From positions 1 through 64,000 of the forward strand of contig CAMCXS010000019.1 of NCBI GenBank assembly GCA_945883495.1: a stretch of 64,000 bases of DNA. Direction: 5' to 3'. This document shows positions 1 through 64,000 of this stretch, in pieces. The notes beneath the pieces are model-generated. The model had not been told where the DNA came from and made no database searches. It saw nothing but the letters and a program-made list of their open reading frames with translations. The DNA comes from Akkermansia muciniphila (lineage in GTDB: Bacteria > Verrucomicrobiota > Verrucomicrobiia > Verrucomicrobiales > DEV007). The position numbers and the translations under genes are program-made. Each line of letters begins with the position of its first letter. The first letter of the stretch is position 1.

Positions 1-96
1 ACCGAAGGGCGCGTTTGGACCCAACCCGTACTCTCCAACGGCCAGCTCTATGTCCGCAATGAGAAGGGTGCCATCGTCTGTCTGGGCTTAAAGTGA
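1..96 (+). CDS. 3' end of a PQQ-like beta-propeller protein (partial)
   Basis: The window opens inside a reading frame that ends at a TGA at 94-96. The 31 visible residues include VWTQPVLSNGQLYVRNEKG and end in IVCLGLK. This is the usual last blade of BamB-like PQQ-repeat propellers, in which a G-x-LYVR strand is followed by a short hydrophobic strand. The full gene at 58348-59667 belongs to the same fold class. Such exported propellers are frequent in Verrucomicrobia and Planctomycetes, and their substrates are mostly unknown. The rest of the gene is outside the window, so length, signal peptide and function cannot be judged. Confidence 0.7.
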   Translation, partial: TEGRVWTQPVLSNGQLYVRNEKGAIVCLGLK

Positions 97-155
97 TGTT
101 GGCGCTCGCAGGTTGTCCACGTCCAATCGCGCCCTGAAACGGCGAAGGGGATTGG

Positions 156-1469
156 ATGAACCGCCGCGCTTTTCTCGCCACCACGGCCGCCACCTTCGCC
201 TCGGCTCCCTACATTCTCGGGCAGGCAAAGAGCGGAAAAAAATACCGCACCGCCCTGATCGGGGCCGGTTGGTGGGGCATGAACATCTTGCGCGTCGCCC
301 TGGAATCCGGACGAGCCGAGGCCGTGGCGCTCGCGGATGTCGACTCCGATGTCCTAGAAATCTCCGCCGATGAAATCCTGGGACTCACCGGCAGCCAGCC
401 CAAGACGTACAAGGATTTCCGCGAGCTTCTGTCGGCCGAAAAGCCGGAGATCGTCATCATCGCCACGCCGGATCACTGGCACGCGCTGCAAACCATCGCC
501 GCACTTGAGGCCGGGGCCCATGTCTTCGTGGAAAAACCCGCAGGCCACACCATTTTAGAAGGTCGCGCCATGGTCAACGCGGCGCGACGCACCGGACGCG
601 CGGTCCAGGTGGGCCTGCACCGCCGGATTGGTCCGCATCACGTCAGCGGGATGGAGTTCCTCAAGTCCGGCAAGGTTGGCCAAATCGGCATGGTCCGGAT
701 GGTGGTGACCGGAGGCGCTGATGGCCCCGAACAGCCATCTGAAAACGTCCCGCCGCCCGCGGAACTCGATTGGGATTTCTACTGCGGACCGGCCCCGCTG
801 CGGCCGTATTGCCGGAACATTCACCCTGGCCGTTTTCGCAATTACCTAGACTTCGCCAATGGCACGCTGGGCGACTGGGGAGTGCATTGGCTGGATCAGA
901 TGCTCTGGTGGAGCGAGGAAAAGTGGCCCCGGAAAGTTCACTGCAGCGGAGGGCGTTCCATTCTCGGCCCGGCCATCCTCAACGACAAGGAACAGACGAC
1001 GGATGCCCCGGACCATCAGGTGGCGACCTACGAGTTCACGGACTTTACCGCAGTTTGGGAACACCGCCGATTTGGCGGAACCGGCACCGACCTTTCTCCA
1101 TTTGGAACCACCTTTTACGGCACCAACGGCACGTTTCATATGGGATGGAGGGATGGTTGGACGTTCCATCCGAAAAAGAAGGGCGAAGCGGTCATCCACG
1201 AAGACCCGAGGTTCGACAATGAGAAGGATGGCCATAACGTGCCTCCCCTGTGGCGTGACTTCCTGGATGCAATTGAGACGGGCCGGGCACCGGTCGCCAA
1301 CTTGGAAGTCGCCCACCTCTCCACGAATCTAGCCTTGCTCGGAATGCTCAGCCATAAGCTCGGCCGCGCCGTGACTTGGAACGGAAGCGAGGAGCGAATC
1401 CCCGACGATGCGGAGGCAAACGCGATGTTGCGCAGGGACTACCGCGCGCCTTGGCTCTACCCGGTGTGA
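156..1469 (+). CDS. Gfo/Idh/MocA family oxidoreductase, Tat-exported
   Basis: 437 residues. The N-terminus MNRRAFLATTAATF has the twin-arginine form of a Tat signal, so the protein is probably folded with its cofactor in the cytoplasm and then exported. A Rossmann NAD(P)-binding motif follows (ALIGAGWWG, about residues 33-41), and the family's EKP motif appears in HVFVEKPAGH, whose Lys is normally catalytic. The C-terminal half is the alpha/beta substrate domain. Family members oxidise or reduce sugars, inositols and glycosides, and PVC bacteria carry many exported paralogues whose substrates cannot be predicted from sequence. The next gene starts 140 bp downstream on the same strand. Family assignment is secure; substrate is unknown. 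Confidence 0.9.
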   Translation: MNRRAFLATTAATFASAPYILGQAKSGKKYRTALIGAGWWGMNILRVALESGRAEAVALADVDSDVLEISADEILGLTGSQPKTYKDFRELLSAEKPEIVIIATPDHWHALQTIAALEAGAHVFVEKPAGHTILEGRAMVNAARRTGRAVQVGLHRRIGPHHVSGMEFLKSGKVGQIGMVRMVVTGGADGPEQPSENVPPPAELDWDFYCGPAPLRPYCRNIHPGRFRNYLDFANGTLGDWGVHWLDQMLWWSEEKWPRKVHCSGGRSILGPAILNDKEQTTDAPDHQVATYEFTDFTAVWEHRRFGGTGTDLSPFGTTFYGTNGTFHMGWRDGWTFHPKKKGEAVIHEDPRFDNEKDGHNVPPLWRDFLDAIETGRAPVANLEVAHLSTNLALLGMLSHKLGRAVTWNGSEERIPDDAEANAMLRRDYRAPWLYPV

Positions 1470-1609
1470 TCCAGGCACGAGTGACGAAAGCGACACAATC
1501 GGCCAAGCGGACTCAGTCTTGAACCGTCCCCCAAACAACCTAGAATTAATTTGCCCTCTGGCTTGGATATTCACTTGCCAGGCACAAGATTCTAAACCAG
1601 TGCTTTGTT

Positions 1610-2449
1610 ATGACGAAGATCATCGTGGGGTTGGTCATTATCGCGATCGCCGCCCTATATTTCCAGTCAAAGGAGAAACTTGCCGAGAAGCAGACTCAGG
1701 ACAAGGCGCCCATCGCCATGGGATCATCTGCCACGGCCACTCGCCCGGGATTTGCGCCCCCCGAAAAGCCTACAAACTCCCTGATGCCCTCCCCTCCCCA
1801 GAACGCTCCAGCGGCCAAAAAGGCAGGAGCGCTGCCAATGGAACGAAACGTCACCGATGCGCAGGGCCGCGCCTTGCAGGGGATCGTCCTCGGGAAAGCC
1901 TCCAACACCATTGGATTCCGCCGGATCGCCGACCAAAAGGAGTTTGTAATTCCCATCTCACGCCTCTCCTCAGCAGACCAGGCATTCCTTCAGGGCATCC
2001 CCGACCAGAATCGTGAAGAAATCGAGAGAATCGTCGCCGAGCAGAAACTGAACGGCCGAATCGCTCGTTGGAACTCGGACTACGAATTCGCGATGGCCGA
2101 GGCCAAGAAATATAACCTCCCCATTTACATGATTTTCACCGGTCCCGACTGGTGCCCGCCCTGCAAAAGCATGGAGCGGAACATCCTCAATACCACGGAG
2201 TTCAGGGAATTCGCCGACCGCAGACTGGTGCTCCTCAAAATCTTGGTCCCGGCAAAAGGACGCTTGAGCCCAGAGAACAAAGCGTTAGCAGCGAAACACA
2301 GCGTTGACTCTTACCCTTTCGTCGTAATTACCTCGGCCAATGGCAAGCACATCTACCAAAAGGCCGGAGGCTACGATGACCTTCCAGCCTACATTGCCAT
2401 GCTCGGCAGAGAGCTCGCCGGACCCGGCAGCGAATCCGCGGACAGGTGA
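1610..2449 (+). CDS. Membrane-anchored SHD1-thioredoxin-like protein
   Basis: 279 residues. Residues 3-18 form a hydrophobic N-terminal anchor or uncleaved signal, followed by a Pro/Ala-rich linker to about residue 75. Residues 80-128 (VTDAQGRALQGIVLG...FVIPISRLS) resemble the SHD1-like module often seen in secreted PVC proteins. The C-terminal part is a thioredoxin fold with the active-site motif DWCPPCKSM (Cys182 and Cys185). It most likely acts outside the cytoplasmic membrane as a thiol-disulfide reductant or folding factor. The motif is that of a working thioredoxin (CPPC). It is separated from the MFS gene downstream by 113 bp, so co-transcription is possible but not shown. Confidence 0.82.
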   Translation: MTKIIVGLVIIAIAALYFQSKEKLAEKQTQDKAPIAMGSSATATRPGFAPPEKPTNSLMPSPPQNAPAAKKAGALPMERNVTDAQGRALQGIVLGKASNTIGFRRIADQKEFVIPISRLSSADQAFLQGIPDQNREEIERIVAEQKLNGRIARWNSDYEFAMAEAKKYNLPIYMIFTGPDWCPPCKSMERNILNTTEFREFADRRLVLLKILVPAKGRLSPENKALAAKHSVDSYPFVVITSANGKHIYQKAGGYDDLPAYIAMLGRELAGPGSESADR

Positions 2450-2562
2450 TCCAATCGCCTCGGGACGGAGGCGTCCGCGAAAGATCGCGCGAACTTTCTG
2501 ATCGTGCGTTGTCGATTTCTCCGTGATGACCGGAAAGCTTCCGGATTCACGCCGACTTTCCC

Positions 2563-4065
2563 ATGCATCAAATGCGCCTTGCCCAGGGCTCTCAACGAGC
2601 CCAACAGTTCACCTTGCTCGCCGCATTCTTGGGCTGGCTGTTTGATGGATTTGAGATGGGGCTCTTCCCGTTGGTCGGCAAGGTGGCCGTGGCGGATCTC
2701 TTGGGCTCAAGCGCCCAGCCGGGTGACGATGCCAAGTGGTTCGGTGCGATCATCGCCACGTTCCTCGTGGGAGCAGCCAGCGGTGGCGTCGTCTTTGGCT
2801 GGCTCGGGGATAAAATCGGCAGAGTTCGCGCCATGTCGCTCAGCATCCTCACCTATGCAATCTTCACCGGCCTCTGCGGGTTTGCGGCAGAGGCCTGGCA
2901 ACTGGCCGGATTGCGATTTATTGCCTCATTGGGCATGGGAGGCGAGTGGTCGCTGGGCGTGGCTTTGGTCAACGAGGTTTGGCCGGGCAAGTCGAGGGCA
3001 CTCGTGGCCGGCCTCATCGGTGCCGCGGCCAACATCGGCTACCTCCTCGTCGCCATCCTGAGCATGTTCCTGCTCAGCTTCATCGGCGGAGTGGAAAACA
3101 TCATGCTCTCCCTGGGAGTGCCAAAGTCCGGAGTCGACCACCTGCTCGATAATTCCGCCTGGCGCTTTTTAATGATTAGTGGAGCGTTTCCGGCATTGCT
3201 GATTTTTCTGATCCGCGCTTTTGTCCCGGAATCGTCGCAGTGGGAAGAAGAACACGCGAAAGGGACAACATCCTACTGGAATCAGCGCGACCTCATTGGC
3301 GTCCTTGGCGGCGCGACGATGGCACTGGTCATTGTTTGGGCTTGGTCACCAGCCGGCCCCCATCCCGCCATGGCGACCCTGATCACGGTCGTGGGCCTCT
3401 GGTGCGCCGCTTGGGGATTCCTGCAGCCCGTGAAGGCCTACTTGGCCCGGGCCCGGACCAGCGGCTCTCTGCAATCCTCGGAATCAGAAGTGGTTCGGCT
3501 CATGCTGCTCGGCGCAGGCCTGGGGGCTGTGGCTCTTCTCGGTACTTGGGGCTCCACGCAGTGGGCTCCGCGTTGGGCGGAAAGTTTGGACCCGGACAAA
3601 GCGCATCACGCCAAGGAGTGGACACTGATCTGGATTTCCCTCGGTGCGATCACGGGGACCTTTGCCGCAGCCCTAGCGGCTGGACGGTTTGGACGGAAAG
3701 TCACCTACTCCGCCCTGTGCATCGGCTCCCTGGCAACGGCCTTATTCTTCTACTGGACCAACAGCGGGGTCACTCCATGGTTCTTGGGCACGGCTTTCCT
3801 CGCGGGCACCTGGACCGCGTCCTTCTATGGTTTCTTCCCGCTTTATTATCCCGAGCTGTTTCCCACCGCCGTCCGGGCCACCGGTCAAGGTTTTGCCTTC
3901 AACTTTGGGCGCATCCTCGCCGCCGTGGGCAGCCTGCAAACGGGCAACTTGACAAACATGCTTGGATTCCCCGCGGCGGGGTCCGTGATCGTCTCGGTGT
4001 ATGTGCTCGGACTGATCCTCATCCACTTCGCGCCGGAAACGAAGGAACGAGGACTCCCAAGCTGA
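2563..4065 (+). CDS. MFS transporter (metabolite:H+ symporter type)
   Basis: 500 residues with about 12 hydrophobic segments. The first transmembrane helix contains LGWLFDGFEMGLF, the W-x-x-D-G-F/Y-E/D signature of the SP/AAHS/MHS branch that carries sialic acid, aromatic acids and other carboxylates. The loop after helix 2 (GWLGDKIGRVRAM) is the classical MFS motif A, G-x-L-x-D-x-x-G-R. A cytoplasmic loop of about 60 residues around 230-310 divides the halves, and PETKERG near the C-terminus matches the end motif of the sugar porter superfamily. It is an inner-membrane secondary transporter; the substrate is not predictable. It converges on the small lipoprotein gene at 4253-4495, with 187 bp between them in which I see no gene. 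Confidence 0.88.
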   Translation: MHQMRLAQGSQRAQQFTLLAAFLGWLFDGFEMGLFPLVGKVAVADLLGSSAQPGDDAKWFGAIIATFLVGAASGGVVFGWLGDKIGRVRAMSLSILTYAIFTGLCGFAAEAWQLAGLRFIASLGMGGEWSLGVALVNEVWPGKSRALVAGLIGAAANIGYLLVAILSMFLLSFIGGVENIMLSLGVPKSGVDHLLDNSAWRFLMISGAFPALLIFLIRAFVPESSQWEEEHAKGTTSYWNQRDLIGVLGGATMALVIVWAWSPAGPHPAMATLITVVGLWCAAWGFLQPVKAYLARARTSGSLQSSESEVVRLMLLGAGLGAVALLGTWGSTQWAPRWAESLDPDKAHHAKEWTLIWISLGAITGTFAAALAAGRFGRKVTYSALCIGSLATALFFYWTNSGVTPWFLGTAFLAGTWTASFYGFFPLYYPELFPTAVRATGQGFAFNFGRILAAVGSLQTGNLTNMLGFPAAGSVIVSVYVLGLILIHFAPETKERGLPS

Positions 4066-4252
4066 AGTGGCGTCCCCGGCCTACCGCTCAAGCCCCCCTC
4101 CGCCGCGGCTTCACCGGCCGCACTGGTGACGGGCCAAAGAGCAGTCTCCGGCGCGGACCCGCCGTCTGCGCGACGGCGACAAACCCGCACCGGCATCTCC
4201 CTCCCCGACCAATGCCTCCTGATGGAACCAGATCTCGGGTTCGGGCAACGAT

Positions 4253-4495
4253 TTAGTAGCCCTTCCGCTCGCGATTGTTTCCGACTACAGCGCCTCCGAT
4301 CGCTCCAACGGCTCCACCGATCAAGGCGCCCTTGCGACCTCCGGCGATGCCACCGACCGCAGCTCCCCCCAGCCCGCCCAAGAGAGCGCCGTTTTGGGTC
4401 TGCGTCTCGCAGGAAGTGACCATGAGGCCGGCGGCGGCCAGCAGCATGAATCGGCTGAATTGGCGAGGGAATGACAGGACAGGTTTGGTGTTCAT
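4253..4495 (-). CDS. Small glycine-zipper lipoprotein
   Basis: 80 residues when started at the ATG at 4495; an upstream TTG at 4519 is in frame, but the ATG has a purine-rich AGAGAAAA just before it. The N-terminus is a lipoprotein signal ending in MVTSC, an acceptable lipobox with the acylated Cys at residue 26. After the Cys comes GGLGGAAVGGIAGG and a second G-x3-G rich hairpin, i.e. two predicted glycine-zipper helices that pack in membranes, as in YMGG/Rcsf-type and OmpA-like zipper lipoproteins. Likely anchored in the outer membrane with an envelope-structural or stress role. It lies 42 bp after the aminotransferase stop, so it could be the last gene of that run. Confidence 0.8.
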   Translation of the reverse strand: MNTKPVLSFPRQFSRFMLLAAAGLMVTSCETQTQNGALLGGLGGAAVGGIAGGRKGALIGGAVGAIGGAVVGNNRERKGY

Positions 4496-4531
4496 GATGT
4501 TTTCTCTATGGAATGACAAACGAATGTTGAG

Positions 4532-5689
4532 TCAAGAGCCTCCTACGCGGGAAACCCTGGCAAGCCTAGCTTGCCCCCGGATCACTGCAAGCAGCCGGTG
4601 CACGTCCGTTTCACAATTATAGCCATGCACCGCGATCCGGATCCGCCCGGCGTGGTGCATGACGTGGATGTCTTCATCGAGCAACGCCGCGTGGATTTCC
4701 TCGCTGCGTTCGTGGCGGAAGGCGATGATACCGGTGGGATTGAGTGGCTGAGGCGGACACAGCGGCACGATTCCTAACTCTCGCAATCCTTCGTGCACCC
4801 GCGCCACGAGCGGCTCCGCATGAGCCACGATCTCTGGGACGCCAATGCCTTCCAGATACCGCAACGAAGCGTCCAGTGCATAGAGCGACACGAAATTTGG
4901 CATTCCGACGGAGAAACTGGCCGCCCCGCTTTTGGAAAGCGCGCGCTCGAACCGGTCCGGATCAAACGCATTGCGCAAGTGGTACCAGCCTCCGGCCCGC
5001 GTCGTAAGCCGTTCCGCGTTGCGGCTGGGAATGCCAATGATGCAACCGCCATGAATCCCCAACGTCCATTTGTGGGTGCTGGAGATCACGGCATCCGCGC
5101 CCTCGCAGTCCAGAATCACCCGGCCAAGCGCCTGGGTGACATCGACGGCGATCAGCGCGTTCGGCGCCCGCCGGCGCACCACGTCATGAAACGGTCTCCA
5201 GGCGATGCGATGCCCATTATAGAAGCTGATCAAGGATACCTGCACCAACCGCGTGCGTTCATTCAGCAGCGGTTCGAGGGTCTCCACCTCCAGCTCGCCG
5301 GCCGCCGCTCTCCAAACTCGGACCGCCGGAGGCTCCGGCATCCGCAACCAAGGGGTGGCCCCGGCCGGGAAATCCAGATCGGACACGACCACTTCATCCG
5401 GGCCACGCAGATTCAATGCCGACGCCAGCAAGTTGTATGCTTCCGAACTGCAAGAGGCGAAGGACACTTCCTCTGGAGCCATTCCGAGCATCCTCGCGCT
5501 GACCTCCCGGCAGGCTTCCACCCTGGAGAAGTGCCCTTGGCGTCCGTCCATTCCGAGCAATTTATCCCGCCAGTAATCCTGGATGGCCTCCCCAACAGAA
5601 AGCGGCGGAATACTCTCCGCGGCGGTGTTGAGATAAACCTGGTCCGCCAGGGACGGAAAATCGCGCAATCGTGTGGATTCAGTCAGCAT
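4532..5689 (-). CDS. Class V aminotransferase / cysteine-desulfurase-fold PLP enzyme
   Basis: 385 residues from the ATG at 5689 (MLTESTRLRDFPSL); in-frame codons further upstream lie inside the MFS gene. The start overlaps the MFS stop by 11 bp, which points to translational coupling. The fold type I hallmarks are present: VYLNTAAESIPP near the N-terminus, FASCSSEAYNLL for the phosphate cup, AVDVTQALG with the Asp that binds the pyridine nitrogen, and SSTHKWTLG with the Schiff-base Lys. The family includes desulfurases, selenocysteine lyases, kynureninase-like and serine-glyoxylate enzymes. No conserved active-site Cys loop was seen, so a lyase or transaminase role is more likely than cysteine desulfuration. 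Substrate probably linked to the creatininase and transporter upstream. Confidence 0.85.
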   Translation of the reverse strand: MLTESTRLRDFPSLADQVYLNTAAESIPPLSVGEAIQDYWRDKLLGMDGRQGHFSRVEACREVSARMLGMAPEEVSFASCSSEAYNLLASALNLRGPDEVVVSDLDFPAGATPWLRMPEPPAVRVWRAAAGELEVETLEPLLNERTRLVQVSLISFYNGHRIAWRPFHDVVRRRAPNALIAVDVTQALGRVILDCEGADAVISSTHKWTLGIHGGCIIGIPSRNAERLTTRAGGWYHLRNAFDPDRFERALSKSGAASFSVGMPNFVSLYALDASLRYLEGIGVPEIVAHAEPLVARVHEGLRELGIVPLCPPQPLNPTGIIAFRHERSEEIHAALLDEDIHVMHHAGRIRIAVHGYNCETDVHRLLAVIRGQARLARVSRVGGS

Positions 5690-6947
5690 GAGGCTTCGGT
5701 TCTTGTTGGCGCCAGAGAAACTGCATGGCGAGCACACCGATCCAAGGCGCCAGCCCGGCAATAACTAGGCCTTGGTCATAGCGTTGCGCGGGATCCGTCA
5801 CCACGTCCGCCATGCGGCCAAAGAAGGAATGCATGGGCGAGGTGACCGCCCAAACCCACATACTCAGGATTCCAGTCAAGCGCCCCACATAGGCCGGGGA
5901 AAGCTCCTGAACAAAACTATAGTAACAGGGAAACAGCGCGAGCGCGCCCATGCCGATGAGAAGGATCGTCGCCAGCAGCAGCGGACCTTGACCAAGGCTG
6001 GGAATGAAAAGACTCATGGAGGTCAAAACGCAGCTACCGGCATACACAACTCGGCGGGCGGCATGCGGTGTCAGCCCTCTCCCGCGAATCAGCCCCAGCG
6101 ACACGGCGCCAGCGAGAAAGCATCCGGCATCGGTCGCTATATAATAAAGTGAATTGAAATCCAAGGCGGTCTTTTCATCATATCCGCGCCCCGTCTGCAG
6201 AAACTTCATGAGCCAAACGCGGTAGATATGCCACACCGTCTGCGCTCCCATGATCAGCAGGGCCACCGCCCAAAACCGTCCGCTCAACAAAATTCCACCG
6301 AGTTCCTTGATCCCGTTCGCGCCTAGCGCCGCCCCCCTCTCCCCAGATAGATCCCGGGGCCGGAGACAGGCAAACCAGAGGAGCACCCAGACGAACCCGA
6401 CCGCTCCCACCACCACGAAGGCCCCACGCCAGGAACCGGGGGCTTCCGTCATGAGCAGTTTCATCACTTGCGGCGTAATGATTGCGCCGATCGAAGCCCC
6501 GCTCTGCAAAATGCTGTTCCCCATGGTCCGGTCTTTCTCTTCCAGCAGCGCAAAAGTCGTCTTGAGAGCACACGGCCAGTGTCCGGCCTCGAAGAATCCC
6601 AGCAACGTCCGGCACACCAGGAGCCCCTCAAATCCACCAGCCCATCCCGTAGCCACTCCCATCAAGGACCAAGCCGCCAGGATCGCAGGATACAGCAGAT
6701 AAATCCGGCACCGGTCGGCCAAAAAACCGAACACCAACGATCCCGCCGCGAAGGCCCATCCAAAAGCCAGCTCCATATGCCCATAGCTCGCATCGTCTAA
6801 TCCAAGCTCCGTCGTCACCCGGACCGAGGCATTCGCCAAGGTGACCCGGTCCATGTAGTTGATCATCGTGGCGAGGAGCAGCAATCCGGTCACACTCCAG
6901 CGCCACATGGCGGAACGATCGCCGGGCTTCTTTCTTGAGTTGTCCAT
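5679..6947 (-). CDS. MFS transporter (anion:cation symporter / ExuT-like)
   Basis: 422 residues from the ATG at 6947, 8 bp after the creatininase stop; a TTG at 6959 is an alternative. About 12 hydrophobic segments. Helix 1 has MINYMDRVTLANA, the N-Y-x-D-R signature of the ACS family that includes hexuronate, galactonate and phthalate transporters. LVFGFLADRC corresponds to motif A. A cytoplasmic basic stretch at the N-terminus (NSRKKPGDR) precedes helix 1. Members import organic acids by proton symport at the inner membrane. It sits between a creatininase and a class V aminotransferase with overlapping or near-touching ends, so the three probably handle one nitrogen-containing or sugar-acid substrate. 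The exact substrate is not visible from sequence. Confidence 0.87.
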   Translation of the reverse strand: MDNSRKKPGDRSAMWRWSVTGLLLLATMINYMDRVTLANASVRVTTELGLDDASYGHMELAFGWAFAAGSLVFGFLADRCRIYLLYPAILAAWSLMGVATGWAGGFEGLLVCRTLLGFFEAGHWPCALKTTFALLEEKDRTMGNSILQSGASIGAIITPQVMKLLMTEAPGSWRGAFVVVGAVGFVWVLLWFACLRPRDLSGERGAALGANGIKELGGILLSGRFWAVALLIMGAQTVWHIYRVWLMKFLQTGRGYDEKTALDFNSLYYIATDAGCFLAGAVSLGLIRGRGLTPHAARRVVYAGSCVLTSMSLFIPSLGQGPLLLATILLIGMGALALFPCYYSFVQELSPAYVGRLTGILSMWVWAVTSPMHSFFGRMADVVTDPAQRYDQGLVIAGLAPWIGVLAMQFLWRQQEPKPHAD

Positions 6948-6955
6948 CGCCGTCT

Positions 6956-7714
6956 TCAACCGTCCCAGCTCTGCCCATCCCAGGCGATCATCCGTTCGAT
7001 CAGTTGCACCGCCCCAGCGGCAAACGTTTCGAACAGCGCTTCCCCTTTCTCCGCCGTGGCGTGCCGAGGTGCGCCCACGTGACCATGCTCACTGCGCTCC
7101 GGCATAATCCAGCCCCGGGAGGCTGGCTCAAACGGGTTCCCACGAGCCTGATCAGGCACTCGTTCATGTCCCTTGACGAAGCGGGGATTCAGCCGGAGCA
7201 CCATCGAGGTCTCCCACTCACAGGCATGCCCGAGAGACGGTTCCTGGAGCCCCGGATGCGACTGTGCCGCTCGATCCGTCAGGTTCCAGTAGGTGCCAAA
7301 GAGGAGCAGGAGGTCCCGGCGCTGCCGATGCCGTTGCCGGACCTCAAACACCGCCTGCTTGCCCGGCACATCATTGCCGCCATGGCCATTGAGGATCAGA
7401 ATCCGGCAAAATCCGTGACCGATGAAGTTCTCCAACAATCCAGCGAGGAGATCGATGTAAAGCCGCGGCTCCGCCGAGAGCGTGCCCGGAAAATCGAGGT
7501 GGTGATGCGAATTTCCCAGCCATTGCAGCGGAGCAAAAAGGGCCGCCGCTCCCAAATGCTCCTCTGCCCGGCGGGCAATCTCCCCCATCAAGAGAGAATC
7601 CGTGAACAGCGGCGCGTGCCGTCCGTGTTGCTCAAGCGCCGCCACCGGGAAAACGACCGGCGTGTTCTTGTCCAGGGCGGCGATCTCAGGCCAAGTCAAT
7701 TCCGCGAGCAGCAT
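6956..7714 (-). CDS. Creatininase-family amidohydrolase
   Basis: 252 residues from the ATG at 7714; a TTG 36 bp upstream would add a Pro/Gly/Ser-rich tail that is not typical of the family. The metal-site residues of the creatinine amidohydrolase family are in place: the LEQHGRHAPLFTDS stretch supplies Glu, His and Asp ligands, ILNGHGGND supplies the second His, and CEWETSMVL supplies the late Glu. Family members cleave cyclic amides or formamides (creatinine, formamidopyrimidines, mycofactocin precursor) with two divalent metals in the cytoplasm. In this operon it probably opens an imported amide. It is followed 8 bp later by the transporter gene and preceded by ilvD with an 89-bp gap. Confidence 0.87.
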   Translation of the reverse strand: MLLAELTWPEIAALDKNTPVVFPVAALEQHGRHAPLFTDSLLMGEIARRAEEHLGAAALFAPLQWLGNSHHHLDFPGTLSAEPRLYIDLLAGLLENFIGHGFCRILILNGHGGNDVPGKQAVFEVRQRHRQRRDLLLLFGTYWNLTDRAAQSHPGLQEPSLGHACEWETSMVLRLNPRFVKGHERVPDQARGNPFEPASRGWIMPERSEHGHVGAPRHATAEKGEALFETFAAGAVQLIERMIAWDGQSWDG

Positions 7715-7803
7715 CCCCGATGAACTGCCAGAACCCGGCGGCGGCGGCAAGCCTTTGGATCAGGAATACGCCGCGCCGAGTCTGGGAGATCGATCGCTCC
7801 CGC

Positions 7804-9510
7804 TTACAAATTTCCGTCCGTGATCGCGCCAGTGGAGGCGGAACTGGCCAGCTTGGCGAACTTGGCGAGCACGCCGCGAGTGTATTTCGGCTCCGGAGCT
7901 TGCCACTTGGCGCGGCGCTCCGCCAACTCGGCGCTCGTAACCAGGACGTCGATGGTGTGATCAACCGCATCAATGGTGATGTCATCGCCATCTTGCAGCA
8001 GCGCGATCGTTCCGCCGACAGCCGCCTCCGGAGTGATGTGCCCGACGACGAAACCGTGGCTGCCGCCGGAGAAACGTCCATCGGTGATCAAGGCCACTTG
8101 CTTGCCGAGGCCACGTCCCATGATGGCGCCCGTGGGCCCCAGCATTTCGCGCATCCCTGGACCGCCTTTGGGCCCCTCGTAACGAATGACGACGACATCT
8201 CCCGCCACCACCTGGCCGCCCAGGATAGCCTTCATCGCCAGCTCTTCGGAGTCGAAGCAGCGGGCCTTGCCGGTGAATCGTTCCCCTTCCTTGCCGCTGA
8301 TCTTAGCGACGGCGCCCTCGGGAGCCAAATTTCCGTAAAGGATGACGAGATGGCCTTCCTTTTTCACCGGGTTGTCGAACCCGCGGATCACCGTTTGCCC
8401 CTCCGGATACTTGGGCGAAACCTTGGCCAAGTTCTCCGCCACGGTCTTGCCCGTCACGGTGAGGCAATCCCCGTGCAGCAAGCCGGCATCCAACAGCATG
8501 CGCATGAGCGGCAGCGTACCGCCAATTTCGACGAGCCGAAGCATGACGTGCTGCCCGCTCGGCTTGAGGTCCGCGAGAACCGGCGTGCGACGCCCGATCC
8601 GGGTGAAATCATCAATGGTGAGCTCCACTCCGGCGGCATGCGCCATGGCGATCATGTGGAGCACCGCGTTCGTCGAGCCCCCCAAGGCAGTGATCACGGT
8701 GATGGCATTCTCAAACGCCTTTTTCGTCATGATATCCCGGGGCCGGATGCCTTGCCGGATCATCTCCATGACGGCGGCGCCAGAGTCGAAACAATCCATG
8801 AGCTTCTCATCAGAGACCGCCGCTTGGGCCGAACTGTTTGGCAAGCTCATCCCCAAGGCTTCAATCGCGGACGCCATCGTATTCGCGGTGTACATCCCGC
8901 CGCAGGAACCGGCCCCCGGAATAGCGACTTCCGTAATGTCATCGAGCTCGGCATCGCTGATCTGGCCGCCCGAATGCTGGCCGATCGCCTCGAACACGGA
9001 GACGATGTCCACGTCTTTTCCATTGTGGCAGCCCGGCTTGATCGTGCCGCCGTAGACAAAAATCCCCGGCCGGTTCAACCGCGCCAAGGCCATCACGCAC
9101 CCGGGCATATTTTTGTCGCAACCACCGATCGCGATGATTCCGTCCATCCCCTCGCAGCCGGCCACGGTTTCGATGGAGTCGGCGATGACCTCGCGAGAGA
9201 CCAAGGAATACTTCATGCCCTCGGTGCCCATGGAGATGCCATCGGAGATCGTAATCGTGCCAAAGGGAATGCCCTTCCCGCCCGCGGCATCGACTCCCTT
9301 GACCACCTCCAACGCGAGCTTGTCGATGTGCATGTTGCAGGGCGTAACCATGCTCCAGGTGGAGGCGATCCCGACTTGGGACTTCTTGAAGTCCTCCCGG
9401 CGGAAGCCAACGGCGTGCAGCATGGCGCGGCTGGCGGCGCGGTCAGGACCGTCGAGCATCGGTCCGGAATACTGACGATGCGCGGAGGTGGAGGGGTCGG
9501 GATTGCTCAT
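7804..9510 (-). CDS. ilvD: Dihydroxy-acid dehydratase
   Basis: 568 residues from the ATG at 9510 (MSNPDPSTS); another ATG lies two codons upstream. The open frame runs further back into a simple repeat, which is not part of the gene. The IlvD/Edd family motifs [14 protein letters not shown] and [16 protein letters not shown] carry the Cys residues that bind the iron-sulfur cluster, and the C-terminus has [16 protein letters not shown]. Length matches the family (550-620). It converts 2,3-dihydroxy-isovalerate and -methylvalerate to the 2-oxo acids of valine and isoleucine synthesis. The creatininase run follows 89 bp downstream. No other branched-chain genes are nearby, so a related sugar-acid dehydratase role cannot be excluded, although the motifs fit IlvD best. 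Confidence 0.93.
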
Positions 9511-9607
9511 GTGCATCGCAAAACACCGGGAAGCGGCGTGAGGCAACCGGAATTTGCGGGCGTTGCGCGAGTTGAGGGTTGAGTGTTGATGGTTGAGGGG
9601 CCCGTCA

Positions 9608-9659
9608 CCACCACTCCACCACTCCACCACTCCACCACTCCACCACTCCACCACTCCAC
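9608..9659. repeat. 8-bp tandem repeat CCACCACT, about 6.5 copies
   Basis: Six perfect head-to-tail copies of CCACCACT run from 9608 to 9655 with a partial copy to 9659. The array fills the gap between the adenylate-kinase-like stop (9665, reading leftward) and the ilvD start. On the minus strand it reads GTGGAGTGG and is open in frame with ilvD, which extends the apparent ORF upstream of the true start. It resembles the CTCCA-rich spacers near 55470, 59720 and 63290. Confidence 0.92.
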
Positions 9660-9664
9660 GCCCC

Positions 9665-10909
9665 TCAACTCCCCCGGCGGATCTCCGAGCCTGGGAAGCT
9701 AATAATGAACCGCCAGACCTTCTTCGCCCGCAGCTCAATCTCAAAGGTCTCCGGATTGACCCGAGCCGGCTCCGTGTACTTGCGGACGTCCACGACGGTG
9801 TGATAACCGCGCTCGGAGAAGACATCGATAATCATCGCGAGCACCCGGTGATCTTCGAGCATCGGGTGCTCGGAATTGATATAAGCCTTCCCAGAAATCG
9901 CGTGCGTGACAATGATGGGCAGGAACTTATCCTCGATGAAAGCCACGGTTTGCGCGAAGAGTTCGGGCTCCTCCAAGCAATAGGCATCGAGCCGCCGGAC
10001 GAGATCCTGGCGCGCATGCACTCCAAGACTTTGCGCGATCGGAATCCTCCCGATGACGTCGTGGGTCCTTTGATCCAACTCCAACGAACTTTGGTAACGC
10101 AGCTCGTCCTCGATCCGGCGTTGCACTTCACCGATCGAGCCGTGGGCGTTGATGTAGTGATAAAAGAAGACCTCGCGCAGACTGGTCAGTGACTCATAGG
10201 TCACCTCTTTGAAGGTGCGGTAGCGGTTGCGAGCCGTTCGGCGGGACAAGTCCGTCGCGCGCACCTCGATGCGACGGCCCACGCCTGAGGCATCGACCTC
10301 GCGGTTGTGCTGCTGCGCCCGCTCCCCGCGCAGGATTTGGCGACGAACGGATTCCGCCTCGTCAATGAAGAGGACGACGATGTGGAACATCGGCTTGGGA
10401 AACTGGCCCTCCCGGTCCGTCCCGCGATAGGTGCTGCGGAGGAGCAGCAGTTTTTCGTGGAGCAGTTTCAAGCAAATCACCTGGACTTTGGTGCGCGGAT
10501 AGCCATCCACGACCACGCCGGATGCGTTCTCCGGCCGGAGGAGGGCGCGGATCACGAGGGCGGTGACTTCCCGGTCCCCCACCATCATGCCGGAATCGAT
10601 GAGTTCCCGAGCCTCGGGGCTCTGCAGCAAGGAACTGACCAAAACCGGCGGCGCGGTGAGGCCGCGGAACTGCATGATGAACTCCGTCTGCGTCCCCTTC
10701 CCCGCCCCAGGAGCTCCGTTCAGCCAAATCACTTCCTTCGGGAAACGAATCCGCTCCAGTCCAACCTCCGCTTCCAGGCTCTGCCAGACCGAGTTGAAGA
10801 TGAGATACGCATCTTTCACCTCAAGATCGAGCGACTTAACGCCAGCGGCTGCCGAGGCCTCCGCGGCGCCCGGATTGGCTTCAGGGACAGGGGTAACGGG
10901 ATAAGACAT
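9665..10909 (-). CDS. Adenylate-kinase-like nucleoside monophosphate kinase with C-terminal extension
   Basis: 414 residues from the ATG at 10909 (MSYPVTPVP). After an Ala-rich leader of about 35 residues, [16 protein letters not shown] is the P-loop of the adenylate kinase family. [16 protein letters not shown] aligns with the NMP-binding region and [13 protein letters not shown] with the D-G-F/Y-P-R-T motif, so the kinase core is intact. The usual family length is 185-220 residues. Here a further ~200 residues follow, with several long helices and a final beta-rich part ([20 protein letters not shown]) that I do not recognise. Probably cytoplasmic phosphate transfer between nucleotides, perhaps with a regulatory or second substrate domain. 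ilvD lies downstream on the same strand, across a repeat array. Confidence 0.78.
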
Positions 10910-11068
10910 GGAGCTGACTTCTACCAACCCGCGAGTCGCCCTGAAGTCAATCCGGGAATCTCAGGGTGTGCGGTGAAGTTGGGGACAGGGAAACGGAGTG
11001 ATCATGTGCCGGTCGCCCCCGAGCCCCCAGTCGGCCGTGCTTTTCATAAAAACAAGATTCATTGAGGC

Positions 11069-11104
11069 AAAAAAAGACCGCCACGGAGGAAAGCCTCCGG
11101 GCGG
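11069..11104 (-). terminator. Rho-independent terminator of the 11133-12086 gene
   Basis: Read on the minus strand, a GC-rich hairpin (11104 to 11078; arms CCGCC-CGGAGG and CCTCCG-GGCGG around a CTTT loop, with one bulged base) is followed within two bases by seven consecutive U residues (11075-11069). It starts 29 bp after the stop codon at 11133. Confidence 0.88.
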
Positions 11105-11132
11105 CGCGTACATCGCAAATCTCTAATCTGAC

Positions 11133-12086
11133 TCAAGCAACCAGCGCGGAATCTTCGCTGGTCACACTCAGACCCCGAGTTTCGTTCGAGGTCAATGGGA
11201 CCACCCCGCCCAGAGCCAGGTAGGCGGCCTCCAGCCGGGCCACCGCGTCTCCGGCGGTGACCGCCCGCTTCTTGGCGGCGGAGGCGGCGATCTCCGAGCG
11301 TTCCGCAAGGGCACGAGCCTTCTCGAATTTAATCCGGGCAGCTTCCAAGGTGCGATGGGCGGCCTCCAGCTTCTCCGCCGGGACCTTGGGACCATTGGCT
11401 TCCGCCGCCAGCTTCTTCTGCTGCGCCCGAGCGCCGCGCTTGGCGCGGGCCTCGGCCGGGCTTTCCACGCCCAACGTGCCCCAACGCAGATCATCCTTGG
11501 ACAACACTTGGCTCACCTCGGATTTGAGAGTGCGCAACCGGTGGCGCAGCTGCCTAGCTGCGTCATCCCGCTCTTTCACCAGCCCTTTGTGCACCACGCC
11601 ATGGGCCTCCACGGCGGCCACCGCTTTGCTCAACGCCTCGGCGCTGGCCAGAAACAGCGCCCCAGTGACTTCCAGGTCCTTGTTTTCCCAATGTGCGTTT
11701 TTGATGAGAAGCTCGCCCATCTTATTGAGCAAACGGGCACGGCCCTTCAAGCTCTTGGGCATTTCCAGCGTTCCATGTGAGTAGCCAGCTTCCTTGTGAG
11801 CCAGCGTCCAACGCTCGCCCAGTTTGAGCTGCAACACCTTCTTGCCTGCGGCGATGCGCTGTTCCGCCATCCGGTCCGCTTCTTGCAACGCCGGTTGCAA
11901 CTCACGAACGAGGATAGCAGACGAGCCATCGACCGCTGCATCCTTCCGCACAAACGACGTCAATGCCGTTTCCGCCAATTCACCTGCCGATTTCGGCAGG
12001 TCCAATGTCATCAGAAGGGCCAAGTATCCTTCGATGAAAGCCCGGGCAAAGCCGGGAAGCTTCGTTCTGTCTTCAGGAATCTCCAT
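11133..12086 (-). CDS. Helical hypothetical protein
   Basis: 317 residues from the ATG at 12086 (MEIPEDRTKLPGF); eleven codons upstream are open but include no better start. The protein is almost entirely predicted helix: an N-terminal helical part, then a Lys/Arg/Ala-rich coiled-coil-like stretch (about residues 215-290, e.g. KLEAAHRTLEAARIKFEKA). No signal peptide, membrane segment or catalytic motif is visible. I do not recognise the family. It has its own strong terminator and an AT-rich upstream region, so it is probably a single-gene unit. Codon use and GC level look like those of its neighbours. A cytoplasmic structural or nucleoid-associated role is possible but is only a guess. Confidence 0.7.
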   Translation of the reverse strand: MEIPEDRTKLPGFARAFIEGYLALLMTLDLPKSAGELAETALTSFVRKDAAVDGSSAILVRELQPALQEADRMAEQRIAAGKKVLQLKLGERWTLAHKEAGYSHGTLEMPKSLKGRARLLNKMGELLIKNAHWENKDLEVTGALFLASAEALSKAVAAVEAHGVVHKGLVKERDDAARQLRHRLRTLKSEVSQVLSKDDLRWGTLGVESPAEARAKRGARAQQKKLAAEANGPKVPAEKLEAAHRTLEAARIKFEKARALAERSEIAASAAKKRAVTAGDAVARLEAAYLALGGVVPLTSNETRGLSVTSEDSALVA

Positions 12087-12378
12087 GATTTCACTTAGAT
12101 AAGATAAGCACCCCGCCACAAAGGCACACCACCCAGTGAGCGTTTGCAGCTAAGACGCGACATGCTTAGCATGCCTTAATTATCTATACAAGTAGAAATA
12201 CTTAGATTTTCTGAATTATCTGGAATAATGAGCGCCCCCAGGCAGCAAATCTACATCACCTGTGATTTTCTAGAACCGATGATCCTCAGTTGTCATTCGT
12301 CTCGAGAGCTCGGGAACCTAGATTGTACGTCTCGCGCGCTCACGTCTTGGGACGCCAATAGCAAAGAACAATCGAGCA
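12087..12378. promoter_or_regulatory. AT-rich intergenic region upstream of the 11133-12086 gene
   Basis: This gap of 292 bp lies between two minus-strand genes. The part from about 12165 to 12230 is much richer in A and T than the surrounding sequence and contains small hairpins (CATGC-TTA-GCATG at 12160-12172; AAGTA-GAAA-TACTT near 12190-12205). It probably holds the promoter of the helical hypothetical gene. I could not place a convincing -35/-10 pair, and no coding capacity is visible. Confidence 0.45.
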
Positions 12379-15300
12379 TTAAGCGACATCCAGCATTCGC
12401 TTCCGGTACCATTCCCGATGACTCTGCCGATCCGCGAGTTCCGCGTTTACCACGGATTCGTAAAATGGACGGAGGATTGGATCGGCAGCATGGCGAGCGA
12501 CTGCCGCCTGAGCCTCATGCAAAAAGTAGCCGTGCGGTTCCTTCAGTTCACCATTCTTATAGGAACGGGAATCGCTCGACTGGGAGAGAAGGGATTCCAT
12601 GCGCACCCGAAACTCACTTTCGAACCGTCTGATCTTCTGCAACACCTGCCTGATAAACTCTGGATAGCGGAAAACAATCGTCGCGCCGTCGAAGCGAATT
12701 AGGTTCACGATGCGCTCAATTTCCCCCGGGACGGTCGTTTCCGTGAGCCAACCATTGAGAAGGTCAATGCCGGCATCGCTCGGAACCACAACGGCTTTGA
12801 ACAGGATTTCCCACCAACCACGAAGTTCATACGGGTTCGTGCGGCACTGCTGAAGGATAAATCTCGCAATGCCCGCAAAGTCTGGACTCTCCCTCAGCTT
12901 GCCGAATGCCACTCGCTCGTGGAGATGATGCATGATCGGCTGATAGCCCACATCGTGCCCCTCGATCCGCAACATCTCGAATCGTCGAATGCGCTCGACG
13001 AAGAATTCGTAGACCTCACGAGGATCATGCTGCGCGGCACCGTAGAGAAACAGAGGATAGGGGGAATCACTTAGATCCGGAAGCAACGTCATGCGCTTCA
13101 GAATTCGGGAAACCGTCGCCGTCATGATGCGATCCGCCCCGCCCTCGACTGTGTCCCCAAGCATCGTCACCAGAGTAGCTACGCTTTGGTCCGACAAGCG
13201 TTCCACCGGAAGAATGTCTAGATAACTCCAACCCCACCCATCCGGACATTCGATGGCCCGGGACAAGGCGGCAATGGCGGCGTTGGCTTTCTTACTGGAA
13301 ATGTTTCGATCGGATAGCAGCGGCAGCAACACAGCCAGGGTCTCTGGCCCCGGAGGTTCCGGACCAATCGGCCAATCCCATAACGCCGCTTCATAGATCA
13401 CGGACCGGCTCGACTTCAGTCCGGCCGCGAGCCACTGATCCTCCTGTTGAGGCGTCGGGCGCATTCCTCGAATGAGCACCGTGAAATGGGCATCCAAAAA
13501 GCCAAGACTGGACCGGGGAAGCTCTTCAATCAACTCCTGCACAGCATCAGGCGCTTGTTCCGCCAAGCACAGTAAAATTGGCCCCCAGTTGGGAGCATAG
13601 CCTCGTGCTCGCGCCTTGGATTCGAATTCTTGCAAGTCCCCGATTAGATCCCGGACCGACGGATACCGCCGCAGGGATTCGGAAACCCATCGTTCAGCCA
13701 TCGATCGCCATTCCGCCCGGACGATGTCCCAAGCGCTTCGAGCCTCGGAGCGTTCCTGATCGAGCAGACTATGATCCTGACTTCCCAGTGTGATGCGGGC
13801 AAGATCAAACGCCCTTCCTCGGCGGAGCATAGCAATGGCCGCTCGCCTCGCTGCGGCGATGACCGGATCTGCTTCCCAATGTAGATCCTTACGAAGCAGC
13901 CGGAAGACGGCAAATTGGATGAACTCACTCTTGGGCCAACGCTCGGCTATGAATTGCAAGAGTTCGACCGCACGTTGGCGCGGCTCTCGCCATTCCTTAT
14001 GGATCTCCGCAATGGTTTGATCATCGTCAAAGCGGTAGGCTTCAACAATCCGTTCCAACGCCTCATCAAGAACCGGGAGGATGTTCAACGCGGCGACCTC
14101 CGACCGAGTCACCAAGGACGTTTCGATGAAATCAAACGTCCGGTCGCGCAAGCTTCTGGTTTGCTCCACCGGCACCAGGCAGGATTGAAACGTGACTATG
14201 TGGTCCTCAAACCATGACTGAGAGAACGATCGTGCGAACAATCCGGCCAAGGCTAGCGCGAAAAACTCCGAGCGCCGGTTCACCAGATCATCGTTCTCAG
14301 GGAGCTCGGTGCGATCGGACACCCAGTCCAGCAGTTCATCAGTCACCCGGATGCACTTCCCCGTCGAAAAAGCCCCAACTTTGCCTATGACGACCCAAGG
14401 GTGGTCAGTTTCGCGACGATCCACATCCTGGATCTTCTTCCAGTCCTTACCCAGCCTGGCTAGAAGGTCCAACGCGTCCCACTGATGTTTCCGATGGTAA
14501 GTGGCGATGGATTCAAGAATCCCGGGTAATCGCTGCAGGACGCGTTGGTGAGAATTGACCGACTTTCCCCAACCATCTCGCATAAACGGATCCTCAGCCT
14601 CTGGAGCATCGGGGTGATCAATGACAAATCGGGTCAGCTTGATCGACTCTTCCGGCAGAAACACGGCGAACCCGGCCCACGCCTCCAACATTCGCTCCCG
14701 CTCCCAGTGGTAGCTTTTTTCGAACCGCTCCAGAAATTGCGTCCACAACGGGCCGGTCAGGTCTAGTTCTTCCGCACCGCTAGAACGTCCATGCCATTGC
14801 GCCTCCGCGAGGTTCCGCAGCAGAGCAGCCCAATGATCCTGGCCAAACAGGTCCAGCAGCTCATCGACAAACAGCGCCGCTTGGCCATTTCGAACGCACG
14901 ATGTGTAGACCAAGTGATCCGCGAACAAATCAGGGCTTACCCTCAAGCCAGTACGGGTCCGAATCACCAATTCCGCCGCTTCCAGCCGGCTCAGGCGATC
15001 CTCCAGAACCGAGCCGCGAAGTTCCATGAAGCGGGCCAGCGATTGCATGGATTCCCTAGAGTCCGGGAACGGAGCCAGCACCGCGACTGTCCGGAGAAGT
15101 CGTTTTAATTCCTCGCGGCATCGAGGGTCATCTTCCGCCAACCTCGCTAGATTTTCATCCTCGAACCGCCGGAAGACCAAAGCCCGGAAGTCTTCATGGT
15201 CAACGAAGCTTTGAAAGTCGAGACCGTCCTTGATGAGTTTTCCACCCAGCACAACGATCAATGGGCACCGGTCCGACCACTCCGCCAAGGTTCCAGCGAA

Positions 15301-16371
15301 AGCCTGTGCGGGATGTCCGGACAGCACCTGTTCCGCCAGCTCCCGCATTTCGGTCTCCGTCAGGCGGGGGAGCTTTTCACCCATCTCGATCGAGTCTGCG
15401 TCAAAGCCAGATTCCCGTAGCTTCGCGCGAATCGCTTCCACCGCTTGCGGGCGCGCTGCGAGAATCAATTTCGCCGACGGATTTCTCGCGATCGCGCTCA
15501 AGACACGAGGACGGAGGGTTTCGATGCGATGGGCGTCATCCTGAACCACCACGAGCGGATGGTCCGTGCCGATGAATTCAAGGGACGTCTCCTCCGCATC
15601 GGCACTCGCCCGATCGCTTACGAAACGGAGGTCGGCTTCGGGGTGAAGAAGCGGAAAGCGATCGGCAAAGGCCTTTAAGATGCGGCTCTTTCCTTCTCCG
15701 CCACGCGCCACAAGGAGGCGCACCTTGCGCTCATAGGGTGCTGCGACAAAAGCCTCAAGTTCCTCGAGAGCGCTCTGCCTCCCGACGAGCGGTGTGTTGT
15801 GGGTGATGCCGGATGTCCCTGCAAAGAATTGATTTGCGGTAACCAACGCTTCGTCGTGGACCGACCCGTACACTGTCTTGGCGATTTCCCGTCCGAAGGA
15901 TCGCTCGATGATCTCCCTGCCCCGTGCTGGCCGGACACGGGTTCGAAAATGACTGTCCAGGGTCTCTGCGGTCCAGAAGTGCCATTTGCTTTGCTTGTCG
16001 ACATAGTCGATCGCCTCCGCTTGACAGCCGTTGGTGGCAATCACCACGAGAAAATAATGTGCCGCCGCGTAGGATGTCTCGGCAACGGCCACTTTGGACT
16101 TCGCCAATGTCCAACGATTGCGCTGACCGTGGGTCTCAAGCTTGCATTGAAACGCCCAGACCTCGCCCCCCTCCACCTCGGCGCGAATATCGACGCCCTT
16201 TTGTTTCCCTCCCCTTTTGTCGTAGGGCACCGCGCTGAGGATACGTTTCTCCTCGACACCCGCCGGCCCATCGACCGGGAGGGAAACTCCCGCATTGAGG
16301 AAATCCACCATGAATTCCTCAAGTCCCTCCCACGTGAAATCTGGGGATTCGAACGGGATGCGACGCACCAT
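12379..16371 (-). CDS. Large nuclease-like/NTPase protein, candidate defence effector
   Basis: 1330 residues from the ATG at 16371 (MVRRIPFESPDF); the ORF upstream of this Met lies antisense to the divergent ATPase gene. Residues 10-170 look like a PD-(D/E)XK (Mrr-like) nuclease: helix Glu in FTWEGLEEF, Asp61 in KGVDIRAEV and Gln75-x-Lys77 in WAFQCKLE. Residues 195-320 form a P-loop NTPase with Walker A VARGGEGKSR (Lys228, Ser229), Walker B LVVVQDDAH (Asp278/Asp279) and LILAARPQA, an arrangement typical of STAND/AAA-type NTPases. The remaining ~900 residues are helical and repeat-like, as in sensor regions of Avs-type STAND proteins. By analogy the C-terminus may sense a trigger and the N-terminus may cut DNA. 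Specific family and activity are inferred, not shown. Confidence 0.65.
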   Translation of the reverse strand: MVRRIPFESPDFTWEGLEEFMVDFLNAGVSLPVDGPAGVEEKRILSAVPYDKRGGKQKGVDIRAEVEGGEVWAFQCKLETHGQRNRWTLAKSKVAVAETSYAAAHYFLVVIATNGCQAEAIDYVDKQSKWHFWTAETLDSHFRTRVRPARGREIIERSFGREIAKTVYGSVHDEALVTANQFFAGTSGITHNTPLVGRQSALEELEAFVAAPYERKVRLLVARGGEGKSRILKAFADRFPLLHPEADLRFVSDRASADAEETSLEFIGTDHPLVVVQDDAHRIETLRPRVLSAIARNPSAKLILAARPQAVEAIRAKLRESGFDADSIEMGEKLPRLTETEMRELAEQVLSGHPAQAFAGTLAEWSDRCPLIVVLGGKLIKDGLDFQSFVDHEDFRALVFRRFEDENLARLAEDDPRCREELKRLLRTVAVLAPFPDSRESMQSLARFMELRGSVLEDRLSRLEAAELVIRTRTGLRVSPDLFADHLVYTSCVRNGQAALFVDELLDLFGQDHWAALLRNLAEAQWHGRSSGAEELDLTGPLWTQFLERFEKSYHWERERMLEAWAGFAVFLPEESIKLTRFVIDHPDAPEAEDPFMRDGWGKSVNSHQRVLQRLPGILESIATYHRKHQWDALDLLARLGKDWKKIQDVDRRETDHPWVVIGKVGAFSTGKCIRVTDELLDWVSDRTELPENDDLVNRRSEFFALALAGLFARSFSQSWFEDHIVTFQSCLVPVEQTRSLRDRTFDFIETSLVTRSEVAALNILPVLDEALERIVEAYRFDDDQTIAEIHKEWREPRQRAVELLQFIAERWPKSEFIQFAVFRLLRKDLHWEADPVIAAARRAAIAMLRRGRAFDLARITLGSQDHSLLDQERSEARSAWDIVRAEWRSMAERWVSESLRRYPSVRDLIGDLQEFESKARARGYAPNWGPILLCLAEQAPDAVQELIEELPRSSLGFLDAHFTVLIRGMRPTPQQEDQWLAAGLKSSRSVIYEAALWDWPIGPEPPGPETLAVLLPLLSDRNISSKKANAAIAALSRAIECPDGWGWSYLDILPVERLSDQSVATLVTMLGDTVEGGADRIMTATVSRILKRMTLLPDLSDSPYPLFLYGAAQHDPREVYEFFVERIRRFEMLRIEGHDVGYQPIMHHLHERVAFGKLRESPDFAGIARFILQQCRTNPYELRGWWEILFKAVVVPSDAGIDLLNGWLTETTVPGEIERIVNLIRFDGATIVFRYPEFIRQVLQKIRRFESEFRVRMESLLSQSSDSRSYKNGELKEPHGYFLHEAQAAVARHAADPILRPFYESVVNAELADRQSHREWYRKRMLDVA

Positions 16372-16407
16372 CTTGCAGAATACCGCTAGGCCCCCTAGTT
16401 TGCAACG
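16372..16407. promoter_or_regulatory. 36-bp divergent intergenic region with inverted repeat
   Basis: The two start codons face away from each other with 36 bp between them. The gap contains an inverted repeat CTAGG-CCC-CCTAG at 16386-16398. There is not enough room for two separate full promoters and leaders, so the promoters must overlap or extend into coding sequence, or the messages may be leaderless. The inverted repeat could be an operator shared by both genes. Confidence 0.5.
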
Positions 16408-17583
16408 ATGCTGCCCCATGTCGAACGCCGCCGTCTGCACCAGCGGATCGTCGAAACCAGCCGAAGATATCCAATCACGTCCGTTCTCGGGGCCCGGCAG
16501 ACTGGGAAGACCAAGCTGGTGCGGCCATTTGCCAGCTCCCCAGATCACTTTTTCGACCTGGAAGACGCAAATGACTTCGTTCGACTCTCGGACAATGCCC
16601 TCTCCGTGCTCGGAGACTTGCGTGGGCAGGTGGTCATTGATGAAGCGCAGCGATTGCCCGACCTGTTTCCGACGCTTCGAGTTCTCGCAGACCGTCCCGA
16701 TCTTCCGGCCCGCTTCATTATCACCGGAAGCGTCTCCCCGGCTCTGGGCCAGCGGATTTCCGAAAGTTTGGCAGGACGCAACGGCAAGATCGAAATTGGA
16801 GGGTTGGATCTGGCGGAGGCGGGCTCTGAACAGTGGAGGACCATGTGGCTCCGAGGCTCCCACCCGTCATCGTTCCTCGCGCCGACCGATGCCGATGCGA
16901 GTGATTGGCGTGAACAGTACCTCACGGATCTGATTGGCACGGACCTTCCGGCGTGGAGTGGCGTAAAGCTCTCTCAGTTTGAGGCACGCAAACTGTTGCA
17001 GATCATCGCGGACGCATCCGCCAGAACCTGGAATGATCAAGAAGCGGCAAAAACTCTTCAGGTTCCGGTAAAAGCGATTCGCGGATACGTTGAAGCGCTC
17101 AAGGGAGCCTACATCATTCGCGAGCTTGCGCCCCTCATTCCCAACCTCCGCAAGCGACTCCGGCAGCAACCCACTCTCGTGGTCAAGGATGCTGGAATTC
17201 TCCATAGCTTGTTGGGCATACCGGACTCCAGGCGTCTTGAAGCACATTCTCACAAAGGGCATTCATGGGAATCGTTCGGCGTTGACCAGATCATCCGGTT
17301 GACGGAGACACTGGATCACCAGTGCTTCAAATACTCGGTCGAGAACGCTGAGGAGGGGGATCTCGTCTTGGAACGTCCCGATGGCCGGATCGGTTTTGAA
17401 TTCAAGTCAGCCGACGCTCCCAAACTGACCAAATCAATGACAGCGGTCGTTGCCGATCTAGACCTTGAAGCTCTTTACGTCGTCCACCCAGGAACCAAGC
17501 GCCGGGGAATGGGAGATCGGATTGAATCCGTGGGGATCGAACGCATTCCCGAACTTTGCGCCTCCATCCGAGCAAAAGTCTGA
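16408..17583 (+). CDS. AAA (AAA_14) ATPase with DUF4143 domain
   Basis: 391 residues. The P-loop is the family-specific GARQTGKTKL (residues 28-37; the G-x-R-Q-x-G-K-T form). VVIDEAQRLPD (75-85) is the Walker B with the D-E-A-Q signature, and FIITGSVSP is sensor 1. The C-terminal half matches DUF4143: HSHKGHSWESFGVDQI, then GDLVLERPDGRIGFEFKSA, in which the Asp and the Glu-x-Lys have the spacing of a PD-(D/E)XK nuclease-like core. Between them lies a winged-helix-like segment. The family is widespread, and its biochemical role is not settled; links to DNA processing and mobile or conflict systems have been suggested. It is divergent from the 1330-aa nuclease/NTPase gene 36 bp away. Confidence 0.82.
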   Translation: MLPHVERRRLHQRIVETSRRYPITSVLGARQTGKTKLVRPFASSPDHFFDLEDANDFVRLSDNALSVLGDLRGQVVIDEAQRLPDLFPTLRVLADRPDLPARFIITGSVSPALGQRISESLAGRNGKIEIGGLDLAEAGSEQWRTMWLRGSHPSSFLAPTDADASDWREQYLTDLIGTDLPAWSGVKLSQFEARKLLQIIADASARTWNDQEAAKTLQVPVKAIRGYVEALKGAYIIRELAPLIPNLRKRLRQQPTLVVKDAGILHSLLGIPDSRRLEAHSHKGHSWESFGVDQIIRLTETLDHQCFKYSVENAEEGDLVLERPDGRIGFEFKSADAPKLTKSMTAVVADLDLEALYVVHPGTKRRGMGDRIESVGIERIPELCASIRAKV

Positions 17584-17660
17584 CAGCTGCCTCGGCTAGA
17601 GGTTGCAGGTCGCCGTCGACAGATAGCCTGACTGCTTCCATCCTCTGCCACTTCTTTTCC

Positions 17661-17762
17661 GGGCTCTCGGGCTCTCGGGCTCTCGGGCTCTCGGGCTCTC
17701 GGGCTCTCGGGCTCTCGGGCTCTCGGGCTCTCGGGCTCTCGGGCTCTCGGGCTCTCGGGCTC
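17661..17762. repeat. 8-bp tandem repeat GGGCTCTC, about 12.5 copies
   Basis: Twelve consecutive perfect copies of GGGCTCTC occupy 17661-17756, with a partial copy to 17762. The array starts 78 bp after the AAA/DUF4143 stop codon. Because 8 is not a multiple of 3 the array is open in several frames and produces Pro/Arg/Glu/Ser-rich pseudo-proteins on the minus strand. Not coding in my view. Confidence 0.95.
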
Positions 17763-17774
17763 GTAACCACCCAG

Positions 17775-18184
17775 CCTTCCGGAAAATCCGCAAACCGAAT
17801 TCTGTGCTCCCCGCGCCCTCCGGAAAATCCGGAGACCCAATTCTGTGCTCCCCGAGCCTTCCGGAAAATTCTGAAGCCGAATTCTGTGCTCCCCGCACCT
17901 TCCGGAAAATTCTGAGACCGAATTCTGTGCTCCCCGAGCCTTCCGGAAAACTCTGAGACCGAATTCTGTGCTCCCCGCACCTTCCGGAAAATTCTGAAAC
18001 CGAATTCTGTGCTCCCCGGGCCTTCCGGAAAATTCTGAAACCAAATTCTGTGCTCCCCGCGCCTTCCGGAAAATTCTGGGACCGATTTCTGTGCTCCCCG
18101 ATCCTTCCGGAAAATTCTGAGACCAAATTCTGTGCTCCCCGCGCCTTCCGGAAAATTCTGAAGCCCAATTCCGTGCTCCTGGCA
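17775..18184. repeat. 41-bp tandem repeat array, 10 copies
   Basis: Ten head-to-tail units of exactly 41 bp start at 17775, 17816, 17857, 17898, 17939, 17980, 18021, 18062, 18103 and 18144. Each begins CCTTCCGGAAAA (containing the palindrome TTCCGGAA), continues through GAATTCTGTGCTCCCC (containing GAATTC) and ends in a variable CGNN. Units differ at a few positions, and the first two and the last are the most diverged. There is no unique spacer, so this is a minisatellite rather than a CRISPR. The array stays open in all three minus-strand frames because 41 is not divisible by 3. It lies between the AAA ATPase and the channel gene. Confidence 0.95.
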
Positions 18185-18199
18185 TCGTGCCTATGGCAT

Positions 18200-18316
<117 letters not shown>

Positions 18317-18470
18317 CGCAGACGGTTGATTGTGCCAACCTACCTGCCAAGAAAATGAGGGATGATCTCCGGAAGGCGAGCGCCTAGCCCACCCGCAAGA
18401 TCCACCGAACTTCCGTTGACCCGGCTGGTGGACATCGCTAGGGTGCGGAAGCTGCCTCCCCCTCTCCGCC

Positions 18471-20942
18471 ATGATCCGTTCCCGTAAAGTCGTGCTGTTC
18501 ATCTTGGCCGCGCTCCTTGCCGTGGGCGCCGTTCTCTGGGTTTTGGGCGTTCGATCCGGTCAGGGCAGATTCGGCTCGAAGCGCGACATCGAGGTGGCAC
18601 TCTTGGCCCGCTCCAAGGGCAACTTCACCGACCTGCACACCATCTGCCTGAATCTGTTGTTCGATGAGCTCAATCGGCAAGGCATCAATGGCGGCGCCAG
18701 CCGGTTGGTGCTGCGCACCTTCGATTTGAAGAGCCTGCAAGAGAAGCACGGCGAGACGCCGCCCTACGAGGCCATGCTCAAGGAGAATCCAAATTTGGCC
18801 GCCATTCTCGACAACACCTGGGGCAACGATCTCCAGAAGTCCCAGAATGTGATCCGCAAAAAGCAGATCCCCGTCATCTCGCTCAACGCCGACCGCACGG
18901 CCGACTTCGGACAGTCCGTTCTCTTTTTGGGCAGCCAGAACATGGTGACCACCAAAATCGCCAGTTTCATCGATCAAGCGCTTTACACACCGTCGTCGCC
19001 GGCCGCGCCGACTTCCCCATTCGATGCCCTCTCGGCAACGCCCCCTCCGAGCCCAGTCCGGCCAATGGTCATGTTCCTGACGGAGGAAGGCTATGGCGCC
19101 GGGACCGCACCGGCCCGAGGAGAGCCGGTGTATCTCTATGAGAGTGAACTCGCAAAGCTGAATATCCCGATCGAAGCGAAGATCTCCTTCGTTGAAGAAA
19201 AATACGACAACGAGGCAGAGCAAAAGCGGGTCACTGAAGACGTACTCCGCGCCCTCAAACAATCGGGGTCGCGGGAAATCATCGTGGTCATCAATGCCCA
19301 CAAACAATGGGGCTCGCGCTTGGTCGCCAGGTTTGAAGAGTTCGCCTCCAACAACCGGGACCGCGCCATCCGGGTGATTGGCCACGACTCGATCTTCAAT
19401 CAAGCCATCCACGACTCCGTCCGCGAAGCCACCGACGGCGATGAAACCATGAACTTCGAGATGGTCCTCATGAAGGCACCCAACCCGGAGTTCTCCACGC
19501 ACACCTTCGCTCTCTATCAAAGCGTGGTCGATGCCCATGGCGGCGCCTTCGACGATTATCCGAAAGAGGTCGCCTCGATCTTCGTCCGGCGTTGCGCGGT
19601 TTCCGCGGAGCTGCTGCGTCACAGCCTGAAAGACTTCGACCGTCTCGACCGGCAAGCCGAAGGCGCCAACTGGAACGCAAAGTCCCGGGTCGAGAAAGAC
19701 CGTGCCCTCCTTGTCGATGAGTTTTCCCAGCTCGTCGCGCCTCTTCCGGCAGCTCCGGGCGCCCCTCGCCAACGCACGGGCGCGCATGTCGAACTGGGTG
19801 CCCTTGGCTTGGTCCACTTCAACCGGGACGGGGAAGAGGACGGCAGCCACTACTTTGAACTGCACAAACCGGGGAACCGTGCCATCGCGCACCTCAAGCA
19901 ACTCAACGCCGACAACAAGCTCATTCCCGCCCTGCAGATCGGAATCAATGAGTTCCAAATCCGCCGGGTCGATGTCGAGCGCGGCGAGTTCGATGCCGAA
20001 TTCATCTGCTCCACCACCATCAATTCCAGCCTGAAAAAGAGTGTGCTTCTCGAGATGAAGGCCATCCGCAAGGAAGAGGAGCTGGACGAACCGATTCCGG
20101 AAGAAGAGAGCGCTACGGGCGATCCCCGCGGCCGTTTGGTGCAGTATCCCATGCTTTCCGGCCTGCTCTCCATTCCCAACATGCGGGCCGATGGTTCCGT
20201 GGCCCAGATCGGCCAGACCGACCGCAGCGTCGATCAAACGGAATACCGGGTCTACAAAGTGCGCGGCACCTTCGCGGCGGACCTGAACACGGTCCGGTAT
20301 CCGTTCGACAGCCACCGCATCGGCGTGGAACTCCAGGCCGCGGTTCCCGACCACTTGCTTACGCTCACCGCGCAACGAGTCGAATCAACCGCGTTCGAGG
20401 AGAACCAGCGCGGCTGGATTCTCAAGTGGATCCATGGCTTGGTCGACAACCGCGTGGCCAATGGCAATCCGCTCGCCATGTCGGATCACCGGACGGAAAC
20501 CCGTCAGTTCAAGGAATTCGCGATTATGGTGGGCGTGAAGCGCAACCTATTGCAGCCCATGCTCGTGGTGATGCTTCCCTTAATCCTCCTCGGCCTTGCC
20601 GCGATTGGGATTCTCTACCTTGGGGAAAAGGAGACCATGGGCAAATCCCCCAGCGAGCTCGCGATGGGGGTCGTCCTCGCTGTCGTCGCCTACTCCATTT
20701 CGTACGCGGACGTGGTGCCCCGGAGCGGCGGCGGGACTCACTCGGACCTGCTCTACCTCATCACCACCCTGATGTGCATGGGCAACTTCGGCGCCGTCCT
20801 CGTCTTTGGGGAGTTGGGGAACCCCAGAACGCGGCACGATACGGTCGATCGCTGGCGCTTCCGCTACGCCCTAGGCGTTACGATCTGCTATGCGCTCTTT
20901 TTGGTTTACTGGGGGACGAGCAGCAATCTCTGGCCAGTCTGA
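18471..20942 (+). CDS. Periplasmic-binding-protein/pentameric ligand-gated ion channel fusion
   Basis: 823 residues. Residues 7-26 form a signal or anchor helix. Residues 38-400 resemble a type 1 periplasmic binding protein: IEVALLARSKGNF, AILDNTWGND, KQIPVISLNA, then a second lobe with REIIVVINAHKQWGSR and IRVIGHDS. After a linker, residues 485-690 look like the beta-sandwich of Cys-loop/Pro-loop receptors, with VRYPFDSHRIGVEL (608-621) matching the conserved Y-P-F-D-x-x loop. Four C-terminal membrane segments follow: M1 694-717 after KRNLLQPML, M2 727-748, M3 757-780 and M4 797-815. Inference: a ligand captured by the binding domain gates a cation or anion channel in the inner membrane. Bacterial homologues with extra N-terminal domains are known. 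Convergent with the ATP-grasp gene. Confidence 0.8.
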   Translation: MIRSRKVVLFILAALLAVGAVLWVLGVRSGQGRFGSKRDIEVALLARSKGNFTDLHTICLNLLFDELNRQGINGGASRLVLRTFDLKSLQEKHGETPPYEAMLKENPNLAAILDNTWGNDLQKSQNVIRKKQIPVISLNADRTADFGQSVLFLGSQNMVTTKIASFIDQALYTPSSPAAPTSPFDALSATPPPSPVRPMVMFLTEEGYGAGTAPARGEPVYLYESELAKLNIPIEAKISFVEEKYDNEAEQKRVTEDVLRALKQSGSREIIVVINAHKQWGSRLVARFEEFASNNRDRAIRVIGHDSIFNQAIHDSVREATDGDETMNFEMVLMKAPNPEFSTHTFALYQSVVDAHGGAFDDYPKEVASIFVRRCAVSAELLRHSLKDFDRLDRQAEGANWNAKSRVEKDRALLVDEFSQLVAPLPAAPGAPRQRTGAHVELGALGLVHFNRDGEEDGSHYFELHKPGNRAIAHLKQLNADNKLIPALQIGINEFQIRRVDVERGEFDAEFICSTTINSSLKKSVLLEMKAIRKEEELDEPIPEEESATGDPRGRLVQYPMLSGLLSIPNMRADGSVAQIGQTDRSVDQTEYRVYKVRGTFAADLNTVRYPFDSHRIGVELQAAVPDHLLTLTAQRVESTAFEENQRGWILKWIHGLVDNRVANGNPLAMSDHRTETRQFKEFAIMVGVKRNLLQPMLVVMLPLILLGLAAIGILYLGEKETMGKSPSELAMGVVLAVVAYSISYADVVPRSGGGTHSDLLYLITTLMCMGNFGAVLVFGELGNPRTRHDTVDRWRFRYALGVTICYALFLVYWGTSSNLWPV

Positions 20943-20943
20943 A

Positions 20944-21004
20944 GGGCGTGAGAACTTGAGATCGCGAGGCCTGAGCTGGGCTGGCCCCTCAACTCTCACC
21001 GCCC
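20944..21004. terminator. Imperfect hairpin between convergent genes
   Basis: GGGCGTGAGAACTTGAG (20944-20960) pairs imperfectly with CTCAACTCTCACCGCCC (20988-21004) across a 27-bp loop. It starts at the end of the channel gene and overlaps the last codons of the ATP-grasp gene, a position that fits a bidirectional terminator. There is no strong U-tract on either strand. Confidence 0.5.
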
Positions 21005-22342
21005 CAACGCGCTTTCCAGCAGCGCCTCGCCCATCTCGCCGACGCCGAGGAATTGCGCTTTCCCGGGGGCCCCGGCCACGGGCGCGGAGAAATTCAACGG
21101 CACAATCCCTGGCCGCCCCGGCAAGAAAAGCTGCCCACTCTGCCGGAGGCGATGGAGGATCTCCATCTCGCTTTCGCCATCGTACAGATTCACGTTCCGC
21201 ATCGTCCAGTGCGCCCCGGGACAAAGCCTCCGCACCAAAATAGACGGATACGTGGCGGCGGTGACCCGGGCATTGATTTCACTGACGTAGACCTCGATCT
21301 CCTGATCGCCACTGCGCTCCACCACGAGGAAGTCCAAACCGCCAAAACCGCGATACCCTTGGGCGTGCAGCCACCGGATTGCCGTCGCGGCTTGCTCGAA
21401 AAGCAGCGCTCTCAACCGGGGGAGCCCGGCCAAATAGGGAGGTGGCGATTGGTTCCCCTCGTGCAGAATCCGGCCGCTCAAGAGCTGTTCGGTGATGTCA
21501 AAAATGCTGCCCTCGTTTTCGTTCAGGAAAAACTGGACGCTGGGACTACGCGTTTCCACGATGCCGTGCTCTCCCGGTTGCAACCAGCCCTGGACTAAGC
21601 ACGGCCCCTCCGTGAAGAAGTATTCCGGAAGCGTCACCTCGCGATCCCTGGCAATGCTCAGCTTCTTGAGGCCAATCCCCGAGGCGCCCATCTGGGATTT
21701 CACCACCGCATGCGTGAACCCCTGCCGCCCCAAGGCATCGAGACACCCCGCGATCGCCAGTGGAGAATCGGCCAACACCGAGGGAATCACCGGCCAGCCG
21801 GTATCCCGCAAATGCTCGTAGATCAGGAGCTTGTTGTTCCCCCGGCGGCTCCCCTCGGATGATGTCGTCGCGGGCAATCCCAGGCGTTCGGCGATTTGCA
21901 CCAACTCGATGTCGGTCACGAACCCGTCCACCCACAAGTTGGCCTTTCCACCACTGCGCTGCAGATGCTCGCGCAGAGCCGTGTACACGCGTTGAGATAT
22001 GGGGCTATCTTCCCCGGCAGCCACAAACGGATACTCCGGCGCCGGCATGACGAGAAATTCCGGGAGGCTCAGGCCGAGTTCCTCCGCGAAGTAGCGGCAC
22101 AGCGGAGCGGAAGGCGCTTCTTCAAGGACCAAAAGGTTGTGGGCGCCGCGGTAAAGCAGGTTCAACGCCGGGATAAAGCGGCCCCCATACGAGCGGGAAG
22201 GCCCCACCACTTGGGCCAGGGCCGCCGTCTTGGCATGATTCTCGAAGAAGATCTCGTAGAGGTTCGCGAAAAAGACGACCTGCCGTCCCCAAAACGCGGG
22301 CATCCGGTCAGTGCAATCGGAGATCTCCAGGGGGGACGTCAT
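20996..22342 (-). CDS. ATP-grasp family ligase-like protein
   Basis: 448 residues. The central and C-terminal parts have an ATP-grasp layout: RRGNNKLLIYEHLRDTGWP with the ATP-binding Lys, THAVVKSQMGASGIG as the glycine-rich/Lys strand, GPCLVQGWL for the adenine-contact hinge, and EVYVSEINARVTAATYPS with the E-x-N metal-binding pair. The first ~150 residues form a separate N-terminal domain of the pre-ATP-grasp type. Such enzymes join a carboxylate to an amine or thiol through an acyl-phosphate. The product is not predictable; homologues occur in amino-acid ligase and peptide-natural-product loci. It is followed upstream on the same strand by an EamA exporter and a membrane acyltransferase, which could together make and move a small metabolite. 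Confidence 0.78.
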   Translation of the reverse strand: MTSPLEISDCTDRMPAFWGRQVVFFANLYEIFFENHAKTAALAQVVGPSRSYGGRFIPALNLLYRGAHNLLVLEEAPSAPLCRYFAEELGLSLPEFLVMPAPEYPFVAAGEDSPISQRVYTALREHLQRSGGKANLWVDGFVTDIELVQIAERLGLPATTSSEGSRRGNNKLLIYEHLRDTGWPVIPSVLADSPLAIAGCLDALGRQGFTHAVVKSQMGASGIGLKKLSIARDREVTLPEYFFTEGPCLVQGWLQPGEHGIVETRSPSVQFFLNENEGSIFDITEQLLSGRILHEGNQSPPPYLAGLPRLRALLFEQAATAIRWLHAQGYRGFGGLDFLVVERSGDQEIEVYVSEINARVTAATYPSILVRRLCPGAHWTMRNVNLYDGESEMEILHRLRQSGQLFLPGRPGIVPLNFSAPVAGAPGKAQFLGVGEMGEALLESALGR

Positions 22343-22426
22343 CTAGGCTGGCGAACGGGAGCCCAAAGAATCAGGGACCATTCTTGATTGTAAAGAACCA
22401 ATCGCAAAATCGGAGGTCCGCTGCGC

Positions 22427-23392
22427 TCAGAGATTGCGAATCAGCATCTGATTTTCCCTCGCCACCACCGCCGCCCCGGCCAGCACCAGCAGTCCGCCCA
22501 AAACCGGCGGAAGGGTCATCGGCTCCCCCAGCCAGAGCCGCTCGCAAAGGATGGTCACGTGAACCTCAAGCCCCACAATCACGGAGGCCAAAAGCGCGCC
22601 GATCCGCTTCACGGACTCAAAATATAGCACTCCGATGCCGCCCGTGATCGTCCCCAAAATGGCCAAATCCCCCGCTTGGGCCCAACTCGTCACCGTCCAC
22701 CCGTGCAGCCAACTGATGACTCCCGCCCCGGCCAACAAGGGCAGGAGCGCCAAGAACTCGATTTGCGCCAAATACCCCTGCCGGGCCGCGAAATCCGCCT
22801 CCCCGACCGCGGAAGCCCGATGCTTCTCCCAAGAAACGAGAAACAACGAGAAACAGGGCCCCGCCAACAGCATGAACGTGACCCCGGCATTCACCGCCTC
22901 GCCAGTCTTGCCCCCGGCTCCGTGCAAATCCCACGCGCCCATGGCCGCTCCCGCCACGGACACTACCGTGCCGAGGGTCAGCATGCCCAAGGAAAGCTGC
23001 TTCCTCACCGCCATCGGCACCAACGCCAACGCGAAGATCAGCGTGTAAATCGGATTGAGCCGGTAGAGCAAAATCCCCGCCGTGGCCGTCAGCCCCGACA
23101 GCGCGTAGAAGTAGAAGATCCCGCTCAGGGACTTCCCCGCCACCGCCAGCCAAGTCCAACGATCAAACGTCAGGTGACGGCGCGGCCGGCCGATTACCCG
23201 GCGCCCGATCGCCCCGGTCGACAACACGAAGATCGCGGAAATCAGATTCCGCAGCGTGACCGCCACCAACGGCTCCACGGACTGCACCAAGATCTTGCGA
23301 GACAACGCATGACTCACTCCAAGCAAAACCGCGCACGCCCCCATGAGGAGCACCCCAGTCAGCCGATGGCCATGTTCGCGAACTTCGGACAT
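22427..23392 (-). CDS. EamA/DMT-family transporter
   Basis: 321 residues with ten hydrophobic segments arranged as two five-helix EamA repeats. LLMGACAVLLGVSHALSRK is helix 1, and the second half ends in a Leu/Ala/Val-rich helix (PPVLGGLLVLAGAAVVA). EamA proteins export amino acids, sugars or nucleotide metabolites at the inner membrane. The gene lies between the ATP-grasp enzyme (84 bp downstream) and the acyltransferase (33 bp upstream), all on the minus strand, so the three are likely co-transcribed. An efflux role for a product of the ATP-grasp enzyme is plausible but inferred from position only. Confidence 0.88.
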   Translation of the reverse strand: MSEVREHGHRLTGVLLMGACAVLLGVSHALSRKILVQSVEPLVAVTLRNLISAIFVLSTGAIGRRVIGRPRRHLTFDRWTWLAVAGKSLSGIFYFYALSGLTATAGILLYRLNPIYTLIFALALVPMAVRKQLSLGMLTLGTVVSVAGAAMGAWDLHGAGGKTGEAVNAGVTFMLLAGPCFSLFLVSWEKHRASAVGEADFAARQGYLAQIEFLALLPLLAGAGVISWLHGWTVTSWAQAGDLAILGTITGGIGVLYFESVKRIGALLASVIVGLEVHVTILCERLWLGEPMTLPPVLGGLLVLAGAAVVARENQMLIRNL

Positions 23393-23425
23393 TCAATCCT
23401 CCACTCAACCTGTTCCACTCACCCC

Positions 23426-24484
23426 TTACGCGGGCACTAGCCGCGCCGAAGCCGATTGCCATCGCGACTTCGCCAACGCAATCGCGAACGTGAACAACAT
23501 CACCACCGCCGTCCAGGCCAGCGTCGCCCCAACAGGCAACTCCATCTCTGGCAGCACCCCGGCGTCCGCCGAGTAAAAGATGAGACAGAGGTGCGCCACA
23601 TACATCACGAGCGATTCCCGGCCCGCAAATGACAGCCACGAATCCGGGTTTGGCCGATCCCGGAGCAGCCACTCGCAAAGCATCGCCAATCCCATCACCC
23701 ACCCGAGCCGCTCGAAGAAGAACTCTGGACTCATCGCGGAAAACGAAGCACTCGGGATGGTCTGTCCCAATCCCACCACCACCAGCATCGCCAGCAGCCG
23801 CAACGTCACCGGCAGCCTTGCCATCGCCCCGCAAATCGCTCCGCAGAACACAAACGCGGACCAGGAAAACAACGGGAAGAGCGAGCCCGTCGAGGCATTG
23901 AGAAACGCCCGCAACGGGATCGGCACGGACAGCGCCGGCCAGTTCGTCATCACCGGCGAGGCCACGATCACCCCGAACGCCAGGGAGCCGAGGACGCCCC
24001 ACCAGACGCCGCTCCGCCAAGCCACGGGCAACCGCTGCGCCCCCCAAGTCAACGCCAGCAGCACCAGGAGGGAAACCGCCAGGCACGGAAGCACGTCCAC
24101 CTGCGTCCCCTGCCAGATCGCCCCCGCCCAATCCCCTTTCCAAAGCTGAGGAAACGGAAAGTGCAGCCCGTAGCCGATCCATGCGATCCATCCAAGCCTT
24201 TGCGCCCGGCGCCAAAAAGAAACCGGTTTGCCGAGTCCTCCCTTCCAACCCGCCCCTTGGACAAAACCGGCGATGAAGAGAAACGACGGGGCCACCAGCC
24301 CGTTTAGGTAGGTCAACGCGGTGAACCACGCCGTGCCCCGTAAATCCGCTTCGAGAAAGGTGTTCGCCACATGGGTCTCAATCATGAGGACAACGGCCGC
24401 GCCCCGGAACGTATCCAGCCACGACAACCGCGGAACGGCGTTTGCGTCCCGAGTAACCGGAGCCAGAGCAGAAACAGGCAGCAT
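23426..24484 (-). CDS. DUF1624/heparan-acetyltransferase-like membrane protein
   Basis: 352 residues from the ATG at 24484 (MLPVSALAPVT). About ten membrane helices. The N-terminus has SWLDTFRGAAVVLMIETH, matching the D-x-x-R-G...H signature at helix 1 of the DUF1624/DUF5009 heparan-alpha-glucosaminide N-acetyltransferase-like family; the His after helix 1 is the putative acyl-transfer residue. It probably moves acyl groups from cytoplasmic acyl-CoA to an extracytoplasmic sugar or lipid. It is the first gene of the run that continues with the EamA transporter. Its first ~23 codons and upstream DNA were copied in tandem immediately upstream (copy at 24650 onward), leaving a start-site fragment there. 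Confidence 0.78.
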   Translation of the reverse strand: MLPVSALAPVTRDANAVPRLSWLDTFRGAAVVLMIETHVANTFLEADLRGTAWFTALTYLNGLVAPSFLFIAGFVQGAGWKGGLGKPVSFWRRAQRLGWIAWIGYGLHFPFPQLWKGDWAGAIWQGTQVDVLPCLAVSLLVLLALTWGAQRLPVAWRSGVWWGVLGSLAFGVIVASPVMTNWPALSVPIPLRAFLNASTGSLFPLFSWSAFVFCGAICGAMARLPVTLRLLAMLVVVGLGQTIPSASFSAMSPEFFFERLGWVMGLAMLCEWLLRDRPNPDSWLSFAGRESLVMYVAHLCLIFYSADAGVLPEMELPVGATLAWTAVVMLFTFAIALAKSRWQSASARLVPA

Positions 24485-24775
24485 CGCGCCGATGCTAGCC
24501 GCCCTGAGTTCCCGCGTCAACGGAGCAGACCCTCAGGGGGGGGAATGGAACTGATGGTCAGAAAGGGCGGAATGCGTGGGCGATTCCGCTACGAGAATGA
24601 ATTCTGAGTAGCGGAATTCCCAAGAATTCCGTTCCAGCGTCCATCACAAACGACAACCGCGGAACGGCGTTTGCGTCCCGAGTAAGCGGAGCCAGAGCAG
24701 AAACAGGCAGCATCGCGCCGATGCTAGCCGCCCTGTGTTCCCGCGTCAACGGAGCAGACCCTCAGGGGGGGGGGA
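24421..24775. repeat. 229-bp tandem duplication of the acyltransferase 5' end
   Basis: The segment 24421-24649 (first codons of the acyltransferase, its start region, a G-run and the palindromic element) is repeated from 24650 with an offset of 229 bp. The copies differ at only a few bases: one in the gene fragment (ACCGG versus AGCGG), GAGTT/GTGTT and the length of the G-run. The second copy therefore contains a truncated gene start, read on the minus strand as MLPVSALAPLTRDANAVPRL, which runs into repeat sequence. It then continues into the expanded 25-bp array. Confidence 0.9.
24545..24649 (+). repeat. 105-bp palindromic repeat element, copy A
   Basis: From ATGGAACTGATGG to CGTCCATCACAA. 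It contains two nested hairpins: ATTCCGCTAC/GTAGCGGAAT around a 15-bp loop, and GGAATTC-CCAA-GAATTCC. It matches copy C at 43364-43468 (opposite strand) with a single mismatch over 105 bp and also matches copy B. No transposase or target-site duplication was recognised, so it fits a REP- or MITE-like non-autonomous element. Confidence 0.9.
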
Positions 24776-25063
24776 ATGGAACTGATGGTCAGAAAGGGCG
24801 GAATGCGTCGGCGATTCCGCTACGAGAATGAATTCTGAGTAGCAGAATTCCCAAGAATTCTGAGTAGCGGAATTCCCAAGAATTCTGAGTAGCTGAATTC
24901 CCAAGAATTCTGAGTAGCGGAATTCCCAAGAATTCTGAGTAGCGGAATTCCCAAGAATTCTGAGTAGCGGAATTCCCAAGAATTCTGAGTAGCGGAATTC
25001 CCAAGAATTCTGAGTAGCGGAATTCCCAAGAATTCCGTTCCAGCGTCCATCACAATCATTCAC
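24776..25063 (+). repeat. Palindromic repeat element, copy B, with expanded 25-bp array
   Basis: Same element as at 24545, with the unit GAATTCTGAGTAGCGGAATT+CCCAA expanded to eight copies (24830-25029, period 25 bp). The right end shares ATCACAATCATTCAC with copy C, so the element is at least eight bases longer on that side than in copy A, where the duplication junction cuts it. Units 1 and 3 differ by one base each (AGCAG, AGCTG). The region is open in all three minus-strand frames because 25 is not a multiple of 3; these frames are not genes. Confidence 0.92.
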
Positions 25064-25129
25064 ACCCGCCCCTCAGCTCGCCAACGCTGGCACTGGTTTG
25101 ACGATCACACTCGTTGATTCGCAACCCAT

Positions 25130-27943
25130 CTAATCGACGAACGCAAACTCGTTCGTGGAAACGAGGGCCTGGGCGTAGACCTCAAGCGGGGTAGCAAAGT
25201 CCGCTGGGCCGCCGTAATCGCGGGAATACTCCCATGCTTGCGGCGGGCCGGAGGCGGTTTGAACGACGGGACTCCACTCGTAGGCGTCAAAATCGTGGCG
25301 TTCCATGGCATCCAGCCGGAAATCGACCGTATCTCCAGCGGCGACGTCAAACGGGCCAAACTTGGTGGCCACGCTCTGGCCGGGCTCGCAGATGATCTCG
25401 GCAAGCAGCTCGTTACCATTCTTCATCAAGCGCGCGCGGACGCCGTCACCTTTGGGCGTCGGTTTCCGCAAGGTTCCATCGAGCTTGATGGTCAATGCTT
25501 CCGGCGCGGTCCAGCGAGCCACGGTGGCGGTGCCGCGCGGCCCTGGGTGACCGCCTTTGACATGGAGCGAGGTGTGACTTAGGGGCCCGGGCGACGGATA
25601 GACCTTCTCTGGTTGCCACCGATTGGAGGACCATTCGGCGAACGGCTCGAAAGGCTCAGCGCCGGTCTCTGGATCCCGTTTCGCGAATCCATATTGCCAA
25701 GCGGACATGGTTTGCGTGTTGGCTCCCGGGGGAGCGATCCGCTGATTCTCCAGGAAAGCGGTTCCAAGCGTCACTTCTTCGGCAGAAGGTTCCCTCCCGA
25801 AGATCCGGTGATACAGCTTGGTCACCGCCTCCGCATCCGCCGCCGCGGTGAGGCCAGGCAACGCCGCAATGTGCTTGGATTGTTCCAGGAGAAACGGACT
25901 GTTGAGGGTGAAAAGCGCCTGGGTCGAGACCGTGGTGTAGCTGCGTTGGGCAACGTGCGCCTGCGGGCTGGCGAAGTCGAAGGTGGAAAAGACCTGCGGC
26001 AGATTTTGGCGGTCGATGTAGGCGTAGAGCGTGCGGCGGGGCGGGAACGGCTCTTCGTGAATCTCGACGGACCTGCCAAAAAGGCGCGGGTTTAACTGGC
26101 CGCTGACGGCGAGCAACGAGTCACGCATGGTTTCGAAATCGACCCTGCGGATGTTCGCACGCCAGAGCAACCGGTTTTCTGAGTCGACTAACTCTTGTTT
26201 GCTTTGCTTGGGGTGAACGCTGCTCTGCTGCCACGTGGCGGAGGTGAGGATGAGCCGGTGGAGCTTTTTCACGGACCAGCCATTGCGCATGAACCAGTCC
26301 GCCATCCAGTCGAGCAATTCCGGTTGATCCGGAGTTTGTCCTTGGATCCCGAAGTCGCTGGGCGTGCGCACCAAACCTTGCCCGAAGTGGTGCATCCAGA
26401 CCCGGTTCACCATGACCCGGGCGGTGAGCGGATTCTTCGTATCGACAATCGCGTTGGCGAGCTCCAAACGCCCGCTGCCTTTGGTGAACACCGGAGCTTC
26501 GTCTCCGGCCACGGCGGTGAGGAAATGTGCTTTGACCTGCTCTCCCCGGTTCCCTGGATTCCCCCGGATGAATACCCGGGCGGTCCCTGGTTTCTCCCGG
26601 TCTTGGAGAATCAGAGCCCGATCCGGAGCATGGGGCGAATCCGCGACGAATTTGTCCCGCTTGGTACGGAGGTCCCGGAGCTTGTTCTTTTCGTCCCGCT
26701 CCATTTTGTCTTCCAGCTGGATCGGCCGGTTCGCCAAGTCGGGGAATTGGACCGCCAGTTCCGCGAGACGCGGTTCCAGAAAGTCGTCGATCGCCTTTTC
26801 CTTTTCCGCCAAGTCGGCCACGTATTTCCGATACTCCGGCGAGTCCGGCGGCGTCTTCAAGAGAGGGGCTTCGGGAGGCGCGACGGAGTTATCGAAGATC
26901 CCGTAGAGGCTGTAGTAGTCCTTGGTGGGAATTGGATCGAACTTATGATCGTGACAACGGGCGCAGCTCACCGTCAGGCCCATCAAGCCGCGGAAGGTGG
27001 CGTCGATCTGGTCGTCAATCATGATCTCCCGCCGGGCGGCGTCATCGGTTAACGTGAGGAAGCCCATCGCGGCGAGATCAGCGCGGTTGTCTCCTTTGAC
27101 GATCTGCTCGGCCGCCAACTGGAGCTTGACGAATTGATCATACGGGAGATCAGCGTTGAAGGCGCGAATCAGCCAATCGCGGTAGGCATAGGCATAGACG
27201 AACCGGCGTTCCTTGCCACCTGCGGTGTATCCGCGGACGTCAGAGTAACGAGCCACGTCCATCCAATGGCGAGCCCAACGTTCCCCGTAGTGCGGAGACA
27301 GCACAAGATGGTCGATGAGCTTTTCCAGCGGCTCCTGGCTCCACGCATCGAGCTCTTCCTTGGTAGGCGGGAGCCCGGTGAGGACGAAGTAGACCCGCCT
27401 CACCAAGGTCCTGGAGTCCGTGCGAGGGGCCTGAGTCAGCCTCTTTTTCTGGAGGTTTGCTTGGACGAAGAAATCGATGGGATGCGCTCCCTCGGGGACG
27501 GCTTGATCGACCCGCAACGGTTTGAGGGACCAATGGTTGAGCGGATCTTTCTTGGACAACACGGGCGCGGCCTCGGCTCCCCAGGGCAAGCCTAGCTCGA
27601 TCCACCGTTGCAACGCCGCGATCTCGTCGTCCGCCAGCTTCGGTCCATTCTTGGGCATGTCGCGGATCTTCTCGGCCGCTCCGGCATGGCGCACGGCCAC
27701 CAAAAGCTTGCTGGAAGAAGGATTCTTGAGATCTACGACGATGCCCATCTCTCCACCCTTGAGGGCATCGGCCCGGGTATCGAGCCGCAAACCCGATTCG
27801 GCGCGCACTTTGCCGTGGCACTCGACGCAGCGCTCCGCGAGAACCGGCCGGATCGAGCGTTCGAAGAATTCGACGTGCTCGGCGGAGAAGGGTTGCGCCT
27901 CGCAAAACAGCGGGAGGAAGAGAAACAGAATCAGCAAGCGCAT
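25130..27943 (-). CDS. PSCyt1/DUF1549/DUF1553 planctomycete-type cytochrome c protein
   Basis: 937 residues from the ATG at 27943 (MRLLILFLFLPLF, a Sec signal); an ATG five codons upstream is an alternative. Residues ~25-110 are the planctomycete cytochrome c domain, with ERCVECHGK as the haem-binding C-x-x-C-H. DUF1549 follows, with VYFVLTGLPPTKEELDAW, ERWARHWMDVARYSD and CARCHDHKFDPIPT, a second C-x-x-C-H. DUF1553 comes next (ELANAIVDTKNPLTARVMV, RNGWSVKKLHRLILTSATW). The C-terminal ~150 residues add a beta-rich domain. These proteins are exported and typical of PVC bacteria; a role in polysaccharide breakdown or periplasmic electron transfer is suspected but unproven. Divergent from the phosphodiesterase-fold gene across 122 bp. 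Confidence 0.9.
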   Translation of the reverse strand: MRLLILFLFLPLFCEAQPFSAEHVEFFERSIRPVLAERCVECHGKVRAESGLRLDTRADALKGGEMGIVVDLKNPSSSKLLVAVRHAGAAEKIRDMPKNGPKLADDEIAALQRWIELGLPWGAEAAPVLSKKDPLNHWSLKPLRVDQAVPEGAHPIDFFVQANLQKKRLTQAPRTDSRTLVRRVYFVLTGLPPTKEELDAWSQEPLEKLIDHLVLSPHYGERWARHWMDVARYSDVRGYTAGGKERRFVYAYAYRDWLIRAFNADLPYDQFVKLQLAAEQIVKGDNRADLAAMGFLTLTDDAARREIMIDDQIDATFRGLMGLTVSCARCHDHKFDPIPTKDYYSLYGIFDNSVAPPEAPLLKTPPDSPEYRKYVADLAEKEKAIDDFLEPRLAELAVQFPDLANRPIQLEDKMERDEKNKLRDLRTKRDKFVADSPHAPDRALILQDREKPGTARVFIRGNPGNRGEQVKAHFLTAVAGDEAPVFTKGSGRLELANAIVDTKNPLTARVMVNRVWMHHFGQGLVRTPSDFGIQGQTPDQPELLDWMADWFMRNGWSVKKLHRLILTSATWQQSSVHPKQSKQELVDSENRLLWRANIRRVDFETMRDSLLAVSGQLNPRLFGRSVEIHEEPFPPRRTLYAYIDRQNLPQVFSTFDFASPQAHVAQRSYTTVSTQALFTLNSPFLLEQSKHIAALPGLTAAADAEAVTKLYHRIFGREPSAEEVTLGTAFLENQRIAPPGANTQTMSAWQYGFAKRDPETGAEPFEPFAEWSSNRWQPEKVYPSPGPLSHTSLHVKGGHPGPRGTATVARWTAPEALTIKLDGTLRKPTPKGDGVRARLMKNGNELLAEIICEPGQSVATKFGPFDVAAGDTVDFRLDAMERHDFDAYEWSPVVQTASGPPQAWEYSRDYGGPADFATPLEVYAQALVSTNEFAFVD

Positions 27944-28065
27944 GGAGGAACAGACCATCGGCGCGCACAATTGTTCGGCATTGAGGGGCCTGCAATCACG
28001 AATGAACGCCCGGCGCAAGCTTCCAGCCTTGCCCGCATCGCGCCTCCATGCTAGCCTCTCCGGCC

Positions 28066-29640
28066 ATGAATGTCTTCGCCTCTGCGATCGCGCTGATCGC
28101 CACCATTGTTTCCGGAATTGCCCTGATGTTGACGTGGGCGGGAAGTGAGGGCGTTCAATTTAGTTGGGAGTCGATGGAAGGCGACCTCTCGGTTTATGAA
28201 TTGGCCCAGCTCCGGCATCCCGAAACGATGGAACTTGCCTATGCCGACGATGAAGAAGGCATGGAGGACGAAGAAGAGGAAGACCAGCCGATTTCGACCG
28301 ACGGCGTCTCCTCAGAAATGGCGGATGCGGTAGCTTCGGCGATGACGAAGGATGGCCCGCTCGAAGGAAATCCACGAAAGAAGAAGCGCCGTCCTAAGGC
28401 TGCGATGGTCGCCTCGAGCGAGCCCACGAGCGCCCCGATGGATTCGGGGGGACCGCGCAACCGGGTCCTCTGGATCAGCATCGCGGGATTCCGCGGCGAT
28501 TACATGGAGAAGGCGGAAGCGCCGTTCCTCAAGCAAGTGGCCAGCCAAGGGGGATCCACCACCTCGTTGATGCCGGCCTTTCCGTCTCTCCATTATCCTT
28601 GCTTGATCAGCCAAGCCACCGGGGTGACCGTGGCGGCGCACGGAGTTTCCGGGAACCGGATGCGCGACCCGGAAACCAAGGAGATCATGGATCGGCCCAC
28701 CAAGCTGAGCCTACTCAAGGCCGAGCCGGTTTGGACCACGGCGAAGCGCCAAGGCTTGAGCGTGCTGGTCCACGACTGGCCGTTCTCTCAAGAGCAACCC
28801 ACTGACGCCGCTGCCGATGTGTTCCTGAACGCTTATGACGACGGCAAAACGGATGAAGCCCGTTTGAGCGCGCTCTTGGAGGCCTGGTCCTCGTTCAAAG
28901 GCTCCACCAAGATCGCTCTTGCGATGGCCTCGCTGCACGATTTGGAAAAAGCCGCGATGGCCAATGGCAGCCGCGATCCGAAGACCTTCGAGGCCGTGAC
29001 CAAGTTGGATTCGACGCTTCAAACCTTCTTCGAAAAACTCCGCGATGCTTGGCCCACGCTGAGCAATGGCGGCGACAAGCTTTACGTCGTGCTCTCGACC
29101 GACCACGGCCGGGCGGACGCGGAGAAGGTCATCAACTTCGCCCACCTGATGGGTCCGCTCTCCGAACACGTGGATTACACGATCGACTCCGGGGTGGCGA
29201 ACATCTGGTTCAAAGAGCCTCCCGCGGGAACGACGTTGGAGGCTTACACCAAGAAGTATGATGAAGAATTGCGCGCCCGGATTTACTGGAAGTCGTTTCC
29301 CCGCGGGGAATACCCGTCCTATCTGGAGCTTGGTTCGGGTGGCCCGTTCCTTGGAGATCGCCTCCTGATCCTCAAGGGAGGCTACGCGTTCGCCGACGCC
29401 AAGGGCTCTGAGCCCGTCTACAGTCCTTCGGAGACAAGCGGTCCCTTCTCTTTCGGTGGCTATCCGGTGAAGGAGTCATCCCGGATGAAAGGCCAGGCCT
29501 TCATCTTCGAACTGGAAGGCGGCGGACGGGCTGCCGATCTGGGGCAGGTCTTCCCGACGCAGCTTTATCCCACGGTCTGCAAACTGCTTGGGATTACCGG
29601 TTCCGAAGGCGTCACCGCGGAAGCTCTCAACGTCGAGTGA
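28066..29640 (+). CDS. Phosphodiesterase/nucleotide-pyrophosphatase-fold protein, probably inactive
   Basis: 524 residues from the ATG at 28066 (MNVFASAIALIATIV, a membrane anchor). A long acidic and then basic linker (residues 55-130, e.g. DDEEGMEDEEEEDQ and RKKKRRPK) leads to an alkaline-phosphatase-superfamily domain of the NPP type. The shape of the family is there, with WISIAGFRGDYM, LMPAFPSLHYPCLISQATG and LSTDHGRAD. Key catalytic positions are changed: Ala140 replaces the metal-binding Asp of S-x-D-G-F-R, His176 stands where the Thr nucleophile of S-L-T-F-P-N-H is expected, and Cys179 replaces Asn. It is therefore likely a binding or structural pseudoenzyme in the envelope. Downstream lies a strong hairpin. 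Confidence 0.72.
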   Translation: MNVFASAIALIATIVSGIALMLTWAGSEGVQFSWESMEGDLSVYELAQLRHPETMELAYADDEEGMEDEEEEDQPISTDGVSSEMADAVASAMTKDGPLEGNPRKKKRRPKAAMVASSEPTSAPMDSGGPRNRVLWISIAGFRGDYMEKAEAPFLKQVASQGGSTTSLMPAFPSLHYPCLISQATGVTVAAHGVSGNRMRDPETKEIMDRPTKLSLLKAEPVWTTAKRQGLSVLVHDWPFSQEQPTDAAADVFLNAYDDGKTDEARLSALLEAWSSFKGSTKIALAMASLHDLEKAAMANGSRDPKTFEAVTKLDSTLQTFFEKLRDAWPTLSNGGDKLYVVLSTDHGRADAEKVINFAHLMGPLSEHVDYTIDSGVANIWFKEPPAGTTLEAYTKKYDEELRARIYWKSFPRGEYPSYLELGSGGPFLGDRLLILKGGYAFADAKGSEPVYSPSETSGPFSFGGYPVKESSRMKGQAFIFELEGGGRAADLGQVFPTQLYPTVCKLLGITGSEGVTAEALNVE

Positions 29641-29714
29641 CCTGACACGCTCCCACGTCCCTCCTCGTTTGTAGCGGAAATTCAACTTTTCCGCTTGCAC
29701 GGCTCGACTTGCGG

Positions 29715-29795
29715 CCTAAGATCCGAACTTAGGACAAACTGTAGTTGTTTGTTTGTTTTCATGGTTCAAGGCCCGATCGTTCGCGATCGGGCCTT
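29715..29795 (+). terminator. Two hairpins downstream of the phosphodiesterase-fold gene
   Basis: The second hairpin is the stronger: AAGGCCCGATCG (29768-29779), a TTCG tetraloop and CGATCGGGCCTT (29784-29795) form a perfect 12-bp stem. A smaller one, CCTAAG-ATCCGAA-CTTAGG, lies at 29715-29733. No U-tract follows, but the long GC stem with an ultra-stable loop 130 bp after the stop makes a transcription terminator or mRNA 3' barrier likely. Confidence 0.7.
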
Positions 29796-29855
29796 ATCCA
29801 TCTCGGGGCTACGCTTTCGCTCCGCATGGACTGGTGGTAAGTTGCCGCCATACCC

Positions 29856-30875
29856 ATGGCCCCTCCTCCTCTGCTGCCCAGCTCCTTCGGTCGCTCGCTC
29901 GGGCAGTGCTTTGCGTTCGTCCTCTCTCTCGTTCTGATCTGGGGACCGCCTTGTCGGGGCCAGGATCGCGTCACGCGCTTCATTCAGCCCGGTCAACCTC
30001 AGGAAGTCATCATCGGCCCGAAGGAGGAACTCCGCTGGGTCTGCGCGACCTCATCTCGCGCCATTGTCCGCTTCTTCGCGGAGCCGGCTGATCCGGCTTC
30101 AAACGCCACCTTTCAACTGCGCGGCGCTCAAGGCTCAGCCGGAAATCCCGTTTGGGCGCGCTCCGGCGGCACGGAGCCTGGGGCCGAAGCGGTGCTCTCC
30201 GCAGAGACGGACGACGCAGTGCCCGTGCGCGTTTGGGCGGAGACAGAGCCAGAGTTTGATCCCTCGGAGCCCAATGACCGGTTTGAAGAAGCCGCGGCCT
30301 TGGCCCCGGAAGGGAACCGGTTCTTTCTTTACCCAAAGGCAGACCAGGACTGGTTTTCGTTTCGGGTGACGGTGGCCGCCGAATATCGAATGATTGTCGT
30401 GGTCCCAAGGGGAGGAAGTGTTTTCCATGAAGGACTGGAGCTAGGCATCTGCGATGCGGCGGCCCACCCCCTGGTACAACGGTTGGGACAGGTCGACTCC
30501 CAAGGCACTTGGCGCACGATCCCGTTCGAGCTGAAGCCAGGGGAGTATCGTTGCTGGATTCGAGCCCGGTCCGAGCGCTATTCACGCTTTCCGCTGACGC
30601 TGCGCTTCGAACAGCTTGGAGTTCAGCCCTCCCAGCCGACCATCCCCGCCCCGGCACCCAAGCATTCTCCGGCCGTGCCAGCCCCCCCAAGTCCGGCCGT
30701 GGCTCCAGCACCTCTCCGGCCTCCACCCGCCGGGTCACCAGCGGCGGAACCTCCAGTTCCGGCTCAGAAGAACTCGATGGGGCCCATGATTCTACTCGCC
30801 GCGCTGGTTGGAATGCTCTTTTGGTGGGGCGCCGCGTTGATGCGGCCGCGTCGCGTGTTTGACTTAACGCGCTGA
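29856..30875 (+). CDS. Exported protein with PPC-like domain and C-terminal membrane anchor
   Basis: 339 residues. A Sec signal covers the N-terminus (LGQCFAFVLSLVLIWG). The middle has SEPNDRFEEAAAL then KADQDWFSFRVT, the E-P-N-D...D-x-D-W/Y-F-x-F pattern of the bacterial pre-peptidase C-terminal (PPC) domain. A Pro/Ala linker of about 60 residues precedes a C-terminal helix (MILLAALVGMLFWWGAALM) followed by Arg residues. It should therefore sit on the outside of the membrane, held by the C-terminal helix. Two more exported genes follow with gaps of 24 and 14 bp, so it is likely part of an envelope operon. PPC domains usually accompany peptidases or bind substrates; no peptidase domain is present here. 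Confidence 0.75.
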   Translation: MAPPPLLPSSFGRSLGQCFAFVLSLVLIWGPPCRGQDRVTRFIQPGQPQEVIIGPKEELRWVCATSSRAIVRFFAEPADPASNATFQLRGAQGSAGNPVWARSGGTEPGAEAVLSAETDDAVPVRVWAETEPEFDPSEPNDRFEEAAALAPEGNRFFLYPKADQDWFSFRVTVAAEYRMIVVVPRGGSVFHEGLELGICDAAAHPLVQRLGQVDSQGTWRTIPFELKPGEYRCWIRARSERYSRFPLTLRFEQLGVQPSQPTIPAPAPKHSPAVPAPPSPAVAPAPLRPPPAGSPAAEPPVPAQKNSMGPMILLAALVGMLFWWGAALMRPRRVFDLTR

Positions 30876-30899
30876 AAACGCCAGGATGCGGCGGTTTCT

Positions 30900-32357
30900 G
30901 TGACTCTGCCAGTATCTCTCCCAATCTTCGCCTGCTGCTGGGCCGTGATCCTCGCCACGGGCTGGACTCAGCCCCCGGGCACCACCCTCAGCGCGAGCTT
31001 CCAGTTTTCGAACGCGAAGCCGGTGCTCTTCCCGGGCACGAGTGGTGCCCCCACCTTGGAAGTCGTCCTTCATCCCAATGACCGCAAGGTTTGGGAGAAA
31101 GTTCAGATCCGTCTGGTGGCTTCCATGGACGAAGCAGCGGTCACGCCAGAAGCCCTCCCCGTCGCCATCACGACGCCGGGCGGTAAGGCGATTGCCCCCG
31201 GCAAATGGAGCTATGCCTCTTACCTCGGCTTGGGACAGGATCGGGACAAAGTTTCGCTCCGCGTCGTCCCGGTCCGCTCAACCGGCAAATCTCCGCTCCT
31301 TCTTCATGTCGAGGTAGAAGCTCCGGGATTGGCTGCGGCCGCCACTGCCCCCGTATCGATCCGTTGCGCGGAATTCGTAGTGACGGATCTCGGTGATCCC
31401 TCGGTTCCGGGAGACGACCAAATCATCGACAGTGGCGATACCGCGTGGCTGACGCACTACACGGACAGCTCGCGCTCCTTGCCCATCATGCCCCGGCTCG
31501 TCGCCCAAATGCGGGGTCTCTCGGCGGATTACAAAACGGAATGGCGTCTGGAGAGTCGATACCCCCGGCGCGGGGAGCTGGATCACGTCAAATTTCCGGA
31601 GGAAGGCTGGCTTCAGCTTCCCGGGGATCAGGAATGGAAGGCGTTCGCCACCTACCACGGCCGCTACTTCGGCGGCAACGCGGAACTCTCCGTGCGGGTC
31701 ACCGAGTCCGGCAGCAAGCCGGTCTATGAGGCCACCCGGAACTTCCGGATCCTCTGCCAAAATCCGCCGGACACCACCACCGTCGGTTACATCAAGTCCC
31801 GGCAGGGCCGTTTCTGGTTCGCCTGGGCCATCGCGCAACACGAGAGCCGCCAGTGGAAACGCGTCTTCAACCAATTCAACGAAGGCGGCCGTGTCCCCAA
31901 CGAACCGAATTTCGGCGCTCCTGACGGATGGGGAATTTTCCAGATCGACTCCTCCCGAGGCGCCACGGTTTCCACCGCTGAAGTCTGGGATTGGCGCACC
32001 AATGCCCAGGCTGGATTCGACGAGCTGGTTACCGCCGAGAGCGACACCCGCAACTACTTCCTCGCCATCCAGCGGAACTACCCGGACAGCTACGAGCCGC
32101 CTCCCGCCACCTACACGCCTCCGGATTGCAAAACCACCCTGACCTACGAGGAGGCTTCCATCATCCAATGCTACAACGGCGCCGCCGTGATCCGCAAACT
32201 GCGCAATTCCCATGGCACCCTCTCCTATTATCGGAGCTGTTGGGCGTTCAATCCCTCCGCGGCAGCCGGCAAACGCTGGCGCTTCGTGGAGAATCGCAAT
32301 CGCTACGTCTACAAAGTCGTGAAGCACGAACTCGAGGGCGAAATGCCAGTCGAATAA
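30900..32357 (+). CDS. Exported lysozyme/transglycosylase-like protein
   Basis: 485 residues, GTG start at 30900. An N-terminal signal peptide (SLPIFACCWAVILATG) precedes a beta-rich region to about residue 290 that I do not recognise. Residues 300-440 look like a lysozyme-like (SLT-type) domain: FAWAIAQHESRQW with the probable catalytic Glu315, then PDGWGIFQIDSSRG, the G-x-G-I-F/M-Q motif of goose-lysozyme and lytic transglycosylase folds, and WDWRTNAQAGF. It could cleave peptidoglycan strands in the periplasm, or the fold may bind other glycans. It is flanked by the PPC-domain anchor and a 227-aa anchored protein, with short gaps, which suggests a cell-envelope complex. Confidence 0.75.
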   Translation: MTLPVSLPIFACCWAVILATGWTQPPGTTLSASFQFSNAKPVLFPGTSGAPTLEVVLHPNDRKVWEKVQIRLVASMDEAAVTPEALPVAITTPGGKAIAPGKWSYASYLGLGQDRDKVSLRVVPVRSTGKSPLLLHVEVEAPGLAAAATAPVSIRCAEFVVTDLGDPSVPGDDQIIDSGDTAWLTHYTDSSRSLPIMPRLVAQMRGLSADYKTEWRLESRYPRRGELDHVKFPEEGWLQLPGDQEWKAFATYHGRYFGGNAELSVRVTESGSKPVYEATRNFRILCQNPPDTTTVGYIKSRQGRFWFAWAIAQHESRQWKRVFNQFNEGGRVPNEPNFGAPDGWGIFQIDSSRGATVSTAEVWDWRTNAQAGFDELVTAESDTRNYFLAIQRNYPDSYEPPPATYTPPDCKTTLTYEEASIIQCYNGAAVIRKLRNSHGTLSYYRSCWAFNPSAAAGKRWRFVENRNRYVYKVVKHELEGEMPVE

Positions 32358-32371
32358 CCGCCGACTCCACC

Positions 32372-33055
32372 ATGCGCCGCCTTCTGATTCCCCTCGCCCT
32401 GGCCTTGGCCCCTTCCCTCTGGGCGGAACCGATCACCGATCCCGTCCGTGACTACCTGGAAAACTTCGATGTCCGGCGTGGCGAAGCCGTCATCACCGCG
32501 ACCCCTGATTTGAACGGCGACGGCGTGCCCGATCTTCTCATCACCCGCAACACGCTTTCCAACGGACGCCAGGGAAATCTCTGGGTCTGCTACGAGTCCA
32601 CCGGCCCCAGTGAATTCCGCCGCATCGACGAACTCCCGGACGGCAATCCAATTGAGTTTCACCAGAAAGCGGTTTCGCTCCGTCCGAAACGAGGTGGAAA
32701 GGGCTTCGAACTGGTCCGCTACAGCCCGGGCGGCGCTGGCGAAGGGATGCTCGGGGCCATTCGCACGACGGCGGACGGGGCCACGGAATCGAGCCTCGGA
32801 GACTTTCGTCCCAGCAGCGATCCTGACCGGTACTCCGCCCTGTTTGAGAATGCCAAGGTCCAGCTCTCGTTCCAATCGGAGAAGTCGGACGTTCTGTTAT
32901 CACGCTATTTTCCGTTTGGCCGTTGGTTCCGCCACATGACTCCGCTGAAATGGGCGATCGCGGTGATCGGAGGATTGGCCGGGTTGGTGGTGATTTTGGC
33001 GGTCTTCCGTGTGATCCTGGCGGCGCGCGGCGGGGCCTCAGCGGTTCCTCGTTGA
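32372..33055 (+). CDS. Exported protein with C-terminal membrane helix
   Basis: 227 residues from the ATG at 32372 (MRRLLIPLALALAPSLWAE, a clear Sec signal), 14 bp after the lysozyme-like gene; the longer open frame upstream is antisense-like overlap with that gene. TPDLNGDGVPDLLITRNT is an FG-GAP/dockerin-like calcium loop (D-x-N-x-D-x-x-x-D). The C-terminus has a membrane helix (WAIAVIGGLAGLVVILAVF) with basic residues after it. The protein is thus exported and held to the inner membrane. The family is unknown to me. The Ca-loop and the operon position suggest a role with the lysozyme-like protein. Confidence 0.72.
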   Translation: MRRLLIPLALALAPSLWAEPITDPVRDYLENFDVRRGEAVITATPDLNGDGVPDLLITRNTLSNGRQGNLWVCYESTGPSEFRRIDELPDGNPIEFHQKAVSLRPKRGGKGFELVRYSPGGAGEGMLGAIRTTADGATESSLGDFRPSSDPDRYSALFENAKVQLSFQSEKSDVLLSRYFPFGRWFRHMTPLKWAIAVIGGLAGLVVILAVFRVILAARGGASAVPR

Positions 33056-33084
33056 GCTTTTTCGGAAAGCGGCGAGGATGGGCC

Positions 33085-33567
33085 ATGATCGACCCCATTT
33101 TGGAAGAACTCCAGCGCAACAGCCGGTCCACTCCGGAGGAACTTGCTAAGCTTTTCCATCAGGATGCCGCCGCCATTGCCGCCAAAATTCAGGGTTGGGA
33201 AGCGGACGGCACCATCCTCGGCTACCACGCCGTGGTCGATCCGGAGCGCGCCGGACACACTGGGGTCGTCGCCTTCATTGAAGTGAAGCTCACCCCGGAA
33301 CGGGAAGGTGGCTTTGACCGTATCGCCCGCCGTATTTCCAAGTTCTCTCAGGTCACCAGTTGCTACCTGATGAGCGGGGGCTATGACCTCGTCGTCGTTG
33401 TGGAAGACGTCAATCTCCGAGCGGTGGCGCAATTCATCGCGGAGAAGTTGAGCACCCTCGAAGGCGTGCTCTCCACCTCGACCCATTTCCAGCTCAAGGT
33501 GTACAAGCAGAGCCGGTTCACCATCCAAGGCGAGAGCCAATCCGGCCGTCTCCCCGTCGTCCCCTGA
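33085..33567 (+). CDS. Lrp/AsnC-family transcriptional regulator
   Basis: 160 residues from the ATG at 33085 (MIDPILEELQRNSRST). An N-terminal winged helix-turn-helix (residues 1-50: TPEELAKLF, AAIAAKIQGWEADGTILGY) is followed by the Lrp/AsnC ligand-binding (RAM) fold with GGYDLVVVVEDVNLRAVAQF. Lrp proteins bind amino acids or their derivatives and control amino-acid metabolism as octamers. The aminotransferase gene begins 16 bp downstream, so this regulator probably forms a unit with it and may control it. The spacing to the upstream envelope gene is only 29 bp, so it may also be read from that operon. Confidence 0.9.
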   Translation: MIDPILEELQRNSRSTPEELAKLFHQDAAAIAAKIQGWEADGTILGYHAVVDPERAGHTGVVAFIEVKLTPEREGGFDRIARRISKFSQVTSCYLMSGGYDLVVVVEDVNLRAVAQFIAEKLSTLEGVLSTSTHFQLKVYKQSRFTIQGESQSGRLPVVP

Positions 33568-33582
33568 CCTTTCCTTGCCCCG

Positions 33583-34773
33583 GTGAATAATCTCGCTTCC
33601 AAAATCTCCCGCCAACTCCAGCAGATCCCGAAGTCGGGCATCCGCGATTTCTTCGAACTGGTCCAAGGCCGCGATGACGTCATCTCCCTCGGCGTCGGCG
33701 AACCCGATTTCTCGGCGCCGTGGCACATCCGCGAAGCCGCCATCTACTGTTTGGAGTCCGGCAATACCGCCTACACCTCCAACCTCGGCCTCCTCTCCTT
33801 GCGTGAGGAAATCAGTCATTACGTCGCCCAATACTTCGGGCCAGTCTATGATCCGAAGACGGAAATCCTCGTCACCGTCGGCGTCTCCGAAGCTCTGGAC
33901 CTCGCCTTCCGCGCTCTCCTCAACCCGGGCGATGAAGTGATTTACCACGAGCCGTGCTATGTTTCCTACAGCCCGAGCATCGTCATGGCGTACGGGAAAC
34001 CGGTCACCGTCCATACCCGGCTGGAGGACAACTTCGCCCTCCGCGCTAGCGACGTTGCCGCCGCGATCACGGAGCGGACCCGCGTCATCGTGTTGAATTT
34101 CCCCACCAACCCCACCGGCGCCATCGAGCCGGTCGAGGAATTGGAGAAAATCGCCAAGCTCGCCGTCGAGCACGATCTCATCGTCATCACCGACGAGATC
34201 TACAGCGAACTCATCTACGACGATTCTGATCCTTCCAAAGTCCCGTCGCACACCTCAATCGTCTCGTTTCCGGGGATGCGGGAACGCACCATCCTGCTGC
34301 ACGGATTCTCCAAGGCGTATGCCATGACCGGCTTCCGTCTCGGGTATGCCTGCGCGCCGAACATCCTCACGGACGCGATGATGAAGGTTCACCAATATTC
34401 GATGCTCTGCGCCTCCATCATCGCCCAAAAAGCGGGGATCGAGGCCTTGCGCAACGGGGCCGCCGAAGTGGAGAAAATGCGCCACGAATATGCGCTGCGG
34501 CGCAATTTGATGCTCGACGGGTTTGCGAGGATCGGCATTCCCTGTTTCCCTCCAGGCGGGGCGTTCTATCTCTTCCCGGACATCAGCAAATTCGGATTGA
34601 GCAGCAAGGAATTCGCCTTCGGACTCTTGGAAAAGGAAAGTGTCGCGGTCGTGCCGGGCACCGCCTTCGGGGTCTCGGGAGAAGGCTGTGTCCGCGCCTG
34701 CTACGCCACCGGCCGCGCGGAACTGGAAGAAGCGCTGGTCCGCATTGAGCGGTTCGTGGGGACGCTCGGCTGA
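33583..34773 (+). CDS. Class I/II PLP-dependent aminotransferase
   Basis: 396 residues, GTG start at 33583. The fold-type-I signatures are intact: LGVGEPDFSAPWHIREAA, Y-T-S-N-LGLLSLREEI, LNFPTNPTGA, VITDEIYSELIYD with the Asp/Tyr that hold PLP, HGFSKAYAMTGFRLGY with the Schiff-base Lys, and the C-terminal Arg in RACYATGR that binds the substrate carboxylate. The subgroup resembles aspartate/aromatic/alanine aminotransferases. It runs in the same operon as an Lrp-type regulator, which fits amino-acid-responsive control. Cytoplasmic. Substrate specificity cannot be set from sequence. Confidence 0.92.
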   Translation: MNNLASKISRQLQQIPKSGIRDFFELVQGRDDVISLGVGEPDFSAPWHIREAAIYCLESGNTAYTSNLGLLSLREEISHYVAQYFGPVYDPKTEILVTVGVSEALDLAFRALLNPGDEVIYHEPCYVSYSPSIVMAYGKPVTVHTRLEDNFALRASDVAAAITERTRVIVLNFPTNPTGAIEPVEELEKIAKLAVEHDLIVITDEIYSELIYDDSDPSKVPSHTSIVSFPGMRERTILLHGFSKAYAMTGFRLGYACAPNILTDAMMKVHQYSMLCASIIAQKAGIEALRNGAAEVEKMRHEYALRRNLMLDGFARIGIPCFPPGGAFYLFPDISKFGLSSKEFAFGLLEKESVAVVPGTAFGVSGEGCVRACYATGRAELEEALVRIERFVGTLG

Positions 34774-34782
34774 CCTCCTTGA

Positions 34783-34824
34783 CTGGTTGACCTTTCTGAC
34801 ACCTCAGTCAATTAGGTCAACCAG
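34783..34824. terminator. Bidirectional terminator-like hairpin between convergent genes
   Basis: CTGGTTGACCT (34783-34793) and AGGTCAACCAG (34814-34824) form a perfect 11-bp stem with a 20-bp loop. It fills the 52-bp gap between the aminotransferase stop (34773) and the stop of the minus-strand propeller gene (34826), the expected place for a two-way terminator. Confidence 0.72.
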
Positions 34825-34825
34825 G

Positions 34826-36295
34826 TCACTGCCCTACCGGAATCTCGTTCAGAGTATAGTAACCGGTCGGATGAAGAATTCCCTTCCCGGCCAGGCTTCG
34901 CAAACCGCTCACCGTCAGTTCATGAACGTGACCTTTGGTGAGCGGCTCCACGGAAAGATCAATGGTCAAACCGTCGGCCGAGACCTTGGTGACCTTCACC
35001 GCCGGCGTCACTTGATCCACCTCGGGTGAACCGTAAGCGCCCCGGTAAATGTAGGTGTAAGCGCTCATTTTGAAGCTGCCATCCACCGCGGTGGCGGGAT
35101 CAATCGGTTCGGTCAATCGCAGTTGGAAGCCCTTTGGCTGAGCGCGCATCTCCTGAACTTCAAAAGGAACTTTTCCGCTCCACCTAACCCGTTGCAACGC
35201 TTCCTGCTTCCCACCCCGCGCGCCCCATCCGCGATCGGAGCCGCCGGCGAACAGCGTGCCGTCTTCGTCGAGGCGAACGGCGATGGTGCCCGAGTTGAGA
35301 CCATTCAAGAAGGAGAACGCCGCGCCCTGCCAGACGCCATTCACCTCTTCCAAAAAGAGCCGTTGCACCTGGGAGAACGTCTGCTCGCCCACCAGAAGTT
35401 GCCCTTGGAAAGGACCGAACTTCTCGTTCTCGATCAACGCAATGCCCGTCGGTGATTGCCCAAGCTTCCCGTGAGGCAGCACGACCACCGGCGGCACGAA
35501 CGTCGGAATCCGCTCCCGCTCGGAAACGATCCGGGTTTCCGTCAAGGTCGGGTACGGCGGCGGCTCGCCGATCGCCCCGTTCGCGAAAGGAAAGAACACG
35601 TTCCCATTCGGATTGCCTTGGAAGGAGCCCACTTTGATATGCTTCAGCGAGGAGCTGCCGTTCCAAGGGCCCTGGTTGTCACAATAGAATACCTCCCCTT
35701 TGGGCCCGAAACCAATCCCCCCTGGCGAGCGAACCCCGCAAGCCGTCGGGATGACCTTCCCATCTGGCGAAATGCGCAAAACCCACCCGCGATACAGAGA
35801 ATCCGCCGTGAACGATCCCGTAAGGCACAGGGTCACCCAGATGTTCCCGTCCTTGTCGTGCCGGGAGCCGAAAGCGTATTCGTGGTAATCCCCCTTGATG
35901 CCCCAGCCATCGCTGATGCACTCGAAGACATCCGCTTCGCCGTCGCCATCTGCATCCTTGAGGCGGGTAAGCTCGGGACGCTGCGTCGCGTACAGCCACC
36001 CATCGCGCCAAGAAAGCCCAAGCGGCTCGTGCAGATACCGCGCGAAGAGCGTCCACTTCGGCGTCTCGCTTTGGTAGACGTCTTGCCCAACCCAAATCTC
36101 ACCACGCCGGGTCGATACCGCGATCTTCTGCTCCGGCAACAACTCCACCGCCCCCACTTCAAACAGCGTGTCGGCAGGAGTCGCCAAGGTGGTGATCGGA
36201 TAGAACTCCGCTTCGTCGGACGGTTGGACTCCAGCCACGGCTGTGGCGGAAACCGAGAGAACAAGGGAAGCAATCAATAGTCGGTTCATGATCAT
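34826..36295 (-). CDS. Exported beta-propeller protein (glucose-dehydrogenase-like)
   Basis: 489 residues from the ATG at 36295; a second ATG lies two codons later. A Sec signal (RLLIASLVLSVSATAVA) leads to a six-bladed propeller like the soluble PQQ-glucose dehydrogenase fold. The blades contain LPEQKIAVSTRRGEIWVG, DADGDGEADVFECISDGW and GFGPKGEVFYCDNQGPWN; a calcium-binding-like loop is visible in DADGDGEADV. The C-terminal ~130 residues form an Ig-like beta domain. PVC bacteria carry many of these in copper-protein or membrane-bound dehydrogenase loci. The gene starts 6 bp after the cupredoxin/PA14 gene, so the pair is almost certainly one operon. Confidence 0.82.
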   Translation of the reverse strand: MIMNRLLIASLVLSVSATAVAGVQPSDEAEFYPITTLATPADTLFEVGAVELLPEQKIAVSTRRGEIWVGQDVYQSETPKWTLFARYLHEPLGLSWRDGWLYATQRPELTRLKDADGDGEADVFECISDGWGIKGDYHEYAFGSRHDKDGNIWVTLCLTGSFTADSLYRGWVLRISPDGKVIPTACGVRSPGGIGFGPKGEVFYCDNQGPWNGSSSLKHIKVGSFQGNPNGNVFFPFANGAIGEPPPYPTLTETRIVSERERIPTFVPPVVVLPHGKLGQSPTGIALIENEKFGPFQGQLLVGEQTFSQVQRLFLEEVNGVWQGAAFSFLNGLNSGTIAVRLDEDGTLFAGGSDRGWGARGGKQEALQRVRWSGKVPFEVQEMRAQPKGFQLRLTEPIDPATAVDGSFKMSAYTYIYRGAYGSPEVDQVTPAVKVTKVSADGLTIDLSVEPLTKGHVHELTVSGLRSLAGKGILHPTGYYTLNEIPVGQ

Positions 36296-36301
36296 CGCGC
36301 G

Positions 36302-37993
36302 TTATTGGCCAACAGCCGCTTTCCCTCCGATCGCCGCGACCCAGCGATAGTGCACCTTGAGTTCCTGAAGGGACGCGACCGGAACGAGAAGCTCCTGCCC
36401 CCCTTCCACTGGCCGGAGTTGCGGCGCTGCTCCCTCGATCTGGACGACAATGGGTCCGGCTGGATAAAAGCCGCCCGCGTCCGCGGCGCCCTGAACAATC
36501 GCGATCCGTTGCATGGTCTGAGGTTCCGCCTGCCCACGGAACGTCAATGTCCGCAAAAAGGCGTCTTCCCCTTTGCTGGCCGCCTCCGGCTCGAAACGAT
36601 CCGTCACCTCTAGGCCGCGGAAACGGTAGCTGAACGTTGGGAATTTCTTCGCATCCAAGCGATAGCCGCGGAACTGGTAATCCGGATTCGGAAGCTTCAA
36701 GGAGACCTCACGCTGCGGATCGGGCACATCCTTCTCCGATTTGATCGTGCCGACCGAAAACGATTTCCAGGTTTCCTCAGGATTGCTAAGCACCTGAATT
36801 GGGTATCCCTTGGCGGGTGCCGCCACATCAAAACCCATCGGCGGCTGATCCCCCTGTCCGCGCCCGGTCCAATGCCGCCCGGCGTCCATGAAGGCACCGC
36901 GCCAGAGCAGCGCCACGTTGCAAACATCCGCATCCCAACAAAGGTTGACGCCGCCAGGATACCCAACGGCGATCCCGCGTGGCGAGCTGCCCTGGATGAA
37001 GTTCCGGTAAAGCACGGCTTCACCGGGCTGTTCCGGACGGAGGGCGATCACGGGTGGCGGGGGCGTTTGGTTGGCAAACGACGCGGGCGCCTCTTTGCTC
37101 ATGCTCAGCAATCCGCGCTTTTTACCCTTCACCGCCAGCGCGAGTTCCTGCCCGCCGGTGGCTTCAAAATACTGAAGCTGGATTGTGTGCTGCCCCTTGC
37201 TCAGCTTGAGCTTCTTCGACACCGTCTTCAAAGGATGAATTCCATCCGACTCCAACTCCCCTTCGCCGTCAATGATCAGCCGCGAACCGTCGTCGGATCC
37301 AAGGAAGAACTCATACAAATCGTCCTCCGGCACCTCCCAGGTTCCATCAAAAACGAGCGCAAAATTGTCCGGCTTGCGCTTCCCAATCACATCCAGGGAG
37401 ACAAGCCCCTCGGGCACCTGACCTGAGGCTACTGGGGTCAATGCCGCAAAGTCTGGCAGTTTGGTCCAAGCCCCTTCGTAAAGCGTATACCGCAGCTCCG
37501 AGAAAGCCGGCTTGGCCTGCCGCACCTTCATGACTCCGTTCATGATCGTGGCATGACCTGGCACCGTGCAGACAAACGGGTAATCGGCGGGTTTCTCCGG
37601 CGCCACGAAGTAGAGATCCTCCACGGCCTTGGGATCGAGCAAACGGCTGGCGGCCAGAATATTGCTCGTATCCGCGGGCATCCATCCACGCGCCAAAGCT
37701 GCCTCGCCCCCGGCCCAGATCTCCTGCGCGAAGGCCAAGCCAGCGGCCACTCCCCCCTCTGTTTTCAGAAGAACCAGGTTGTGCTGCAACCCATCTTCGT
37801 TCTCAAGGGTCAGCTTCACCTTGGCGCCAGGCTCCACGGTGAACTCCGCCAGGTTGTAGCGCATGGTTCCCTCCGTCGTCTTGATCGCCATCGCCACATC
37901 AGGATTGGCGGACCACTCGGGGGGCTCGGCGAACACCACTGAAATGAGGCAGAGAATGCTGATTCCAATCCGGACACAATTCATCGCATGCAT
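36302..37993 (-). CDS. Exported cupredoxin-PA14 protein
   Basis: 563 residues from the ATG at 37993 (MHAMNCVRIGISIL); the ATG at 37984 is equally possible. After the signal peptide, residues ~30-145 are a plastocyanin/azurin-type cupredoxin: LENEDGLQHNLVLLK gives one His ligand and YPFVCTVPGHATIMNG the Cys-His-Met set of a type 1 copper site. Residues ~155-260 resemble a PA14 module (SDDGSRLIIDGEGELESDG), a carbohydrate-binding or anchoring unit. The C-terminal ~300 residues are beta-rich and unassigned. It likely carries electrons in the periplasm, possibly to or from the propeller protein encoded 6 bp downstream. The fusion of a blue-copper domain to PA14 is typical of PVC exported proteins. 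Confidence 0.82.
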   Translation of the reverse strand: MHAMNCVRIGISILCLISVVFAEPPEWSANPDVAMAIKTTEGTMRYNLAEFTVEPGAKVKLTLENEDGLQHNLVLLKTEGGVAAGLAFAQEIWAGGEAALARGWMPADTSNILAASRLLDPKAVEDLYFVAPEKPADYPFVCTVPGHATIMNGVMKVRQAKPAFSELRYTLYEGAWTKLPDFAALTPVASGQVPEGLVSLDVIGKRKPDNFALVFDGTWEVPEDDLYEFFLGSDDGSRLIIDGEGELESDGIHPLKTVSKKLKLSKGQHTIQLQYFEATGGQELALAVKGKKRGLLSMSKEAPASFANQTPPPPVIALRPEQPGEAVLYRNFIQGSSPRGIAVGYPGGVNLCWDADVCNVALLWRGAFMDAGRHWTGRGQGDQPPMGFDVAAPAKGYPIQVLSNPEETWKSFSVGTIKSEKDVPDPQREVSLKLPNPDYQFRGYRLDAKKFPTFSYRFRGLEVTDRFEPEAASKGEDAFLRTLTFRGQAEPQTMQRIAIVQGAADAGGFYPAGPIVVQIEGAAPQLRPVEGGQELLVPVASLQELKVHYRWVAAIGGKAAVGQ

Positions 37994-38042
37994 ACACGCA
38001 AATAGAGTAGGAGGTCTCTCACGCAGATCGAGATCCGCAGAT

Positions 38043-39170
38043 TTAGCGGATGATTCCCCAGTGCTGATTGAACGGCCAATACACCACCATCGCACGTCCC
38101 ACCAGATTCGCCTCAGGCACCGGACCCCAGCCACGGCTGTCGTAACTGTTGAAACTGTTGTCTCCCATCGCCATATACTGCCCGTCGCGGAGATCCAAAC
38201 TGGAAATTCCCTGATAGCCCCGATACCCATTCTCCAAACTCATGACGCGCTTCGGTCCGAACTCTTTGGCCCGCTCCCCATTCACCGATAGGTAAGGCTC
38301 GCGCACCACAATCGAATCCCCAGGCAATCCTACGAGACGCTTGATGTAGTGGATGCTGCCCATCCGCGGGTCCTCCAATGAGATCCCGCGAATCCCCTTG
38401 GTCGTGAACACAAACACTTCCCCACGCCTCGGCGGACAGAAGTGATAGGAAAACTTATCCACGATCACCTGATCCCCGGAGTCGATATAACCCCGCGCGA
38501 TCACCTGGCCTTTACGGATCGGCGTGGGCTGCTGCACCAACCAACGGCCGCCACGCGTCTCCATCGCAGGGAGCCACTCCGAAATCCCGAAATCTTCCAA
38601 AACCCGCCGCGGTGGCCCAGGCATATCATAACTGCCCCGCCGCCCCACCAAACGGGTGCGGGTGAAGAACTTCATCACCGTGTAGGTTTCCACGCCAACG
38701 ATTTCATCATCCTGCTTCGCGACCACATCCACCCAGGAACGCCCCAGGCGCACCATGTCGATCATTCGCACGATCGGATTGGGCGCTTTCTCATTCGTGT
38801 CCTTGGTCGAATACGCGATGATGCCGTTCAGTGTCGGCTGCATCGATCCCGTGGGAATCTTGAAGGGCTGCGCGATATAGGCGCGAATCCCCAACGCGAT
38901 CGCAATCGCCACGAAGAACACTTCGATATTCTCAGCCAACGCGGAGCTGCGATAATCGGGGCCAGCCCCCTCACAAGTCTTTGTCAATTCCTGGCCCAAA
39001 GTCGAGATCCGCTTCTCATCCTTGGAGGCAATCGCATCGCTGTATAGCCGCACCAAGCCTTCAATCGCCGCCAGTTTGGCCGGTGGCAACAAGTCACGAC
39101 GGTAATGGATGAAGCGACGAACCCCTTTGAGCAGCAGTTCCGCGTCCTTGATATACTTCGGTTTGAACAT
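38043..39170 (-). CDS. lepB: Signal peptidase I
   Basis: 375 residues. A ~80-residue cytoplasmic N-terminus is followed by a membrane helix (NIEVFFVAIAIALGIRAYIA). The catalytic Ser109 sits in KIPTGSMQPTL and the general-base Lys in YIKRLVGLPGD; YMAMGDNSFNSYDSRGWG is the S26 family box E. It cleaves signal peptides of Sec- and Tat-exported proteins on the periplasmic face of the inner membrane. Longer than E. coli LepB, mostly through an insert between box B and box C. The gene follows lepA by 24 bp, as in many bacteria. With so many exported proteins in this window, it is the housekeeping enzyme rather than a specialised one. Confidence 0.93.
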   Translation of the reverse strand: MFKPKYIKDAELLLKGVRRFIHYRRDLLPPAKLAAIEGLVRLYSDAIASKDEKRISTLGQELTKTCEGAGPDYRSSALAENIEVFFVAIAIALGIRAYIAQPFKIPTGSMQPTLNGIIAYSTKDTNEKAPNPIVRMIDMVRLGRSWVDVVAKQDDEIVGVETYTVMKFFTRTRLVGRRGSYDMPGPPRRVLEDFGISEWLPAMETRGGRWLVQQPTPIRKGQVIARGYIDSGDQVIVDKFSYHFCPPRRGEVFVFTTKGIRGISLEDPRMGSIHYIKRLVGLPGDSIVVREPYLSVNGERAKEFGPKRVMSLENGYRGYQGISSLDLRDGQYMAMGDNSFNSYDSRGWGPVPEANLVGRAMVVYWPFNQHWGIIR

Positions 39171-39194
39171 GGCGGTGAGCGGGCCAGGAAAAAA

Positions 39195-41000
39195 TCAGTC
39201 GTTCGTGCTGCTCTTGAGCACCTCAATAAAGGCTTCCTGCGGGATATTGACCCGCCCAATCGCCTTCATCTTCTTCTTCCCTTCCTTCTGTTTCTCCAAA
39301 AGTTTCCGTTTCCGGGTAATGTCCCCACCGTAGCACTTCGCGGTCACGTTCTTGCGCAACGCGGAGATACTTTCCCGAGCGATCACCTTAGCGCCAATGG
39401 CCGCCTGGATCGGGACCTGGAACAATTGCCGAGGAATGACTTCCTTGAGGCGCTTCGCCAAATCCCGGCCGCGCGATTCCGCTTTCTCCCGGTGCACGAT
39501 GGTCGAGAACGCATCCACCGGCTCTCCATTGATGAGGATATCCATCTTCACCAAGCTGGATGGTTGCGTCCCGGCGTGCTCGTAATCCATCGATCCGTAG
39601 CCGCGAGTCGAGCTCTTCAGCTTGTCGTTGAAATCGACGAGGATTTCGTTGAGTGGCAGCATCGAGGTAAGCATGACGCGCGTGCCATCGAGCGTTTCGG
39701 TGTGATCCACCCAGCCACGTTTTTCAGCGACCAGTTGAAGCACTTCGCCAATATAATCGTTTGGCACCATGATGAAGGCCTTCACGAGCGGTTCACGAAT
39801 TTCTTCAATCACCCCCGGATCCGGCCATAACGTGGGGTTGTCTACGTGCAACTCCTGCCCATTCGAGAGCGTCAGTTCATAGACGACTCCCGGATAGGTC
39901 GAAATCACGTCCATGTTGAACTCCCGGCGCAGGCGTTCCTGGACGATTTCCATGTGGAGCAGCCCCAAGAAACCGCACCGGAATCCAAACCCAAGCGCCG
40001 CCGAACTCTCCGCCGTAAACGTGAACGCGGCGTCGTTGATCTGGAGCTTGCCGACGGCCGCCTTGAGGGATTCAAAATCATCCGTGCTCACCGGATAAAT
40101 CCCGCTGAACACCATCGGCTGGATCTCCTTGAAGCCCGGCAACGGCTCGGGCGCCGGTTTCGATGTTTCCGTGATGGTATCGCCGATCTTGACCTCGGAC
40201 GGCGACTTCATGTTCGCGATGATGTAGCCGACGTCGCCATTCACCAGTTCGTCGAGCTTGGTCATGCGCGGAGTGAAGACACCGACTTCCTTGACCTCAT
40301 AGGTCTTTCCGGTGCTCATCATGGTGATCTTGGTCCCCTTGGTCATGCGTCCGGAAAAAAGACGCACGTAGGAGACGACTCCACGATAACTGTCGTAGAC
40401 GCTGTCGAAGACGCTGGCCCGCAAGAGGGAGTCCTGCGGTTCCTTGGGCGGCGGGACGCGTTCAACGACCGCTTCGAGGATCTCTTCAATCCCGATCCCC
40501 ATCTTGCCACTGGCGTGGATCGCGTCCTCCGCCGGCATCTGGAGGATGTCTTCAAGCTGATGATTGATCCGCGGGATATCGGCGGCGGGCAAGTCGACCT
40601 TGTTGATGACCGGGATGACGAAGAGCTTCTGCTGATGGGCCAAGTTGACGTTCGCCAAGGTCTGCGCCTCGACCCCTTGGGCGGCATCGATCAAAAGCAG
40701 CGCGCCTTCACACGCCGCCAAGCTCCGGCTCACTTCGTAGGAAAAGTCCACGTGGCCCGGTGTATCGAGCAGGTTGAGCTTGTAGGTTTTCCCGTTCTTC
40801 GAGCGGTAGGCCATCGTCACCGGATGGGATTTGATGGTGATCCCGCGCTCCCGCTCCAGGTCCATGGAGTCGAGATGCTGATCTTGCTGATCGCGCTCCG
40901 CCACCGTACGGGTGACCTCCAGCAAGCGGTCTGAGAGGGTCGTTTTCCCGTGATCGATGTGGGCGATGATCGAGAAATTACGGGTGAGTTCGGTTCCCAT
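39195..41000 (-). CDS. lepA: Elongation factor 4 (LepA)
   Basis: 601 residues, the normal family length. G1 IAHIDHGKTTLSDR, G3 DTPGHVDFSYEV and G4 NKVDLPAAD of a translational GTPase, then domains II and V, and the LepA-specific C-terminal domain with KCYGGDITRKRKLLEKQKEG and GRVNIPQEAFIEVL. It back-translocates or rescues ribosomes under stress at the expense of GTP; it is cytoplasmic and partly membrane-associated. It heads the lepA-lepB pair. Its start is divergent from gltX, with a gap of about 100 bp that must hold both promoters. Confidence 0.97.
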   Translation of the reverse strand: MGTELTRNFSIIAHIDHGKTTLSDRLLEVTRTVAERDQQDQHLDSMDLERERGITIKSHPVTMAYRSKNGKTYKLNLLDTPGHVDFSYEVSRSLAACEGALLLIDAAQGVEAQTLANVNLAHQQKLFVIPVINKVDLPAADIPRINHQLEDILQMPAEDAIHASGKMGIGIEEILEAVVERVPPPKEPQDSLLRASVFDSVYDSYRGVVSYVRLFSGRMTKGTKITMMSTGKTYEVKEVGVFTPRMTKLDELVNGDVGYIIANMKSPSEVKIGDTITETSKPAPEPLPGFKEIQPMVFSGIYPVSTDDFESLKAAVGKLQINDAAFTFTAESSAALGFGFRCGFLGLLHMEIVQERLRREFNMDVISTYPGVVYELTLSNGQELHVDNPTLWPDPGVIEEIREPLVKAFIMVPNDYIGEVLQLVAEKRGWVDHTETLDGTRVMLTSMLPLNEILVDFNDKLKSSTRGYGSMDYEHAGTQPSSLVKMDILINGEPVDAFSTIVHREKAESRGRDLAKRLKEVIPRQLFQVPIQAAIGAKVIARESISALRKNVTAKCYGGDITRKRKLLEKQKEGKKKMKAIGRVNIPQEAFIEVLKSSTND

Positions 41001-41103
41001 GGTGGCGAAAGGAGGGGATACTAGGTGGACTTTGCGCCCTTGGCAACTCCATCAACCGTCAGCTTCCCATCGATGGACGGTTGAATCCAGTGAAGTCGAG
41101 CGC

Positions 41104-42417
41104 ATGGTGAAGTCCATGAGCCCCGTTCGCGTCCGCTTCGCCCCGTCCCCTACCGGCATGCTCCATGTGGGCGGCGCCCGCACCGCCCTCTTTAACTGGC
41201 TGTTCGCCCGTCACAACGGCGGCACCTTCATTCTCCGCGTCGAAGACACCGACAACGAGCGCAACACGCCCGAAGCCAACGAGGCGATTTTCAGCGGCCT
41301 GACCTGGCTCGGTCTCGACTGGGACGAAGGCCCGAACCGCGGTGGCTCCCGGGGCCCCTACCGCCAAAGCGAACGCTCCGCGATTTACGAGAGCTACCTG
41401 AACAAGCTCAAGGACGCCGGGTTGGTCTACGACGATGCCGGTGCCACCCGATTCCGTTCCCCCAACACCACTCGCGCCATTCCCGACCTGATTTGCGGGG
41501 AAACCGTGTTCGCCGGCCGCGAAGAACCCGATATGACGGTCCGCCGCGCCGATGGCTCGTTCATCTTCCACTTCGTCAACGTGGTCGATGACATTGAAAT
41601 GGGCGTTACCCACGTGATCCGGGGCGAGGACCACTTGCCGAACACGCCGCGCCACCTGGATCTTTACGAAGCGTTCGGGGTCACGCCGCCCCATTTTGCC
41701 CACATCCCGCTGATCTTGAATCCCAGCGGCACAAAAATGAGCAAGCGCGACGAAGGGGCCAGCGTCGCGGAATACAAGAACGCCGGCTACCATCCCCAAG
41801 GCGTCCTCAACTACCTGGCATTGCTCGGTTGGTCGCCCAAGGAAGACCGCGAAATCTTCCCCACGCAAGAGCTCGTGTCCCGGTTCACCTTGGAAGGCGT
41901 CAACCGCGGCAACGCCAAGTTCGACCTCGAAAAATGCGCCTGGATCAGCGGTCAATACTTCCACGTCATGGAACCGGCCGCACTTCGCGAAGTCGTGCTC
42001 CCCTTCCTCGCCGCGTCCGGTCTTACCTCGACCGAGGCGGATCTACCCGACGCCCTATTGCTCGAACTGCGCACCAAGATCCGCACCTTGTCCGAGGCAG
42101 TGCCCTTGCTCACCGCTTTGCTTCGCGACGATTTCCCGGTCGATGCCGCCGCCACCGCCAAACTCCGCGCCCAGAGCGACCCCAAGCCGCTCCTTGATGC
42201 CTTGGCCTCCGCATTCCAAGAGGTCGGCACCTGGCAAGGCTCGGAACTCGATGCCGCCATCGGCAAAGCCGCCGAAGGCTTGGGCACGAAGAAGGGCGCC
42301 TTGATGTTCCCCTGCCGGGTCGCCTTGACCGGCCAAGCGGGCGGATTCGGCTTGACCATGGTTTTGGAACAGCTGGGCCGCGAGCGGAGCCTGGAACGTC
42401 TCACGCGCTTCTCCTGA
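41104..42417 (+). CDS. gltX: Glutamyl-tRNA synthetase
   Basis: 437 residues from the ATG at 41104 (MVKSMSPVRVRFAP); a second ATG at 41116 is equally likely. The class I signatures are RFAPSPTGMLHVGGARTAL (the HIGH-type motif, here H-V-G-G) and GTKMSKRDEGA (KMSKR). It charges tRNA-Glu (and possibly tRNA-Gln) with glutamate. Slightly short against the usual 465-500 residues, with the difference in the C-terminal anticodon-binding region. No Zn-binding cysteine cluster was seen in the middle insertion. aroE starts 10 bp downstream in the same direction, so the two are co-transcribed. Confidence 0.95.
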   Translation: MVKSMSPVRVRFAPSPTGMLHVGGARTALFNWLFARHNGGTFILRVEDTDNERNTPEANEAIFSGLTWLGLDWDEGPNRGGSRGPYRQSERSAIYESYLNKLKDAGLVYDDAGATRFRSPNTTRAIPDLICGETVFAGREEPDMTVRRADGSFIFHFVNVVDDIEMGVTHVIRGEDHLPNTPRHLDLYEAFGVTPPHFAHIPLILNPSGTKMSKRDEGASVAEYKNAGYHPQGVLNYLALLGWSPKEDREIFPTQELVSRFTLEGVNRGNAKFDLEKCAWISGQYFHVMEPAALREVVLPFLAASGLTSTEADLPDALLLELRTKIRTLSEAVPLLTALLRDDFPVDAAATAKLRAQSDPKPLLDALASAFQEVGTWQGSELDAAIGKAAEGLGTKKGALMFPCRVALTGQAGGFGLTMVLEQLGRERSLERLTRFS

Positions 42418-42427
42418 TTGCCTCGCC

Positions 42428-43363
42428 ATGAGCACGCCCAAGGCAGTCTATTCTCTCGAAGATCTGGAGGCGCTGGCCCAGTCCCCGTTGGACCCGCCCG
42501 TCAAGCTCGCGGTCATCGGCCACCCCGTAGCGCATTCCCGTTCCCCGGACATGCACAACGCCGCGTTGCGGGCCGCCGGGATCGATTCGCAATACATCCG
42601 CGTCGATCTCACGGAGGACCAACTGCCGCAGGCGCTGCAAACCTTCGCCGCCCTCGGCTTTACCGGCGTCAACGTCACCATTCCGCACAAGGGCGCGGTC
42701 ATTCCGTTGCTCGATCAGGTCGATCCGTTGGCCGCGCGAATCGGCTCGGTGAATACGATCGTCTTTGATCACGAACAAGGAACCAAAGCCGGCTTCAACA
42801 GCGATGCCCCGGGCTTTCGCCAAGCCATTCGCGACGAATTCGCCGTAGACGTCCAAGACCTGCGCGTCCTCCTCCTGGGCGCAGGCGGCGGAGCGGGCCG
42901 CGCGGCCGCGATCCAGTGCGCCAACGACCACTGCGACCGCTTGGTCCTGGTGAACCGCACCTTAGAAAAGGCGCAAGCCCTCGTGAAGGAACTTCAGCCG
43001 GATTTCGGCCCCCGCCGTCTCGCCGGCCCTTTGGCCCGCCTGGAAGCGATCCCCTGGGATCCCGATCTGCTCACCCGGGCGCTGGATCACATCGACCTGA
43101 TCGTGAACTGCACGAACATCGGGATGAAAGCGGCGGATTCGGCGCTCCTCACCGCCTCCCAGCTGCAACCGCACCACTTGGTCTACGACATGATCTACGC
43201 TCCGCCGCGAACCCGCCTCATCGAAGCCGCGGAAGCCGCCGGCGCCCGCGCCGCCAACGGTCTCTCCATGCTCATCTGCCAAGGCGCGATCTCCTTCGAA
43301 TACTGGTTCAACCGCCGCCCCTCCATCGACGCCATGAAACGCGGGTTGAGGGGGGGTGAATGA
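42428..43363 (+). CDS. aroE: Shikimate dehydrogenase
   Basis: 311 residues. VIGHPVAHSRSPDMHNAALR binds shikimate, and GVNVTIPHKGAVIPLLDQVD contains the catalytic Lys-Asp arrangement. LLLGAGGGAGRAAAIQCA is the NADP-binding loop and NGLSMLICQGAISFEYWF the C-terminal helix. It reduces 3-dehydroshikimate to shikimate in aromatic amino-acid synthesis. It carries a 25-residue N-terminal extension before the usual start. The stop codon abuts a copy of the palindromic repeat element (43364-43468), which may serve as the 3' end of the transcript. Confidence 0.95.
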   Translation: MSTPKAVYSLEDLEALAQSPLDPPVKLAVIGHPVAHSRSPDMHNAALRAAGIDSQYIRVDLTEDQLPQALQTFAALGFTGVNVTIPHKGAVIPLLDQVDPLAARIGSVNTIVFDHEQGTKAGFNSDAPGFRQAIRDEFAVDVQDLRVLLLGAGGGAGRAAAIQCANDHCDRLVLVNRTLEKAQALVKELQPDFGPRRLAGPLARLEAIPWDPDLLTRALDHIDLIVNCTNIGMKAADSALLTASQLQPHHLVYDMIYAPPRTRLIEAAEAAGARAANGLSMLICQGAISFEYWFNRRPSIDAMKRGLRGGE

Positions 43364-43468
43364 TTGTGATGGACGCTGGAACGGAATTCTTGGGAATTCC
43401 GCTACTCAGAATTTATTCTCGTAGCGGAATCGCCCACGCATTCCGCCCTTTCTGACCATCAGTTCCAT
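43364..43468 (-). repeat. 105-bp palindromic repeat element, copy C
   Basis: Reverse complement of the element at 24545-24649, differing at one base over 105 bp. It begins directly after the aroE stop codon, and its outer end shares the ATCACAATCATTCAC extension with copy B. The two nested hairpins are conserved, including the loop sequence between GTAGCGGAAT arms apart from the one change. Its place between a stop codon and the next gene is typical for REP-like elements and may act as a 3' barrier. Confidence 0.9.
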
Positions 43469-43759
43469 CCACACCAGGTTGAGGGTGGAAGGATGACAAA
43501 GCTGCGCCTGGTGAGGTAAAGCTTCAGGACGGAAGCCAGTGCGCGCTCTTGGCTAGCTAGGGCATAAGCTCTCTGCCTCAGGCGATCTTTTTGATCCTCT
43601 GGCCGGATTTCCTTCAAAGACTGTCAGCAAACATGCGGCATCAAACGGGATGATTGTTGTTTCCTCCGCTGGTTACTATGCGACCTCTGGCGACCGGCTT
43701 CCTAGGACCCCGCGCGTACGCCACTTTGTGGAGGGGAAGCTTGGCCACCCAAAAGTCGC
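43469..43759. other. Intergenic spacer after aroE
   Basis: About 290 bp between the repeat element and the stop of the 831-aa gene. I found no convincing gene or RNA. A ~50-codon open stretch on the minus strand (about 43465-43623, reading KEIRPEDQKDRLRQRAYAL) looks somewhat protein-like but has no start codon or recognisable relative; it may be a decayed gene end or chance. Confidence 0.5.
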
Positions 43760-46255
43760 TCAATGGTAATCGAAGAGAGCCGTGACCGTGCAGCCCGCCC
43801 CTGCCGTTAGCCGGATCCAGTGCGCCGTGAACCCACGCGCAAACGCGTGTTCAAGAGCTCTTCCCGGCTCTACCCGCAAGCGTTCGTATTCGTGCCATTG
43901 CCCGCTCGCGTAGAAGTCCACCTCCACCGAGAATTCCACCGCTTCAGCCGAATCATGGCTCAGAGTAAGCGACTTTTGATCGTAACCCGCCATTAGATAG
44001 GGATCACTGGATTGCCCAGCCTTCACCGGAGTCTGCCACCACGGGCCGCCCGAGCCGCGCGGCTTTCCGAACTTCCAGAGATCATCGATCGCTCCGAACC
44101 AAAGCCGCGTCGCATCAGAATCACCGAACACATGGGGACTCGGGGCAGCGTCCTTCTCCATTCCGCTCATAACGAGTAGACCGCGCCACGTGCAAAAATC
44201 GACGATGGCCCGATTGTGGGTCGTCACCGGCTTCATGCGTTGCCAATCCGGCTGATTACGCTGCCCATTTGGCGCAACGCCTCCCCGCGGAACTTCATAA
44301 AAGGTGCCGTGAGCGTTCGCCAAATAGCGCTCCTGGATGCATTCCCGGATGGTTCGCGAGACACCGGACTTGGACTGGGCAGCAGCTCCTTTCGGAAGCC
44401 GGAACCGCTGACCATCATACCGGGTGACGATGACGGAGGCTTCATCTTCCACAAAACCCGGCTGGATTTCGTGCGTTTTCCGCAGAGCCTCAACCGCTTC
44501 TGAGTTCTGGGTGAGATCAAAGCGCAAATCCTCTCCCACTTCATAGTAGGATCCACCCGATGCGAGGAACTGCAGATTCCGGGTTGGGAAGCCCTGGCGG
44601 ACAATCCCACCCACCACCCCCCGCGACCCGGGCTTAGCCAACCCATCGGCTATCTTGTCTTCCCCAGGCTTGCTGGGTCGCAAGGACCCCACATGCAAAA
44701 AGGCAGTGGCCACGCAATCCGCATCGGCTGTGAGCCGGAGCCATTGCGCCTTGAGAGCTTCCGGAAGAATGACGGGAACATAGCCGCCCGCGGTCACGGC
44801 GATGCGTTGCTGTTCACTCCACTCCCCAGTTCCCTCGGTGTCAACCTCCACCGCAAAGCGGACAGTCGCACCGCTGTGATTCACCAAGTGTAAACAGCGT
44901 TGCGCATAACCGCCGATCAGAAAGGGATCGCTCGGCGTGCCGACCGTGACCGAGTCCTCGATCCAGACTCCTCCAAAGCCCGCCGCAGGCCCCCACCCGG
45001 GCAAGTCCTCGGCACGGAGGAACTGCAAATTTGAATTCGGTTGGCCCGGAACCAACTCCGGAAGCCCATGAACGGACGTCGCCTGCTGACTGAACACCAA
45101 GCGCCCCTCCCAACTCGTCATATCCGTCACGGTGACGAGAGCCGACGCAATCTGCCGAAGTCCCCCAGTTTGACCATCCCGAAAGCCACCGGGAAATTCG
45201 AATAACCCATTGTGCAGAAACATCAGCCGGCGCCCCTGCCCGACCTCACAAATTCTCGGCCACTCGGTGTTCGACCCATGATCGCCATCCGCGCTATAGC
45301 TCGCTTTGGGCAACCGGTATTGGCTCCACCGCCCCGAGACCTCGCGCACTTTGACAAAGGCGGACCGCAGATCCCAGCCGAGCGCCCAGACCGGCTCCTC
45401 ATCGCGACTGGCGCCCTGCAGTCCACCGGGTCCGGTAATGTCCAGATGTTGACGGCGATCGATCAATTTCCACTGGGAGCCGTCCCACTCCCCCAAACTC
45501 CCCATATCTTCACTTCGTCCTTTCCACATCGTCTGGCCCATCTCGCGGGCTGGGGCTCGTTCCGGCGCCTGCACTTGGTAGAACTGAGATGCGTAGGTTT
45601 CCGTGAGTTGCCTCGTCGCGGCGCTCCTGTAGTCCACCTTCCAGAAGGGTGAGGGCGCCGGCTCCTCTCCATTCCCGGCAATAAACAATCGCCCCTGCGC
45701 CGTCCACGCCCCTTTGTAATGCCATCCGGGCAGCGGCTTCTTGAACAACTCGCGCACCGCCAAGGTATCCACGGCCACCTCGTAAACCGCGCCTTCCTGC
45801 GTCAGATAAATCACCTTCGCCGCCGGTTCCGTGAGATGCCGCGCCACGGCCGTGAGCCGTCCCGGCAACTGTGCTCGATCGATCACCCTCACGTTTCCGC
45901 CCGCATCAATTGCATAACAGCCAATAAACAACTGCGCGGACTCGCGATGAATCATGCGACACGCATGGGTGCCCCCGACACTTTCCGGTCGAACCTCCAG
46001 ACTCAGATCTGGCGCGATGCGGAACAGCTTGTCGCTCCCTTTGCCCAACGCATGAGAGGTATAAGTATGGCTCCATAGCTTTCCGGCCCAAGGCACCACC
46101 ATACCCAGACCGCACTCCGCCTCCGGTTTGTCCCGGGTTTGGCTGGAGTTAAATACCGTGAGATGGGGATAGATCCCGGAGACGCTGACCGGCTCCGCCC
46201 ACCCGGCCACGGTGCTCAGGAAAATCATCATCAGGATCACACCAAGCTGCTTCAT
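43760..46255 (-). CDS. Large exported protein, family not recognised
   Basis: 831 residues with a Sec signal (MKQLGVILMMIFLSTVAGWAE). The N-terminal ~350 residues have repeated beta-strand patterns (KVIYLTQEGAVYEVAVD, GRLFIAGNGEEP, RRLMFLHNGLFEF) that suggest a beta-propeller. Two similar C-terminal segments each include a SSDPYLM/SDPFLI-G-GY motif followed by VEFSVEVDF/VRFAVEVDT and a W-x-R-L-T-A strand (about residues 455-540 and 735-831), an internal duplication of a beta-sandwich module. No catalytic motif was recognised. It may bind glycans on the cell surface. The PocR/AraC regulator lies 77 bp upstream on the same strand and may control it. Confidence 0.75.
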   Translation of the reverse strand: MKQLGVILMMIFLSTVAGWAEPVSVSGIYPHLTVFNSSQTRDKPEAECGLGMVVPWAGKLWSHTYTSHALGKGSDKLFRIAPDLSLEVRPESVGGTHACRMIHRESAQLFIGCYAIDAGGNVRVIDRAQLPGRLTAVARHLTEPAAKVIYLTQEGAVYEVAVDTLAVRELFKKPLPGWHYKGAWTAQGRLFIAGNGEEPAPSPFWKVDYRSAATRQLTETYASQFYQVQAPERAPAREMGQTMWKGRSEDMGSLGEWDGSQWKLIDRRQHLDITGPGGLQGASRDEEPVWALGWDLRSAFVKVREVSGRWSQYRLPKASYSADGDHGSNTEWPRICEVGQGRRLMFLHNGLFEFPGGFRDGQTGGLRQIASALVTVTDMTSWEGRLVFSQQATSVHGLPELVPGQPNSNLQFLRAEDLPGWGPAAGFGGVWIEDSVTVGTPSDPFLIGGYAQRCLHLVNHSGATVRFAVEVDTEGTGEWSEQQRIAVTAGGYVPVILPEALKAQWLRLTADADCVATAFLHVGSLRPSKPGEDKIADGLAKPGSRGVVGGIVRQGFPTRNLQFLASGGSYYEVGEDLRFDLTQNSEAVEALRKTHEIQPGFVEDEASVIVTRYDGQRFRLPKGAAAQSKSGVSRTIRECIQERYLANAHGTFYEVPRGGVAPNGQRNQPDWQRMKPVTTHNRAIVDFCTWRGLLVMSGMEKDAAPSPHVFGDSDATRLWFGAIDDLWKFGKPRGSGGPWWQTPVKAGQSSDPYLMAGYDQKSLTLSHDSAEAVEFSVEVDFYASGQWHEYERLRVEPGRALEHAFARGFTAHWIRLTAGAGCTVTALFDYH

Positions 46256-46332
46256 ACGCGCCCTATGCTAGCGCCATCGCCCATCGGCGCCATGTCTTCA
46301 GACGACCGCTCTCTGGTCTCCAGACGACCGTT

Positions 46333-47271
46333 TCAAGCAAAGCCCTCCGCGGCAAACTTGCCAGGCGTGCAGCCCATCAGCCGCTTGAATACTTTCCCAA
46401 AGTGTGAAGGATCGGAGTAGCCCACGCGATGACAGATCTCCTCCACGGAATAACGCCCCGTGCGCAACAAGCGAGCCGCCCGTTCCACTCGCACTCGATT
46501 CACATACTCGCCCAATGTCCCGTGCGTGTGGCGGCGAAACAAACGGCCCAAATGATCGGGATTTGTGTTGAGCACTTCCGCCAACCCAGCCAGCGAAACC
46601 GAGGTCGTGCTGTGGCGATGCACCCATTCCAGGGCACGACGCAAGGTGGCGGGATACCCCATCGCAGCAGTCCACGGCAAGCCCCCCCGTCGCGGCCAAT
46701 CATTCTCCATCGGAACTCCCGCCGCCTCCGCAAGCCGGGCCGCCACGCGAACCACCGTTCGCAGTTTCTCCCTTCGCTGCTCAACGTCCTCACGATTCAC
46801 CAGGGCCGCACGCTCCAAACGCTGCTGGAAAGGACCGGCATCCACTCGCCTCCGCGCACAGTAGCGCCGGACACGTCGTTTCGCCTCTTGCTCCGTCCCA
46901 CGCACTACGACGGAACCGTAAAAAAACGCACCCAAAACCCGTCCCCCAACCACCAACGGCTCGACGATGTCGGTGAGCCCAAGGTGACACTGCCCCACAA
47001 ACCCACTCCCCCGGCGGACCAAAAGCCGATTCACTGCGTGCTTATTCGTGAGGCAATCCCGCCGGGTCGCCGCCCCTTTGGCATGCACGCAGAACTCGCA
47101 CCGATGGATCTTCCAGGGCTCCGGCAGAATCAAATCCGGCACCCTGCTGGCCAAGCCCGCCAAGTCCGAATAGCTCACCCGCCACCCGTCCTCCTCATCC
47201 AGGAGGGCAAGAAGTTGCCCGAGGAGTGAACCTTCCTCGCCCCCCTCTTCGCCGCCCTCTGAGACATTCAT
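46333..47271 (-). CDS. AraC-family regulator with PocR sensory domain
   Basis: 312 residues from the ATG at 47271 (MNVSEGGEEGG); in-frame ATGs at 47337 and 47373 would add a Gly/Arg-rich leader. The N-terminal ~160 residues match the PocR ligand-binding domain: HRCEFCVHAKGAATRRDC carries the spaced Cys residues, followed by CHLGLTDIVEPLVVGGRVLG. The C-terminal ~100 residues hold the two AraC helix-turn-helix units (VSLAGLAEVLNTNPDHLGRL and YSVEEICHRVGYSDPSHFGK, ending in KRLMGCTPGKF). PocR domains sense small hydrocarbon-like or diol ligands. It likely controls the 831-aa gene downstream and perhaps the divergent sigma-factor operon, whose start is 133 bp away. Confidence 0.88.
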   Translation of the reverse strand: MNVSEGGEEGGEEGSLLGQLLALLDEEDGWRVSYSDLAGLASRVPDLILPEPWKIHRCEFCVHAKGAATRRDCLTNKHAVNRLLVRRGSGFVGQCHLGLTDIVEPLVVGGRVLGAFFYGSVVVRGTEQEAKRRVRRYCARRRVDAGPFQQRLERAALVNREDVEQRREKLRTVVRVAARLAEAAGVPMENDWPRRGGLPWTAAMGYPATLRRALEWVHRHSTTSVSLAGLAEVLNTNPDHLGRLFRRHTHGTLGEYVNRVRVERAARLLRTGRYSVEEICHRVGYSDPSHFGKVFKRLMGCTPGKFAAEGFA

Positions 47272-47403
47272 CAGGGAACTTTCGCCAGCACCCCTCCTCC
47301 TTCCACCACCAAACGCGCTTCGGCCGCCCCCCTTCATCGCCCCAGTCAAATCGACGAGAAAAAGTTTGTCCATCTTTCCCGAGTTGCCGGGACGACCTTG
47401 CGG

Positions 47404-47943
47404 ATGTCTCGTGAATCTGAAGCGATGCAGCGCGCCGCCGCCGAGTTCCTCCGGGACCGGCACCGGCTCGGAGCGTTTGTCTACGGATTGCTCAGAGACT
47501 CGCACGCGGCGGAAGACTTGTTGCAGGAGGTTTGGCTCCGCTTGGCCGCGGAAGTGGACAAAGGAACGGAGCTGCGAAACCAAAGCGCTTGGTGCCGCGG
47601 CGTGGCGCGCAATTTGATTCGTAAGATCTGGGACCGGTCCCGCAACGCCAAAGTCGTCCCGGACAGTTCCGTGCTTGAGGCACTGCTCGACAAGGTCGAG
47701 CAATCTTTTGCTGAAACCGATGACCTTCACGAAGACTGGGCGGAGCGCCAGGAGGCCCTGAACGAATGCGTCTCCTCGCTTCCCGAGCCGTCTCGTAGAC
47801 TTCTCACGCTTCGGTATGAGGATCGCGCCTCGATGGCCGAAGTCGCCCGCATTATGGACCGGTCGTTCGAAGGCGTGACCAAGGCTCTTTATCGCCTGCG
47901 CAAGGATCTCCTGGACTGTGTTCAACGCAAACTCGCTCAATGA
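47404..47943 (+). CDS. ECF-type RNA polymerase sigma factor
   Basis: 179 residues from the ATG at 47404; a TTG two codons earlier is in frame. Region 2 (FVYGLLRDSHAAEDLLQEVWLRLA) and region 4 (LTLRYEDRASMAEVARIMDRSFEGVTKALYRLRKDL) are intact and there is no region 3, as in ECF sigma factors. It directs RNA polymerase to a specific promoter set. It overlaps the next gene by 4 bp (ATGA), which encodes a likely anti-sigma factor, so the two are translationally coupled. Divergent from the PocR/AraC gene. Confidence 0.93.
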   Translation: MSRESEAMQRAAAEFLRDRHRLGAFVYGLLRDSHAAEDLLQEVWLRLAAEVDKGTELRNQSAWCRGVARNLIRKIWDRSRNAKVVPDSSVLEALLDKVEQSFAETDDLHEDWAERQEALNECVSSLPEPSRRLLTLRYEDRASMAEVARIMDRSFEGVTKALYRLRKDLLDCVQRKLAQ

Positions 47944-48311
47944 TGAAATCTGATCTGGATAGATTGCTGCAACGCTGGCACGACGGGGAGATCACTCCGG
48001 CAGAAGCGGAGGAGTTGGTCCGCGCAATTGACGAGCCGGCCGCGCGAGCTCGCCTGCGCGAGGTTTGGTTCCTTGAATCCAGCTTGTCCGAAGCCCTGCG
48101 CGCTGCTCCAGTCCGCCAATCTTTTCCCGCAGGCAGGGATCTGGCCGAATGGCTTTTGCAACTTTGGGTTCATGTGACCTTCCGGGCTGTGGCCTCGGCT
48201 GCCGTCTTGGTCCTGGCCCTCATGCTCCTCAAACCTCGCCGCGATCCGGTCCCGGACCAATCCGAACCGGCCTATTTGGCTCAACTCATTCTCTTAAACC
48301 AACTCGATTAA
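47940..48311 (+). CDS. Small single-pass membrane protein, likely anti-sigma factor
   Basis: 123 residues; two consecutive ATGs (47940, 47943) are available. The N-terminal ~75 residues are helical and acidic (DLDRLLQRWHDGEITPAEAEEL), in the manner of FecR/anti-sigma N-domains. One membrane helix follows (AVASAAVLVLALMLL), then a short tail. No zinc-binding HxxxCxxC anti-sigma motif is present. The 4-bp overlap with the sigma-factor stop and this topology make it the probable membrane anchor that holds the sigma factor inactive until an envelope signal arrives. Function inferred from context. Confidence 0.72.
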   Translation: MMKSDLDRLLQRWHDGEITPAEAEELVRAIDEPAARARLREVWFLESSLSEALRAAPVRQSFPAGRDLAEWLLQLWVHVTFRAVASAAVLVLALMLLKPRRDPVPDQSEPAYLAQLILLNQLD

Positions 48312-48323
48312 CCGGGATCTCTG

Positions 48324-48713
48324 ATGAAAACCAAACTGATCGCTCAGATCGTGATCTATCTCATCCTTCTCTTTAGTCTGGGTGGGGTCTGTGGGTATGC
48401 CATGTCCACCCAGATCCAGCCACGGCGTCCGGCCTGGACGCAGAGCAAGGAATGGGCCGCTCGCTGGATCGAACACCGGATGTCCGCCGACTTCGCGGCG
48501 ATCCAAGCCACGCCAGAGCAACAAGAGAAGCTCCGCCCCATCTATGATCAGCTTCTCCAAGATTTCTCGATAATCCAAGACGAGTCCGCCCAGAAAGTCG
48601 GTGCCGCCTTCAAACGCCACGGCGTGGAAATGTGGAAGCAGCTTACCCCCGAACAACGAGAACAACTCCGCCAGATCAATCAGGAACGCCTGCAACGCAG
48701 CAAGAAGTCATAA
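48324..48713 (+). CDS. Spy/CpxP-like periplasmic protein
   Basis: 129 residues. An N-terminal signal or anchor helix (IVIYLILLFSLGGVCGYAM) precedes two amphipathic helices. Both carry the repeat seen in CpxP/Spy proteins: TPEQQEKLRPIYDQ and LTPEQREQLRQINQE, forms of the L-T-x-x-Q motif. Such proteins are periplasmic chaperones or heavy-metal stress sensors that act with two-component or ECF systems. Placed 12 bp after the anti-sigma-like gene and 9 bp before the multidomain copper/haem protein, so it is probably part of the sigma-controlled operon. Confidence 0.8.
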   Translation: MKTKLIAQIVIYLILLFSLGGVCGYAMSTQIQPRRPAWTQSKEWAARWIEHRMSADFAAIQATPEQQEKLRPIYDQLLQDFSIIQDESAQKVGAAFKRHGVEMWKQLTPEQREQLRQINQERLQRSKKS

Positions 48714-48722
48714 GTCGTCGCC

Positions 48723-50975
48723 ATGAAACCACTCTATCTCTGCACCCTAGCCATCCTCGGTTCCGGCATCTCCTCGGCCCAGACCGGCGGCGGAGCGATC
48801 TTCCAGCGCTTCGACAAGAATGGCGACGGCAAAGTCACCACGGAGGAACTTCCCAACCCGCAACCCTTCACCCGCTACGATCGCAACAAGGACGGTGCAA
48901 TCACGATGGAGGAATTCAGCGGTGGCGGCACGCCCAGCACCGCTCCAACGCCTCCTACCCCGGCTCCCACGCCTCCAGCCACCCCAAGCGCCAGTCCGAT
49001 CGATACCATCGTCAAGCAACTCGATCTCAATACCGATGGCCAAATCTCCCGCGAGGAATCCGGCGGCGCTCCCTGGTTCAATCGCATCGATCGCAATGCA
49101 GATAATATCATCGATGCCGAAGAGCTGAATCAGGCGCGGCAAGCCATGTCCCGGAACGGCGCGGGTGGTGGCGCTGGCCGTGTTCCGGCCGGAGGCGGTA
49201 TGCCAACGGCGATGCCCGCGATCACCCCCGAGGAGGTCAAGAAAGTGACCAGCGGACCCGAAGTTCTCAAACCTTCCGAGGCCGGCATCGGAAGGATGGT
49301 TCCGGACGCCACGTTTTCCCGGCTCGACGGACGCACGCATCGGTTGAGCGATCTAAAGAATCAGAAGGGCGTGGTGATTGCTATGACCAGCGCCACCTGT
49401 CCTGTCAGCAAACGCTATTTGCCCAGCTTGACGCAGCTGCAAGGAGAATTGCGAGAACTCGGTCTGGCCCTGATCTTGGTCAATCCGTTCGCCAGTGAGA
49501 CAACCGAAGAGATCAGCACGCAGATCACGGCCCAAGGAATCACCGTCCCCTATATTCACGATAAGGACAAGGCTCTCACCGTCGCACTCCAGGCACGCAC
49601 CACCACCGAGGTCTTTCTCCTGGATGCCAAACGCACGCTAATTTACCGCGGAGCGCTCGATGACCAATACGGCATCAATTACAGCCTCGACGCCCCTCGC
49701 CATCGCTATCTCCATGAAGCGGTACAAGCCTTCCTCAAGAACGAGGATCCACTCGTCGCCGCCACCGCCGCACCCGGTTGTGAGTTGGATTTGGGAGATG
49801 CCGCTCCCCTTGCCACCTCCACCGTAACCTATCACCGCGACGTCGCTCGCATCCTTCAACAGAATTGCGTCACCTGCCACCGGGAGGGCGGCATCGCCCC
49901 CTTTGCGCTCGACGACATCGAAGAAGTCAGCGACCGCGCCAAAGTGATCAAGCGCGTCATCACGGAGGGCACCATGCCTCCTTGGTTCGCGGCGTTGGAG
50001 CCGGATCCGGCAAAGAATCCTTGGGGGAACGACTGCTCCCTCTCTGCCCGGGACAAAGCCGACCTCCTCGCTTGGCTGGAATCGAGCGATCGGCCGTTGG
50101 GTGATCCCGCGGAAGCTCCCGTGCCTCGAATCTATCCCGCGGAGTGGACCATCGGAACCCCCGATCTGATCATTCCGTTGAGTAAGGCGTATGATATCAA
50201 GGCCACCGGTTTTATGCCCTACGCCTTCGACGTCGTGGAGACTACGCTGACCGAAGACAAGTGGGTCACTGCCTACGAAATTCTCCCGAGCGAACGCGAC
50301 GTGGTGCATCACGTCATCGTGCAAGTGCATGAGCCCGGCACGGATGCCCGCGACCGCGAGGAAGGCGCCGGTGGATACTGGGCCATTTATGTGCCCGGAA
50401 ATGGCGCGCATCATTATCCAGACGGTTTTGCCCGGAAGATCCCCGCGGGCGCCCGGGTCAGCTTCCAGATCCATTACACACCCAGCGGTACGGCCAAAAT
50501 GGAGCGGCTCCGCATGGGGCTGGTCTTTACCAAAGCGCCACCGCAATACGAAGTCCGCACCGTGGCCGTCGCCAATCCCAAGATCGCCATTCCAGCGGGC
50601 GCGCCGAACCACATCGAAACCAAGAAGCAAATGGTGCCCTTTGATATGCCGGTGACCAGCTTTATGGCGCACCTGCATATCCGCGGCAAAGCGTTCAAAT
50701 ACGAAGTCGCCTATCCAGACGGCCGCAACGAGGTTCTCCTCGATATTCCGCGCTATGATTTCAATTGGCAGCTCCGCTACGATTTCAAAGAGCCCAAGCT
50801 GATTCCCCGCGGCAGCACCCTCACCATCACGGCGGTCTATGACAACAGCACCGCGAACAAGGCAAACCCCGATCCCAACAAGCTCGTGAAATGGGGCAGC
50901 CAAACCGTCGATGAAATGATGATCGGTTATCTTGAATACTTCCTCCCGCTTCCGCAAACCCTCGCCGCGAACTGA
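48723..50975 (+). CDS. Exported EF-hand/redoxin/haem/copper-monooxygenase-like multidomain protein
   Basis: 750 residues with a Sec signal. Residues 28-140 hold four EF-hand loops (DKNGDGKVTTEE, DRNKDGAITMEE, DLNTDGQISREE, DRNADNIIDAEE). Residues ~195-330 are a redoxin-like domain with TSATCPVSKRYLP (Cys225). NCVTCHREGG (381-390) is a haem-binding C-x-x-C-H. From ~470 on, the protein resembles the copper type II, ascorbate-dependent monooxygenases (PHM/DBH fold), with VVHHVIVQVHEP (His528, His529, His535), GNGAHHYPDG, FQIHYTPSG and FMAHLHIRGKAF as likely copper ligands. It combines Ca-binding, thiol, haem and copper centres in one exported chain, and probably oxidises an organic substrate. 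The next gene begins one base later. Confidence 0.85.
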   Translation: MKPLYLCTLAILGSGISSAQTGGGAIFQRFDKNGDGKVTTEELPNPQPFTRYDRNKDGAITMEEFSGGGTPSTAPTPPTPAPTPPATPSASPIDTIVKQLDLNTDGQISREESGGAPWFNRIDRNADNIIDAEELNQARQAMSRNGAGGGAGRVPAGGGMPTAMPAITPEEVKKVTSGPEVLKPSEAGIGRMVPDATFSRLDGRTHRLSDLKNQKGVVIAMTSATCPVSKRYLPSLTQLQGELRELGLALILVNPFASETTEEISTQITAQGITVPYIHDKDKALTVALQARTTTEVFLLDAKRTLIYRGALDDQYGINYSLDAPRHRYLHEAVQAFLKNEDPLVAATAAPGCELDLGDAAPLATSTVTYHRDVARILQQNCVTCHREGGIAPFALDDIEEVSDRAKVIKRVITEGTMPPWFAALEPDPAKNPWGNDCSLSARDKADLLAWLESSDRPLGDPAEAPVPRIYPAEWTIGTPDLIIPLSKAYDIKATGFMPYAFDVVETTLTEDKWVTAYEILPSERDVVHHVIVQVHEPGTDARDREEGAGGYWAIYVPGNGAHHYPDGFARKIPAGARVSFQIHYTPSGTAKMERLRMGLVFTKAPPQYEVRTVAVANPKIAIPAGAPNHIETKKQMVPFDMPVTSFMAHLHIRGKAFKYEVAYPDGRNEVLLDIPRYDFNWQLRYDFKEPKLIPRGSTLTITAVYDNSTANKANPDPNKLVKWGSQTVDEMMIGYLEYFLPLPQTLAAN

Positions 50976-50976
50976 A

Positions 50977-53900
50977 ATGAAACCGCTTCTTCGAATCTGC
51001 TTCCTTTTCCTCATTCCGGCCGCCGGATGGCCCCAGGACGCGCCCTTGCCCGAATGGTTCAAAAAACTCGACCGCGATAGCGACGGCAAGATCTCCCGCC
51101 AGGAGATGCCGAAGCTCTTTGATCAGGTCGACGCGGATCACGATGGCATCGGCACCATCGCGGAAGTGACAGCCCATTTCGCCAAGGGCAAGGCGAAAGG
51201 GGCGACGGCAACCCCTGCACCAACGCCAACTCCGTCAACGGCCCCAGCCCCGGGTTCAGCGAATCCAAACGAGCCGGCGGCACGCGGGACCTTGCCAGAC
51301 ACGGTCGAGAAGCGTGCCATCACCGTCTGGAGCGATGGCACGCGCATGGCGGGCGATCTCTACCTGCCGAAGGACCGCAAGGAAGGCGAGAAGCTGCCTG
51401 CCATCGTCTTCTGTGCGGGAACGGGCGGCACCAAAGGGGGCACGGGTGGACGCTTGGGACCGATCTTTGCGGAGAAAGGCTACGTGGCCCTGGCATTCGA
51501 TTATCGCGGCTGGGGCGAGAGCGAGAGTCAGCTCATGGCCGTCGAGCCACAGCCGAAACCGGACGAGAAGGGCGAACTGACGATCAAGGTGAAGGCGCTG
51601 CGCTGGCAGATGAACTACACCGACCAGACCGAGGACATCCGCGCGGCGATCAGCTTTCTGGTGGGCGAGCCGACGGTAGACCCGCAGCGCATCGGCATCA
51701 TGGGCAGCAGCTACGGCGGCGGGCTCGTGACTTATATGGCCGGCACGGACCCCCGCGTGAAGTGCGTCGTGGCGCAGGTGCCTGGACTCGGCGGTGCGAA
51801 TCGTGATCGCGCCCTCGCCGCCGCCTTCCGCCTGCACACGCAGCAGGCACGTGGCGAGGTGGAGCCTGTGCCGCTGGAAACCGGCAAGATGACCGGCAAA
51901 ATGGAGCGTTACTCGAACATGCGGACGAACGCGGCGAAAAGCATCAGCTTCAGCGCTCTCGAAGCCGCCGCCAGGATCAACGTGCCCGCGCTCTTCGTCG
52001 TCGCGGAGAACGAGGAGCTGAGCAACAACGAGATCGTCGCCGAAGCCCAGAAGCAAATCGCGGCACGCGGAGTCCCTTCAAAGTATCACGTGGTCAAAGG
52101 CATCACGCACTACGGGATCTACCGCGAAGGCTTCCAAGAAGCCACCGCGTTGGAGATCTCGTGGTTTGAGGAGCATTTAAAGGGAGCAGAGGTCAAGTCT
52201 CCCACCGCACCGAAGCAGCCCGTAGAAAAGGATGCCGGGGCAGGCAAGAGTGCCAGCGCTCCGGTGGCAAGCGATGCCGATCTCGCCTTCTTCGAGAAAA
52301 ACATCCGTCCAGTGCTGATCAAGAGCTGCTACGAGTGCCACAGTGCGGAGTCGGACAAGGTGAAGGCGGGGCTGGCTCTGGATGCGCGGGCAGCGTTACT
52401 GAAGGGAGGCGATAGCGGGGCAGCCGTGGTGCTGGGAAAGCCGGAGGAGAGTTTGCTCATCAAGTCGCTGCGGCATGAGGATCCCGATTTGCAAATGCCA
52501 CCGGAGAAGCATGGCGGAAGGCTGAGCGACGCGGTGATCGCGAACTTTGTGGAGTGGGTGAAGCGCGGTGCCCCGATGCCGGAAGGCCAAGCGGTAGCCG
52601 TGGAACAGAAGATGGAAGCGCGGATGGATCATTGGGCCTTCAAGCCGGTGAACGATTCCACAGCGCCGGCGGTGGCAAACACTTCTTGGCCCCGCACGGA
52701 GGTGGATCGCTTTGTTTTGGCGGAGTTGGAGAAAAATGGTCTCGAGCCTGTGGCGGATGCGGCTCCTACGGCGCTGCTTCGTCGGGTGTCTCTCGATTTG
52801 ACCGGCCTGCCGCCGACAGCGGAGCAGGTGACGGCCTTTCTCGCGGCACCGAGCGAGTCGCGCCTCGACGGCGTGATTGATGAACTCATGAAGTCGCCGC
52901 AGTTTGGCGAGCGCTGGGGCCGTCACTGGCTAGACGTGGCGCGGTATGCGGAGAGCAGTGGCAAGGAGACGGACTTCGCCTATCCGCAGGCGTGGCGGTA
53001 TCGCGATTATGTGATCAAGGCCTTCAATGCGGACATGCCGTTTGATCAGTTTATCCGCGAGCAGATCGCGGGCGATTTGTTGGAGGCACGCGATGACAAG
53101 GAGCGGGCGGAGTTGCTCATCGCGACCGGTTTTCTCGCCATCGGGCCGAAGTCGCACATCGAAAAGAACCCGCTCCAGTTTGAGATGGATGTGGTGGACG
53201 AGCAGATCGACACCGTGAGCCAGGCCTTCCTAGGTCTCACCGCCGCCTGCGCCCGTTGCCACGATCACAAATACGATCCAGTCTCGCAGCGGGACTACTA
53301 TGCACTGGCAGGTATTTTTCGCAGTACGGAGACGAAGTTCGGCACGGTCGAAATGGTGCAGAATAACAACGCCAGCACTCTGGTGCCCCTGCCTGCCGGT
53401 GCGGGACAGCCGGATGCGCTGAAAACCCTGACGACACCCGAGCGCAGCAAGTTGGAAGCAGCGATTGCCCAGAAGTCCGCGCGTCTCGCCGAACTGACAA
53501 AGCAACGCATGTTTGCTTCATCCGAGTTTGTGCAGACACGGCTGCGGCTCGCCACGGACAAAGCCCATCTCGCCGCCTACGAAGCCGACGGCACGCCGAA
53601 GCAATTCGCCACCTGTGTGCTGGAGCGTGAGAAGCCGCGCGACTCCGCGCTGCTCATTCGAGGTGAGGTGCAAAAGCCCGGTGCCATGGTGCCGCGCGGC
53701 CTGCCGATGCTCGCGAAGACGAGCAGCACGATCTCCGGCGGCAGCGGGCGCAAGGAACTCGCTTCGTGGATCGCCTCACCGGACAATCCGCTTACCGCCC
53801 GTATCATCGTGAACCGCGTGTGGCTGCATCTTTTCGGCCAGGGCATTGTCACCACGCCGGACAATTTCGGTCTGTCCGGACAAGCGCCGACGCATCCCGC

Positions 53901-54597
53901 GCTGCTGGATCATCTCGCGACTCGTTTTGTCAAAGAAGGCTGGTCGGTGAAAAAACTCATCCGCGAGCTGATGACGAGCCGCGTGTATGCGCTGAGCACC
54001 GCGCATGACGCGAAGTGCTTCGAGGCCGATCCGGACAACACCCTGCTCTGGCGCATGACGCCGCGCAGGCTCGATGCCGAGTCCATCCGCGATGCCATGC
54101 TGCTCACTGCTGGCAAGCTCGACCTCACGCCGCCCACCGGCAGCGCAGTCGGCGCGTACGGAGAAGGTTATGTCACCGGGGTGCAAACCAAGATTCGAGG
54201 CCCATTGGATCAGATTTCCCCGCATCGCTCCGTCTATCTGCCCGTAATGCGCAATCTGCCGCTGGAGTCGCTCGCGCTCTTCGACATGACGCCCGGCAGC
54301 ATCGTCACCGGCCAGCGCCCGCAGACGACGGTGCCCGCGCAGTCGCTCTACCTGCTCAACAGCCCCTACGTGCTGAAAGCCGCCGAGTTCGCCGCGCAAC
54401 GCCTCCTCACCGACCGCCCGAAAAGCGAACCGCACCGCGTGAAGCTCGCCTACGAGCGCATCTTCAACCGTCCTCCGACTGACTCCGAGATCGAGGCCGC
54501 GCTCAAGTTTGTGAAATCGAACTCCGACGCCGCCAAAGGCTGGGCCGCCCTCTGCCAGAGCCTCTGGGCGAGCCATGAGTTTTTGGCGAGGGGGTGA
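50977..54597 (+). CDS. EF-hand/alpha-beta hydrolase/PSCyt1-PSD1 fusion protein
   Basis: 1206 residues from the ATG at 50977, one base after the preceding stop. A Sec signal and two EF-hand loops (DRDSDGKISRQE, DADHDGIGTIAE) are followed by a Thr/Pro-rich linker (residues 75-95). Residues 105-400 form a dienelactone-hydrolase-like alpha/beta hydrolase with nucleophile Ser245 in IGIMGSSYGGGL and the catalytic His in GITHYGIY. Residues 435-540 hold the planctomycete cytochrome c domain with CYECH (451-455), then DUF1549 (GLPPTAEQVTAFL, CARCHDHKYDP) and DUF1553. The second half parallels the 25130-27943 protein. Hydrolase and PSD1 parts are normally separate proteins. The neighbouring DUF1501 gene is its usual partner. 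Confidence 0.87.
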   Translation: MKPLLRICFLFLIPAAGWPQDAPLPEWFKKLDRDSDGKISRQEMPKLFDQVDADHDGIGTIAEVTAHFAKGKAKGATATPAPTPTPSTAPAPGSANPNEPAARGTLPDTVEKRAITVWSDGTRMAGDLYLPKDRKEGEKLPAIVFCAGTGGTKGGTGGRLGPIFAEKGYVALAFDYRGWGESESQLMAVEPQPKPDEKGELTIKVKALRWQMNYTDQTEDIRAAISFLVGEPTVDPQRIGIMGSSYGGGLVTYMAGTDPRVKCVVAQVPGLGGANRDRALAAAFRLHTQQARGEVEPVPLETGKMTGKMERYSNMRTNAAKSISFSALEAAARINVPALFVVAENEELSNNEIVAEAQKQIAARGVPSKYHVVKGITHYGIYREGFQEATALEISWFEEHLKGAEVKSPTAPKQPVEKDAGAGKSASAPVASDADLAFFEKNIRPVLIKSCYECHSAESDKVKAGLALDARAALLKGGDSGAAVVLGKPEESLLIKSLRHEDPDLQMPPEKHGGRLSDAVIANFVEWVKRGAPMPEGQAVAVEQKMEARMDHWAFKPVNDSTAPAVANTSWPRTEVDRFVLAELEKNGLEPVADAAPTALLRRVSLDLTGLPPTAEQVTAFLAAPSESRLDGVIDELMKSPQFGERWGRHWLDVARYAESSGKETDFAYPQAWRYRDYVIKAFNADMPFDQFIREQIAGDLLEARDDKERAELLIATGFLAIGPKSHIEKNPLQFEMDVVDEQIDTVSQAFLGLTAACARCHDHKYDPVSQRDYYALAGIFRSTETKFGTVEMVQNNNASTLVPLPAGAGQPDALKTLTTPERSKLEAAIAQKSARLAELTKQRMFASSEFVQTRLRLATDKAHLAAYEADGTPKQFATCVLEREKPRDSALLIRGEVQKPGAMVPRGLPMLAKTSSTISGGSGRKELASWIASPDNPLTARIIVNRVWLHLFGQGIVTTPDNFGLSGQAPTHPALLDHLATRFVKEGWSVKKLIRELMTSRVYALSTAHDAKCFEADPDNTLLWRMTPRRLDAESIRDAMLLTAGKLDLTPPTGSAVGAYGEGYVTGVQTKIRGPLDQISPHRSVYLPVMRNLPLESLALFDMTPGSIVTGQRPQTTVPAQSLYLLNSPYVLKAAEFAAQRLLTDRPKSEPHRVKLAYERIFNRPPTDSEIEAALKFVKSNSDAAKGWAALCQSLWASHEFLARG

Positions 54598-54599
54598 AA

Positions 54600-54731
54600 T
54601 GAGATACCGATCGTGAACAGGTCTTCGATGAGATTGATCGTGATCACACCGGGGTGCTTGGCCACTTGGCGCAAGCGGTCATGTTTGTCTTCGGGAAATC
54701 GGATCGTGAGCGGGAACGCGGGATCAAGGCG
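54600..54731 (-). pseudogene. Possible ribbon-helix-helix antitoxin fragment
   Basis: Just below the PIN gene stop, a frame reads DPAFPLTIRFPEDKHDRL then RQVAKHPGVITINLIEDL. This resembles the P-L-x-I-R-x-P start of ribbon-helix-helix (Arc/CopG-type) antitoxins. It has an in-frame TAA immediately upstream, no start codon, and runs into the antisense of the PSD1 gene. It may be a leftover from another toxin-antitoxin pair. Low certainty because of the short length. Confidence 0.35.
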
Positions 54732-55158
54732 TTACCGTCAGCCCGATCAAAGCGGCTGCCGCAGCTTGCCGGGCATCCGCGGTCACAAACTCCGTTTCCC
54801 CCGAAATTTTCGCGGCGGCGAGATGCAAGGCGTCATTCGTGCGGACGAATACGGGGGGCACCTGCGAAAGACATCGGTCCAAAACGCCCCCAAACTCCCG
54901 ATCAAGCTCCGGAGACTCTGGAATGATGCGCACCCGACCCGTTTGAATGTCTTGGAGCAGCCTTTGAAAACAAAGGTCGGCTCCGCCCGCCGACAACACG
55001 CCCTCGGACTCGCGTCGGCGGAGTGCGGCCCGCACCTCATGCTTTCCGATGAAGGCAGTAATGATCTCAGAGGAATTGGATGCGCGAGCCAAATATTGCG
55101 GCGAATCCGCTTCGGTCAGATAGAGCTTCAGGATAGCGGATGTGTCCCAGAAACTCAT
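54724..55158 (-). CDS. PIN-domain toxin (VapC-like)
   Basis: 144 residues. The four acidic positions of a PIN nuclease are visible: Asp5 in FWDTSAILKLY, Glu in KHEVRAALRR, Asp in RTNDALHLAAA and Asp in FVTADARQ. VapC-type toxins cut tRNA or mRNA and stop growth when their antitoxin is lost. The start codon overlaps the stop of the antitoxin-like gene by one base, the common arrangement for such pairs. The pair is on the opposite strand to the surrounding PSD1 and DUF1501 genes and lies between them, which looks like a separate insertion. Confidence 0.88.
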   Translation of the reverse strand: MSFWDTSAILKLYLTEADSPQYLARASNSSEIITAFIGKHEVRAALRRRESEGVLSAGGADLCFQRLLQDIQTGRVRIIPESPELDREFGGVLDRCLSQVPPVFVRTNDALHLAAAKISGETEFVTADARQAAAAALIGLTVTP

Positions 55159-55397
55159 CAGAAGCGTTCTTCGCGAAGGTCATCCATGATCTCTTGCAAT
55201 GGCGCACCTGCCTTGCCCGTGCTGGTGCGCGCACGCAGTTCCGCAAGCTCGGCCAACCACTGCTTGCGATCCTCCAGCGACGGCACTTCCACCGACCGCT
55301 GCGCGGGCAAACGGCTCTGCAACCACTCCAGCAATGACCATTGGTCTTGCTGCGGCAGGTTTGCGACGGCGGATTCGATTTCGCCCAGTGTGCTCAT
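55158..55397 (-). CDS. Antitoxin-like protein partnered with PIN toxin
   Basis: 79 residues from the ATG at 55397 (MSTLGEIESAVANL); the longer open frame upstream is antisense to the DUF1501 gene. IESAVANLPQQDQWSLLEWLQ is like the N-terminus of small addiction-module proteins, which often begin with a helix holding a Leu-x-x-x-D/E-x-x-x-Leu pattern. The C-terminus has MDDLREERF, typical of toxin-binding tails. No DNA-binding fold is clear. It is translationally coupled to the PIN gene. Antitoxin role inferred from position and size. Confidence 0.75.
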   Translation of the reverse strand: MSTLGEIESAVANLPQQDQWSLLEWLQSRLPAQRSVEVPSLEDRKQWLAELAELRARTSTGKAGAPLQEIMDDLREERF

Positions 55398-55487
55398 GCA
55401 GAGAAATTGCCTTCCCGCGAACACCTCGTCAAGCCACCACCGCTTTCCAAACCCCACACCGCCGTGCCTCCAGAACTCCATCGCTCC

Positions 55488-56873
55488 ATGAATCCCCCAC
55501 ACCCCGCCTTCTCCCGCCGCGAATGGCTGCAACGCACCAGCGCGGGCTTCGGCTACCTCGCCTTCTCTGCGCTCGCCACGCAACGCGCCCTCGCGGACAA
55601 CGCCGCACCGCTCGCCCCAAAACAGCCGCATTTTCCCGCCAGGGCCAAGCGCGTCCTCTTCCTCTGCATGGACGGCGGTCCATCTCATGTGGATAGCTTC
55701 GACTACAAGCCCGAGTTGGCCAAATACGCGGGCAAACCCATCGGCAAAGGCAAGGTTCCCACCGGCAAACTGATGGCCCCGGTCTGGGAGTTCAAGCAGC
55801 GAGGGAAGAGCGGCCTCTGGATCAGCGAATTGTTCCCCAACATCGCCAAGCACGCGGACAAGCTCTGCCTCATCCGCAGCATGAAGACCGATGTGCCGAA
55901 TCATCCGCCTGCCTTCCTGCAAATGCACTGCGGGATTCCCACCGCGCCACGTCCCAGCATGGGCGCTTGGATTACGTACGGCCTCGGCAGCATGAATGAA
56001 AACCTGCCCGGCTTTGTCACCCTAAGCCCAAATCCCGGCAATGGCGGCTCCGCGAACTACGGCAGCTCGTTTTTGCCCGCCATCTACCAAGGCACGCGCA
56101 TCGGCAACGGACGGCAGCCCATCGCCCAGGCCAAAATCAGCAACCTCGCCCATCCGCAACTCGCACGACCTGAGCAACGCGCCCAGCTCGACTTCGTGCA
56201 GCAGCTCAACCGCGCCGCGCAGCAGCGCCAGCCGGAGAACGCCGCCATCGAGGGCCTCATCGAATCCCACGAACTCGCCTTCCGCATGCAGGATGCGTTG
56301 CCCAGCGTGCTCGACATCGAAAGCGAGTCCGACACCGTGAAAACGCTCTACGGCATCGGCGACACCACCACCGACGACTTCGGCCGCCAATGTCTCATGG
56401 CGCGACGCATGTTGGAGGCCGGTGTGCGCTTCGTGGAGGTGAATCATGGCGGCTGGGACCAACATCGCAATCTCACCGAAGACCACGGCAAACACGCCGC
56501 AGCCGTGGACCTGTCCATCGCGGGACTCCTCACCGATCTCGAAGGCCGTGGCCTGCTCAAAGACACGCTCGTCATCTTCGCCGGCGAGTTTGGCCGCACA
56601 CCGTATGCGCAGATCGACGACGGCCGCGACCACAACCACACCGGTTATACGACCTGGTTCGCCGGCGCCGGCGTGAAGCCGGGCCACAGCTACGGCGAGA
56701 CCGACGAATTCGGCTACGAAAGCGTCGTCGACCCCGTCCACATCCACGACTGGCACGCCACCATCCTCCACTTGCTCGGCTTGGAACACACCAAGCTCAC
56801 CTACCGCTACGCAGGACGCGATATGCGCCTTACGGAAGTGAAGGGAAATGTGGTGAAGGGGCTTCTGGCGTGA
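55488..56873 (+). CDS. DUF1501 protein, Tat-exported
   Basis: 461 residues from the ATG at 55488. The Tat signal is FSRREWLQRTSAGFGYLAF. The DUF1501 hallmarks are RVLFLCMDGGPSHVDSFDYKPEL near the N-terminus, MKTDVPNHPPAFLQMHCG, EVNHGGWDQHRN and VIFAGEFGRTPYAQ...GRDHN. The fold is that of alkaline-phosphatase/sulfatase relatives. It is normally encoded next to PSCyt1/PSD1 genes in PVC bacteria; here that partner ends at 54597 and the PIN toxin-antitoxin pair lies between them. Substrate unknown; a role in breakdown of complex polysaccharides is suspected in the literature on these families. The next gene follows 17 bp on. Confidence 0.9.
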   Translation: MNPPHPAFSRREWLQRTSAGFGYLAFSALATQRALADNAAPLAPKQPHFPARAKRVLFLCMDGGPSHVDSFDYKPELAKYAGKPIGKGKVPTGKLMAPVWEFKQRGKSGLWISELFPNIAKHADKLCLIRSMKTDVPNHPPAFLQMHCGIPTAPRPSMGAWITYGLGSMNENLPGFVTLSPNPGNGGSANYGSSFLPAIYQGTRIGNGRQPIAQAKISNLAHPQLARPEQRAQLDFVQQLNRAAQQRQPENAAIEGLIESHELAFRMQDALPSVLDIESESDTVKTLYGIGDTTTDDFGRQCLMARRMLEAGVRFVEVNHGGWDQHRNLTEDHGKHAAAVDLSIAGLLTDLEGRGLLKDTLVIFAGEFGRTPYAQIDDGRDHNHTGYTTWFAGAGVKPGHSYGETDEFGYESVVDPVHIHDWHATILHLLGLEHTKLTYRYAGRDMRLTEVKGNVVKGLLA

Positions 56874-56890
56874 ACTTTGTTTGTTGCACC

Positions 56891-58330
56891 ATGAAGCTCC
56901 ACCCCTCCATCTCTCCGCTGCTGCTTCTCTGTGTGCTCTGGACCTCTGTGGTTCAAGTCCACGCTCAGGCCTCGAAGTGGAAAGGCATGGGCGTCTCCAG
57001 CGGTGCGCCCTTGCCTCCGGCGGAGAACTTCCAGCCGCGTCCGCATGGCCCTGAACTCGCGAAAGCCGGGTTGAAGCCGGCGGTCATCGCCAAGCTCGAT
57101 GTCGAAATGCAGCGGCATGTCGCGGCGAAGAACGTCGCGGGCATTTTGGCCCTCATTCACAAGGACGGCGTGCGTGGCTGGTTCGAGAACTTTGGCATGG
57201 CGGACATCGAAAAAGGACGTGCGATGGAGAAGGACGCCATCTTTCGCCTCATGAGCATGACGAAGCCTGTCATCGCACTCGCCGCGCTCACGCTTTACGA
57301 AGAGGGCAAGTTCACGCTCGATGAACCCATCGCCAAGCATTGCCCCGAGTGGGCCGAACCAAAGGTGAAGGAAGGCGGTGCGGTCGTCCCGGCGAAGGCG
57401 CCCATCACGCCGCGTATGCTCATGAGCCACAGCAGCGGACTCGGCTACGGCGGTGGTCAGGCCGCGGCGGCGATGGCCTATCAGGCGATGACAAAGCCGG
57501 GCGCGACCTTGAAGGACTTCTCCGAAGCCGTGGCGAAGGAGCCGCTGATGTTCCAGCCCGGCACCAGCTACAACTACGGCATGGGCCTCGACATCCTCGG
57601 ACGCTATCTCGAAGCCCTCACCGGCCAGCCGCTCGATGTCATTTTGAAAGAGCGCCTCTTCGGCACGTTGAAGATGCCCGACACCGACTTCCACGTCCCC
57701 GCCGCGAAAGTCAACCGCCTTTGCCAAATCTACGGGCAGCCGGGCGCCGCCGTGCTCGTACCTGGAACCGACCTCGCCAAGGTCAGCACCAAGCCAACGC
57801 TCTGCCTCGGCGGACACGGCCTCTTCGGCACCATCGGCGATTATGAGCGGCTCTGTCTCACGATCCTGAATCGTGGCGAACTCGACGGCGTGCGCGTGCT
57901 GAAGCCTGAGACCGTGGACCTCATCTTCGAGAACCACCTCAAGCATCCTACGATGAAATACGGCCTCGGCGGCATCGTGAACGGCGCGGGCAGCTACGGC
58001 TGGGGCGGCGCGGACGGCACGCAGTTCGTCGTGGACCGCAGCAAGCGCACCTTCACGCTCTTCATGGTGCAGACCCAGCACTACAAAGCCCCGACCTATC
58101 CAGCCTTCCTCGCCCTGGCGAACGAAGCCTGCGGCCTCACTGCTCCCGCAGCGATGAACGGCACTCCGGGCGGCAGCGGCATGAGTAGTCCCTTCAAACA
58201 ACGCGACCAGAACAACGACGGCAAACTCAGCCGCGACGAACTCCCCGCCGCGCTCTTCGACAAGCTCGATGCCGACAAGGATGGCGCGGTGACCGAGGCG
58301 GAGCTGACGCCGCTTTGGAAGCAAAGATAA
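56891..58330 (+). CDS. Class C beta-lactamase-like serine hydrolase with C-terminal EF-hands
   Basis: 479 residues from the ATG at 56891. The signal peptide MKLHPSISPLLLLCVLW is encoded by a CTCCA-rich stretch shared with other genes here. The beta-lactamase/DD-peptidase-like core has SMTK (122-125), the S-x-x-K nucleophile motif, and TSYNYG (Y227-x-Y/N motif 2). The third (K/H-T-G) motif is not clear in the visible chain. The C-terminal ~55 residues add two EF-hand loops (DQNNDGKLSRDE, DADKDGAVTEAE). Family members are esterases, D-amino-acid peptidases or beta-lactamases; a true lactamase role is not implied. Downstream is a PQQ propeller gene with a 17-bp gap. Confidence 0.85.
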   Translation: MKLHPSISPLLLLCVLWTSVVQVHAQASKWKGMGVSSGAPLPPAENFQPRPHGPELAKAGLKPAVIAKLDVEMQRHVAAKNVAGILALIHKDGVRGWFENFGMADIEKGRAMEKDAIFRLMSMTKPVIALAALTLYEEGKFTLDEPIAKHCPEWAEPKVKEGGAVVPAKAPITPRMLMSHSSGLGYGGGQAAAAMAYQAMTKPGATLKDFSEAVAKEPLMFQPGTSYNYGMGLDILGRYLEALTGQPLDVILKERLFGTLKMPDTDFHVPAAKVNRLCQIYGQPGAAVLVPGTDLAKVSTKPTLCLGGHGLFGTIGDYERLCLTILNRGELDGVRVLKPETVDLIFENHLKHPTMKYGLGGIVNGAGSYGWGGADGTQFVVDRSKRTFTLFMVQTQHYKAPTYPAFLALANEACGLTAPAAMNGTPGGSGMSSPFKQRDQNNDGKLSRDELPAALFDKLDADKDGAVTEAELTPLWKQR

Positions 58331-58347
58331 TCCCATCACCACTCACC

Positions 58348-59667
58348 ATGAAGCGCCTCCTTCTTGTTCCCATTCTCGGCCTTCTCTGTTCCTCATCGTT
58401 TGCCGCCGAAAACTGGCCGCAGTTTCGTGGTGCCGACGCGCGAGGGGTTTCTGACAACGTCAACCTGCCGGACAAATGGTCGGTCACGGAGAACGTGGAG
58501 TGGAAGACGCCTATTCCGGGGCGCGGATGGTCTTCGCCGGTGGTTTGGGGGGAGCGCGTGTTTTTGACCACGGTCATCAACAGCGGAGAAACCGAAGCGC
58601 CGAAGAAGGGGCTCTATCTCGGCGGCAACCGGCCGGACATTCCGTCCACGGAGCACGCGTGGAAGGTGCTTTGTCTCGATCTCGCCACGGGAAAGCCGGT
58701 GTGGGAGAAGACGGTGCATCAGGAACGCCCGCAGACGCCGATACACCTGAAAAACAGCTATGCCTCCGAGACGCCCGCCACGGATGGCGAGCGTGTGGTT
58801 GCCTGCTTTGGCGGAGTCGGCCTCTTCTGTTTCGATTTCGAGGGCAAGGAGCTGTGGAAGCATCGACTGGAGCCGCGCCGGACCCGCGCTGGCTGGGGCA
58901 CGGCGGCCTCCCCCGTGCTGCATGGCGAGCGGCTCTACTACCAGTGCGACAACGACGAGCAAAGTTATCTGCTTGCCCTGGACAAACGGAGCGGCCGGGA
59001 GGTGTGGCGCACACCGCGCGATGAAAAGAGCAACTGGTCGCCCCCCTTTGTCTGGCAGCATGAGCAGCGTACGGAGATCGTCACCGCTGGCAGCGGCGCG
59101 GTGCGCAGTTACGACCTTGAAGGCAAGCTGCTCTGGTCCCTGCGAGGCATGTCCAGCATCACCATCGGTATGCCGTATGCGGCGGACGGGTTGCTCTATG
59201 TCAGCTCCGGCTATATAGGCGACAAGCTGAAGGCTTTCTACGCCATCAAACCCGGTGCCAGTGGCGATATCACCCCGCCGGAAGGAGCACGCAGCGGCGA
59301 GTTCATCGCGTGGTGGGACCCGCGAATCGCGCCGTACAATCCCACGACGCTGGTTCACCAGGGCAAACTCTACGTGCTCTATGATCGCGGCCTGCTGAGC
59401 TGCTTTGATGCGAAGACGGGCCAGCCGCTTTACATCAAAGAGCGCCTGCCAAGCGGCCCCGGCTTCACCGCATCGCCCTGGGCTGTGGGCGACAAGATTT
59501 TCTGCCTCGACGAAGACGGCCACACCTCCGTCCTCCACGCCGGAGACCGGTTCGAGCTGATCCATACCAACAGCCTGGGCGGCGAGATGTGCATGGCCAC
59601 GCCAGCGCTCGCCGGGGACCGGCTGCTCATCCGCACGGACCAGCATCTTTATTCCATCCGGCGGTGA
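58348..59667 (+). CDS. Exported BamB-like PQQ-repeat beta-propeller protein
   Basis: 439 residues from the ATG at 58348 with a Sec signal (KRLLLVPILGLLCSSSF). The start of the mature part (ENWPQFRGADARGVSDNVNLP) is the standard W-P-x-F-R-G opening of these proteins in PVC bacteria. Propeller repeats with W-K-x-P-I-P-G-R-G-W-S-S-P, KPVWEKTVH and YQCDNDEQSYLLALDKR fill the chain. Members bind no PQQ in most cases and likely act in outer-membrane or polysaccharide processing. Same class as the partial gene at 1-96. In the same run as the beta-lactamase-like protein and sulfatase. Confidence 0.88.
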   Translation: MKRLLLVPILGLLCSSSFAAENWPQFRGADARGVSDNVNLPDKWSVTENVEWKTPIPGRGWSSPVVWGERVFLTTVINSGETEAPKKGLYLGGNRPDIPSTEHAWKVLCLDLATGKPVWEKTVHQERPQTPIHLKNSYASETPATDGERVVACFGGVGLFCFDFEGKELWKHRLEPRRTRAGWGTAASPVLHGERLYYQCDNDEQSYLLALDKRSGREVWRTPRDEKSNWSPPFVWQHEQRTEIVTAGSGAVRSYDLEGKLLWSLRGMSSITIGMPYAADGLLYVSSGYIGDKLKAFYAIKPGASGDITPPEGARSGEFIAWWDPRIAPYNPTTLVHQGKLYVLYDRGLLSCFDAKTGQPLYIKERLPSGPGFTASPWAVGDKIFCLDEDGHTSVLHAGDRFELIHTNSLGGEMCMATPALAGDRLLIRTDQHLYSIRR

Positions 59668-59765
59668 GGCGGCAGAGCACTCGAGGAGTGGAGTGGTGGA
59701 TTGATGGTTGTCCCATCACTCCAAGACTCCATCGCTCCAACATTCCCCCTTCAAAGGCCTTGTCC
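59668..59765. repeat. CTCCA/GGAGT-rich spacer before the sulfatase
   Basis: The spacer reads GGAGTGGAGTGGTGGATTG on the left and CATCACTCCAAGACTCCATCG on the right, so the two halves are partly complementary and could fold into a hairpin. Related CTCCA-rich strings occur at 9608, about 55470-55490, 56893-56920, 59805-59835 and 63288-63335. Confidence 0.7.
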
Positions 59766-62700
59766 ATGTTTCGAGTGCCCATGGGGCATCCTTTTGTTCC
59801 TTCATGTCTCCAAAACTCCACCGCTCCGCTCGTCGTTGCGTTCCTGGCTGTCCTTTGCGTCCAAACTCACGCCACGCCGAATGTCATCTTCATCCTCGCC
59901 GACGACGCGGGCTATGCGGACTTCGGGTTCCAAGGCGGCGGCATCAATGGCGACTTCGCGGACCTGACGCCAAACATTGATTCCATCGCCACGGGCGGGG
60001 TGAGGTTCAGTCAGGGGTATGCGAATGCGCCGGTCTGCACACCCACGCGGGCGGGATTGCTCACGGGGCGGTATCAGTCGCGCTTCGGCGTGGAGACGGT
60101 GTATGGCACGGAGCCCAATGTCGGCATGCCCACGACGGAGAAGACCATCGCGAACACGCTGAAGGCCTCCGGTTACCGCACTTACGCGCTCGGAAAATGG
60201 CACCTGGGCGAGGACCTCGCTGTGCATCATCCGAACCAGCGCGGCTTCGACGAATACTTCGGCCATCTCTCCGGCGGGCGGACTTACTTTCACTTCACGG
60301 GCGCGAGCGCGTCGAGCAAGCTCCAGCGCAACGGCACCTTCATCACCGAGACGGCGGGGCAGCCTTATCTGACGGATAGGTTCGGCAGCGAGGCGGCGGC
60401 TTACATTGATTCGCACGCCACGAATCATCCAGGGCAGCCGTTTTTCATGTATCTGGCCTTCAACGGCGTCCACACGCCGCTCGAGGCGGATGCGGTGCGG
60501 CTGGCGGACCCGCGCATCCAGGACATCACGGTGCCGGAGCGCAAAACGCTCGCCGCCATGACCATCGCGCTCGATGACGCGGTGGGCGCGGTGCTGGCGA
60601 AACTCACGCAGCGCGGCCTCATGAATGACACGCTCATCCTTTTCACCAGCGACAACGGCGGGCCGGAGGACAATCTCAGCCTCAATGCCCCGAACTGGTC
60701 GCACAACGGCCCGCTGCGTGGCAACAAGTCGGAACTCTACGAGGGCGGCATCCGCGTGCCTTTTGCCATCCACTGGCCAGCGGGCATCGCCCCGGCGCTG
60801 GTGGGTCAGACGCTGCCGGACCAGGTCATCACGCACGACCTGTTGCCCACCGTGCTCGCCGCCGCGAATGTGCCGCTGCTGGCCGGACAGAGCACAGACG
60901 GCACCAGCCTGCTGCCGCGATTGAGCGGTGCCTCGCCCTCGCCCTTGCAGCGACCGCTTTTCTGGAGGCAGGGCGGCAGCACGGGCGGGCAAAGCGCCGT
61001 GCGCATCGGTGACTGGAAACTGCGCCGCCAGAACGCGACCGGCGAAGTGGAGCTGTTCAACCTCGCCACCGACCTCGGCGAGACGACGAACCTCGCCGCG
61101 TCGAATCCCGCGAAAGCCGCCGAACTCGCCGCCGCTCACGCGGAGTGGGAAAAAGGCACGGTGGAGCCGATTTGGGGCGGCGGTGCGCCGACGATTTCCA
61201 ATGCCAACCTCGTGCGCAATCCCAGCAGCAACACCAGCGGCTACGAGCTGGAGAAAACCGGCACCGGCTACAGCTACATGGCTAATGAGGTCAGCTCTCC
61301 GCTCTCGCTGGCGGAGGATTGGGAGCTGGCATGGACCATGGAAACGCTCACCAAGGCCGGCTACAGCCGCAATGGCTCCATCGTGCTCGGCGACCGCCTC
61401 CAAACGACGCGCTTCATCCGCATCAGTTTCGGTTTCGGCAGCGGCGCGGCCAGCATCACCGAGTTGCAGAACAACAACGCCACTACCGCCACCTGGCCCT
61501 TCATCGCTGCGGACACGGTGGCCGAGTTTCGCCTGCAATACGATGCCGCCACGCGCACGCTGACCTTCCGCAACGGCACGAACGCCATCTCCCTCGCGCT
61601 CACCGCCACTTACGATGACGATGTGCTCGACCGCGCGGGCTACGGGTTGCAAACCAGCGCCCTAACCCGGTTCAGCTCCATCACGCGCCACGTCACACCG
61701 CACGCACCCGCCACCACGCCGACTTGGTCGCGGATGAAAGTCGCCCGCGACTACACGCCCGGCACTTACGACGTGAACGGCAACTTCATGAGCGGCACCG
61801 AGGGCATGAGCCTCGTGGCGCACAAAGGCAGGCTCTTTGCCGGCATCGGCTACTGGAACGACATCTTCTACGGCGCGGGCTCGCCCGACCCGCATCCCGG
61901 CGCGCAAGTGCTGGTGAAGGACGCGTGGAATGCGCCGTGGCGTCAGGATGCAGCGTTTGGCCAGACGTTTCTGCGCATCGAGAATCTTGCCTCCATCACG
62001 CTGACCACGGACAAGAACGGCGCACCGCTGAATCCGCCCGTCACGTTGCTGCTCGCCGGTTCCGGTGAAATGCCGCCGCCGTATGGCCCCTCCCTCCGCC
62101 GTCCCGTCGTCTGGGTGCGCAATGACGACACCAACACCTGGACACCCACCTATCCCGGCCCCGCCATCTCCGGCGGACGCACCACGCGCCTCATCGTGGA
62201 CCACATCGATTCCGTCACGGACATCCATCATGTCTTCGTCGGCTTCGGCGGGGCGAACAACAACTTCGTGCGCGGCGGTTACAACGCCACCACCGGCCTC
62301 ATTGATTGGGAAAGCACCTCCGAACTCACCGGCAGCGAGCGCATGCTCAGCGCGGGCGTTTGCAACGGCGTCCTCTACGCCTGCATCGGCGGAAACGGAG
62401 TCGTCGGCGACAACATCGGCGGGGTCTTCTATCGCGAGGACGGGCCGAATCCGCAGTGGAAGTTCGTCTATGAATGGCCGCTCAACGGCACCAAAAATCC
62501 CGATATCCGCGGCTTCACCGCCGTGCCGCACCCGAAGGGATTTGGCTACGACGTGGCACTGGTCACGCTCGAGTCCTTCGGCAGCATCTATTGCATCGAC
62601 CCCATCGGCGGCGACCCGCGCAACGGGCACAGCGTCACCGAGGAGATGAGCATCCAGACCTTCCTCGGCGATGAATGGCGCGACGGCGTGAAGCTCGATT

Positions 62701-63284
62701 TCCCCACGCTCTCCAGCTACAACGACATGCCGGAAATCCCGCACCCAGCCACCAGCCAGCCCGTGCGCTTCATCGGCCTCGGCATCACGCACCCGCTCGG
62801 CTACGGCACGCAGGAAGGCAACAGCGCCTACTACCTGCTCCGCCACCTCGAAGCGACGTACGAATGCGGCCGCGTCTTCGACCCCGCCGAGCCGCTGCCC
62901 AACAACGACGCCGACGAGCACGGCCTCCGCGCCGCCCGCGCCATCTGCCTCTCGCCCTTCCCCGAGGATGGCGGACGCGTGCTGTATTTCAGCGGCTTCG
63001 ACGCCGCCGCGCTCGTGGACTGGACCTACCACAACACCGCCTGGATTCACCGCGCCGTCCTGCCCGATGAGCAGCCCAAGATCCACATCAGCGGTTCCAA
63101 CTTCGACCTCACCACCGACACCGCCACCGGCTGGCAATACCAGCTCCAATACACGCCCGACTTTACCCAATGGTTCGATCTCGGCAGCCCACGCAACGGA
63201 AACAACACAACGCATTCGCAACTCGTCACGCCTGCGCCCGGCACGCAGCGGCAGTTTTACCGCTGGGAAATCAAGCGCCCGTAA
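59766..63284 (+). CDS. Sulfatase with long C-terminal beta-rich extension
   Basis: 1172 residues from the ATG at 59766 (the frame upstream is an extension through a CTCCA-rich spacer); an ATG at 59781 is possible. After a signal region, VIFILADDAGYADFGF has the metal-binding Asp pair, and APVCTPTRAGLLTGRYQ (Cys91) is the formylglycine motif C-x-P-x-R. GKWHLGEDLAVHHPNQRGFDEYFG and FTSDNGGPEDN complete the sulfatase core (to about residue 480). The remaining ~700 residues are unusual: a LamG-like part (about 490-650), then a large beta-rich region with propeller-like strands, ending in a YQLQYTPDFTQWFDLG module. It probably removes sulfate from polysaccharides outside the cell; anaerobic or aerobic maturation of Cys91 is needed. 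Confidence 0.85.
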   Translation: MFRVPMGHPFVPSCLQNSTAPLVVAFLAVLCVQTHATPNVIFILADDAGYADFGFQGGGINGDFADLTPNIDSIATGGVRFSQGYANAPVCTPTRAGLLTGRYQSRFGVETVYGTEPNVGMPTTEKTIANTLKASGYRTYALGKWHLGEDLAVHHPNQRGFDEYFGHLSGGRTYFHFTGASASSKLQRNGTFITETAGQPYLTDRFGSEAAAYIDSHATNHPGQPFFMYLAFNGVHTPLEADAVRLADPRIQDITVPERKTLAAMTIALDDAVGAVLAKLTQRGLMNDTLILFTSDNGGPEDNLSLNAPNWSHNGPLRGNKSELYEGGIRVPFAIHWPAGIAPALVGQTLPDQVITHDLLPTVLAAANVPLLAGQSTDGTSLLPRLSGASPSPLQRPLFWRQGGSTGGQSAVRIGDWKLRRQNATGEVELFNLATDLGETTNLAASNPAKAAELAAAHAEWEKGTVEPIWGGGAPTISNANLVRNPSSNTSGYELEKTGTGYSYMANEVSSPLSLAEDWELAWTMETLTKAGYSRNGSIVLGDRLQTTRFIRISFGFGSGAASITELQNNNATTATWPFIAADTVAEFRLQYDAATRTLTFRNGTNAISLALTATYDDDVLDRAGYGLQTSALTRFSSITRHVTPHAPATTPTWSRMKVARDYTPGTYDVNGNFMSGTEGMSLVAHKGRLFAGIGYWNDIFYGAGSPDPHPGAQVLVKDAWNAPWRQDAAFGQTFLRIENLASITLTTDKNGAPLNPPVTLLLAGSGEMPPPYGPSLRRPVVWVRNDDTNTWTPTYPGPAISGGRTTRLIVDHIDSVTDIHHVFVGFGGANNNFVRGGYNATTGLIDWESTSELTGSERMLSAGVCNGVLYACIGGNGVVGDNIGGVFYREDGPNPQWKFVYEWPLNGTKNPDIRGFTAVPHPKGFGYDVALVTLESFGSIYCIDPIGGDPRNGHSVTEEMSIQTFLGDEWRDGVKLDFPTLSSYNDMPEIPHPATSQPVRFIGLGITHPLGYGTQEGNSAYYLLRHLEATYECGRVFDPAEPLPNNDADEHGLRAARAICLSPFPEDGGRVLYFSGFDAAALVDWTYHNTAWIHRAVLPDEQPKIHISGSNFDLTTDTATGWQYQLQYTPDFTQWFDLGSPRNGNNTTHSQLVTPAPGTQRQFYRWEIKRP

Positions 63285-63296
63285 AGCCAGCACTCC

Positions 63297-64000
63297 ATGA
63301 CTCCAAAACTCCACCCCTCCATCACTCCGCTGCTCCTGCTGGGTTTCGTGTTCTTGGCGGCCATGCCCGCTCGCGCCCAGTTCGTCCCCGATGACATCCA
63401 GGTCGGCCAGACGGGGGTCTCGTATGGGGACCCGGAGTTTCATTCGGGGACGAGTCGCGTGGTGTTTCAAAACAGCTCCGCGAGTGTGCCCCGGGTGTGG
63501 ATTGGCGAAATCAATCCGGCAACGGGCGCGTTCGTTTCGGCGAACGGACAGGACTTGCTGGTGGACACGGCGATCGCCACGCTGGGGCCGACGGCCCAGA
63601 CGAACAACGGGCCGGAGTGGGGCGAGGACAGCGCGGGAGTGGCGGTGTTTTACTCGAAGCCGGATGGTCTGGGCATTCCGCAGATTTTCCGGGCCTCGAA
63701 CCTGACGGCGGGGAATGTGACGGTGACGCAACTGACGAGTGTGCCGGGGCCGTCGTGGGCGACGAATGCGACGGTGCGACAGGATGCGACGCTGGCGACG
63801 ACGAAGTTCTTCTATCGCTACGCTGCCGGGCCGGAGTCGCCTGGGCCGTCGCGCTGGGCGGATGAGGCGAATGCCACCGCGATCAACACGCTGACGAGTC
63901 TCAATACGGGGGCTTTTGCTCCGTCGTGGCTTCCAGGCACCGAGGACGTCGTTTACAGCCGGTTCACCAGTCCGACCACTGCCGACCTGTATCGCTACTC
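63297..64000 (+). CDS. Exported beta-rich protein, 5' part (partial)
   Basis: 234 codons are visible from the ATG at 63297, 12 bp after the sulfatase stop; the gene runs off the window. The signal peptide MTPKLHPSITPLLLLGFVF is encoded by the same CTCCA-rich repeat as the beta-lactamase-like gene's. The mature part (FVPDDIQVGQTGVSYGDPEF, EWGEDSAGVAVFYSKPDG) resembles repeats of TolB/WD40-type propellers: GVAVFYS-KPDGLGIPQIF is a clear blade. Likely an exported propeller co-transcribed with the sulfatase. No catalytic motif in the visible portion. Confidence 0.75.
   Translation, partial: MTPKLHPSITPLLLLGFVFLAAMPARAQFVPDDIQVGQTGVSYGDPEFHSGTSRVVFQNSSASVPRVWIGEINPATGAFVSANGQDLLVDTAIATLGPTAQTNNGPEWGEDSAGVAVFYSKPDGLGIPQIFRASNLTAGNVTVTQLTSVPGPSWATNATVRQDATLATTKFFYRYAAGPESPGPSRWADEANATAINTLTSLNTGAFAPSWLPGTEDVVYSRFTSPTTADLYRY

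Follow-up and report, generated by a model that had tools for sequence, protein, structure and literature searches.

A divergent pLGIC subunit with a provisionally assigned type 1 periplasmic-binding-protein head in a verrucomicrobial genome

Introduction

The gene at 18471–20942 on the forward strand of the window, the whole 64,000-nucleotide stretch of DNA analyzed here, raises the question of whether a channel of the pLGIC (Pro-loop receptor) family, which also includes the neurotransmitter-gated channels of animals, can be joined to a periplasmic-binding-protein (PBP) domain, and how such a protein would work. An initial annotation had read it as an ion channel subunit fused to a binding-protein domain. 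We refer to the encoded protein as P0001 and consider in turn the gene, its channel half, its head, its relatives, and the mechanism that these features suggest.

Results

The gene and its surroundings

The open reading frame, single and intact, occupies exactly 18471–20942 (+), begins with ATG and has 823 codons; the assembly carrying the window comprises 6.46 Mb in our whole-genome search. Its features are as follows.

18471–20942, + strand: complete gene for an 823-aa pLGIC subunit with a fused PBP-type head (ORF list, orthologues, hydropathy)
18489–18545, + strand: N-terminal hydrophobic helix, residues 7–25, signal peptide or uncleaved anchor (hydropathy; sequence by eye)
18582–19898, + strand: predicted type 1 PBP-like domain, residues ~38–476 (fold match for modeled residues 33–436; 437–476 by eye)
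18981–19058, + strand: Pro-rich insert inside the PBP domain, residues 171–196 (38–48% identity between orthologues)
19923–20540, + strand: predicted pLGIC ligand-binding-type beta-sandwich, residues ~485–690, with the Pro-loop YPFD at 20298–20309 (profile matches, hhalign, alignment)
20541–20939, + strand: predicted four-helix channel domain M1–M4, residues ~691–823 (profile matches, hydropathy, alignment)

The only full-length orthologues found, at 79–81% identity, come from the two further genomes of the genus that were sampled (Verrucomicrobia bacterium REEB427 and V1-115). Across the three orthologues, dN/dS (NG86) is ~0.1 or below in each of the PBP head, linker, ligand-binding domain (LBD) and TM domain (TMD), and the Pro-rich insert that splits the PBP domain is the sole drifting part. 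Because orthologues persist at this identity and purifying selection acts throughout, we conclude that the ORF is a genuine gene, maintained in all of its domains. The signal helix proposed at the N-terminus corresponds to the hydrophobic helix at residues 7–25; inspection by eye for a clear cleavage site revealed none, and the helix may be either a signal peptide or an uncleaved anchor.

Three convergent genes, encoding an ATP-grasp protein, an EamA transporter and an HGSNAT-type acyltransferase, lie 3' of the P0001 gene. This trio is syntenic at both orthologue loci, while the genes upstream of P0001 differ. A search of the locus and of the orthologue loci for an operon partner in transport or signaling identified none, and nothing about the placement of the gene suggests an operon.

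The surrounding DNA has further features of its own. Dense tandem repeats occupy 17660–18313, just 5' of the gene (8-bp CGGGCTCT in 13 copies, a 41-bp unit in 10 and the 6-bp ACGAGC in 5), and a 25-bp tandem repeat, GAATTCTGAGTAGCGGAATTCCCAA, occurs eight times with 98% matches in the intergenic region 24830–25035. An ORF of 1494 aa at 12379–16863 (–) gives a weak STAND-NTPase match and is possibly a defense-type gene. Its true start is probably downstream of the listed one, since the ORF as listed overlaps, in its 5' part, an AAA_14/DUF4143 ATPase gene encoded by the opposite strand (16408–17583, +).

The C-terminal half is a predicted pLGIC module

When the single P0001 sequence was searched against Pfam, NCBIfam and, with phmmer, the PDB, nothing significant was found; the best PDB match was nAChR beta, with an E-value of 0.61 and over the right region only. 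A profile built from 12 simple pLGICs, with the window family and a second headed protein from the same genome (P0002) left out, scored 41 bits against P0001 over residues 592–784, whereas none of 400 shuffled copies exceeded 2.7. Alignment of the channel half to simple pLGICs with hhalign gave an E-value of 4.4e-8, and a profile including P0002 matched ELIC at 3.1e-9 and DeCLIC at 4.0e-7. In the reverse direction, a profile built from the channel halves of P0001 and its two orthologues, searched against class-wide genomes, recovered two Pfam Neur_chan_LBD proteins, at loci L032 (3e-9) and L033 (1.3e-6). These comparisons show significant homology between the P0001 channel half and pLGICs, strongest over residues 592–784. 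The initial annotation had named the lack of a pLGIC match over residues 485–823 as the outcome that would speak against it; two profile methods and the reverse search are each significant.

The landmarks of the family are present in order. The Y-P-F-D noted earlier at residues 610–613 is real and falls in the Pro-loop column common to 14 simple pLGICs; as an [FY]PFD motif, Y610–D613 aligns with 15 other pLGICs. The proposed M1–M4 spacing likewise agrees with four hydrophobic segments at 697–715, 731–749, 760–778 and ~797–818. Along these four TM helices the protein carries the pre-M1 arginine (R691), the M1 proline (P703), the hydrophobic 9' gate (L736), A740 at 13', the M2–M3 loop proline (P750) and D759 in M3, and these residues, together with P611 and D613 of the Pro-loop, are shared by all or all but one of the 18 alignment rows.

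Pore residues and the canonical ligand site

M2 spans approximately residues 728–747 and presents E2', G6', L9', A13', I16' and D20'. This numbering derives from alignment to ELIC and the prime numbers of its pore, and the register at the inner mouth is uncertain owing to K725 and a four-residue M1–M2 insertion. Both E729 (2') and D747 (20') are acidic and do not vary among the three orthologues, which suggests that the channel is probably cation-selective.

The loop D tryptophan of the canonical ligand site is present in all 14 simple pLGICs compared, and is replaced by isoleucine in the three window-family orthologues and by histidine in P0002. An aromatic loop D residue of this kind is common in pLGICs and not strictly defining. 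A third headed protein, P0005, from a distant genome of the phylum, appears by eye to retain the tryptophan (LWYKW), which weakens the PBP fusion as a cause of its loss, as P0005 is fused too.

The head is provisionally assigned a type 1 PBP fold

The N-terminal half had been assigned to the type 1 binding proteins at residues 38–400. Sequence methods gave this reading no support: Pfam returned no significant match, and against PBP profiles built from sets of 6 and about 16 proteins the head scored no better than shuffles. Support came from its fold and from two proteins of the same plan. A low-confidence model of residues 33–436, computed from the three orthologues (mean pLDDT 50, pTM 0.36), shows alternating strands and helices, with pLDDT about 55–80 over the first lobe. 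In Foldseek, the top matches (E ~2e-7, probability 1.00) come from type 1 binding proteins and from receptor domains of the ANF type, the latter including those of metabotropic glutamate receptors, and the matches listed are overwhelmingly of these two folds. A VIA comparison with the Leu/Ile/Val-binding protein (LIVBP, 1z15) gave a Z-score of 10.9 and an rmsd of 5.3 Å over 261 residues (model residues 6–353). The TM-scores, at 0.25–0.45, are modest. The model thus supports, short of proof, a provisional assignment of the head to the two-lobed alpha/beta type 1 PBP fold of LIVBP type. A full-chain AlphaFold model from the three close orthologues reached a pLDDT of 36 and was set aside. A class-wide search with the head returned, beyond itself, one weak match to a protein that looks von Willebrand-type by eye, which we took as chance.

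The boundary originally placed at residue 400 probably lies further along. Residues 437–476 (GALGLVHFNRDGEEDGSHYFELHKPGNR) look by eye like the strand pair that closes Peripla_BP_6 proteins; read as a C-terminal strand pair, they would extend the PBP domain to ~476, where it abuts the beta-sandwich. Read by eye, the order of elements in the head fits the PBP family, and the invariant-type stretch ILDNTWG...IPVIS can be set against a LIVBP segment that ends in GILMIS. This by-eye alignment places G118 and D141 at the positions of Ser79 and Thr102, through which LIVBP contacts its amino acid; if the register is right, an alpha-amino acid in the usual binding mode is an unlikely ligand.

Headed and simple pLGICs in the phylum

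Four pLGICs are encoded in the genome carrying the window: P0001, P0002, a 338-aa form on contig C4 (L010) and a 373-aa form on contig C26 (L051). Two are PBP-headed and two are simple. A single copy per bacterial genome has been described as typical (PMC549065), and this genome exceeds that number. P0002, on contig C99, has 718 aa and consists of a Peripla_BP_6 domain (E 4.3e-16) and, C-terminal to it, a region that matches ELIC with a best E-value of 3.8e-5. At its locus (L004 242–3582, –, G000:C99) it is followed by a close same-strand GDSL-type hydrolase gene, and the ORFs overlap slightly only with the listed hydrolase start. P0005 (genome G714) has 714 aa, with Peripla_BP_6 at 3.8e-28 and Neur_chan_memb at 4.5e-4; it lies at L073 1297–3441 (–) and converges with the end of an ORF that by eye resembles an RND-type transporter. 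Both share the domain order of P0001 and are about 22–27% identical to it in the pLGIC part, but their heads match Peripla_BP_6 clearly, whereas that of P0001 does not. In the tree, the PBP-headed forms have a support of 90/91, but long branches meet there, so that their origin in a single fusion event is no more than possible.

Simple pLGICs of roughly 330–400 aa also emerged from searches at the level of family, phylum and class, and the four that were checked were all confirmed by Pfam Neur_chan models. Matches to PF02931 (Neur_chan_LBD) across 388 genomes of the phylum all lie in open frames of 322–425 aa, that is, in simple forms. The same model, searched against the genome carrying the window, missed both P0001 and P0002. 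Headed forms would therefore be overlooked by a PF02931 survey, and inventories based on Neur_chan_LBD undercount the PBP-headed architecture. Scans of plasmids (tblastn) and of viral contigs yielded nothing.

Discussion

Comparison with known systems

Fusions of type 1 PBPs to pLGICs (ART-LGIC) were reported in 2005 in Magnetospirillum and Bradyrhizobium, with a proposed role in chemotaxis (Tasneem et al., PMC549065). Like P0001, they combine an N-terminal PBP-I domain, a pLGIC beta-sandwich and four TM helices; compared by description, P0001 differs in its Pro-rich insert and in a head that sequence methods do not recognize as a PBP. The view that this class is rare rather than new thus holds, and P0001 adds a divergent member to the architecture reported then, not a new class. 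ELIC and GLIC share its pLGIC core, Pro-loop, 9' and 13' pore residues and four TM helices, but lack an N-terminal domain. DeCLIC, according to PMC9897478 and PMC12664993 the one member bearing an N-terminal domain that has been structurally or partly characterized, resembles P0001 in being a prokaryotic pLGIC whose N-terminal domain is large and periplasmic, and is the DeCLIC of the profile match above; its domain, however, consists of two beta-rich lobes instead of a PBP fold. Ionotropic glutamate receptors also place a type 1 PBP-fold domain on a ligand-gated channel. Their pore belongs to a different, tetrameric family, and the likeness is one of plan, not of channel descent.

Proposed mechanism and alternatives

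We consider it reasonably probable that P0001 is a pLGIC subunit with a type 1 PBP head that forms a homopentamer, is cation-selective and is gated through its head; its assembly, ligand binding, gating direction and selectivity are inferred. The protein would lie in the inner membrane, its head and beta-sandwich facing the periplasm, and its subunits would probably assemble as a homopentamer. Binding of a ligand would close the PBP clefts, and this closure would be passed to the beta-sandwich and from there, through the Pro-loop and the M2–M3 loop, to the 9' leucine gate, altering the passage of ions that are probably cations. A ligand in the head may gate the channel directly. Several results weigh against this reading: the head shows no sequence match to PBPs, its model is of low confidence and that of the full chain poorer still, Pfam does not recognize P0001, the loop D tryptophan is lost, and the gene has no operon partner in transport or signaling.

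An alternative that we regard as rather unlikely retains the pLGIC subunit but makes the head an assembly or modulatory platform without a small ligand, with gating by pH, calcium or membrane signals. It draws on DeCLIC, the one N-terminally extended prokaryotic pLGIC with a solved structure, in which the extra domain is flexible, modulatory and linked to calcium, and on the replacement of Ser79 and Thr102 by G118 and D141 in the by-eye alignment. Purifying selection on the P0001 head speaks against it, as do the intact, recognizable Peripla_BP_6 domains of the other fusions, whose usual role is ligand binding. It is less probable again that P0001 is a receptor without conduction, in which the pLGIC part merely passes on a conformational signal. 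The channel module has diverged strongly (tree branch length ~5), carries the four-residue insertion relative to ELIC and has glycine at 6', all of which would suit such a receptor; yet it keeps the 9' leucine, 13' alanine, acidic 2' and 20' residues, pre-M1 arginine and M2–M3 proline, none of which varies among the three orthologues, and dN in the TMD is low. That P0001 is no pLGIC at all, and instead an unrelated four-helix membrane receptor with YPFD by chance, would fit the Pfam and single-sequence searches, but is contradicted by the independent profiles, the reverse search and the whole motif set in order, and we hold it to be very improbable.

Returning to the reading of P0001 as a channel gated through its head, we offer one extension, tentatively and with some doubt: the agonist site may have shifted away from the beta-sandwich subunit interface, where the loop D tryptophan is lost, to the divergent PBP head, with a ligand that is probably not an amino acid.

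Significance

Our literature search, which covered few subscription papers, found no study of PBP-headed pLGICs beyond PMC549065, PMC9897478 and PMC12664993, none naming Verrucomicrobia, and within the same scope no paper characterizing such a protein. What is new here is that the pLGIC half is demonstrated quantitatively, that the PBP-type head gains support from its fold and probably extends further than first read, that the phylum has two more headed proteins, that the window family and P0002 have lost the loop D tryptophan, and that the standard domain model misses both headed proteins of this genome.

If the agonist site has moved, P0001 would be a nutrient- or signal-gated bacterial channel combining a glutamate-receptor-like plan with a Cys-loop pore. 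The finding bears on the role of the N-terminal domains of prokaryotic pLGICs, among which only DeCLIC has been partly characterized, and the two PBP-headed and two simple pLGICs within one genome form a natural comparison set.
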